Assembly (NCBI GenBank): GCA_035764005.1
Contig: DASTZZ010000070.1
Location: 1 to 32,648, forward strand
DNA from: Terriglobales bacterium
Lineage (GTDB): Bacteria > Acidobacteriota > Terriglobia > Terriglobales > Acidobacteriaceae
Length of the DNA: 32,648 nt
Reading direction: 5' to 3'
The number at the start of each line of letters is the position of its first letter. The stretch's first letter is position 1. The translations under genes were made by a program, and so were the position numbers. Of the stretch, positions 1 to 32,648 are shown piece by piece. Under the pieces are notes generated by a model. The model searched no databases, had not been told where the DNA came from, and worked only from the letters and a program-made list of their open reading frames with translations.

Positions 1-300
1 CTTTGCGTTCGCGTTGCCGGCATGGTGCTGTAGTAGGTTCCTGATCGGCTCCGGTGGGGATGAAGATACCCTTCCGCCGGCGCCTGCGACAGCACTCAGC
101 AGATCTCCCGACGTTCGCTTCTTCCGCAAAGGTCGCGCGCGTATCATCGCCGCGAGCAAGACATGCTCCGGCGGATGCTCGCTCCAGTACTCCAGAAGCT
201 CGTTGGCCTGGCGCAGCGTGAGGAGTTCGATTTCGGGAATGGTCCATCCAGTGGATGTTGCGATGTAGCCGAAGAGGTGTGGCCAGTCGGCGATCCGGCT
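1..300 (-). CDS. Tail assembly chaperone, -1 frame extension (gpT-like), partial
   Basis: This reading frame is open from about position 423 down to the window edge and lies in the -1 frame relative to the upstream tail chaperone ORF, which stops at 300-302. Its translated part starts with residues such as RIADWPHLFGYIATSTGW and continues with a helix-rich segment (LLTLRQANELLEYW). I see no ATG, GTG or TTG in this frame between the upstream stop (424-426) and the conserved-looking part; the first ATG is at 147, well inside it. In many long-tailed phages the second chaperone is made only as a G-GT fusion by -1 ribosomal slippage, and the layout here fits that. The gene runs off the left edge. 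The T-like identity is inferred from position and overlap, not from a recognised motif. Confidence 0.6.
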
Positions 301-641
301 TAGTCGGCCGCTGGCGCGGGTTCCCCCTGGGAAGCAGCTTCGGAGCCACGAAGCCGCGAAGCTTCGGAGCTTTGGCGTTTCAGTCCTGAGGCTTCGAGCA
401 CGCGATCCAGGACTTCGGTGAAGTTATTGAGGTCAAGCATTTCTTCCAGCTGTTCCAGCGCGATCTCCGGATGCAGCTTGCTGATGGAAGCATGAATCAC
501 CGGAACCAGCGACAGCATCGAGCCGAATCCGTGGGCGATCTTTTGTTCAGCGCCGAGCAGTGCAGACTCGAGCCGTCGAAGGTCGCCCAGAGTAAGAGGT
601 GAGAGTGTGAATGTGCGGCCATGCAAGCTAATCGAGTTCAT
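300..641 (-). CDS. Phage tail assembly chaperone (gpG-like)
   Basis: A 113-residue protein beginning MNSISLHGRTF. I chose the ATG at 641 rather than an upstream in-frame start at 662, because an AAGGA-type ribosome binding site lies about 7 nt before it. It follows the tail tube gene and precedes the frame that runs to the window edge, which is the standard place for the chaperone that coats the tape measure protein during tail assembly in siphoviruses. The protein is small, largely helical, and ends in an Ala/Pro/Glu-rich tail. Near its 3' end is a run of five G on the coding strand (plus-strand 323-327) where slippage into the -1 frame could happen. The family assignment rests mainly on gene order and size. 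Confidence 0.65.
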   Translation of the reverse strand: MNSISLHGRTFTLSPLTLGDLRRLESALLGAEQKIAHGFGSMLSLVPVIHASISKLHPEIALEQLEEMLDLNNFTEVLDRVLEASGLKRQSSEASRLRGSEAASQGEPAPAAD

Positions 642-659
642 AAAAGTCCTTGAAGAAGT

Positions 660-788
660 CAAAACACGACGCGGATTTCGCGGACCGTTCCGGCGCGGAT
701 AAACGCGGAATTCGGGAGTGCAAACCCAACTCCTTCTGCGTTAATCCGCGTCCCATCCGCGCAATCCGCGTCGTGTTTTGGTTTTGAT
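660..788. repeat. Inverted word-array repeat, CGCGGAT family
   Basis: Intergenic element. The left arm reads as successive 9-11 bp words ending in CGCGGAT, and the right arm carries the reverse complement (ATCCGCG words). The outer ends are AAAACACGACGCGGAT and its complement before GTTTTGG. The same family occurs at 6756-6905, 20463-20528, 21768-21922 and 24998-25180. No coding potential was noticed. Confidence 0.85.
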
Positions 789-1526
789 TTATTCGGCCAG
801 GTAGAGGTCCATCACCTGCCCGCCAGCACTCGCGAACGCTTCGAAGTCGAACTCGGGCACGAGGAAGTCTTCGTTCTTCGTTGCCCATGTGAGCTTTTCG
901 GCGACGCAGGAATAAAGGAGCAGGTTCGCCTGCTTGCCCGCGTATTGCTCGTTGAGCAGGATCTGGAACGTCGGAGCGAATCCCATGAGCTGCTGGCGGA
1001 TGTTGAGCTGCACGCCTGCCGAGCTGGTGTAGCGATATGAGATGAGCACGGCGGCTCCGGCGTCGGCTGCAGCGAAGGTGTACACGCCGGCGCTAACCGC
1101 ATACTGTCCTTGCACCGGCGCGCTCGAGACTTTCACCAGCGGCAGTCCGGTGGCGGAGTAGCGCACGCCCCAGTCATCGACGAACTGCGCTGAGTTCGTC
1201 ACTGTGACCGTGTACGGCGCTGATCCAGGCACGCTCTGCGCTTCGTCGAGCGATGTGAGCTTTTGTCCGCTGGTCATCGTCTGGCCGAAGAAGAGATCGT
1301 TCACGTGCTTGCCGACGATCTGCGCGAACTTCGCTTTGCCGGCGATCTTGCACTTGCCGCGTGCGACGGCTTCGGCGTACTGGTTCTGTCCGTAGAGTTC
1401 TTTCAGCGAGCCCGAGATCTCCAGACTGACGTCCTGCAGCGTGCCGAACTTGATGGGCGTAGGATTCGCCGCGAGGTTCCCGCCAACGGGATATCCCCAG
1501 AGCGTGCCTGATCCGAATTGGAACAT
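789..1526 (-). CDS. Phage major tail tube protein
   Basis: A 245-residue protein starting MFQFGSGTLWGYPVGG, preceded by a strong AGGAG ribosome binding site about 7 nt upstream. It is rich in beta-strand and small residues, and has a segment (TSGQKLTSLDEAQSVPG) that resembles tube subunits. Its place between the tail terminator-like gene and the tail chaperone, and its size, match the tube protein of siphoviruses, which polymerises into the hollow tail shaft. A central region (about residues 95-170) looks like an inserted beta-rich surface domain. Identity comes from context, size and composition; no catalytic motif is expected. Confidence 0.7.
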   Translation of the reverse strand: MFQFGSGTLWGYPVGGNLAANPTPIKFGTLQDVSLEISGSLKELYGQNQYAEAVARGKCKIAGKAKFAQIVGKHVNDLFFGQTMTSGQKLTSLDEAQSVPGSAPYTVTVTNSAQFVDDWGVRYSATGLPLVKVSSAPVQGQYAVSAGVYTFAAADAGAAVLISYRYTSSAGVQLNIRQQLMGFAPTFQILLNEQYAGKQANLLLYSCVAEKLTWATKNEDFLVPEFDFEAFASAGGQVMDLYLAE

Positions 1527-1546
1527 TTTCTTTCTCCTGCCGTCTT

Positions 1547-1597
1547 TGTCATTCCGAATCCCCAGCGTTCTTTTCGCTGGGGTGAGGAATCCCTACT
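1547..1597. repeat. TGTCAT-type hairpin, left end of the GIY-YIG element
   Basis: The unit reads TGTCATTCC-GA-stem-GA-GGAATCCCTA. The outer stem is TTCC/GGAA, then GA opposes GA, then an apical stem CCCCAGCG/CGCTGGGG closes a T-rich loop. It is the inverted partner of the unit at 2049-2098, and the two differ by compensating bases in the apical stem. Confidence 0.9.
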
Positions 1598-1662
1598 GGC
1601 TCCAAAAAGCTTTGCATTCGCGGCATGCCTACGGCGCTGAACGCGATGGATTCCATGGCTGC

Positions 1663-1668
1663 TACAAT
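1663..1668 (+). promoter_or_regulatory. -10 box TACAAT of the GIY-YIG gene
   Basis: The hexamer ends 8 nt before the ATG at 1677, with no Shine-Dalgarno sequence between. This spacing suggests a leaderless transcript. The -35 is not obvious. Confidence 0.5.
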
Positions 1669-1676
1669 CCCGCCGC

Positions 1677-1988
1677 ATGGCGCAGTCCTCTAGAGCCTAC
1701 TTCGTCTACATTCTTTCGAGCATCTCGGGGACCTTGTACGTCGGAATAAGCAACAATGTTCTGCGCAGAGGGGCAGAGCACTCGATCGGCCAGCCTAGTT
1801 CCTTTACTACTCGATACAAGGTGAATCGGCTGGTTTATTTCGAGACATACACCGACGTAACGAAAGCAATTGCGCGCGAAAAGCAGATCAAGGCTTACCG
1901 ACGCGAAAAGAAAATTGCACTAATCAGGAGCATGAATCCTTCATGGATTGACTTACGCGGGAAACTACTGCGCGAGTCGCTGCTCTAG
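1677..1988 (+). CDS. GIY-YIG nuclease, single-domain, repeat-flanked
   Basis: A 103-residue protein that is almost entirely one GIY-YIG domain. The first motif is YFVYIL (residues 8-13) and the second is LYVGIS (20-25). The conserved arginine pair R30-R31 precedes H35, and the catalytic glutamate is in AREKQIK (E68). The C-terminus has the typical ALIRSMNPSW-DL ending of small stand-alone members. Such nucleases make a divalent-metal-dependent phosphodiester cut. The gene is on the strand opposite the prophage tail operon. It lies between two inverted hairpin repeats (1547-1597 and 2049-2098), so the 552 bp unit looks like an insertion between the tube and tail terminator genes. The family also includes cellular proteins of unknown role, so its part in mobility is an inference from the flanks. 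Confidence 0.9.
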   Translation: MAQSSRAYFVYILSSISGTLYVGISNNVLRRGAEHSIGQPSSFTTRYKVNRLVYFETYTDVTKAIAREKQIKAYRREKKIALIRSMNPSWIDLRGKLLRESLL

Positions 1989-2048
1989 CCATGCCTCGAT
2001 GTGACTCAATAGGGTTGTTATCGCTGTAACCGACCTTTACTGGAGTTT

Positions 2049-2098
2049 GTAGGGATTCCTCACCCCTGCGAAAGACACGCAGGGGATTCGGAATGACA
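2049..2098. repeat. TGTCAT-type hairpin, right end of the GIY-YIG element
   Basis: Inverted copy of 1547-1597. The apical stem is CCCCTGCG/CGCAGGGG, where the left copy has CCCCAGCG/CGCTGGGG, so pairing is kept although the sequence changed. Confidence 0.9.
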
Positions 2099-2107
2099 AT
2101 AAAAAAA

Positions 2108-2554
2108 TTAAGCCGCCGTCAAAATCTCCACCGGCACCACCGCCATCGCCGCCGCTCCGTTCACGTTCTCGACGATGCGCGCGCTGCCTTGCAGCCGGCA
2201 ATGCGAGACCTTGCCGCCGAGCGTCTGCTTGCCGTCGGAGTTTGGCGGCGGAGCTAGCGCGGCTTCGACGGCGTCGAGCAGATCATTCAATTCCTGAGAT
2301 GGGACTGTTTGCTCGTCGCCTGAGCCTTGCGTGTAGATCACGAGATCGACGGTAGCAATCCAGATGATCGGCTCGCCATTAGCGTTGGTCTTCGCGCGCT
2401 CGCCGGTTTGGACCTGGAACAACGCCGGTCTGGATTCCGGCGAGACCTGCTCCGGCATTCGCCATCGGCGCGAGATTGTGGCGAACTTCGCGCCGAGGGC
2501 GCTCTGCAGTGTAGCGAAGAGCGCGGAATAGATTTGTTCGCGAGGAAGGTTCAT
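2108..2554 (-). CDS. Phage tail terminator / tail completion-like protein
   Basis: A 148-residue protein beginning MNLPREQIYSALFATLQ. The N-terminal helix, then a beta-strand stretch (PALFQVQTGERA, IWIATVDLVIYTQ) and a second helix (LNDLLDAVEAAL), follow the pattern of gpU-like tail terminators, which cap the tail shaft and join it to the head. A weak AGG ribosome binding site lies before the ATG. It sits between the head-tail connector and the tube gene, the expected order. The function is inferred from position, size and this strand/helix pattern. Confidence 0.6.
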   Translation of the reverse strand: MNLPREQIYSALFATLQSALGAKFATISRRWRMPEQVSPESRPALFQVQTGERAKTNANGEPIIWIATVDLVIYTQGSGDEQTVPSQELNDLLDAVEAALAPPPNSDGKQTLGGKVSHCRLQGSARIVENVNGAAAMAVVPVEILTAA

Positions 2555-2567
2555 TGCGGGTACCTGT

Positions 2568-2652
2568 TGTCATTCCGAGCGCAGCGAGGAATCCCTACTA
2601 TGCCCATGCATTCTCGGTTCAGTAGGGATTCCTCGCTGCGCTCGGAATGACA
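2568..2652. repeat. TGTCAT-type hairpin pair (85 bp)
   Basis: Two units in near-perfect inverted orientation, ends TGTCATTCCGAG and CTCGGAATGACA. Each unit keeps TTCC-GA-GC-gca-GC-GA-GGAA, a short version of the hairpin that flanks the GIY-YIG gene. It lies between the connector and tail terminator genes. Confidence 0.9.
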
Positions 2653-2664
2653 GAAAATCCGCGC

Positions 2665-3279
2665 TCAGGCAAGCGCCCGCCGCGTGTACTGCTCCAACGT
2701 CAACTGCACGCTGGCCGGCAACATCTCGCGCGAGAAGTTGATTGTTACTTGCCCATTTGCGGAATTGGAATCTTCGCCGATGTGTGTGCGGCGGCGATAG
2801 ATGTAGGCGAAGCCTTCGATTGCGGCTTGCTGCAGATCTAGCGGCAACGTCGCGTATCCCGCCTGATAGATGAGCTGAACATTCTGGAATCCGCGCGTGA
2901 AGCGATATTGATATTGGCTGCTGTATGGACCCAGCGAGTAGAACGCGCTCGATCCGCCGCGCAGCATGATCTTGCGAGCGTCGAAGACGAAGCCGGTGCT
3001 GACCTGATCGACGGCAGCCGCAATCGAGACGCCGTTCACCACCACGCTGCTGACCGAGATCAGCGGGAAATTGCGCGGCAGGATGAAGAGCGCGTCGTTG
3101 CCGTCGCGATTCTCGGTGTACGAGGTCGCGATGAGGTGATCGCGATTCATCCAGCGCAGCATCTGCAGCGAACCGCGCGTGATCAGGTTCTGCAGCAGCG
3201 TGTCTTCGGCGTTGGTCTGGATGTTGAGCCAGGCTTTCAGGTCGGCGAGTACGCAGAGATCGTCGGGAGATGGAGGCAT
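2665..3279 (-). CDS. Phage head-tail connector protein (gp6-like)
   Basis: A 204-residue protein starting MPPSPDDLCVLADLKAWLNI. The opening (a short strand, then LADLKAWLNI followed by DTLLQNLITRGSLQMLRWMNRD) is typical of the phage connector family with HK97 gp6-like folds, which form the ring below the portal. The middle carries NGVSIAAA and GYATLPLDLQQAAIEGFAYIYRRR, the latter resembling the usual C-terminal helix of the family. It follows the major capsid gene and precedes the tail terminator. No clear Shine-Dalgarno sequence was seen. Confidence 0.75.
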   Translation of the reverse strand: MPPSPDDLCVLADLKAWLNIQTNAEDTLLQNLITRGSLQMLRWMNRDHLIATSYTENRDGNDALFILPRNFPLISVSSVVVNGVSIAAAVDQVSTGFVFDARKIMLRGGSSAFYSLGPYSSQYQYRFTRGFQNVQLIYQAGYATLPLDLQQAAIEGFAYIYRRRTHIGEDSNSANGQVTINFSREMLPASVQLTLEQYTRRALA

Positions 3280-3299
3280 AGGCTTTGTGGTTTCTGTCT

Positions 3300-3755
3300 T
3301 GTCATTCCGAAGCCGCGTTGTTTGCGGCTGAGGAATCCCTATCGATTCCCATGCAGGTGGCTAGCAGAGGGATTTCGTCGTTGTGGGATGCATCACTGTC
3401 ATTCCGAACGACAGCGAGTGTTCCCCAATCGACACAGCATCGTGACGATAGGGATTCCTCGCTACGCTCGGAATGGCAAGGAAACAGCTTTGTCATTCCG
3501 AAGCCGCGTTGTTTGCGGCTGAGGAATCCCTATGGACTTCCATGCAGGCTGGTTAGCAGAGAGAGTCGTCACGTAAGTGACCGCCATTCTGAACCAAGGC
3601 GTGTAATACCCGGATCGACGCTGCATTGTAAGGGTAGGGATTCCTCGCTACGCTCGGAATGACAATCTTTTCGCGCCAGCCCGAACGACAGCGAGTGTTC
3701 CCGAGCCGACACTGCATCGTGACGATAGGGATTCCTCGCTGCGCTCGGAATGACA
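3300..3755. repeat. Cluster of TGTCAT-type hairpin units
   Basis: About 450 bp between the capsid and connector genes, with no gene. At least three forward units start near 3300, 3397 and 3491, and three reverse units end near 3478, 3664 and 3755. Forward units have the apical stem AGCCGC/GCGGCT; reverse units have GC-gta-GC or GC-gca-GC. A secondary conserved stretch (CGACAGCGAGTGTTCCC) occurs at about 3408 and 3686. Confidence 0.9.
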
Positions 3756-3769
3756 AAAGAAGAAAAGAG

Positions 3770-5230
3770 CTATCCATTGCCAATGTTCTGCAATAAACAG
3801 AACGAGAACGGCGCGAAGACCTGCAGCACCTCATCGACATACACGCCGAATTGGTACACGCGGCTGGTGATTGGCCAATCCACCTGGTGGTAGTCGCGGC
3901 GGCATTTGATCTGCGCGACGTTGTTCACGTTCGACAGCGGATACGGCAGGCGCTCGGTCTGCATGAGCAGCGTGCCTGCGGTGAGGTATGGATGGATCTC
4001 CATGGGGATCACCTGTCCGCCGCCGGGCGCGAACTTGTTGAAGTAACCGGCGACCATCGATCCGCCGACCACCGCCGGCTTGCCTTCAACGTTGAGGTTA
4101 ATGCGGAAGAGCGGCACGCCCGTGGCAGCGAGGACCTTCTTGTTGATGTTCGCCGCCTCCTGCGAGCTCACCCAGATTTTCGACGGCGACAGACGGTTCG
4201 AGTCCCACTGCGCTTTCAGCGCGGCGTCGATCTCGACGATGCCGCTCGCGCTGTCCGAGGTGAGAGTCGCTCCGTCGAGCGACTTGTAGTACGCATTGCC
4301 GCCGCCATTTACGTTGTTCACGATCTGCGTGATGAAGCCATCGAAGAGCAGCGCGTTCTTGCTGTTGTCCGCGGTAATCTGGTTCGCAGTCTGCGTGCCC
4401 GCGCCGTTGGCTGAGAGCGTGACTTTGTTTACCGTCGTGATCATTGCCAGGACGGCGTTCGACGCCGACGTTCCCAGATACCACGCATATCCCGCAGCGC
4501 CCGGGACTGCGGTGACGGTTGCGTTAATGGTCTGGTTTCCTGAAGTGGTCGTGATCGCGTTCGAAGCAGCCGAGACATTCGACGAGCCGCCACCGTACGA
4601 GTCGGAAGTCCCGTCGATGTTGGTACGCGATACAGATTTGGGAACGCCGTTGGGTACGGTCGAGTTCAAAAAGCCTTCTGCGGTCAGCGCGACTACATAC
4701 ACGAGGTTGCCGGCTTGCACCGTAATTGCGCCGCCCGATGCAACGCTTGCGACCGGAGCCGAGGGCGTCCCTAGCGCGAGCGATGCATTCCCGTTTAGGA
4801 TCACGCGCTCTTCGGCGATCATCACCGAGCGCAACACAGACTCGACGGTTCGTGCCCGAGCATCGTCGAAGCCTTCAGCTGCGTACAGGGCTTCGAAGGT
4901 GACGTCGCCTTCCAGGCCGAGTCCGGCGTAGGCGGCGGTGTAATCCTGCTCGTTGACGGTAATGCGTCCACCGCGTTTACCTTCAGCGACTCCCGGCGAG
5001 AGATTCGCTGTATTGATCGCGGTGATCGCCTTCCAGCGCGTAGCCGTGTCGCCATTGCCCATCACGCGCGGAAGCGCATTGCGCAGCGGCGAGAGGACGG
5101 GATACAGCAGCTTCGCCGGCCCCGTCAGATCGTAGTTGACCAGACCGGTAGAGGTCTGGAAGGTCGCTTTGGCAAGATCGATGCCTTTCAGCAGCTCGAT
5201 CGTGCGCTCGGTGACTTCTCCGTTGAACAT
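3770..5230 (-). CDS. Phage major capsid protein with inserted domain
   Basis: A 486-residue protein. I chose the ATG at 5230 (MFNGEVTERTIELLKG) because an AAGGA ribosome binding site lies about 8 nt upstream; the open frame extends to 5299 but the added residues look non-coding. The N-terminal part (LSPLRNALPRV, TRWKAI) and C-terminal part (PSKIWVSSQEAANINKK, YPLSNVNNVAQIKCRRDYHQVDW) look like the HK97-type major head protein. Between them (about residues 155-300) is a Ser/Thr/Gly/Asn-rich beta segment with an Ig-like look (GNLVYVVALTAEG, TVTAVPGAAGYAWYLG), probably a surface domain. It directly follows the protease/scaffold gene, apart from the small plus-strand gene at 5376-5750. Confidence 0.8.
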   Translation of the reverse strand: MFNGEVTERTIELLKGIDLAKATFQTSTGLVNYDLTGPAKLLYPVLSPLRNALPRVMGNGDTATRWKAITAINTANLSPGVAEGKRGGRITVNEQDYTAAYAGLGLEGDVTFEALYAAEGFDDARARTVESVLRSVMIAEERVILNGNASLALGTPSAPVASVASGGAITVQAGNLVYVVALTAEGFLNSTVPNGVPKSVSRTNIDGTSDSYGGGSSNVSAASNAITTTSGNQTINATVTAVPGAAGYAWYLGTSASNAVLAMITTVNKVTLSANGAGTQTANQITADNSKNALLFDGFITQIVNNVNGGGNAYYKSLDGATLTSDSASGIVEIDAALKAQWDSNRLSPSKIWVSSQEAANINKKVLAATGVPLFRINLNVEGKPAVVGGSMVAGYFNKFAPGGGQVIPMEIHPYLTAGTLLMQTERLPYPLSNVNNVAQIKCRRDYHQVDWPITSRVYQFGVYVDEVLQVFAPFSFCLLQNIGNG

Positions 5231-5267
5231 GGCTTTTTCCTTCGAGATATGGATTTTGTTGAATTCG

Positions 5268-5292
5268 TATTCACCACGGAGACGCGGAGGGC
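5268..5292. repeat. CACGGAG word-array fragment
   Basis: Short arm with CACGGAG and CGCGGAG words, matching the larger element at 29217-29345. No partner arm was seen nearby. Confidence 0.5.
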
Positions 5293-5361
5293 ACCCCATG
5301 TTGGGATTACCGAAGTCATGAAGACTTCAGCTCCTTGGCAACCGTGAGAGCAGTGACTGTC

Positions 5362-5367
5362 TATACT
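5362..5367 (+). promoter_or_regulatory. -10 box TATACT of the small membrane protein gene
   Basis: It ends 8 nt before the ATG at 5376, again suggesting a leaderless mRNA. TTGGCA at 5335-5340 is too far away (21 nt) for a standard -35. Confidence 0.45.
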
Positions 5368-5375
5368 CTGGGCGT

Positions 5376-5750
5376 ATGCGAGCGGTTTACGAACTTGCCG
5401 CGATGTTCGGAATTTCTGGCTGTTACTTGTATTTCCACCACAATTGGTGGGTGAGGCACCTTGTCCGCTTTGCTGCGTCTCACAATCTCGACGAGCGAGA
5501 TCGGCACTATCGTCGCTGGAGCTTTATAGCGGCGCTTGGCATGCTTCCGAGCTGTGCTGCGCTGATTGGCGGCTTGGTTGTGATGGGTGAAATCCTCCCC
5601 AAAGCACATCGCGCTGTTTACATCTATGCGTATTTGTTTGTCTGGGTGGTATCAATATCCCCCACGATGATTTTTGCCTTTCGCCATGCAGGGCCGAAGC
5701 TGTGCGAGTTGGGTTACCCTGGCTACCGAAAGACGAATCCCATCTCGTAA
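5376..5750 (+). CDS. Small membrane protein, unrecognised (possible prophage moron)
   Basis: A 124-residue protein that I do not recognise. It has hydrophobic segments near residues 5-20, 49-71 (FIAALGMLPSCAALIGGLVVMG) and 80-102 (VYIYAYLFVWVVSISPTMIFAF), so it is likely an inner-membrane protein with two or three spans. A basic, Arg/His-rich stretch (residues 24-48) separates the first two. It is transcribed against the surrounding head operon, has its own -10 box, and appears less GC-rich than its neighbours. These are features of a moron: a gene added to a phage genome and expressed by the lysogen. The opposite frame has no better candidate. Confidence 0.55.
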   Translation: MRAVYELAAMFGISGCYLYFHHNWWVRHLVRFAASHNLDERDRHYRRWSFIAALGMLPSCAALIGGLVVMGEILPKAHRAVYIYAYLFVWVVSISPTMIFAFRHAGPKLCELGYPGYRKTNPIS

Positions 5751-5817
5751 CAGTTTTTGCGAGCGGTCCTTCCGCGAGCAGGAAAATGCCGGCCTCACAC
5801 GACAAGAATGGCCAGAA

Positions 5818-6159
5818 TTACGCTCCGATTGCAGGATGCGTGTGCGCCGATTTCATGGCTTCGAGAAAGCCTGCTTCGGCGTCGCCGTGGGCACCTTCAC
5901 CTTTTGCGGGAATGCTGGCTTTCGAGGCGCTCCTGGCGTCATCCTCTTTTGAAATTGTCACGCTGGTGCGCGCAACGCGGCGCTCGGGCGCGGTGAAGCT
6001 CTTGGCGAAACCTTCGCTGAATTTTCGGAAGGCCTCGGCGAGTTCTTTCAGCCCGGATTCGAGCGATTCCAGTTTGCGGTCGAGCTCGCCGATCTTCTCC
6101 AGCGAAGCGGTGGTTTGCGAAATTGCTTTTGCGAGTTCTTGTTCGTAATTGGGATTCAT
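5818..6159 (-). CDS. Nested scaffold protein (internal start in the protease gene)
   Basis: The internal in-frame ATG at 6159 is preceded by GGAG about 5 nt upstream, a better ribosome binding site than that of the full-length start. It would give a 113-residue protein containing the predicted coiled coil and a basic C-terminal tail, the usual composition of an assembly scaffold. Lambda makes its scaffold in the same nested way inside its protease gene. Independent expression here is inferred from the ribosome binding site only. Confidence 0.5.
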   Translation of the reverse strand: MNPNYEQELAKAISQTTASLEKIGELDRKLESLESGLKELAEAFRKFSEGFAKSFTAPERRVARTSVTISKEDDARSASKASIPAKGEGAHGDAEAGFLEAMKSAHTHPAIGA

Positions 6160-6744
6160 TGCGTCTCCGTTTCTGTGGGCTGCTGGCTTCTGGCTACTGG
6201 CTTCCGGAAAAACCGCTGGTTGGCCAGAAGCTAGAGGCCAGGAGCCAGAAGCCGCGAATTTTCGTACTTCGACACTGCCGTCATCTTTAATCGCCGTGAA
6301 ATGCGCGTTGGGCACCGCAGGATTGTCGACTACGCTGATCTCGGCCGGCTGCGCGGTGAAGCGCAGGAATTCGCCGTCGGGCCACATCTGCACGTAGCGC
6401 CCGCCGATGGAAAAGCCGGTGTACACGCCCTCCACGCACTTGAGCCAGGCAACGTCATCGACGATCCTGGCGCGCACTGCGATGGTCTTCTTCTCGTCGT
6501 TAAATTCGAGATTGACGAGCTTGCCTACGGCGCTCGAGCGATGCATCTCGCGAACGTTGCCTAGGCTGCGCCCGGAAGTGGCATTCGCGATCTCGCGCGA
6601 CCACTCTTCGAAGTAGGGCTTGGATGAGGCATAGTCGAAGATCTCGCCGTCTTTATCGACGACTTCGGCAGTCGCGAGTCCCCAAACTTCCCGTTGTGGT
6701 TCATCGACTTTGGTGAGAGCGGCGAAGAGCGTTACTTTGTTCAT
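5818..6744 (-). CDS. Phage prohead protease (XkdF-like) fused to scaffold region
   Basis: A 308-residue protein. Residues 1-150 look like an XkdF-type serine protease domain: GLATAEVVDKDGEIFDY, then NVREMHRSSAVGK with a candidate catalytic histidine, then YTGFSIGGRY with a candidate serine, and a hydrophobic ISVVDNPAVP strand. Such proteases clip the scaffold and capsid proteins during head maturation. The C-terminal part from about residue 196 (MNPNYEQELAKAISQ) is a coiled-coil-like segment (LEKIGELDRKLESLESGLKELAEAFRKFSEGF) typical of scaffolds. The linker at about residues 165-192 is encoded by a repeat array (6181-6252). Internal initiation at 6159 probably makes a separate scaffold protein. 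The gene follows the portal and precedes the capsid, as usual. Confidence 0.75.
   Translation of the reverse strand: MNKVTLFAALTKVDEPQREVWGLATAEVVDKDGEIFDYASSKPYFEEWSREIANATSGRSLGNVREMHRSSAVGKLVNLEFNDEKKTIAVRARIVDDVAWLKCVEGVYTGFSIGGRYVQMWPDGEFLRFTAQPAEISVVDNPAVPNAHFTAIKDDGSVEVRKFAASGSWPLASGQPAVFPEASSQKPAAHRNGDAMNPNYEQELAKAISQTTASLEKIGELDRKLESLESGLKELAEAFRKFSEGFAKSFTAPERRVARTSVTISKEDDARSASKASIPAKGEGAHGDAEAGFLEAMKSAHTHPAIGA
6181..6252. repeat. Inverted word-array repeat, CTGGCTT family, inside the protease gene
   Basis: Left arm of 7 bp words (CTGGCTT, CTGGCTA, CTGGCTT); right arm of complementary words (CCAGAAG, CCAGGAG). It lies in frame in the protease-scaffold linker and encodes SGSWPLASGQPAVFPEASSQ. 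Confidence 0.8.
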
Positions 6745-6755
6745 CTGTTGTTCTC

Positions 6756-6905
6756 AAAATCAAAACACGACACGGATTACACGGATGTAACGGATCACAC
6801 GGATAAGGCAAGACATTGTTGGCTTCTGGTCTTCCGACGTAAGTTTCGACCTATCCGTGAAAATCCGTAGAATCCGTGTGATCCGTGTCGTGTGTTGGTG
6901 TTGGT
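6756..6905. repeat. Inverted word-array repeat, CACGGAT family
   Basis: Between the protease and portal genes. The left arm has four 9 bp words (ACACGGATT, ACACGGATG, TAACGGATC, ACACGGATA); the right arm is the reverse complement and ends in CCGTGTCGTGTGTT. Confidence 0.9.
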
Positions 6906-6906
6906 T

Positions 6907-8232
6907 CTAGCGCGCCAACGCCGGTTTACCTAACGACTCTCTTACTTCGTCAACAGTCAAGATCCCTGACTGCACGTAGATCTGGTTGATCTGCGCCTGT
7001 TCGAGCTTGTTTTCGTCTTTGCGCTCGCCCCAGGCGAACTCGACGTCGTCGTAGCCGAAGTATTTGCGGACCAGGCTGTTGATGAGTGAGGCGATCCAGT
7101 TCAGCAGCGGCGCAATGCCTTCTTCGTCGGCCTGTTCTTTGGCAGTTTCGGCAGTGGCGCGATTCATCTGGCGGATGAGCGCCTGCGGCGATAACGAAAA
7201 GGCCCAGCAGACGATTCGCGCCAGCCATTCGTCCAGATCGTTCGTGAGCGGTGGCTCTTTGGTGAATTGCACCGCTCCCTGTCCTCCCGCATTGGGAATG
7301 AAGATGAGGCGTCGGCGGGTTGGTAAATTGCCGGCGAGCCGCCCGTCGAAGTCGTCTTGAAACTCCTTAACTGACTCCATACTCCACTCCTGCGGCGTCT
7401 GGCAGATCGCCTCGGGCACATTCCCGTCGGTGAAATACGTCAGGGTAAACATCTGCCGACGGAGCGCGATGTTGATGGTGATGATGATCTGCTCGACTGG
7501 CGAGTACCCATAGAACTTATGTGCGCGCAGATTGCGCGGACGATACACCAGCTCGTCGGCAGTGAAGTCGATCGCAGGCACACCTTTCAGAACCTGTTGA
7601 TAGGCGACCTCCGGTGGAGGAGGCGTGCGGCCCATATCGTCGATCACGCGCTTGATGGTTGCGCCGTCGATTACTTCGAAGCGGCGCACTTGCTTTCCTG
7701 GCGACCAGACTGCGCCGTGATCGTCGATGGTTGGCGCGAGCGTGACTGCATCGATCACCAGGAGATCTTCCACGATCATGCGCAGCCATTCGTTGAAGTC
7801 ATGCTCACGGTCGGGCGATTGAAAGAAGGCTGTGAGTTCTTCGATTCTGGACCTTGTGGACGAAGTGGACTCGGTGGACTGCGTGCCTCGCGCAGGCGAA
7901 GTCTGCGCTGGCATCTTCGCGCGGAACGACCATGGCATTTTGCTTACCTGGTCTTTGCGCGTTTCAATCGCGATGCGCACCAGATCGAGCGAGTCAGCGA
8001 GAGAGCGCATCTGCTGAAATGTGACCGGCTCGAAATTGCGCGGCTGCGTGACCAGGTTCACGCCCGAGGGATAGTCGAATCTTCTGGGCGGCGTAGAAGC
8101 CGGCGCGACCGGAGCCATCGGATCGAGCGGCCCAAACCACACATTGAAGGTCGCGTGCAATTTTTGGCTCACTCGCTCGATCAGCCCAGGATCAATCGGC
8201 TTGGCTGTGCCGCTCCGAATTTGTTCAGTCAT
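6907..8232 (-). CDS. Phage portal protein
   Basis: A 441-residue protein with a GGGGA-type ribosome binding site before the ATG. Portal hallmarks are visible: DELVYRPRNLRAHKFYGYSP (about residues 226-245), the long helical core (VEQIIITINIALRRQMFTLTYF), the clip and wing segment (DDFDGRLAGNLPTRRRLIFIPNAGG), and LARIVCWAFSLSPQALIRQMNRAT followed by acidic helices. Twelve copies would form the ring through which DNA enters the head, docking the terminase. It lies upstream of the protease and downstream of three exported proteins. Residues about 118-126 are encoded by a repeat array (7856-7880), adding a Ser/Thr-rich patch (TQSTESTSSTRS). Confidence 0.9.
   Translation of the reverse strand: MTEQIRSGTAKPIDPGLIERVSQKLHATFNVWFGPLDPMAPVAPASTPPRRFDYPSGVNLVTQPRNFEPVTFQQMRSLADSLDLVRIAIETRKDQVSKMPWSFRAKMPAQTSPARGTQSTESTSSTRSRIEELTAFFQSPDREHDFNEWLRMIVEDLLVIDAVTLAPTIDDHGAVWSPGKQVRRFEVIDGATIKRVIDDMGRTPPPPEVAYQQVLKGVPAIDFTADELVYRPRNLRAHKFYGYSPVEQIIITINIALRRQMFTLTYFTDGNVPEAICQTPQEWSMESVKEFQDDFDGRLAGNLPTRRRLIFIPNAGGQGAVQFTKEPPLTNDLDEWLARIVCWAFSLSPQALIRQMNRATAETAKEQADEEGIAPLLNWIASLINSLVRKYFGYDDVEFAWGERKDENKLEQAQINQIYVQSGILTVDEVRESLGKPALAR
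7856..7880. repeat. GTGGACNNN word array inside the portal gene
   Basis: Words GTGGACGAA, GTGGACTCG and GTGGACT with 9 bp period, so the reading frame is kept. The same family lies at 18908-18975, 20408-20443 and 26030-26063. Confidence 0.8.
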
Positions 8233-8247
8233 TTGCGAAATCCCCGA

Positions 8248-8352
8248 AAGAGGCGAACACGAAGGTCACGAAGTTCACACATGAGGTGACGGAGGAGACC
8301 TTTGTGACCTCTGGTGTTCGACCTCCGTGACCTTCGTGTTCGCTCTTGGTTT
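8248..8352. repeat. Inverted word-array repeat, CACGAAG family
   Basis: Left arm with GAACACGAAG and GTCACGAAG words, right arm with the complement (CTTCGTGTTCG). Between the portal and the gene at 8358. A shorter copy is at 11648-11699. Confidence 0.85.
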
Positions 8353-8357
8353 TGGCT

Positions 8358-9113
8358 TCAGAAGAGCAGTTCTTCAATCTTCTGCCGTTTGTTGACGCCT
8401 GCAGGTGCAGTAGCGGCTCCGCCAGCGGGCTTGATGCTGACGCCTAACGCGACGTAAGCTCCGCTGCCGGTGAAGTTCACAGTTTGCGCAACGCCGCTGC
8501 CGCCGGAGAGAATCTTGTACTCGGTCCAGTCGCCGCCGCCGTCGTCCTGACCTTTTGTGTAGCCGCTGCCGATTGCGGTCGTCGTGTCCTCGCACGCGCC
8601 CCATATGGCGTCGCTGCTGTTTGCAGGCGTGACGTTCACTGAACAACTTCCGCTGCCGGTTGCCTCGTTATGCGCGTCGAACGTGGTTGTCCCGCCAGTG
8701 GCATCGTTGCCGGAGAACTCATCTACCGCGTAGTCGTAATAGCTGTTGCAGATCGCGCCAGTGCCAAAGCTGGCAGTAAAGGTAGTGGGACTTGTGCCGG
8801 GTGCAATCGCTCCAAAGCTGCCGGCGATCCCGGCCGTCGTGCTTCCCGAAACGCCGCTCAGCGAGGTGATCGTCCATCCCGTAGCCGAAATCGAGATCGA
8901 GCCCGGCGTTGAACTGGCCGCGCAGGAAACCTTGAAGACGACCGCGTCGTTGGCCGCGTTCGGCGTGCAGGAAAAAGTGAAGCTGGTCGCGCTGGCCGAC
9001 GATCCGTGTCCCGTAACGGAACAGCCCGGCGAGACATGCGCGAGCTGAGCATAGCCCCGATCGCTGCACAGCAGCGGGAGAAGTAAGACGGCAGGCCACA
9101 GGACGCGTCTCAT
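8358..9113 (-). CDS. Exported protein of unknown function in the prophage module
   Basis: A 251-residue protein starting at the ATG at 9113, which overlaps the stop of the preceding gene (ATGA). The longer open frame to 9272 would overlap that gene far more and was not chosen. It begins with a signal peptide (MRRVLWPAVLLLPLLCSDRGYAQ, with an AQ-type cleavage site). The mature part is Ser/Thr/Gly-rich with alternating polar and hydrophobic residues, as in beta-sandwich proteins, and has five or six cysteines (SPGCSVTG, FSCTPNA, KVSCAAS, AICNSYY, GSCSVN, WGACED). I do not recognise a family. It could be a virion decoration protein or a host-surface protein carried by the prophage; the signal peptide favours export. 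Confidence 0.65.
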   Translation of the reverse strand: MRRVLWPAVLLLPLLCSDRGYAQLAHVSPGCSVTGHGSSASATSFTFSCTPNAANDAVVFKVSCAASSTPGSISISATGWTITSLSGVSGSTTAGIAGSFGAIAPGTSPTTFTASFGTGAICNSYYDYAVDEFSGNDATGGTTTFDAHNEATGSGSCSVNVTPANSSDAIWGACEDTTTAIGSGYTKGQDDGGGDWTEYKILSGGSGVAQTVNFTGSGAYVALGVSIKPAGGAATAPAGVNKRQKIEELLF

Positions 9114-9475
9114 TGCATCGTTACCTGCCATGGCGGGCTCACGATCGTCTGCACTTGCTGGCCGCTCTTCGTCGTCACGGTGCCAACCTGCCAATTGATG
9201 GGCTGGCCGTTGTTGTCTAGTGTCGGGATAGCGATGGTGCTTTGAGTGCTCGCAGGCTGCGAGTAGCTCCAAACGATCTGCGTTCCCGTATTGGCATCGA
9301 AGACGTTGAACACCGCGCTTCGCGATGGATCGTTGTTCGTGACTACAACCTGGTTTTGGCTCGTGTTGATCTGCAGCACGACCAGGCCGTTCTCGAGCGA
9401 GGAAGTGTGCACGAGTGCAGCAAAGGCCGCCAGGGAAGCGAGAAGGAGAATTGTGAGCAGCATAGAGGTTTTCAT
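9110..9475 (-). CDS. Small exported protein, unrecognised
   Basis: A 121-residue protein beginning MKTSMLLTILLLASLAAFAA, a clear signal peptide or single N-terminal anchor. The remainder is beta-rich (VVLQINTSQNQVVVTNNDP, AVFNVFDANTGTQIVW) and ends in WQVTMQ. It is translationally coupled to the downstream gene by an ATGA overlap, so the two products are probably made together. No known family is apparent. The start is taken as the first ATG; no clear Shine-Dalgarno sequence is visible. Confidence 0.6.
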   Translation of the reverse strand: MKTSMLLTILLLASLAAFAALVHTSSLENGLVVLQINTSQNQVVVTNNDPSRSAVFNVFDANTGTQIVWSYSQPASTQSTIAIPTLDNNGQPINWQVGTVTTKSGQQVQTIVSPPWQVTMQ

Positions 9476-9484
9476 ATGGGACGC

Positions 9485-9592
9485 TTAGCTTCTAAGCTGC
9501 TAAGCTCCTGAGCTGCTGAGCCAAGACCAAAACCGCTGGACCTCCGGTTTAATAGCTCAGAAGCTGAGAAGCTTAGCAGCTAAGAAGCTAAT
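9485..9592. repeat. Inverted word-array repeat, AGCTNNTA family
   Basis: Left arm of 8 bp words (AGCTTCTA, AGCTGCTA, AGCTCCTG, AGCTGCTG); right arm complementary (CTCAGAAG, CTTAGCAG, CTAAGAAG). Between the exported genes ending at 9593 and starting at 9475. Confidence 0.9.
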
Positions 9593-11629
9593 TTACGGTG
9601 TCGTCGTCTCCATCCACTCAAACGTGACAGTCACGTTGCCGCCGGTGAGCGCGCCGCCAAGATTCAGCGCGATCTGTTGTGCTGTGCCGCGAAGCACAAT
9701 AGGTTTCGCCGGCTTAAAGATGTAGATATCGTTCGGCGTCGCTGTCCCTGCGGCCATGCAGCCGATTTGCAGGTTGTCCAGATCGCCGACGGCAGTTCCC
9801 ACGGTGGGACCTGTGCCCGTATAAGAAAGGAGAGCGCTCGAAGCTGCCGCATAGCTGGAATCGTCGGGAACTTCGGTGAAGCCTGACGAGGTGCCGCCGG
9901 TGTCGGCAGTGGATCGCTTGAGCAGCTCTACGTTGATCTGTCCTGCTGTGGTTTGCGTGCAAGTGAGCGTAACCCTCGTTACCAGCACGGTATTGCTCGC
10001 ATTGCCCGGCAGTATGGCAATGTCCGTAGTGGAGCTTGCCGCAAACTTCTTCGACGCGTGATAGCTCGCGGTTGTGGTGTCGGGATAGGACTTAACGAGC
10101 TGGCGGCCGTTCGAATCCGCGGCGACTGCATTCCCGCCCACCTGGCTCAAGTTCACCGAGGCGTTCGCCTGGATATTGAACGTTCCCGTTCCGGCGTTGG
10201 CCGTGACCGTGCCGCTCACCGGCTGGGTGACCGCCGATCCATCTACCTTGATCGCGGTAGCATTGGCCGCCGTTCCGGAGAGATCAACTTTCAAGTTCGA
10301 GGCTGTCGATTGCTGCACGGTCACGGTTCCCGAAACGGGTTGGGTAGTTGTGCCGGTCGGATCGATGCGCAGCGGCGCCGAGCTGGTGCCGATCTCGGTG
10401 CCCGATTGATTCCTGAGATTTACGTGGAGTGCGCGATTCGGAGTAATGCGCGCACTTGCCGCATGTCCCGTGGTGATCGCCGTAGGAGGTGTGTCGTCGA
10501 ACAGGCCTCCCACAGGATTGATCGCTGTTGTGCCGGTCGTGAACGCTGCGTTGTCGGAGAATCCCGCCGAAGCAGAACAGCCCGAGTCGCAGGTGACGTG
10601 CAGATTACTTCCCGTTGCCTGCGCGACGGTGAAGCTGCCGCTGCCGGCGTTCGCCGTGACTGTCCCGGAGATGTTGAATGTACCCGAGCCTGCATTGGCA
10701 GTCACAGTTCCCGAAACGGTTTGCGTGCCGCTGGGAATTGGACGCGTCACGATGCCGTACTCCGTTCCTGCGGGATTAGCGTTCAGCGCGATCGCACGAT
10801 GAAGCACAGGAGTTCCCGCCGTATCGTATCCGCCGATCGCCACCGGATTCGCCGCCGACGTCGAGCCGTCCGCCTGTGTGCCTTGCACCAGTGGATCGCC
10901 AGGCACGAAATTCGTTCCGTCCCCAATCGGAATTTTGCCTTGTGCGGCAGCGCCGTTGATCTTGAATCCGCCCGCGAGGTTTACGTTGCCGTTGAAGGTG
11001 TGCGCTCCGCTCCAGGTGGGGCTGAAACTCTGGTCGAGCTGGCAATCGGTTCGCGCAGATCCGGAGTTATCGGCGCAGACGATGCCGCTGAAGAAGTTCG
11101 CCGTCGCGCGCTGCGCAAGCGAACTGCCGGCAGACTGAATGGTCGCGTATCCGCCTCCCCCGCCGCCCACGCCGCACCCGGTGCACGAACCGGTGACCGT
11201 CAGATTTCCAACGCTCAAAACATTGGCGCTCGCGCCGAGCGGAAGGTCCGCCGAGGGAACGTAGTTGTCGAAATTGAATGTCGCGCCGGTGAACTGCACT
11301 CCCGCGTACTTCAGCACGCGTGAGTATTGATCGAAAATTTCCACGCGATAGCTGATATTTGCCGGCGATGTATTCGCAGGATTCGCAACCGAGAAGGCTC
11401 CGATCCCTCCGTTAGTGACGGCTGTGCAATAAGGAGCTACGACTTCCTGCCCGCCTCCACCGATCCGAAATGGGATTGGATTATCGCCGACATCGGTGGC
11501 GGTAAAGCATATGGTTCCCGAGACCAGCGGTGCACCGGCTTTTTGAATATTGGTTGCCGTGACCGTCGTCAGGTTTTGCGCCAGTGCGGACGTGGATGCG
11601 AGCAGAATGATGAAGAAATAGTTGCGCAT
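9593..11629 (-). CDS. Large exported beta-repeat protein, tail-fibre-like
   Basis: A 678-residue protein with a signal peptide (MRNYFFIILLASTSALAQ). Residues about 20-120 resemble a small beta domain (GTICFTATDVGDNPIPF). A glycine run (GVGGGGGGY) follows near residue 153. The middle carries repeated units of the form VSGTVTANAGSGTFN (about residues 305-340 and again near 470-485), a motif common in phage structural proteins. The C-terminal 150 residues look like a compact beta domain (LVTRVTLTCTQT to VTVTFEWMETT). Tail fibres are not normally exported through a signal peptide, and this gene lies between the terminase and portal rather than after the tail genes, so its role is uncertain. It might be a virion surface protein or a secreted adhesin. 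Confidence 0.65.
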   Translation of the reverse strand: MRNYFFIILLASTSALAQNLTTVTATNIQKAGAPLVSGTICFTATDVGDNPIPFRIGGGGQEVVAPYCTAVTNGGIGAFSVANPANTSPANISYRVEIFDQYSRVLKYAGVQFTGATFNFDNYVPSADLPLGASANVLSVGNLTVTGSCTGCGVGGGGGGYATIQSAGSSLAQRATANFFSGIVCADNSGSARTDCQLDQSFSPTWSGAHTFNGNVNLAGGFKINGAAAQGKIPIGDGTNFVPGDPLVQGTQADGSTSAANPVAIGGYDTAGTPVLHRAIALNANPAGTEYGIVTRPIPSGTQTVSGTVTANAGSGTFNISGTVTANAGSGSFTVAQATGSNLHVTCDSGCSASAGFSDNAAFTTGTTAINPVGGLFDDTPPTAITTGHAASARITPNRALHVNLRNQSGTEIGTSSAPLRIDPTGTTTQPVSGTVTVQQSTASNLKVDLSGTAANATAIKVDGSAVTQPVSGTVTANAGTGTFNIQANASVNLSQVGGNAVAADSNGRQLVKSYPDTTTASYHASKKFAASSTTDIAILPGNASNTVLVTRVTLTCTQTTAGQINVELLKRSTADTGGTSSGFTEVPDDSSYAAASSALLSYTGTGPTVGTAVGDLDNLQIGCMAAGTATPNDIYIFKPAKPIVLRGTAQQIALNLGGALTGGNVTVTFEWMETTTP

Positions 11630-11647
11630 ATAAAAACGAACTGCAGA

Positions 11648-11699
11648 AGAGCGAACACGAAGGTCACGAGGACCTTTGTCGCCTTCGTGTTCGCCTCTG
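11648..11699. repeat. Inverted word-array repeat, CACGAAG family (short copy)
   Basis: GCGAACACGAAGGTCACGA faces its complement (CCTTCGTGTTCGC) across a short centre. Located between the terminase and the large exported protein gene. Confidence 0.85.
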
Positions 11700-11701
11700 G
11701 T

Positions 11702-13219
11702 TTACGTGTTACGGCGTTGGCCTGCTTTCTCCGCCTCTTGTTTGTAGTACTGCTGAATACCGCTCAGCCGACGCTCCAGATATTCGAGCGCCTGTGTGCA
11801 GGCGTCGACCTGGTCGTCGTTGGCCGCATTCGGAAACTGGAGCAACTCCTGGACGAAGTCGCCAACCCAAGTTGCCCGTTCGGGTAAGAAGATGTTTCCG
11901 GCCTCAAATAGAGGCGAGACCGAGGTCAGCCGTGCCAATTTGGGATCCTTCGGCGTCCTGGCGATGATGCCGCTGATCTGATCCCGCAGCGATCGAATCA
12001 CCGCCGGACCATTGGCTTTGTCCTCGACGAGCTTGGCCGTGGCCTGCGGATATTTACGGCTCATCTCCTGAATCGCATGCCGCGTGCGCACGAAGTCCAT
12101 GCGCTCACGCACCTGATCCACCAGGTAATAATCAGCCTCGAACTTCGCCCAGACCTGCCCAACCACGTAGTCGGAGTCGCGCGTCTCTTTGAAACTGCAG
12201 TCCCAGCTCTGTATCCACTTGCACTTGCCTTCCGGCAGCTCGCGGTAGTACTTAATCCATTCGCGTTTGATGATGCCGCCTCCGAATGGCGCCGGATTCT
12301 GCTGATACTGTCCGGCATACGCCCATGATCCCAAGGCGGTCTTTAGATCATTGAGCACCTCGCGCGGGAAGCGCTCCGGCCACAAAAGGTCGCCTGGCTT
12401 GCGCTCCACCGGAGTGTGATCCGAAATGGGAAACGTCCAAACTTCGGGAACTTCAGCTTCGGCTGGCAGCTTGATATGTGTCCATGCTCCTGGTTCGCGC
12501 GCGAGTAGATGGCCGGTCAGGTCGTCTTCATGAAGCCGCTGCATGATAACCACAATGCTTCCCGTTGCGGGATCATTCAGGCGCGACCGAAACGTCGCAT
12601 CAAAATTGCGATTCGTCGTCTGGCGCTCTTTGTCGCTGAAGGCGTTCTGAACGTTGAGCGGATCGTCGACGATCAGCTCATCGCATCCTTTGCCCGTCGC
12701 CGATCCGGTGATCGACGTGGCAAACATGACACCACGCCGCGCGTTCTCGTACTGCGTCTTCAAGTTCTGATCTTTCGCAAAGCGAACACGAGTTCCCCAG
12801 AAGTTGCGGTAGAGCTCCGAGTTGAGCACGTTGCGGCGAAAGACCGAATGATCGGTGCTCAGCTCCTCGGAATAGCTGACGAACATGAATCGCTGCTGCG
12901 GCGCGGTAATCCATCTCCACACGGGATAGAACACCGTGCACAGCAGCGACTTCATGCCCCGCGGAGGGACATTGATAATCAGCCGCCGGCATTTGCCCTG
13001 CGCCACCAGCGTGAGGTACTCGCAAAGCAGATCGAGATGCCAGTTCCACTGCAGCGGCGTCGCCGGTTCCAAAACGGACCAGAAATGCTTCACGAAAACC
13101 CGCAAATCGCTCTGCAGCTTGAAGCGGTGAAGCTGGAGCAGAGCCTGTTTGCGCCTCGCGAGGAGTTCCAGCTCCTTCCTCACACCACTGAGGCGGGCAC
13201 TCCGGCGACAAACAATCAT
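11702..13219 (-). CDS. terL: Phage terminase large subunit
   Basis: A 505-residue packaging motor. The ATPase Walker A is INVPPRGMKS (about residues 82-91), with the adenine-binding region upstream (PLQWNWHLDLLCEYL). The Walker B is DELIVDDP (180-187), and the coupling motif is in SIVVIMQRLHEDDLTG (221-236). The C-terminal nuclease domain begins at about 336 with IQSWDCSFKETRDSDYVVG, where D340 is the first metal-binding acid; LVEDKANGP carries the second acid. The protein uses ATP to pump DNA into the prohead and cuts the concatemer. It belongs to the Terminase_6-like group. No small terminase is recognisable upstream. Confidence 0.9.
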   Translation of the reverse strand: MIVCRRSARLSGVRKELELLARRKQALLQLHRFKLQSDLRVFVKHFWSVLEPATPLQWNWHLDLLCEYLTLVAQGKCRRLIINVPPRGMKSLLCTVFYPVWRWITAPQQRFMFVSYSEELSTDHSVFRRNVLNSELYRNFWGTRVRFAKDQNLKTQYENARRGVMFATSITGSATGKGCDELIVDDPLNVQNAFSDKERQTTNRNFDATFRSRLNDPATGSIVVIMQRLHEDDLTGHLLAREPGAWTHIKLPAEAEVPEVWTFPISDHTPVERKPGDLLWPERFPREVLNDLKTALGSWAYAGQYQQNPAPFGGGIIKREWIKYYRELPEGKCKWIQSWDCSFKETRDSDYVVGQVWAKFEADYYLVDQVRERMDFVRTRHAIQEMSRKYPQATAKLVEDKANGPAVIRSLRDQISGIIARTPKDPKLARLTSVSPLFEAGNIFLPERATWVGDFVQELLQFPNAANDDQVDACTQALEYLERRLSGIQQYYKQEAEKAGQRRNT

Positions 13220-13280
13220 GACGGGTTAATCAAAGACTGCGTCGCCGGAGTGGGTTGTGCGGGAGAGCTTGCTTTTTGTT

Positions 13281-13375
13281 TGTCATTCCGAGCAAAGCGA
13301 GGAATCCCTACCGTGCTCATGCAGTTTCGGCTCGCTAGGGATTTCTCATCCGCCTGAGGCGGATTCGGAATGACA
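13281..13375. repeat. TGTCAT-type hairpin pair
   Basis: Left unit TTCC-GA-GC-aaa-GC-GA-GGAA; right unit (read on the minus strand) TTCC-GA-ATCCGCC-tca-GGCGGAT-GA-GAAA. The two apical stems differ fully in sequence but both pair. Confidence 0.9.
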
Positions 13376-13642
13376 ATGCTCGGCATTCCAGCCCTCCACC
13401 GCCGCAAACGCTCGCCGTGATCCGCACGCGTACGCATGCATCGTCGCCGGACCAATGCGCGCGCTCTCGTCGCGCAAGTTCTCCGGACGATGAAATGTCA
13501 ACCGAATCGCTTTTCCGCGATTAATGCAGGTAGCCGCGCGATCGCGCACCATCCGGACCGCGACGTCCCGCATTACGTAGTACGCAGGCTGGCTCCACGT
13601 GGGCTGAAAAAGACGAAAGACTGGAACGCGATGGTTTGGCAT
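13346..13642 (-). CDS. Doubtful small ORF upstream of the terminase
   Basis: A 98-residue frame beginning MPNHRVPVFRLFQPTWSQ and ending inside the hairpin repeat at 13281-13375. The central part (YYVMRDVAVRMVRDRAATCINRGKAIRLTFHRPENL) could be an amphipathic helix and strand, and its position just before the terminase would suit a small terminase. No ribosome binding site is visible and I recognise no family. It may equally be non-coding. Confidence 0.25.
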   Translation of the reverse strand: MPNHRVPVFRLFQPTWSQPAYYVMRDVAVRMVRDRAATCINRGKAIRLTFHRPENLRDESARIGPATMHAYACGSRRAFAAVEGWNAEHCHSESASGG

Positions 13643-13649
13643 AACAAAC

Positions 13650-13832
13650 AGAAACCGGCGCCGGTACCGGGGTTCCCGACAGACGCCGATGTTGCGGCTG
13701 TTGGGGTGGAGGTAGGCGGTGGGTCGGAGATGGCCGAAAGGCCAGCTCCGAGGCTTGTGATGAAAGCGCAGGCCTGGACGCGCGCAGCCGCACACACCGC
13801 GGCTGCCCCATCGCCTACCGGCGACGGTTCTG
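13650..13832. repeat. GTAG-type REP hairpin cluster
   Basis: Starts with a partial CAGAAACCGGCGCCGGTA head. A second head, GGTAGGCGGTGGG, at 13711-13723 is followed by a hairpin with a GAAA loop (13726-13749). An inverted unit at 13784-13832 has the stem GCAGCCGC/GCGGCTGC. Same family as the units around the RAYT gene at 30.1-30.6 kb. Confidence 0.8.
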
Positions 13833-14145
13833 ACACTTCCGCCCCAGGCTCTTTAAGGTGCAGGCCGAATGGAAGAGAATCCTTCCGTGAAACCGATTGG
13901 CAGCGCCGCTCCTGCCGGTGGTCAGCGGAATTCGAACTCCGCCGAGTTCTCGTGATGTGTTCGCCTCGGCCCTATGTCTGCCGAGACCGCATCAACTGAC
14001 TACACTTTCTGTGCTATGCGATTTTGGGAAATTCGTCAAGAAAAAAGTGAAAACAATTTTGCGCGTACGATGAGCAAGTCGGATGCCAAACGTAGTTCTA
14101 TTTCGGGAATTGATAATCCAGCTGACAAGTCTGGCTAACAAACAT
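13833..14145. other. Intergenic stretch at the prophage-host boundary
   Basis: No convincing gene. It contains a 5 bp stem with an 8 nt loop (GCGGA and TCCGC, near 13926-13943) that superficially resembles a tRNA T-arm but is not one. The right half (14020-14140) is visibly more AT-rich. The prophage right edge probably lies in or near this interval; no attachment-site duplication was found. Confidence 0.4.
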
Positions 14146-14307
14146 TGTCATCCCTCGCACCGCCGCGAGAAGTCGAAGCCCGAGACACGTGGAATTTGCG
14201 GCGCGGGGGATCTGCTGTTGGGTGGCTCGCAGAAAAGCAGGTTCCCCGCGCAGCAAAATTATATTGTATGAATCCCATAATCCGTCGCGGCTGCGCGAGG
14301 AATGACA
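14146..14307. repeat. 163 bp TGTCATCCC element, copy 1
   Basis: Ends TGTCATCCCT and AGGAATGACA in inverted orientation. The inner arms GGGGGATCTGCTGTT and GCAGGTTCCCC form a second inverted pair. Flanks the 3' end of folP. Confidence 0.85.
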
Positions 14308-14339
14308 ATTTCTGGTTGGCGGGGCTCTCGGCAAAATCT

Positions 14340-15212
14340 TCAGGAACGAGTTGCGCGCAACACCGCATCGGCCACCCTCGCCGCAGCAACTGCTTCCTTT
14401 ACATCGTGCACTCTCACGATATGCGCGCCCGCCAGAATGCTCGCCGTCATAGCGGCAATACTGCCCGCCAAACGCGACGCACCGTCACTCGCATTCGCAG
14501 GCTTTCGCGCCACGAACGACTTTCGCGACGTGCCGCTGAGCAGAGGGAAGCCGAGCTGATGTAATTCGGCAAGTCTTCCCAATAACGGAAAGTTCTCTTC
14601 CATGCGCTTCCCAAAGCCGAAACCGGGATCGAGCACGACGCGCTCGCGAGCAATTCCGACGCTGGACGCGTGCTGCGCAATCGCACGCAGACCTTCGCTG
14701 ACCAGCGGAACAACTTCTGCCGCTGCGAGCGCGGGCTGATCGCGCCATTGTTCGGGACGTCCGCGCGTGTGCATGAGAACGCAACCGCAATCGGACGAAG
14801 CGAGCAGGGAAGCCATCTTGTCATCCCAGGTGAGGCCGCTTACGTCGTTGATGATGTCGGCACCGCGATCGAGTGCAGCTTCGGCAGTCTCGCCTTTGTA
14901 CGTGTCGATGGAGAGAATTGCGTCGCGCACCTGGCGACGAATACCGTCGATCACCGGCAGCACGCGTCGTTTCTCTTCTTCGGCGTTCACCGGATCCTTT
15001 TTCCCCGGACGCGTCGATTCGCCACCAATGTCGAGAATGTCTGCGCCCTCCGCGAGCAACGCGAGCGCGTGAGCAACAGCGCGATCGGCATCGAAGAACT
15101 CGCCGCCATCAGAAAACGAGTCCGGCGTGACGTTCACGATGCCCATGATCAGCGTGCGCTCGCCAAGCTTGAGCGATCGCGATCGCACCTTCCATTCGAA
15201 CGTCGGACGCAT
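14340..15212 (-). CDS. folP: Dihydropteroate synthase
   Basis: A 290-residue cytosolic enzyme of folate synthesis. It joins 6-hydroxymethyl-dihydropterin diphosphate with p-aminobenzoate to give dihydropteroate. Hallmarks in order: LIMGIVNVTPDSFSDGG (pABA and diphosphate loop 1), DILDIGGESTRPGK (loop 2), SIDTYKGETAEAAL, IINDVSGL, VLDPGFGFGKRMEEN (pterin site) and LLSGTSRKSFV with the conserved Ser-Arg-Lys, then AHIVRVHDV near the C-terminus. I chose the ATG at 15212; an upstream TTG in frame would add eight residues but the -10 box overlaps that stretch. The gene stands alone here, divergent from dacB, and is the target of sulfonamides in general. Confidence 0.95.
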   Translation of the reverse strand: MRPTFEWKVRSRSLKLGERTLIMGIVNVTPDSFSDGGEFFDADRAVAHALALLAEGADILDIGGESTRPGKKDPVNAEEEKRRVLPVIDGIRRQVRDAILSIDTYKGETAEAALDRGADIINDVSGLTWDDKMASLLASSDCGCVLMHTRGRPEQWRDQPALAAAEVVPLVSEGLRAIAQHASSVGIARERVVLDPGFGFGKRMEENFPLLGRLAELHQLGFPLLSGTSRKSFVARKPANASDGASRLAGSIAAMTASILAGAHIVRVHDVKEAVAAARVADAVLRATRS

Positions 15213-15218
15213 GTGGGG

Positions 15219-15224
15219 ATTGTA
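15219..15224 (-). promoter_or_regulatory. -10 box TACAAT of folP
   Basis: Ends 6 nt before the ATG at 15212, leaving no room for a ribosome binding site, so the mRNA is probably leaderless. Confidence 0.5.
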
Positions 15225-15270
15225 CCTACAGGGCAACAGGCTCGAGGCCGCAAGGATTACTCAAGAGGAC

Positions 15271-15433
15271 TGTCATTCCTCGCGCAGCCGCAAAAATACT
15301 TCGGACTTCCATACTTTGTCTTTGCTGCGCGGGGAACCTGCTTTCTGCGAGTCCGCACAACACCAGGTCCCCCGCGCCGCAAAATCAATTTGTGTTTTGG
15401 CTTTACCTTCTCCTTGTGTCGCGAGGGATGACA
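15271..15433. repeat. 163 bp TGTCATTCCT element, copy 2
   Basis: Same plan as the copy at 14146-14307, with inner arms GCGGGGAACCTGCTTT and CAGGTCCCCCGC. Located between the divergent folP and dacB genes. Confidence 0.85.
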
Positions 15434-15520
15434 GTTCTTTCTCTTCATAGCGTGCTCTCCATTCCCTGGCCGCTTGCCGCTCTGTTGCCTATTGCTTACC
15501 GCTTATTGCGTCTTCTCCGC

Positions 15521-15526
15521 TACAAT
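15521..15526 (+). promoter_or_regulatory. -10 box TACAAT of dacB
   Basis: Ends 8 nt before the ATG at 15535; no Shine-Dalgarno sequence. Leaderless start likely. Confidence 0.5.
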
Positions 15527-15534
15527 CCGGCGCA

Positions 15535-17181
15535 ATGGTCAATCGCACTCTTGCTGTCCTCGTCCTGGCATCATCGCTCGCGATTTCAACCCACTCGCAG
15601 TCGCAACCTGCCACACCAGCCAATCAGCAATCCCCGCAGCCGACGCAAGCCGCACCGCAACCTGAGCCAGTCGCTCCCACGCCGACGGTCTCTCCGCAAG
15701 CTATGCAGGATCTGGGCACGCGGCTGGCCGCGCGCATCAACGCCATTCGTGCTGCGGACCCGCGCTCCGCTCATGCCATTTGGGGAATCAGCGTCGTCGA
15801 TCTCGCCACTGGCAGCACACTGTTCGCAGAGAATGCCGATAAGATGCTGCATCCAGCGTCGAACACCAAACTGTTTACCACGTCGACAACGCTGGCTCTT
15901 CTCGGGCCGGACTACAAGTTCCAAACGACGGTCGAGAGCGCGAAGCGTCCCGACAAGCGCGGCCGGCTTGCAGGCGATCTCTTTCTCGTGGGACGCGGCG
16001 ATCCGAATCTTTCCGGACGCGTGCTGCCCTATGTGAAGAAGACCGAGCGTCTCACGCCGCACACGCGCATCCTGGAAGAACTTGCGGATGAAGTGGCGCT
16101 TGCCGGCGTAAAGGTCATCGATGGTGACATAGTCGGCGATGACAGCTACTTCGTCTACGAACGCTATGGCGAAGGCTGGACCCAGGACGATCTGATGTGG
16201 GACTACGGCGCGCCCGCCTCGGCGCTCACCGTCAACGACAATCTCGTTTTTGCCAGTATCAAACCGGGAAATCGCCTTGGCGAACGCGCGCAGCTCACGC
16301 TCGATCCGTACACCGACTACTACAGCGTGCGCAATCTCGTGACCACTTCGGCGCGCGGTACGCTGCGCAATATCGGCATTCTGCGCGAGCCCGGCTCGCT
16401 CGAACTCACGTTCTGGGGAACGATTCCCATCGGCGACGCCGGCGACGATGAGGCGCTCGCCATCGAAGAACCCGCGACCTGCAACGCGCAGTTCTTCCGC
16501 ACGCTGCTGCAGCAGCACGGAATTGTGATCCGCGGCAAAGCGCGCGCGCAACACTCCGAGCCGTGGGAGTATCCCGTTCCAGAGCATAATCAGCCGCTGG
16601 TGGTTCCCGCAGTACAGATTCCAGCGCGCGTCGTGCTCGCACAGCATCAATCTGTGCCGCTGATTCAGGATCTGCAGGTCATAAATAAGGTCAGCCAGAA
16701 CTTGCATGTCGAGCTGATGCTGCGGCTGATTGGAAAGCTCAAAGGCCCTTCAGGTTCCATTTCGGGAGGGCTCGATACCGAAAGCAAATTCCTCACTGAA
16801 CAGGTCCATATCGATCCTGCGGAGTTCGAACTCTACGACGGCTCCGGGCTTTCCCGATCCGGTCTCGCAACGCCGCACGCTTTCACTCAGCTTCTTCAAT
16901 ACATCTACGCGCAACCGTGGGCCGCCCAATTTCGCGACACCCTGCCCATTGCCGGCGAAGACGGCTCGCTCTCCACGCGCTTCAAAGGCACTTACGCCGC
17001 CGACCACGTCGAAGCCAAAACCGGACAGATCGGCGGCGACAACTCCCTCACCGGTTACGCCGTTACCAAATTGGGACACAACATTGCCTTCTCCATCATC
17101 ATCAACCACCACACCATGGGCAACACCAAAGCCAAGCAGATGATTGACGACATCCTAAACGCGGTGCTTGAGGAGGACTGA
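15535..17181 (+). CDS. dacB: D-alanyl-D-alanine carboxypeptidase, S13 family (PBP4-like)
   Basis: A 548-residue periplasmic peptidoglycan hydrolase. It opens with a signal peptide (MVNRTLAVLVLASSLAIS) and a Pro/Gln-rich linker to about residue 52. The catalytic SxxK motif is SNTK (residues 109-112) in HPASNTKLFTT. The region typical of the S13 insert domains follows (VIDGDIVGDDSYF). The second motif occurs in YDGSGLSRSGLATP, where the family normally has Ser-x-Asn but a Ser-Arg-Ser appears here. The third is KTG in VEAKTGQIGGDNSLTGY. The enzyme removes the terminal D-alanine from pentapeptides or cuts cross-links. Length is normal for the family. Confidence 0.9.
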   Translation: MVNRTLAVLVLASSLAISTHSQSQPATPANQQSPQPTQAAPQPEPVAPTPTVSPQAMQDLGTRLAARINAIRAADPRSAHAIWGISVVDLATGSTLFAENADKMLHPASNTKLFTTSTTLALLGPDYKFQTTVESAKRPDKRGRLAGDLFLVGRGDPNLSGRVLPYVKKTERLTPHTRILEELADEVALAGVKVIDGDIVGDDSYFVYERYGEGWTQDDLMWDYGAPASALTVNDNLVFASIKPGNRLGERAQLTLDPYTDYYSVRNLVTTSARGTLRNIGILREPGSLELTFWGTIPIGDAGDDEALAIEEPATCNAQFFRTLLQQHGIVIRGKARAQHSEPWEYPVPEHNQPLVVPAVQIPARVVLAQHQSVPLIQDLQVINKVSQNLHVELMLRLIGKLKGPSGSISGGLDTESKFLTEQVHIDPAEFELYDGSGLSRSGLATPHAFTQLLQYIYAQPWAAQFRDTLPIAGEDGSLSTRFKGTYAADHVEAKTGQIGGDNSLTGYAVTKLGHNIAFSIIINHHTMGNTKAKQMIDDILNAVLEED

Positions 17182-17183
17182 GG

Positions 17184-17208
17184 AATCGGGTGATCGGGTG
17201 ATCGGGTG
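17184..17208. repeat. ATCGGGTG direct word array
   Basis: Three 8 bp words (AATCGGGTG, ATCGGGTG, ATCGGGTG) just after dacB. The complement occurs at 23361-23425. Confidence 0.7.
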
Positions 17209-17255
17209 AAATGATCTCACTGCTGATCACGGTGACGCTCAACTTGATTAAATAC

Positions 17256-17418
17256 TGTCATCCCTTCGACCGCCGCGATGCTTCCGAAGACGACAATGTC
17301 TCGTTGTTGCGGTCGAGGGGACCTGCTGTTGTCCACCTTGTGGCGGACAGCAGGTCCCCCGCTCCGCACAACAACTCGCAGAAGAAGCCAGTCACATGGC
17401 GGCGAGGCGAGGGATGAC
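17256..17418. repeat. 163 bp TGTCATCCC element, copy 3
   Basis: Clear three-part structure: GACCGC facing GCGGTC, then ACCTGCTGTTG facing ACAGCAGGT, and the outer TGTCATCCC facing GGGATGACA. Confidence 0.9.
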
Positions 17419-17477
17419 AGTAGCGATAACTGTAATCGCTACCGAAACTCCCGCGCGGCAAAATGGAGAACGCCCGG

Positions 17478-18851
17478 TTACGCCATCACCATCTCGCGCG
17501 CCGTAAGCTGTCGCACTTTCGCACGCCAGGCGAACACGAGCGCCGTCCCAATCACCATGAGCGAGATTGCCAGCGCAGCCCACAATCCCAGCGCGCCAAG
17601 GTGACGTGAGAATCCGAGATACACACCGAGCGGTAATCCAATCACCCAATACGCGACAAATGAGCTGAACATGGGAATGCGCGTCTCACCTGCGCCGCGC
17701 AAAGCGCCGGTCGCAACGGTCTGAAGGCCGTCGAAGAGCTGAAACGCGGCGGCGATGAACAACAGATTGACTCCGATACGCATGACTTGCTTGTCCGGCG
17801 TGAAGACGCTCACGATCAGATGCGGAGCCAGCACCAGCACCACCGCCGCACAACTCATGAAGAATGCTCCCATCGCGATCGCGGTCCAACCTGCGCGGCC
17901 TGCTCCGGCGGGATCGCCGCGTCCGATTCCTTGCCCGACGCGTACCGCAGCCGCGGAACTAATCCCCAGCGGCACCATGTAGGTGAAGCTCGCGCAGTTG
18001 AGAGCGATCTGATGCGCCGCGACCGAGGCCGCATCGAGCCTCGCGATCAGCGCGGTGACCGTGGCGAAGACTCCAATCTCAAACAGAATCTGCGTCGCCG
18101 CCGGCAGACCAATGCGCAGCAGCTCGGCGATGCGTCCCAAATCAGGATGATACGGCGGCTGAAACAACGGTGATCCCTGTCTGCGATGCTGCCGCAGCAC
18201 GGCAACGAATAACACCGCGGCCATGTACGCGCGCGAGAGACACGTGGACCATCCGGATCCCGCCACGCCAAACGCCGGCGAACCCCAGTGTCCGTAGATC
18301 AACACCCAATCGCCGACCGCATTCACGATGTTGGCCGAAACCAGCGCGAACGTCACCGGCTTCACTAGATCGACGGCCTGCAGATATCGACGAAACGCAA
18401 AATAAAGCAACAGCGGCGGCGTGCTCCAATTCATCGCCTGCAGGAAGGGAAGAGTCTGGTCGAGTACCCCAGGATTAACTCCCATATTGGGAAGTAGCTT
18501 TCCGGTGTACCAGATGAAGAGCATCAGAACCGGCGTGAGCGGCAGGACGATGTAGAGCGCGTTGAGTAGAGAATGGTTCGCGTCCCGCAGATCGCCGGCG
18601 CCGAACGACTGCGAAACTTTTGTGTCGAGCGAGTATAGAAGGCTTCCACCGAAAATCGCCGCTGTATAGAAGATGACGCTGCCCAGGCTGACTCCGCCGA
18701 TCGCCTCCGCGCTGTTGTGCATATGGCCCACCATGATCGTGTCCACGATGCCCATCGCCATCCACCCAACTTCGGCAAGCACCAGCGGCCACGCCAGCGT
18801 AAACACAGCCGGAGCCTCAGCGCGGAACTGGCGAATGGAATTGCGGAGCAT
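17478..18851 (-). CDS. MATE family efflux transporter
   Basis: A 457-residue inner-membrane exporter of the MATE/NorM family, with about 12 transmembrane segments arranged as two similar halves. The first helix region reads VFTLAWPLVLAEVGWMAMGIVDTIMVGHM, a typical MATE opening, and the second half opens with ELLRIGLPAATQILFEIGVFATVTALIA. ISSAAAVRVGQGIGRGDPAGAGR matches the conserved loop after helix 8. These proteins export cationic drugs and metabolites using a Na+ or H+ gradient; the substrate cannot be read here. The 3' neighbour is a 163 bp repeat, and the gene is divergent in order from the VIT gene only by position, both being on the minus strand. Confidence 0.9.
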   Translation of the reverse strand: MLRNSIRQFRAEAPAVFTLAWPLVLAEVGWMAMGIVDTIMVGHMHNSAEAIGGVSLGSVIFYTAAIFGGSLLYSLDTKVSQSFGAGDLRDANHSLLNALYIVLPLTPVLMLFIWYTGKLLPNMGVNPGVLDQTLPFLQAMNWSTPPLLLYFAFRRYLQAVDLVKPVTFALVSANIVNAVGDWVLIYGHWGSPAFGVAGSGWSTCLSRAYMAAVLFVAVLRQHRRQGSPLFQPPYHPDLGRIAELLRIGLPAATQILFEIGVFATVTALIARLDAASVAAHQIALNCASFTYMVPLGISSAAAVRVGQGIGRGDPAGAGRAGWTAIAMGAFFMSCAAVVLVLAPHLIVSVFTPDKQVMRIGVNLLFIAAAFQLFDGLQTVATGALRGAGETRIPMFSSFVAYWVIGLPLGVYLGFSRHLGALGLWAALAISLMVIGTALVFAWRAKVRQLTAREMVMA

Positions 18852-18857
18852 GAAATA

Positions 18858-18863
18858 AGACTA
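18858..18863 (-). promoter_or_regulatory. Possible -10 box TAGTCT of the MATE gene
   Basis: Ends 6 nt before the ATG at 18851. Weaker match than the others of this type. Confidence 0.35.
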
Positions 18864-18907
18864 GCAGTCGGGGATGAGCGGTCGAGTCATGGGTGGCAGG
18901 CGGCAAC

Positions 18908-18975
18908 GTCCATGCAGTCCATGGTGTCCACTGCGTCCATTCTGGACTCAGTGGACTAAATGGACTAAGTGGACT
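18908..18975. repeat. Inverted word-array repeat, GTGGACTNN family
   Basis: Left arm with GTCCAT words, right arm with TGGACTCA, GTGGACTAA, ATGGACTAA, GTGGACT at 9 bp period. Between the VIT and MATE genes. Confidence 0.9.
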
Positions 18976-18994
18976 GCGGAGCGCCGAGTTCCGC

Positions 18995-19708
18995 CTAGTG
19001 ATTCGAGAACAGCCGCGCAAGCGCGAATGCCGCTGCCGCCGCGAGTCCGCCGGTCAATGTGGTTTGAATCGAACTGCGCAGAGGCGACACTCCCGTCGCG
19101 CGTCCTTTGATGTACCCGAAGATGGCTAGGGCAACCAGCGTGATCAGCACCGACCAGGTGAGCGCCGAATAGATATTGTTGAGCACGATGTAGGGCATGA
19201 GCGGGATAAATCCGCCAAAGACGTACGACGCCGCGATCGTGGCCGCGCTGTTACGCGCGCGCTGCGGCTCAGGTTTCTCCAATCCCAATTCGAAACGCAT
19301 CATGAAATCCACCCACGCTTCGGGATTGCGCTTCAGCGCGTGCAACACCGGCGTGCTCTCTTCTTCGCTGACGCCGTAGGTGTGGAAGATGTCGTAGATC
19401 TCCTGCTCTTCATCGCGCACGCGCTCCACAATCTCGCGCTCCTCGCGCTGGCGCTCGCTCTCGTAATGTTGCGCATCGCCCTTGGCGGCGAGATACCCGC
19501 CAAGTCCCATCGCAATCGAGCCGGCAGCGATCTCGGCCAGCCCGGCGAGCACGATGAGTTTCGTAACACTGACCGCTCCGGTAAGACCTGCAGCCAGCGC
19601 GAACGGAACCGTGAGCCCGTCGGCCATGCCGATCACGATGTCCCGCACCAGATCGCCGGAGGAGAAATGCTGCTCCACATGCATGACTTCAGTCTGTTCA
19701 TGCGCCAT
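18995..19708 (-). CDS. VIT1/CCC1-family metal transporter
   Basis: A 237-residue membrane protein. I chose the ATG at 19708 (MAHEQTEVMHVEQHF) because a TACTCT hexamer ends 7 nt before it; the open frame reaches further. GDLVRDIVIGMADGLTVPFALAAGL is the hallmark first helix of the vacuolar iron transporter family, followed by AEIAAGSIAMGLGGYLAAKGDAQHYESERQREEREI, with the acidic metal-binding helix (EEREIVERVRDEEQEIYDIF). The C-terminal part has three further hydrophobic helices (AASYVFGGFIPLMPYIV, LITLVALAIFGYIKG, GGLAAAAAFALARLF). Members move Fe2+ or Mn2+ against H+; the substrate is unknown here. Confidence 0.9.
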   Translation of the reverse strand: MAHEQTEVMHVEQHFSSGDLVRDIVIGMADGLTVPFALAAGLTGAVSVTKLIVLAGLAEIAAGSIAMGLGGYLAAKGDAQHYESERQREEREIVERVRDEEQEIYDIFHTYGVSEEESTPVLHALKRNPEAWVDFMMRFELGLEKPEPQRARNSAATIAASYVFGGFIPLMPYIVLNNIYSALTWSVLITLVALAIFGYIKGRATGVSPLRSSIQTTLTGGLAAAAAFALARLFSNH

Positions 19709-19715
19709 GCGCATA

Positions 19716-19721
19716 AGAGTA
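19716..19721 (-). promoter_or_regulatory. -10 box TACTCT of the VIT-family gene
   Basis: Ends 7 nt before the chosen ATG at 19708, which supports that start and a leaderless transcript. Confidence 0.45.
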
Positions 19722-19818
19722 GCGGAAAGAAGAAAATTTCGCGATTGCGTGATTTGGTGTGTGGGGACCTTCCTGCGCAAAGGTCCGGCACCGCCTACAA
19801 TCGCAACCTTCACGATAC

Positions 19819-19983
19819 TGTCATCCCTTCGACCGCGGCGATGCTTTCAACCAAGTTCGAGTGTTTGTTGTTGCGGTCGAGGGGATCTGCTGTTTCCAAG
19901 CGCGTTCTGAACAGCAGGTCCCCCGCTCCGCAAATCAAATCAATTCAGGTGCAAACATCCTCACGTCGGAGCGAGGGATGACA
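19819..19983. repeat. 163 bp TGTCATCCC element, copy 4
   Basis: Closest in sequence to copy 3: GACCGC facing GCGGTC, CTGCTGTT facing AACAGCAGG, and the outer TGTCATCCC facing GGGATGACA. Confidence 0.9.
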
Positions 19984-20046
19984 ATGTCTTAGATTGATTA
20001 GAGTTTCGTTCGATCAAAGGAAGAATCGGCAATGAGCGAGTTTTGC

Positions 20047-20281
20047 CGAGTTCCGAATGCTGATTGCCGACTGCCGATTTTAGAACCACGGATTATGAGA
20101 CCGTCGCTCTAACTGGTCTGATCCGTCGTTCGTGGCTCATTTCTGCCGAGTCATCAGGGTAGTTGACCGAGGACAGCATTACCGATTTGGGAATGCGCTG
20201 TCAATGGCTGATCCGTCGTTCGCTGTGGAAAACTAAAGTCGGCATTCGGCACTCGGCATTCGGGCATTCGGCCATTCGGCC
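20047..20281. repeat. Inverted word-array repeat, GCCGANT family
   Basis: Left arm at 20047-20077 with 7 bp words (GCTGATT, GCCGACT, GCCGATT); right arm at 20238-20281 with CGGCATT words. About 160 bp between them contains the phrase CTGATCCGTCGTTCG twice (20118 and 20210). No gene seen in 19984-20462. Confidence 0.7.
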
Positions 20282-20407
20282 AAACAACAGCACCAGACCG
20301 GTCTCAAGGAATTACTGGATTACACGGATAGTTCAGACGAGCAAGCAACATAGCTGCCGCTCATTGTGGCGAGAACCGCCTCCGAGGGAGCTTCATTCAG
20401 CGCAGGT

Positions 20408-20443
20408 CGTCCACTCGGTCCATCGCGTCCACCGAGTCCACCA
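20408..20443. repeat. GTGGACNNN word array (complement strand)
   Basis: GTCCACTCG, GTCCATCGC, GTCCACCGA, GTCCACCAC: four 9 bp words. Sits between one arm of the CACGGAT family (20325) and the integrase 3' end. Confidence 0.75.
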
Positions 20444-20462
20444 CTCACAAACACGCGATTGC

Positions 20463-20528
20463 TTACTCAACAACCCCAGAACAATCCGTGCAATCCGTGC
20501 GATCCGTGTCGTGTGTTGCTTTTGGCTT
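20463..20528. repeat. CACGGAT word array at the integrase 3' end
   Basis: ATCCGTGCA, ATCCGTGCG, ATCCGTGTC: the complement-strand arm of the family at 6756-6905. It supplies the integrase stop region and C-terminal codons. Confidence 0.8.
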
Positions 20529-21557
20529 TGCTTTCAGCCGAGTGCCGACAGCCGAATGCCGATTGCCGTTTTCCCGCCGAGTGCCATTTTCCATCACCCG
20601 CCCGGCAGCAATCATGTAGTTCCGCCCATCGAACGCTGCTTCGACTGCGCAGCGCTTTGCGTAGTCGCTCACCGACGTGTAGTGCTGCTGCATGCGCACG
20701 CTGATGTGTCCGGCCATGCTCAGGATTACCGGAATGGGAACACCGGCTTCGGCCATGCGTGTGATTGCCGTGTGCCGCAGATCGTGAATGCGCAGCCAGG
20801 GAACGTCGGCGGCCTTGCGTACTTCGTTCCACGGCTTGCGTATCCCGCTGTTGCTCATCGGCTGCGCGGGATCCCACAGATTCGGCGAGACCCGAAACGG
20901 CATCAGGTAATGGCTCGCGCCGGAGCAGCCGAGCAATTGCGCGCGCTCAACCAGACGGTGCGCCGCCCAGACGGCTTCGTCGTGCATGGGAATAGTGCGA
21001 ATGCGATAGCGGTTCTTCGCGTTCTCGCGACGAATATGCAGAACTTTGCTGAAGAAGTTGAGGTCTCCGATCTTCACGCCGCGCAGCTCGCAGTTCGACG
21101 CAGACGTTGCTAGCGCCAGCAGGGAATAGTGATAGATAAAGCTCCACTCGTCGCGACTGGCCGCGACTTCCAGAAAGAGCTTCTGCTCCTCCGGACTCAT
21201 CGCGCGCGGGATGTCCGGCTCCTCGCGCTGCAGAGGCTCGTAGCAATCCTCGAGCTGCTGGCTCCAGGCACGCGCCCGCCGCATGATGCGCACCAGCGTC
21301 CCCAGTTCCTGATTGATCTTGTTCGGACCGCAGGTCTCAGCGCGCTCCTGCTGATATTCGCGCAGCAGCCCCACATGGATTTCCCGAAGCGGAACTTCGC
21401 CGAACTTGCGATTGAGCGCTCGCAGATACTGCTGCAGGTCGTGGAGCGTCCGCGGCGAGATATATCGCGCGCGGCTCGCCGGAGACATGGTGCGCGAGTT
21501 GATCCAGAGTTCTGCGGCTTTTGCAAAGGTCATCGAGGGGTCGAGCGGTTCGTACAT
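20463..21557 (-). CDS. Tyrosine recombinase (phage-type integrase)
   Basis: A 364-residue site-specific recombinase. The N-terminal part (about 1-115) is an SAM-like core-binding domain (TLHDLQQYLRALNRKFGEVPLREI). In the catalytic domain all key residues are visible: R159 in CELRGVKIGDL, H258 and R261 in IHDLRHTAITRM, H284 in MAGHISVRM and the nucleophile Y293 in QQHYTS. So it should be active in cutting and joining att sites through a 3'-phosphotyrosine. The last 40 residues are unusual: they are encoded by repeat arrays (7 bp GCCGAATG-like and 9 bp CACGGATN words), giving HDTDRTDCTDCSG. A weak AGGA lies 9 nt before the ATG. It is 490 bp from tRNA-Met, on the tRNA 5' side. Confidence 0.9.
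   Translation of the reverse strand: MYEPLDPSMTFAKAAELWINSRTMSPASRARYISPRTLHDLQQYLRALNRKFGEVPLREIHVGLLREYQQERAETCGPNKINQELGTLVRIMRRARAWSQQLEDCYEPLQREEPDIPRAMSPEEQKLFLEVAASRDEWSFIYHYSLLALATSASNCELRGVKIGDLNFFSKVLHIRRENAKNRYRIRTIPMHDEAVWAAHRLVERAQLLGCSGASHYLMPFRVSPNLWDPAQPMSNSGIRKPWNEVRKAADVPWLRIHDLRHTAITRMAEAGVPIPVILSMAGHISVRMQQHYTSVSDYAKRCAVEAAFDGRNYMIAAGRVMENGTRRENGNRHSAVGTRLKAKPKATHDTDRTDCTDCSGVVE
20537..20588. repeat. GCCGANT word array inside the integrase 3' end
   Basis: Words GCCGAGT, GCCGACA, GCCGAAT, GCCGATT, GCCGTTT. Encodes the NGTRRENGNRHSAVGTR part of the integrase C-terminus. Confidence 0.7.
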
Positions 21558-21767
21558 GGTGAGCTATCCTGCCCTTCCGCCAGCGGCCGAGCGGCCGCCT
21601 GCTGCATGAGCGATCGTGGGGATCGCGTAATCTTTTCGGAGCCCGCGCTCGCCAGAACGCCGGCCGCCATGGAAGTCAGGCTATGGTATTCGCTATTTGT
21701 TCGTCAAGCTGAAAGATGTATCAGCGGAGTGTATGTATGTCTATTAGGCATTATATTAAAACAGCAA

Positions 21768-21922
21768 AACACGACACGGATCACACGGATGCGACGGATT
21801 ACACGGATTCATATTTTATCGCTGCAGCGCAGGTGGTGCGCTGCTTCTCGGAATGCTCTAGGCCCAATGTCGAGTCATCAGTGAAAATCCGTGCGCTCCG
21901 TGTCGTGTTTTGCTTCTGGGCC
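21768..21922. repeat. Inverted word-array repeat, CACGGAT family
   Basis: Left arm CACGACACGGATCACACGG followed by GACGGATTACACGGATT; right arm ATCCGTGCGCTCCGTGTCG. Between the integrase start and tRNA-Met. The rest of 21558-22047 shows no gene. Confidence 0.9.
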
Positions 21923-22047
21923 TTTCGTTTGACGCTTCTTTCCCGCAAACCTTAGAATCGAAACAGCGATTCGGCTCACGCCGGACGTCTTCTGAAGCCA
22001 CCTTCTTCAGGGTCTTCTCCAGACCAAAATTCCAGGTTATTTGTTGT

Positions 22048-22124
22048 GGCGGTGTAGCTCAGGTGGTTAGAGCGACGGTCTCATAATCCGTAGGTCGCTG
22101 GTTCGAGTCCAGCCGCCGCCACCA
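22048..22124 (+). tRNA. tRNA-Met (anticodon CAT)
   Basis: A full cloverleaf can be drawn. The acceptor stem is GGCGGTG with CGCCGCC, with an encoded ACCA end; the D-arm has GTAGCTCAGGTGGTTAGAGC; the anticodon loop is CTCATAA with a single T-T mismatch at the stem base; and the T-arm is GCTGG-TTCGAGT-CCAGC. The elongator type is favoured because the acceptor starts with a normal G-C pair; a tRNA-Ile with modified CAT cannot be fully excluded. Confidence 0.95.
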
Positions 22125-22162
22125 GTTCGGTAGTTGGCACAACCCATTGCGGAGTGCCGACT

Positions 22163-23002
22163 ATGCACCACAAGCTGCAGTCTTCTTCCTCTAAGAACGA
22201 CGGCAAAAATTCCGTCGTTCGCAAACAACAAGCAAAACCCAATCGTCAGAAATCGCGGGATCTTGATGCAGGCGCTCGATCCGGCCGGAGCGAGCGGAGA
22301 AATTCGAACCGTTCATCCCGTTCTTCGACTCGCGATTCTCGAACCGGTAAACAGAAATCCCGATCGGCACGGTCCGCCGTTGTTCGCGGTAAGCAAGCCC
22401 CGCGTGGAAAACGGCCGCACCGTGGAAAGGTCGAAAGTCTCGTTTCAGAACCGGTGGTTATAGCGCGAGATCGGGAGGTTCTTCATAAGGCGGCATTCCT
22501 CCGCTGCGAGGTGCCGCACTCTGCCGGACTCGATCCAACCGGCGGGCGCGCCTTTCCCTGCGGAGCGCGAGCCGAGGTCATCTGCGAGACCTGCGGCCCG
22601 ATGTGCGCCGCCTGCGTCCAGGAGACCTTCTGCCAGGGCGGCGAGCACAAGCTCTCTCCGCTTCCCGAATCGGAACGGGAGCCGGTTCGTAAACAACCCA
22701 AGCGGCCAGTCAAGCCGGTGATCTACGTCGAATTGAAATGTCCCAAGCGCTGCCGCGTGCGGCTTGCTCTGCCGCAGACGCATCGCGTGCAGTCGAAGCG
22801 AAAGTGTCCAGTGTGCAAGACCATAGCGCCGACAAAATATCTCGCGCATGGCTTCACGCGCCGGCAGTTGCCATTCCACGAGGTTTGGACCGAGGAAGAG
22901 GACTTCATCAAAGGCAGCGAGCCAACCGAGGATCGCGATTTCAAACGACGTATTCCTTGGGACGGTCGCGAGAAGAAGTGGGAACAGAACCGGCGCCGGT
23001 AG
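22163..23002 (+). CDS. Zinc-ribbon protein with basic N-terminal tail, unrecognised
   Basis: A 279-residue protein starting MHHKLQSSSSKNDGK, 38 nt after the tRNA. The first 95 residues are low-complexity and very basic (Arg, Ser, Lys), likely disordered and nucleic-acid binding. Next is a cysteine cluster (FPCGARAEVICETCGPMCAACVQETFCQGGEHK) that resembles a small zinc finger of B-box type. A second zinc-ribbon-like unit follows (LKCPKRCRVRLALP and SKRKCPVCK). The last residues (EQNRRR and the stop) fall inside a REP repeat (22985-23034). The family is unknown to me; metal and nucleic-acid binding are inferred from the cysteines and charge. The true start may lie further downstream. Confidence 0.55.
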   Translation: MHHKLQSSSSKNDGKNSVVRKQQAKPNRQKSRDLDAGARSGRSERRNSNRSSRSSTRDSRTGKQKSRSARSAVVRGKQAPRGKRPHRGKVESLVSEPVVIARDREVLHKAAFLRCEVPHSAGLDPTGGRAFPCGARAEVICETCGPMCAACVQETFCQGGEHKLSPLPESEREPVRKQPKRPVKPVIYVELKCPKRCRVRLALPQTHRVQSKRKCPVCKTIAPTKYLAHGFTRRQLPFHEVWTEEEDFIKGSEPTEDRDFKRRIPWDGREKKWEQNRRR

Positions 23003-23034
23003 GCGGGGGGCGGTGCTGGGCGCCGAAGCCCAGC
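22985..23034. repeat. GTAG-type REP hairpin (single unit)
   Basis: Head CAGAACCGGCGCCGGTAG followed by the stem GCTGGGC/GCCCAGC with loop GCCGAA. The TAG of the head is the stop codon of the zinc-ribbon gene. Confidence 0.85.
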
Positions 23035-23114
23035 ACCGATGCAGCATCGAAGGTCTTAGTGCCTCCGAGGTGCCGCGGTTCCGTGCAACAGCTCTGGCCA
23101 CCTCGCGCATCCCA

Positions 23115-23285
23115 ATGACCATGGCAGCCCTCCAGATCGTCCGCGGAACAACTCCGTTGCCTGCTGATGTCGAAGAACAATTCCGCCGCGCCTACGGACG
23201 CGAGATGAACGAAACGGAACGCAAGTTCTACGGGCTGGAATCCGAATCCGCTTCGGATACGCAGTATCTGCCACAAGCAGCCTAG
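23115..23285 (+). CDS. Small ORF, unrecognised
   Basis: A 56-residue frame starting MTMAALQIVRGTTPLPADVEEQFRRAYGR. It is acidic and helix-rich (VEEQFRRAYGREMNETERKFYGLE) with normal-looking composition. No ribosome binding site or -10 box is clear, and no family is recognised. It might be a small regulatory protein. Confidence 0.4.
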   Translation: MTMAALQIVRGTTPLPADVEEQFRRAYGREMNETERKFYGLESESASDTQYLPQAA

Positions 23286-23360
23286 CTGCTCCCAACGCTT
23301 TCCCCGGCGCCCATTCTCCATTAGACTGTCTCCTCTTTATAAGCACGCGAAACCACCTTA

Positions 23361-23425
23361 CCCGATCACCCGATGGCCCGATCACCCGATTCCCGACTGG
23401 CCCGATCCCCCGCTTCGAAATCGCC
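23361..23425. repeat. CCCGATCA word array at the start of the next gene
   Basis: 8 bp words (CCCGATCA, CCCGATGG, CCCGATCA, CCCGATTC and others). The ATG at 23373 lies inside it, so the first 15 or so residues are repeat-encoded. Complement of 17184-17208. Confidence 0.8.
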
Positions 23426-24977
23426 CGCCTCACTCGATCCCGCTCAACTCGCGCGCGAACTCGAAGACTTTCTGGCCACGGCGCCGGGCGCGTGCGTACT
23501 CGAAGATGGTGAGACGATCTTCGATTTCAGCTCGGCGAAGTATTCCATTTCGGGAGAGTGGGACAAAACGCTGCTGCACCTGTGGTCGCCGGAGCGGAAC
23601 GCAGTGCGGCGAGTCGTCGATATCGAGCGTAAGACTGGACAGCTTCGTCTCGCAGCCCAGCGCTTCGGCAAAGGGCAACCGGTGTGGCTGGAGATCGTCG
23701 CCGAACGCAACGGACGTGCTCCGGCAGCGCAGCGGCAAGCGCGACTGCAATATCAGCGCCTGCTGAAGCGCGTGCTGGAACGCAATTTCCCAGATTGGAA
23801 CGTCGAGGAGCTTACTTCGACCGCCGATCTCGAACGCAGCTTCAGTCCGGTGTATGCGCGCGGGCTGTTGCGTCGCGGACGATCGGCAGTGTCCGTCTTT
23901 GGCGTAAACGACTCCGAGCTGCAGGCTTCGATTGAGGGCGCGCTGACGTTTGCTCTGCTGTGGTTTCATCACTGCCGCGAGCGCGATCCGGCGCGCTATT
24001 TCGTCGAAGGGCTGAAGCTCTTCGTGCCCGAAGGACGCTCGGCGGTCGTGCACGCGCGCATGCATTACCTCGATCGCAACGCGGTGCGCTTCGAGCTGAT
24101 TGAGTTTGATGAGCGCGCCGAGAGCTTGCTGCCACTCGACTTGTCGGACCAGGGCAACATCGCCACGCGTCTGGTGCGATGTCCGGAACCCGAGAAAGTA
24201 CACGAGCGTTTCGCCGATGCAATTCAACGCATGCGCACCGTGGCTCCTAAATCGGAACTCGTGATCCTGAGCTCTAACGAACTCGCCTTCCGCTTGCATG
24301 GACTCGAGTTCGCTCGCGCTCGCACTGCGACCACTCCCGGCAGTTTTCAACGCAATGAAGAGATCGTCTTCGGCAGCGGGGCGCATGAGACGCTGCTTAC
24401 TCCCGAATCGAAACCGCTATTTGAAGATCTCATGAAACGCCTGCGCGAGCTGCGGCGCGCCGACGGCGACAAGCGGCACGCGCTGTGGCGCATGCAGCCC
24501 GAGCGCTGGCTCGAATCGGAGGTGAAGCGCGAGGTCTCGCTGCTCGACGCGCGCCTCGATCCCACGCACGTCTATGCGCAAGTGCCGGCCTTCGCTGCGA
24601 GCGATCGCGGAATGATCGATCTGCTCGCCAGCACGCGCGAAGGAAAGCTCGCAGTTGTTGAGCTGAAAGCTGACGAAGATATACACCTCCCGCTGCAGGG
24701 ACTCGATTATTGGTCGCGCGTGAAATGGCACCACGAGCGCGAAGAGTTTCAGCGCTTCGGATACTTCAGTGGAATAACGCTCTCGCCTGCGGCGCCGCTG
24801 CTGCTTCTTGTGTCTCCTGCATTGCATATTCATCCCGCGACGGAAACGGTTTTGCGCTACGTCTCTCCGGAAGTCGATTGGGAGTTAGTTGCGATTGATG
24901 AGCACTGGAGAGAAGAGGTGAAGGTGGTGTTCAGGAAGAGGGCGCAGAAGTCGCGGACAGCCAGGTTTATCGAGTGA
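23373..24977 (+). CDS. PD-(D/E)XK-like nuclease domain protein, unrecognised family
   Basis: A 534-residue cytosolic protein. Residues 1-19 are encoded by a repeat array (MARSPDSRLARSPASKSPAS). The N-terminal half (30-330) is a mixed alpha/beta region with long Arg/Glu-rich helices and no motif I know. The C-terminal region carries a likely nuclease core: D416 in GMIDLLAS, then LAVVELKADED (E430-x-K432), followed by LPLQGLDYWSRV, which is the D-(x)n-ExK-Q pattern of restriction-like folds. Function, substrate and pathway are unknown; DNA repair or defence are possible. No ribosome binding site is visible because the start lies in the repeat. Confidence 0.6.
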   Translation: MARSPDSRLARSPASKSPASLDPAQLARELEDFLATAPGACVLEDGETIFDFSSAKYSISGEWDKTLLHLWSPERNAVRRVVDIERKTGQLRLAAQRFGKGQPVWLEIVAERNGRAPAAQRQARLQYQRLLKRVLERNFPDWNVEELTSTADLERSFSPVYARGLLRRGRSAVSVFGVNDSELQASIEGALTFALLWFHHCRERDPARYFVEGLKLFVPEGRSAVVHARMHYLDRNAVRFELIEFDERAESLLPLDLSDQGNIATRLVRCPEPEKVHERFADAIQRMRTVAPKSELVILSSNELAFRLHGLEFARARTATTPGSFQRNEEIVFGSGAHETLLTPESKPLFEDLMKRLRELRRADGDKRHALWRMQPERWLESEVKREVSLLDARLDPTHVYAQVPAFAASDRGMIDLLASTREGKLAVVELKADEDIHLPLQGLDYWSRVKWHHEREEFQRFGYFSGITLSPAAPLLLLVSPALHIHPATETVLRYVSPEVDWELVAIDEHWREEVKVVFRKRAQKSRTARFIE

Positions 24978-24997
24978 AAGTGAACGGCAACAGCAAA

Positions 24998-25180
24998 AGC
25001 AAAACACGACGCGGATTGCGCGGATGGGACGCGGATCTCGCGGATTCCGGAATCCTTTACTCGTTATCGATAGCTCTTATCAGAGGATGGATGTTTTAGG
25101 CGAGCGTTTGTTGATTCATTCCTAATTCGTTCCGCGCTGATCCGCGTCCCATCCGCGCAATCCGCGTCGTGTTTTGGGGT
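24998..25180. repeat. Inverted word-array repeat, CGCGGAT family
   Basis: Left arm: ACACGACGCGGATTGCGCGG and GACGCGGATCTCGCGGATT; right arm the complement, ending CCGCGTCGTGTTTTG. It fills the gap between two genes on opposite strands, converging here. Confidence 0.9.
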
Positions 25181-25206
25181 TTGCTTTTTCAGTTCACGCG
25201 ATTACC

Positions 25207-26487
25207 TCACCCACCCGCTACCGCGGGCGGTTCTGACGGCTCACCTCGCGCGATGCGCGAGATTCCGCGCACGATCCTTCTCAAAGGCAGTTCATCTGTG
25301 TAGCTGATGAAGATCTCGCCCTTCTTCGTCGGTCGGTAGTACCAGCGCTTGAGCAGCGCGAGATGATCGGCGACTTCGCCTCGCTCGGGCTTTCGCGCCG
25401 GAATTGCGTTGATCGCTTCTGCTACGCGGGATTCCAGCGTTTGCGGCTTCTGTTTTGGTTTACTTTCATCTTCGAGCGGCACTGGCGCCGCCAGATGTGG
25501 ATGAGCGTACAGCGAGCTCGATCCCGAATTGGGATTCGCGTGCTGCATGCCTTGCACGTTGAACTGCACTGGGCCGTGCAGCAGGCCGTCGCGGAATTCG
25601 AACAGCGTTACGTGATCGGGCAGGGCAGAGCGCTGGACGATGACCGCGCGCAGTTGGTCGATGCGTCCGACGATCTCAGGGATTCCGTTCCACGGCTCTT
25701 TGGCTTTCTCGATTCGGGAATGGATGCTCGCAGCCTGCTCGAACTCGAGAGAAGCCGAGGCGGCGTCGCGTTCGGCTTCGAGTTGCGCAACGAGGGAACT
25801 GCCGTGGGAGTCGAGATATTGCTGAACGCGCGCGACCTCGTGGATGTACTCGTCGTGTGTGCAGCCGCCGAAGCACGGCGCGAGGCACATTTTCATTTCT
25901 GAGTACATGCAGCCGGGGAAGCTTGGATCCGGGTGAATGTTGAAGGTGCAGCGGCGTGATTTGAATAAATCGAGCGCGTCGTTCAGGAATTTGTTGGCTG
26001 CGGCTTTTGAGGCAAATGGGCCGTAGTAGATGGACGTAGTGGACGTGGTGGACTTAGTGGACTCCAGTGCGTCGGCCTTGCCCGCTCCGAAGTGTGGAAT
26101 TCGGCCAAGCCGCCGCGTGAAATAAGCGCGCGGATATTCGTTTTCCCAGCCGATCTTTATCAGCGCAGCGGGAATCAGCTTCATGCGCTTGCGATAGGAG
26201 CGGGGGAACTGCTCGCGCAGCGCGCGATAGAGCAGCAGACGGTTTTCGCAGTCGGAGCCGGTGAGCGTGTACTCGATTGTGTGTGTGCTCGCGGCGAGGT
26301 TCAGGCGCTTGCTGTCCGGCGACGCAGGCGAGAGCAGGCGTTCGAGCCGCTTGCGCAGACTGGCAGCCTTGTTCAGATACGGTTCCGAATCGGGACGCTC
26401 GCCGCGCAGCGCGAAGATCGCCGGGGATTCGGGCAGGGAAGAGAGGGTGGCCGCGCCCTCGAAGCGGATTGAGTGTTGCCAGTGCAT
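25207..26487 (-). CDS. UvrC-like protein lacking the C-terminal nuclease half
   Basis: A 426-residue protein. The N-terminal segment (about 20-50) aligns by eye with the UvrC GIY-YIG start (SPAIFALRGER-PYLNKAASLRKRLERLL), but the tyrosines and glycine of the YVG motif are not evident. The central part is clearly UvrC-type: IYYGPFASKAAANKFLNDALDLFKSRRC (about 152-180), the cysteine cluster (PGCMYSEMKMCLAPCFGGC) and a UVR motif for UvrB contact (EFEQAASIHSRIEKAK, about 246-262). The RNase H-like 3' nuclease and HhH domains are missing. Its length is far below the UvrC norm of about 600. Residues 142-153 come from a 9 bp repeat array. It may act as an auxiliary (Cho-like) incision protein or a regulator. 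Confidence 0.7.
   Translation of the reverse strand: MHWQHSIRFEGAATLSSLPESPAIFALRGERPDSEPYLNKAASLRKRLERLLSPASPDSKRLNLAASTHTIEYTLTGSDCENRLLLYRALREQFPRSYRKRMKLIPAALIKIGWENEYPRAYFTRRLGRIPHFGAGKADALESTKSTTSTTSIYYGPFASKAAANKFLNDALDLFKSRRCTFNIHPDPSFPGCMYSEMKMCLAPCFGGCTHDEYIHEVARVQQYLDSHGSSLVAQLEAERDAASASLEFEQAASIHSRIEKAKEPWNGIPEIVGRIDQLRAVIVQRSALPDHVTLFEFRDGLLHGPVQFNVQGMQHANPNSGSSSLYAHPHLAAPVPLEDESKPKQKPQTLESRVAEAINAIPARKPERGEVADHLALLKRWYYRPTKKGEIFISYTDELPLRRIVRGISRIARGEPSEPPAVAGG
26030..26063. repeat. GTGGACNNN word array inside the UvrC-like gene
   Basis: ATGGACGTA, GTGGACGTG, GTGGACTTA, GTGGACT: 9 bp words kept in frame, encoding ESTKSTTSTTS (minus strand). Confidence 0.85.
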
Positions 26488-26495
26488 TCCCTTTC

Positions 26496-26501
26496 ATTAT
26501 G
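26496..26501 (-). promoter_or_regulatory. -10 box CATAAT of the UvrC-like gene
   Basis: Ends 8 nt before the ATG at 26487. The gap contains AAAGGGA directly against the start, too close for a normal ribosome binding site. Confidence 0.45.
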
Positions 26502-26532
26502 GGGTGGAAGCGATAACTAGGCTTCTCTTTTC

Positions 26533-26699
26533 TGTCATTCCGAACGCCTGCTTTTGGCGGAGGAATCGCTACGGACTGTCTTGCCGCTCGGGATTGCAGA
26601 ACTTGTACCGCCGTTTCAATCGATAAGCAATCGCACGAGCCACCGGCATTTCAGTTCATAGGGATTCCTCACCGCAAAAGCAGCGGTTCGGAATGACAG
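26533..26699. repeat. TGTCAT-type hairpin pair with 80 bp centre
   Basis: Left unit TTCC-GAA-CGCC-tgctttt-GGCG-GA-GGAA; right unit (minus strand) TTCC-GA-ACCGC-tgctttt-GCGGT-GA-GGAA. Loops are the same while stems differ and both pair. Between the antiporter 3' end and the UvrC-like gene start. Confidence 0.9.
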
Positions 26700-26711
26700 A
26701 GAATAACAGGC

Positions 26712-27917
26712 TCACTCCAGCACCTCCATCCCACCCGCCACGCGCGCATGAGACTCGCCGGCGCGGAGGATGACTTTGCGCACGCTGATGGGACCCAGGA
26801 TCTCGAAGACCAGAATTCCGCCGAGGACCACGACCGTGAGTTCGGCATCGAGCTGGGGATAGCGGCGGACTAGCGAGAGCACTAACCCGATCGCGAGTCC
26901 GGCGTGGGCGAGGACGGCAGGCCCAAGCTGGCGACGGACTTGCTTTGAGCTCTTTGCCAGGCGCGAGCCGAAGTAGGTGCCGATCAGCTTGCCGATGGCG
27001 CGGGCGACGATGTATGCGAGGCCGAGCAGGCCGAGTGATTTCAGCAATCCGAGCTGCAGGTGCGCGCCGGCGATGACGAAGAAGACTGCATAAAAAGGTG
27101 GGTCGGTGCGCGACTGCACCATGGCGAGGCGTCCGGTGTGGGCGGAGAGATTGGCAGTCGTCGCTCCCAAAACGAGACTCACGACGAGAATCGAGAGATT
27201 CAGGAACAGCGCCAGTCCGGCGCAGAGGAGCACGCAGCCGATCAGCAGGATCAGCGTCTCGCCGTGCTCAATCACGCGCGTGGACCAGGCGGCGAGCAGC
27301 AGTCCTACTAGATAGCCGAGCGCTGCTGAACCGATCAATTGCCAGATGACTGAGTAGAGCGTCGCGTAAAGGGATCCTCCACCGCCCATGCCGAGACGTC
27401 CCGCGACCTGCAGTCCTGAGGTGACCAGCAGAAAGCAGGTGAGACAGACGATGTTGTTGATGGCGATGGCGCCGGTGATGACCTGCGTGAGGCGTCCTTC
27501 GGCGTTGTACTCGCGGAGCACCATGAGTGTCGAGGCGGCCCCGGTCTCCATTGCTACTGTACCGAGGAGCAACGCGATCTCCCAGCGCTGTCCGAGGTAG
27601 AGCGCGGCTCCGGTCACCAGGGCAAGTACGCAGGCACATTCTGTGACCGTAATAATGACGATCAGCTTGCCGACTTCCCGGAAACGTCGAAATTCAAAGA
27701 TGGAACCAATGGAAAACAGGATCAGCGCCAGCGCGACTTCGCTGAAGATACTGAGCGAGGTGAGGTTCTGTTGGTTAATCCATCCGAGAACCGAGGGGCC
27801 GACGATGATGCCGGCGATGATGTATCCCGTGACTTCAGGAATGTGAAGGAACTTCACCAGGTGCCCGGCAAGCAGCGAGAGCAACAGGATGAGCGCGATG
27901 GAGGAGAGTTCGTTCAC
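26712..27917 (-). CDS. Cation:proton antiporter, CPA2 family
   Basis: A 401-residue inner-membrane protein with about 12 hydrophobic helices. The N-terminal helix pair with HIPEVTGYIIAGIIVGPSVLGWI is the CPA2 signature. The unwound-helix region carries LGTVAMETGAASTLMVL, and RKLIG-TYFGSRLA-like basic loops follow. There is no cytosolic RCK/TrkA-N domain, so it is the membrane part alone (KefB/NapA-like). It probably exchanges Na+ or K+ for H+; the ion cannot be read. It starts at a GTG that overlaps the stop of the upstream PDZ gene by 4 bp (GTGA), so it is translated by coupling in the same operon. Confidence 0.85.
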   Translation of the reverse strand: MNELSSIALILLLSLLAGHLVKFLHIPEVTGYIIAGIIVGPSVLGWINQQNLTSLSIFSEVALALILFSIGSIFEFRRFREVGKLIVIITVTECACVLALVTGAALYLGQRWEIALLLGTVAMETGAASTLMVLREYNAEGRLTQVITGAIAINNIVCLTCFLLVTSGLQVAGRLGMGGGGSLYATLYSVIWQLIGSAALGYLVGLLLAAWSTRVIEHGETLILLIGCVLLCAGLALFLNLSILVVSLVLGATTANLSAHTGRLAMVQSRTDPPFYAVFFVIAGAHLQLGLLKSLGLLGLAYIVARAIGKLIGTYFGSRLAKSSKQVRRQLGPAVLAHAGLAIGLVLSLVRRYPQLDAELTVVVLGGILVFEILGPISVRKVILRAGESHARVAGGMEVLE

Positions 27918-29182
27918 GGTTGAATCCAGACCAGGAGTTCTCTTCCGGGACGCCAGATCACAGCCGACACGGGCGAGCTCACGCGATAGCTGCCGAGTAC
28001 ACGATTCACGCGATCCGGAGTCGCGGGCAAATCGGACACGCGCAGGATGATGTCATCGCTGCGAATGCCCGCTGCCGCAGCGCTGCTTCCTGGAGCAACG
28101 TGCAGCAGACGCATTCCGCTGGGCTCGAGTTCGAGCGCGCTTTGCGGCGCAGCATCGGGCGAAGCGAGTTGCACGGGTTTCATATTGGCAACGAAAACTC
28201 GTTGACTGCGGCGCACACGCAAGTTGAACGAAACGGCGTTCTGAGCGGTAAGGGCCGCGATGGTCTGATCGATATTGGCGACGTTTTGTCCGTTAATGCT
28301 CAGCAACGCGTCGCCCGCCTGAAGTCCGGCCGTATCCGCGGGCCATCCCATCCATAGTTCTCCGACGAGCACGTTGTTCGGAGGATTCGCCGTCACGCCG
28401 TTTGCAGGCGCCGCAGGGCTGAGCCGCATTCCATAGCGGGCAAGCAGCGTCGCCGAGTTTGCGTCGGTGAGTGCGCGCTGTATGTCTCCAATTCCCAAAA
28501 TAGAAATCGAGTCATCGCACTGGGCGACGAAGCCTTGTAGGTTTCCCGCGAGATCGAAGACGCCGGCTCCGATCGTCATCGCTGTGAGAGGAATCGTGGT
28601 TTGCATTTGGCGGTGCAGAAACGGTCCGCAGTGAGCTTCGCTCATTCCGCTGAACACTCCGGGACTGACGAGCCCCGGCCGGTTGACGCCATCGGTCACC
28701 AGCAATAGCCAGCTTCCCTGAACGGGAAAAGCTCGCGCCAGGTTTGCAGGACTGAGGTCAGTCGAAGCCTGCACTGTCGCGGCAAGAAACGGAACTCCGG
28801 GAATCCAGTTGGCGACGCTGAGCGGATGCGGCGGGCCGTCTCCGCTGGTGAGCACGACGGTTTGTGGGAGGCGCCCCATCAGCTTGGGAGCAAGGATGTT
28901 TCCTCCGGGCAGGACGACGGCTCCCGAGCCCCACGGCCGCACGGTCGCGACCTGCGAGAACACGCGATCGGCAAGCGCGGAGAAATCCGCGGCGACGTTG
29001 CGCAGACTGTTGCGCTGCACGAGATCGCGAAGATTGTCGAGTTCAGCGTGAGTGACGGTGAGTTCCGCAGGAACGCGTTTCGTCGGAGCTGGTGGGGGTG
29101 TGGGCCGGAGCAGGAATCCGACCACAAGAATCAGTACAGCGACAGCAGCCAGGATGGCGACGTAACGGTGGCGAGCCTGCAT
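27914..29182 (-). CDS. HtrA-like protein with two PDZ domains, degenerate protease
   Basis: A 422-residue protein anchored by an N-terminal membrane helix (residues about 8-25, YVAILAAVAVLILVVGFLL), so the rest should face the periplasm. A trypsin-like region (about 70-240) is visible in FSQVATVRPWGSGAVVLPGGNILAPKLM and TIGAGVFDLAGNLQGFV. At the site where active HtrA proteins have GNSG, this protein reads GAGVFD, so the nucleophilic serine is absent. Two PDZ domains follow: about 245-335 (ELWMGWPADTAGLQAGDALLSINGQ) and 340-420 (MRLLHVAPGSSAAAAGIRSDDIILRVSD). It probably binds peptides or partners without cutting them. I chose the ATG at 29182; the upstream TTG at 29188 precedes it by two codons and a -10 box fits 29182. 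Confidence 0.7.
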   Translation of the reverse strand: MQARHRYVAILAAVAVLILVVGFLLRPTPPPAPTKRVPAELTVTHAELDNLRDLVQRNSLRNVAADFSALADRVFSQVATVRPWGSGAVVLPGGNILAPKLMGRLPQTVVLTSGDGPPHPLSVANWIPGVPFLAATVQASTDLSPANLARAFPVQGSWLLLVTDGVNRPGLVSPGVFSGMSEAHCGPFLHRQMQTTIPLTAMTIGAGVFDLAGNLQGFVAQCDDSISILGIGDIQRALTDANSATLLARYGMRLSPAAPANGVTANPPNNVLVGELWMGWPADTAGLQAGDALLSINGQNVANIDQTIAALTAQNAVSFNLRVRRSQRVFVANMKPVQLASPDAAPQSALELEPSGMRLLHVAPGSSAAAAGIRSDDIILRVSDLPATPDRVNRVLGSYRVSSPVSAVIWRPGRELLVWIQP

Positions 29183-29190
29183 CGGCAATC

Positions 29191-29196
29191 AGGGTA
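29191..29196 (-). promoter_or_regulatory. -10 box TACCCT of the PDZ/antiporter operon
   Basis: Ends 8 nt before the ATG at 29182; leaderless mRNA likely. Confidence 0.45.
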
Positions 29197-29216
29197 CAAC
29201 ACGCGAGTGTGGTGTG

Positions 29217-29345
29217 TTTCACCTCGGAGACACGGAGGCACGGAGACAGAGCGGAGTGCCGCGTTGTTTGCGGCACGAGTGGGACTAGCCCGGAGCGCAA
29301 TTGGTTAATTCCTCCGTGCCTCCGTGTCTCCGTGGTGAAAACGAT
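29217..29345. repeat. Inverted word-array repeat, CACGGAG family
   Basis: Left arm CGGAGACACGGAGGCACGG; right arm CCTCCGTGCCTCCGTGTCTC, ending CGTGGTGAAA. Words of 8 bp. Lies in the divergent gap between the PDZ and DUF2911 genes. Confidence 0.9.
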
Positions 29346-29394
29346 TTTTGCGGTGACCTTTGCAGCCCTTGCTCGTCCGGTATTACAACAGCAT

Positions 29395-29400
29395 AAGGAG
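29395..29400 (+). promoter_or_regulatory. Ribosome binding site AAGGAG of the DUF2911 gene
   Basis: 8 nt before the ATG at 29409. This is the clearest Shine-Dalgarno sequence among the host-type genes. Confidence 0.8.
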
Positions 29401-29408
29401 ACTCCTCG

Positions 29409-29945
29409 ATGAGACGACATTTTGCAGTTGCAGTCACGATGATGTACGCAGCACTCGCGCTCACGGCGCAGCAACCGGACAAGAGCAAGCGTCCGAGTCC
29501 GCCGGGAACGGCTGAGGTCACGTTTGATGACGGAAAAAAAGTCACGATCGACTACAGCCGTCCATCAGCCAAGGGCCGCAAGATCATGGGCGGACTCGTG
29601 CCCTATGGTCAGGTTTGGCGGACCGGCGCGAACGAAGCAACGTCGCTCAAGACCGATACCGATTTGGTAATCGGCGGGACCACGGTTCCTGCGGGCAGTT
29701 ATACGCTGTACACGCTTCCGCAAGAGAATTCATGGAAGCTGATCATCAACAAGCAGACCGGGCAGTGGGGCACCGTCTATGACCAGAGCCAGGATCTCGC
29801 GCGCGTGGACATGAACGTAACCTCGTTGTCGCAGCCGGTTGAGCAGTTCACGATCAGCCTGGATAAGAAGGGTGGCAACACCGCGCAGTTGAACCTGCAG
29901 TGGGAGAAGACGCAGGCTTCGGTTGAGGTGAAGGAGAAGAAGTAA
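29409..29945 (+). CDS. DUF2911 family exported protein
   Basis: A 178-residue protein with a signal peptide (MRRHFAVAVTMMYAALALTA). The mature part has the DUF2911 pattern: VTIDYSRPSAKGRKIMGGLVPYGQVWRTGANEAT, followed by GGTTVPAGSYTLYTLPQENSWKLIINKQTGQWG and a C-terminal beta segment (VEQFTISLDKKGGNTAQLNLQWEKTQ). The role of this family is unknown; it is usually periplasmic or lipid-linked. An AAGGAG ribosome binding site is 8 nt before the ATG, unlike most neighbouring host genes. The final bases adjoin a REP repeat. Confidence 0.9.
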   Translation: MRRHFAVAVTMMYAALALTAQQPDKSKRPSPPGTAEVTFDDGKKVTIDYSRPSAKGRKIMGGLVPYGQVWRTGANEATSLKTDTDLVIGGTTVPAGSYTLYTLPQENSWKLIINKQTGQWGTVYDQSQDLARVDMNVTSLSQPVEQFTISLDKKGGNTAQLNLQWEKTQASVEVKEKK

Positions 29946-30126
29946 CAGAACCGGCGCCGGTAGGCGGTGGGCGGTGCTGGGCGACCAAGCCCAGCGCCGG
30001 ATTCTCAATGATGCAAGTGCCCACATGAACTTCTAAGAATTCAACACCGCGTGGCAAGCCCGATGAGCATCGTGCTGCGCAGCCGCCAACGATGCGGCTG
30101 CCCCGTCGGCTACCGCCGCCAGTTCA
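29946..30126. repeat. REP pair on the 3' side of the RAYT gene
   Basis: Unit A: head CAGAACCGGCGCCGGTAG, stem GCTGGGC/GCCCAGC at 29976-29995. Unit B, inverted: stem GCAGCCGC/GCGGCTGC at 30079-30101, head at 30102-30126. B ends exactly at the RAYT stop codon (30124-30126). Confidence 0.9.
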
Positions 30127-30627
30127 GTCAAGCTTGGGCACGGGACCATCCTGGCCATTCACTACGTAATCGATGACACGCTCGAGTCCCAGTTCGGTCC
30201 ACACGTATCTCTTGCTTCCGCCCTCCGACCACGGGCTGAACGTTCGCGACCACTCTCGATACTTCCTGAGCTGGCTCGTAGCATTCGCCTTTAGAGCATT
30301 CAAGATTCGATCGGGGCGATTGCTCTCACTCGACAGTACAACATGAACATGATTCGTGCGCACGTTGAGCGCTCGCAGTAGCCAAGTGCGCACTTCACAA
30401 GTTTGCCGGATCGCGGCGTCAACACAATTGCGTTGCGAGTCGCTCAGCGTGACAGGTTCGTGATTGAGTACTCGCTCGTTGCGCGCGCGCCAGTCCTGGT
30501 CCGGTTGAATCAATGGCGTTCCGTAGTAGTTGTGAAAACGATCCACCGCACCGCGTTCATCGCCATGCAGCCAAGTGCCGTAAGTACGGAAGGTGATGAA
30601 GTAAGCGAGAGGAACCGAGTCGCCCAT
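30124..30627 (-). CDS. REP-associated tyrosine transposase (RAYT, HUH/Y1)
   Basis: A 167-residue protein starting MGDSVPLAYFITFRTYGTWLHGDERG, a typical beginning of small Y1 transposase-like proteins. The HUH motif is in RTNHVHVVLSS (H93 and H95). A tyrosine in VIDYVVNGQ (Y154) is the best candidate nucleophile; I cannot be sure. KANATSQLRKYREW and GGSKRYVWTELGL are typical of the family. It should nick and join single-stranded DNA at hairpins carrying a conserved tetranucleotide. The open frame extends to 30867 but the added residues are repeat-derived; I chose the ATG at 30627 because a TACACT box lies 9 nt upstream. REP pairs flank it on both sides, as in RAYT systems. Confidence 0.85.
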   Translation of the reverse strand: MGDSVPLAYFITFRTYGTWLHGDERGAVDRFHNYYGTPLIQPDQDWRARNERVLNHEPVTLSDSQRNCVDAAIRQTCEVRTWLLRALNVRTNHVHVVLSSESNRPDRILNALKANATSQLRKYREWSRTFSPWSEGGSKRYVWTELGLERVIDYVVNGQDGPVPKLD

Positions 30628-30636
30628 CGGGCGGGC

Positions 30637-30642
30637 AGTGTA
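30637..30642 (-). promoter_or_regulatory. -10 box TACACT of the RAYT gene
   Basis: Ends 9 nt before the ATG at 30627. Supports the chosen start and another leaderless mRNA. Confidence 0.4.
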
Positions 30643-30643
30643 A

Positions 30644-30843
30644 CAGAACCGGCGCCGGTAGGCGGTGGGCGGTGCCGGGCGACCGAGCCCGGCGACGGCT
30701 CGCGACAGCCTTGATCTCCTCGAATCCCGGGAATCACAATCGCTCGTCCCTCGATTTCCAAAACAGCTTGCCAGACCTCGCGTGCATCGCGCTGCGCAGC
30801 CGCACACACCGCGGCTGCCCCACCGCCTATCGGCGCCGGTTCC
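30644..30843. repeat. REP pair on the 5' side of the RAYT gene
   Basis: Unit A at 30644-30693: head CAGAACCGGCGCCGGTAG, stem GCCGGGC/GCCCGGC with loop GACCGA. Unit B, inverted, at 30796-30843 with stem GCAGCCGC/GCGGCTGC. The A stem covaries with the copy at 29976-29995 (T-A replaced by C-G). Confidence 0.9.
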
Positions 30844-30900
30844 GTTGCGCGTGGCCGGTTTTGGCACTCTGCGTGCTCATCGCTTCCCGATTTGAAACTA

Positions 30901-30928
30901 TTGACATTTCGCCCATTCGCGATAGCAT
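30901..30928 (+). promoter_or_regulatory. Promoter candidate TTGACA-16-TAGCAT
   Basis: A perfect -35 (TTGACA, 30901-30906) and a moderate -10 (TAGCAT, 30923-30928). ATG codons follow at 30936 (7 nt, giving only 23 codons) and 30940 (11 nt, giving 81 codons). Confidence 0.4.
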
Positions 30929-30939
30929 CCGAATTATGG

Positions 30940-31185
30940 ATGGGCGAAACCGAAGCGAAGTGCAGCACGAGGTCGAACTCCGAGGAAGCGGTTTGGCGCA
31001 TGATTGAAGAACCTGCGCGCGACGTGGAGGCGCAGCACAGGGGCTGGGCTGAGATCAAGTCGCGCGCCAATGCATGCGGCGTGCGAAAGGCAAGTCGGCC
31101 AGAGAATTCGGCGTTAACGCCGAAGAGAAATGGGGTTAACGCCGTGGAAATTTCGGCGTTAACGCCGTGGAAAAAGAGGGGTTAA
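30940..31185 (+). CDS. Doubtful 81-residue ORF running into the GTTAAC array
   Basis: It starts MGETEAKCSTRSNSEEAVWRMIEEPARDVEAQHRGWAEIK. The first half is acidic and helix-like, with plausible composition, and follows a promoter-like TTGACA/TAGCAT pair. The last part (NSALTPKRNGVNAVEISALTPW) is encoded by the GTTAAC array. No family recognised. It may be a remnant or a real small gene. Confidence 0.3.
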   Translation: MGETEAKCSTRSNSEEAVWRMIEEPARDVEAQHRGWAEIKSRANACGVRKASRPENSALTPKRNGVNAVEISALTPWKKRG

Positions 31186-31235
31186 CGCCGTGGAAAAAGA
31201 GGGGTTAACGCCGTGGAAAAAAGGGCGTTAACCCC
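31111..31235. repeat. Six-fold GTTAAC array, 22-23 bp period
   Basis: GTTAAC starts at 31113, 31135, 31158, 31181, 31204 and 31227. Most copies sit in GTTAACGCC, some in the longer palindrome GGCGTTAACGCC. The spacers are A/G-rich (TGGAAAAAGAGG). The region lies about 640 bp upstream of the rRNA promoter. Confidence 0.9.
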
Positions 31236-31705
31236 AAGGCAGACAGGCATTCGGCTGGAGCTCTAAATCGCAGAAAATTAAGGTGTTATGATCCACGGGC
31301 GATACAAGCAATTCCGATCTAGTCGTTAACGCGTCGTGGCCGAGTGCCGGCAGCCGAATGCCGAGTGCCGCTGTTTCTGCACCAAAAAACGTCAGCCCAG
31401 GCCCTTGCATACGCAAGGAGGTGGTGTGATATAAATGAACTCGACAATAAACGGTTGGCAGTCAGCCGGGTTGAGTCTGGAAAGAAGAGGCGGAATATTG
31501 AATCCGCCGGGCTCCCTGGAACATCTGATATTGAAGCCGATTCAAAGGCAAACTCTGGCGCCTAGGCTAGAGTGAATTCAGGGCAGTTTCGCCGAGGCGA
31601 AACGTCCGGCTCTGAAGGGTTTTGCAAGTCGCAACGACCTCCGAAGAATAAAGATCTTTTCAGCAGCCCAAGCATCGGGCACGATGTCGCGTCGATACAT
31701 GCGCG
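31236..31705. other. Intergenic stretch with one word array
   Basis: No convincing gene. A GCCGANT word array lies at 31336-31373. A short frame from 31434 (46 codons) has AGGAGG upstream but at 13 nt, too far for a normal start. The remainder shows no signal I can support. Confidence 0.4.
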
Positions 31706-31794
31706 TCAGTACCGTTCCCGGTAGGGAATGGGTGGGTCTGGCAGGCGTTACGCGTTGGTGGTCTGACCCATTCGCTACCGCGAACGGTACCGAC
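31706..31794. repeat. GTAG-type REP pair, second sequence subtype
   Basis: Left head ACCGTTCCCGGTAGGGAATG and right head, on the minus strand, ACCGTTCGCGGTAGCGAATG. Same ACCG-n-CGGTAG-n-GGGT layout as the RAYT REP but with different variable bases. Confidence 0.8.
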
Positions 31795-31872
31795 TTCTCG
31801 CGTCGCGATAGCGTCCTAACCAGTCGCCCCGATGTTCCTCCGCAGTTACCGCTGCATTTTGCGCGATGCGGA

Positions 31873-31902
31873 TTGACAGATTGTGAACGGCTGCGGTAGG
31901 TT
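31873..31902 (+). promoter_or_regulatory. rRNA operon promoter candidate
   Basis: TTGACA (31873-31878), 18 bp spacer, TAGGTT (31897-31902). About 340 bp before the 16S gene, which would leave a normal leader for an rRNA precursor. Confidence 0.5.
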
Positions 31903-32021
31903 TGAAAGGTTCGTCTCTACGCGTCGGATTCGACCGTAGGAGATGCACAAGTTTCGAGGACACGCTGTCCGAATGGATGGCGGGTTCGACTGAAACGCAC
32001 CGCTCAGGCGGACTGCGGATT

Positions 32022-32034
32022 TGGTCTTTGACAA
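32022..32034 (+). promoter_or_regulatory. boxA-like antitermination site
   Basis: TGGTCTTTGACAA resembles the boxA consensus TGCTCTTTAACA found in rRNA leaders, and lies between the promoter candidate and the 16S gene. Confidence 0.5.
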
Positions 32035-32147
32035 CAGGTTGAACGTGCCAGTCGTGAGATGGTTTGTTTACTCGTGAGAGTGAGCAGATCCTGGAACGCT
32101 TGAGTTGTAAGTTCAAGCGATCTCACAATGTATTGCTGTCCCGCCGT

Positions 32148-32190
32148 TGCAACGGCGCCACCCGCTATCGCAGGTGGTTCTGTCAGGCGT
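32148..32190. repeat. GTAG/GATAG-type REP unit in the rRNA leader
   Basis: On the minus strand: AGAACCACCTGCGATAGCGG, then GTGGC, directly followed by a GCCGTT/AACGGC hairpin. A third subtype of the same head layout; a similar head (AGAACCGCCCGCGGTAGCGG) lies at 25212-25235 at the UvrC-like gene end. Confidence 0.65.
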
Positions 32191-32241
32191 GGACAGCGGA
32201 CTCGATCCCTCTTCTTCCGTCGAGGGGCGAGTCATCAGGTT

Positions 32242-32648
<407 letters not shown>

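Follow-up and report, generated by a model that had tools for sequence, protein, structure and literature searches.

A small GIY-YIG nuclease gene between inverted GTC-tagged hairpins: probably one copy of a hairpin-bounded element found across bacteria

A small nuclease gene lying between two inverted copies of one hairpin raises the question of whether gene and hairpin belong together and, if so, whether the enzyme moves the DNA that encloses it. Such a gene is present in the window (the whole stretch analysed, 32,648 nt of contig DASTZZ010000070.1 from a Terriglobales bacterium), where an earlier note made from the sequence alone had described a 552 bp unit at 1547–2098 with a GIY-YIG gene on the strand opposite to the neighbouring phage genes. 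The unit is real. Terminal inverted repeats bound it, as in a classical insertion sequence; inverted-repeat comparison gives full arms of 59 nt (1546–1604, plus strand; 2041–2099, minus strand) that are 86% complementary and have 436 nt between them. The left hairpin (1547–1592, plus strand), delineated from sequence and single-stranded DNA folding, consists of a TGTC tag (1547–1550), an outer stem ATTCC/GGAAT (1551–1555/1586–1590) leading to an internal loop, and an apical stem CCCCAGCG/CGCTGGGG (1560–1567/1575–1582). The right hairpin (2053–2098, minus strand) has the same architecture with the apical stem CCCCTGCG/CGCAGGGG, and both apical stems are as the note gave them. Read in order, an arm thus comprises the [T/C]GTC tag, left unpaired, then a short outer stem, an apical hairpin that varies, the closing stem and a C; in the predicted fold of the window arms the TGTC tag is unpaired, the outer stem has 5 bp, and an internal loop separates it from an 8 bp apical stem with a 7 nt loop. 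As single-stranded DNA both arms are predicted to fold at −11.9 kcal/mol (z −4.5 and −5.2 against shuffles). Covariation within the window alone amounts to one compensated base pair and loop changes.

Phage genes on the minus strand occupy roughly the leftmost 13 kb of the window, with PHROGs matches to portal, terminase and head–tail adaptor proteins, and the unit is placed between genes 2108–2554 (a weak tail terminator match, PHROGs, E 1.7e-7) and 789–1526. The setting had been called a phage tail operon, which is borne out in part, since this is a phage structural region but the sole PHROGs match of 789–1526 is a family of unknown function. An Rfam search over the window gave nothing beyond 16S rRNA and one tRNA. 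A tRNA gene at 22048–22121 lies close to a phage-type integrase (20463–21557), where a separate integrated element is possible.

The gene (1677–1988, plus strand) encodes a single-domain protein of 103 aa and is apparently intact; its product matches PF01541 GIY-YIG at 46.1 bits (cut-off 22.6), and the Pfam search returned this domain alone, with no HUH/Y1 domain. In an alignment of 24 family sequences Y11, R31, H35 and E68 are invariant and Y21 is nearly so. The conserved Tyr, Arg and Glu are the catalytic residues of GIY-YIG nucleases and are kept in the family. An AlphaFold model (mean pLDDT 83.9) gave in Foldseek the UPF0213 protein 1zg2 as best hit and sole match at E ≤ 0.001, with Slx1 chains next, and 1zg2 and 1ywl were also the solved structures closest by sequence to the family profile (E 3e-11 and 1.2e-7). 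These UPF0213 proteins share the small single-domain fold with the window protein, but the sequence match between them is remote only. No match to the nuclease was found in PADLOC, PHROGs or NCBIfam.

A Neisseria gonorrhoeae homologue (38.9% identity over 87% of the query, E 4e-12) is, we assume, ssn, so that the family would include Neisseria Ssn. Ssn is a site-specific single-strand nuclease associated with the NTS repeat, and reportedly acts in transformation by limiting or editing incoming single-stranded DNA. The gonococcal gene is surrounded by multicopy CGTCATTCCC..GGGAATC repeats in both orientations, and in this, as in being a single-domain GIY-YIG relative, Ssn resembles the window protein. 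What we add is the claim that the gene is enclosed as a mobile unit.

The same hairpin had been said to occur elsewhere in the window, and it does: TGTCATTCC (≤1 mismatch) has 26 occurrences against 6.4 expected, a count reached by 0/100 shuffles. These include gene-less inverted pairs at 2568–2652 (32 nt arms, 100% complementary), 13281–13375 and 26533–26698, and a cluster in both orientations at 3300–3755 in which no gene was seen. When three shorter solitary hairpins were folded as single-stranded DNA (z −0.5, −1.5 and −4.4), the first two were not clearly better than shuffles. Across the whole 5.1 Mb genome TGTCATTCCGAA occurs 159 times and its reversed control 0 times; among the 100 places listed, neighbours within 200 bp face inward in 30 pairs, 74–182 bp apart, and outward in none. 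The genome holds 311 copies of TGTCATYCYGA, compared with GIY-YIG match pieces at four places; PF01541 places number six, one of them a UvrC-sized frame on contig C63. Of the other five, read by eye, four (on C70, which is the window's contig, and on C38, C52 and C19) have inverted TGTCAT arms on either side, different in sequence from place to place; the fifth, on C67, does not. Two further features of the window were seen in passing. A second hairpin family forms inverted pairs at 14147–14306, 15272–15432, 17257–17418 and 19820–19982, with hairpins of about 66 nt, long loops, TGTCATCCCTCGC.. and TGTCATCCCTTCG.. kinds and no gene seen inside. A Y1/RAYT-like gene at 30124–30867 barely reaches the Pfam cut-off and falls short of those of NCBIfam; by eye, from ORF translations, it seems to be surrounded by repeats unlike the TGTC hairpins.

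The layout recurs far beyond this genome. The GIY-YIG protein is present in 21 of 41 related genomes, from which 30 loci were fetched, and in an initial strict test that covered 500 bp, arms stood on both flanks at 24/31 loci (two of which, L036 and L018, overlap). GTC-tagged hairpins face inward on both sides at 23/31 family-level loci and at 50/77 domain-wide loci from many phyla, the latter a ranked and not a random set, since it consists of the 80 top-ranked among at least 553 confirmed loci of a single scan, less two at contig ends (L110 and L159) and one duplicate (L094). This L094, a contig of a named Acidobacteria MAG, is identical to the family locus L023 over 3,270 bases. Plasmids gave 7/12 loci, hand-picked from 35 records, and viruses 4/9, near-duplicates included (L078/L084/L085 and L082/L083). 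Several counted loci are orthologues of one another (L092/L103/L112, L089/L091/L027, L144/L152, L004/L016) and therefore not all independent. Controls gave 7/243 at offset positions, 0/29 at rplU and 0/28 at Y1/RAYT genes. The tag is specific: reversed, it occurs on both sides at 0/31 family-level and 1/77 domain-wide loci, and a GAC tag at 1/31 and 3/77. A motif-free inverted-repeat score of ≥28 in 400 bp flanks was reached at 53/78 loci vs 5/247 offset positions; by set it was reached at 26/31 family loci, 53/77 domain-wide and 7/9 viral (2 dropped), and at 1/29 rplU (1 dropped) and 23/28 Y1 genes (2 dropped). The Y1 genes thus also have inverted repeats, but of a different kind.

Homologues without such flanks, which the earlier note had regarded as evidence against the pairing, do exist, 39 of 118 labelled proteins lacking both-sided flanks by the strict test. 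They are scattered, however: on a maximum-likelihood tree the flank label changes at least 30 times (a raw count, not compared with shuffles), and the unflanked members are therefore not a single branch. Some of the 39 are loci that the strict test misses; five (L020, L028, L032, L223 and L227) fail it, yet have repeats visible by eye. With the recurrence across family and phyla, gene and hairpin are linked as a pair, and we consider it very likely that the pairing is functional.

What is conserved in the arms is structure. In arms chosen by tag alone, the four outer-stem bases that follow GTCA are closed by their own complement, then a base and C, in 173/202 cases, and complements borrowed from other arms fit in 1,488/34,718 trials (4.3%). 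In 88 units tagged on both sides the four bases are the same in 50 and different in 38 (TGTT vs TATT in L033, TCCC vs TTTC in L151, for example), and in these 38 both arms are closed by their own complement in 22 and by that of the other arm in none. The proposal that structure rather than sequence is kept, drawn originally from two arms, thus extends to the larger set. A global co-divergence of arm with protein sequence was rejected as not significant (rho 0.043, p 0.31; 350 pairs from 27 family loci); the nearest arm pairs between genomes include some with close proteins (L006, L026, L043).

Comparison of orthologous loci with and without the unit, which had been proposed as a check, was made through the phage gene 789–1526 beside it. 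The 14 spacers examined (3 of 11 other loci from a first search and 11 of 13 from a second) represent 12 distinct sequences, L179/L180 being identical, as are L169/L184. The GIY-YIG gene is absent from all 14, and tblastn found it in 0/24 other loci fetched, not all of which span the site. The identical pair L169/L184 has a gene-less GTCATTCCGAAC hairpin pair at the unit's site. Compared with window 1527–2107, the spacers of L167, L168, L178–L183 and L185–L188 hold mostly other inverted-repeat elements, of the kinds GTTTCAAGTTTC, ATCGGGTGATCGGG, CACGGAGGCACGGAG, GGCTGTCGGCATTCGGC and AAGCGTTTCAAG, and the site resembles a slot that different inverted repeats can fill interchangeably. A second case is found in Azospirillum lipoferum 4B, where the GIY-YIG gene and CGTC hairpins lie inside a 617 bp sufB–sufC spacer; this spacer measures 91, 87 and 129 bp in three relatives, and eight further Azospirillum records listed have short spacers by match length, one of which was read. 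Two copies of the unit in genome G005 are 86% identical over 470 columns and homologous essentially from hairpin to hairpin only, from TGTCAT to about three bases beyond the other TGTCAT, between flanks that look unrelated. Partial copies were also seen: by eye, a neighbouring copy in Sinorhizobium meliloti Ak57 is internally deleted with both hairpins and the 3' end of the gene kept, and on contig C38 of the window's own genome (G000) a gene fragment and its hairpin are repeated in tandem. Both look like steps towards gene-less pairs. At L004 (596–1252) a partial copy, which keeps the 5' part of the gene and one hairpin, follows a GIY-YIG unit in tandem. Inspection by eye of L029/L044, the prophage slot and the suf spacer showed neither a target duplication nor a clean empty site, the flanks there being rearranged or filled by other repeats.

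Taken with the cross-phylum association, these observations indicate that the unit is probably one copy of a bacteria-wide hairpin-bounded element, in which a nuclease gene of the Ssn type sits within its own target hairpins. The hairpins themselves resemble a known class. CGTC-tagged REPs were defined by Di Nocera et al. (2013; PMC3733652), with TGTC variants noted, A–T at the first stem positions and mostly head-to-head dimers, and the authors describe them as apparently without a dedicated transposase. They share with window-type hairpins the unpaired CGTC/TGTC tag, the A–T first stem pairs, the short unpaired 3' tail and the frequent inverted dimers. The paper gives stems of 8–9 bp, mostly 4–5 nt loops and a CCA tail in most members, in which the window hairpin differs, its arms ending in ATCCCTA without CCA; stems of 8–9 bp, unlike that of the window, also occur at four of our loci (L222, L224, L226 and L231). 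Three species named in that paper (PMC3733652) have the gene: in A. lipoferum it has CGTC hairpins on both sides, in S. meliloti one clean CGTC hairpin and on the other side an extra base beside the tag, and in Novosphingobium aromaticivorans it lies between inverted CGTCGCCCCGTG arms that failed the strict test. We propose the GIY-YIG family as the partner of CGTC-tagged REPs, a dedicated gene where that survey reports none. In the open-licence literature no paper linking GIY-YIG to REPs was among the matches listed, and none linking GIY-YIG with dRS3 was found; a term search of PMC12306157 and PMC8049555 gave nothing on a GIY-YIG–REP link, and one of the 2006 GIY-YIG survey (PMC1564403) gave no instance of 'flank' or UPF0213.

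The earlier note had drawn an analogy with RAYT and REP, which stands for the layout, a DNA-processing enzyme gene between inverted tagged hairpins together with REPIN-like gene-less pairs, but not for the enzyme, GIY-YIG here and HUH Y1 there, nor for the tag, GTC and not GTAG. Taken literally, the analogy would make a RAYT/Y1 transposase the mobilizer of the TGTC hairpins, with the GIY-YIG gene carried as a passenger. Hairpin density is higher where the GIY-YIG gene is present. In 25 family genomes TGTCATYCYGA reaches a median of 17.0 per Mb with the GIY-YIG gene (n=20) vs 8.9 without (n=5; p 0.021), and in all 41 genomes 15.3 (n=21) vs 0.9 (n=20). In a phylum sample of 197 genomes, which shares G011, G013, G015, G018 and the window's own genome with the first, family members show 15.5 (n=15) vs 7.6 (n=7; p 0.019); outside the family the median is 12 copies in the 7 genomes whose match is strong (E ≤ 1e-15, a cut of our own) vs 4.5 in 168 others, weaker-match genomes included (p 0.004). 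In favour of the passenger reading, hairpin density in the 25 family genomes correlates with Y1 counts (rho 0.66) no less than with GIY-YIG counts (rho 0.54; partial correlations 0.54 and 0.34), and the near-threshold Y1 gene at 30124–30867 lies in the window itself. RAYT was nevertheless rejected as hairpin partner, on the gene flanks and not on the copy-number correlation: GTC-tagged hairpins stand on both sides of none of the 28 Y1 loci, 23 of which have other inverted repeats, the 2013 survey (PMC3733652) reports similarly for CGTC repeats, and genome G071 has 225 hairpins and GIY-YIG matches but no Y1 match. We regard the passenger reading as highly improbable. That hairpins might be as common without the gene, a further objection foreseen in the earlier note, fails for the family densities but holds for one genome, G108, with 652 TGTCATYCYGA copies, no GIY-YIG gene detected at E ≤ 0.001 and no Y1 match; a search there for a distant GIY-YIG gene gave no profile match at E ≤ 1 in 120 kb fetched, which contained 15 hairpins. 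In the stretches read (L299–L306) the copies are often clustered.

Layout alone is no proof that a product acts on its repeat, because other small genes are enclosed in the same manner. In related genomes inverted arrays of short units, CCACGGAGACACGGAG for example, surround PF13366 genes (GxxExxY) at 30/30 fetched loci (L269–L298), and inverted arrays of units of about 6–8 bp surround PF05635 23S_rRNA_IVP genes at 24/30 (L239–L268), counts for which rplU is the only control. The PF05635 product, a four-helix bundle, is not known to be a nuclease. The window itself has, at 29217–29340, an inverted repeat of the PF13366 type with no gene in it (ACGGAGGCACGGAG arms of 29 nt, 97% complementary), and the PF13366 arrays are possibly a separate gene-in-repeat system. 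These cases suggest that small genes in general tend to travel within repeats of their own. They could equally be cited for the view that hairpin pairs are terminator-like or structural DNA that intergenic slots simply tolerate, with small genes becoming trapped between them, as could the prophage slot with its different inverted-repeat elements in other prophages. Each family, however, has its own repeat grammar, the PF13366 and PF05635 repeats being without TGTC arms: TGTCATNNNGA arms on both sides occur at 0/30 PF13366, 0/30 PF05635 and 0/28 Y1 loci, and to trapping of this kind, against a GTC tag so specific, we give almost no credence. A more serious alternative has the nuclease acting in trans on hairpins that it does not move: it would limit or edit incoming single-stranded DNA, the hairpins at its own gene would serve as regulatory or processing sites, and homologous recombination would spread the units. 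Hairpins that far outnumber the gene in its own genome (311 copies vs four places), the Neisseria relative with its surrounding repeats and the lack of clean insertion junctions at the compared sites all suit this reading; the two G005 copies, which share unit-limited homology at unrelated sites, and the joint presence or absence of gene and hairpins in the suf spacer argue against it, and we consider it unlikely.

Our working hypothesis is therefore that of an element with its own nuclease, and for its mechanism we infer hairpin binding, cutting, a single-stranded DNA route and nuclease-driven movement. The target would be a hairpin whose [T/C]GTC foot stays unpaired, followed by a short outer stem (here 5 bp) in which the sequence is free, in this lineage a G–A-rich internal loop, then a variable apical hairpin, a closing stem and a C. 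The nuclease would recognize foot plus structure on single-stranded DNA, at the replication fork or in DNA taken up, and nick near the GTC foot, and the cut hairpin-bounded segments may occasionally be re-inserted elsewhere with the gene, as an autonomous unit, or as the hairpin pair only, a MITE-like derivative. A single-strand nuclease that reads structure would need just such a mark, a conserved unpaired GTC foot beside a hairpin whose sequence is free, and we liken it to the GTAG foot that REPs present to RAYT. That the nuclease drives the mobility, with transposition following from cutting, we hold to be about evenly balanced. A wider reading, which we advance tentatively and at slightly under an even chance, is that of a domain-wide class of mobile DNA with a GIY-YIG single-strand nuclease as transposase, gene-bearing units as autonomous members, hairpin pairs as non-autonomous ones and CGTC-tagged REPs as debris, one of several parallel inventions beside RAYT–REP and the PF13366/PF05635 units.

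GTC-tagged hairpins are widespread and poorly explained bacterial repeats, and the 2013 survey (PMC3733652) did not settle which enzyme, if any, spreads them. With the gene found inside its own hairpins across phyla, in species of that survey among others, the question can be tested with a single small protein and synthetic DNA hairpins. Should the nuclease move the hairpins as well, a GIY-YIG enzyme would join the short list of single-strand routes of bacterial transposition, and the family would provide single-stranded DNA cutters with targets legible in the sequences beside their own genes.
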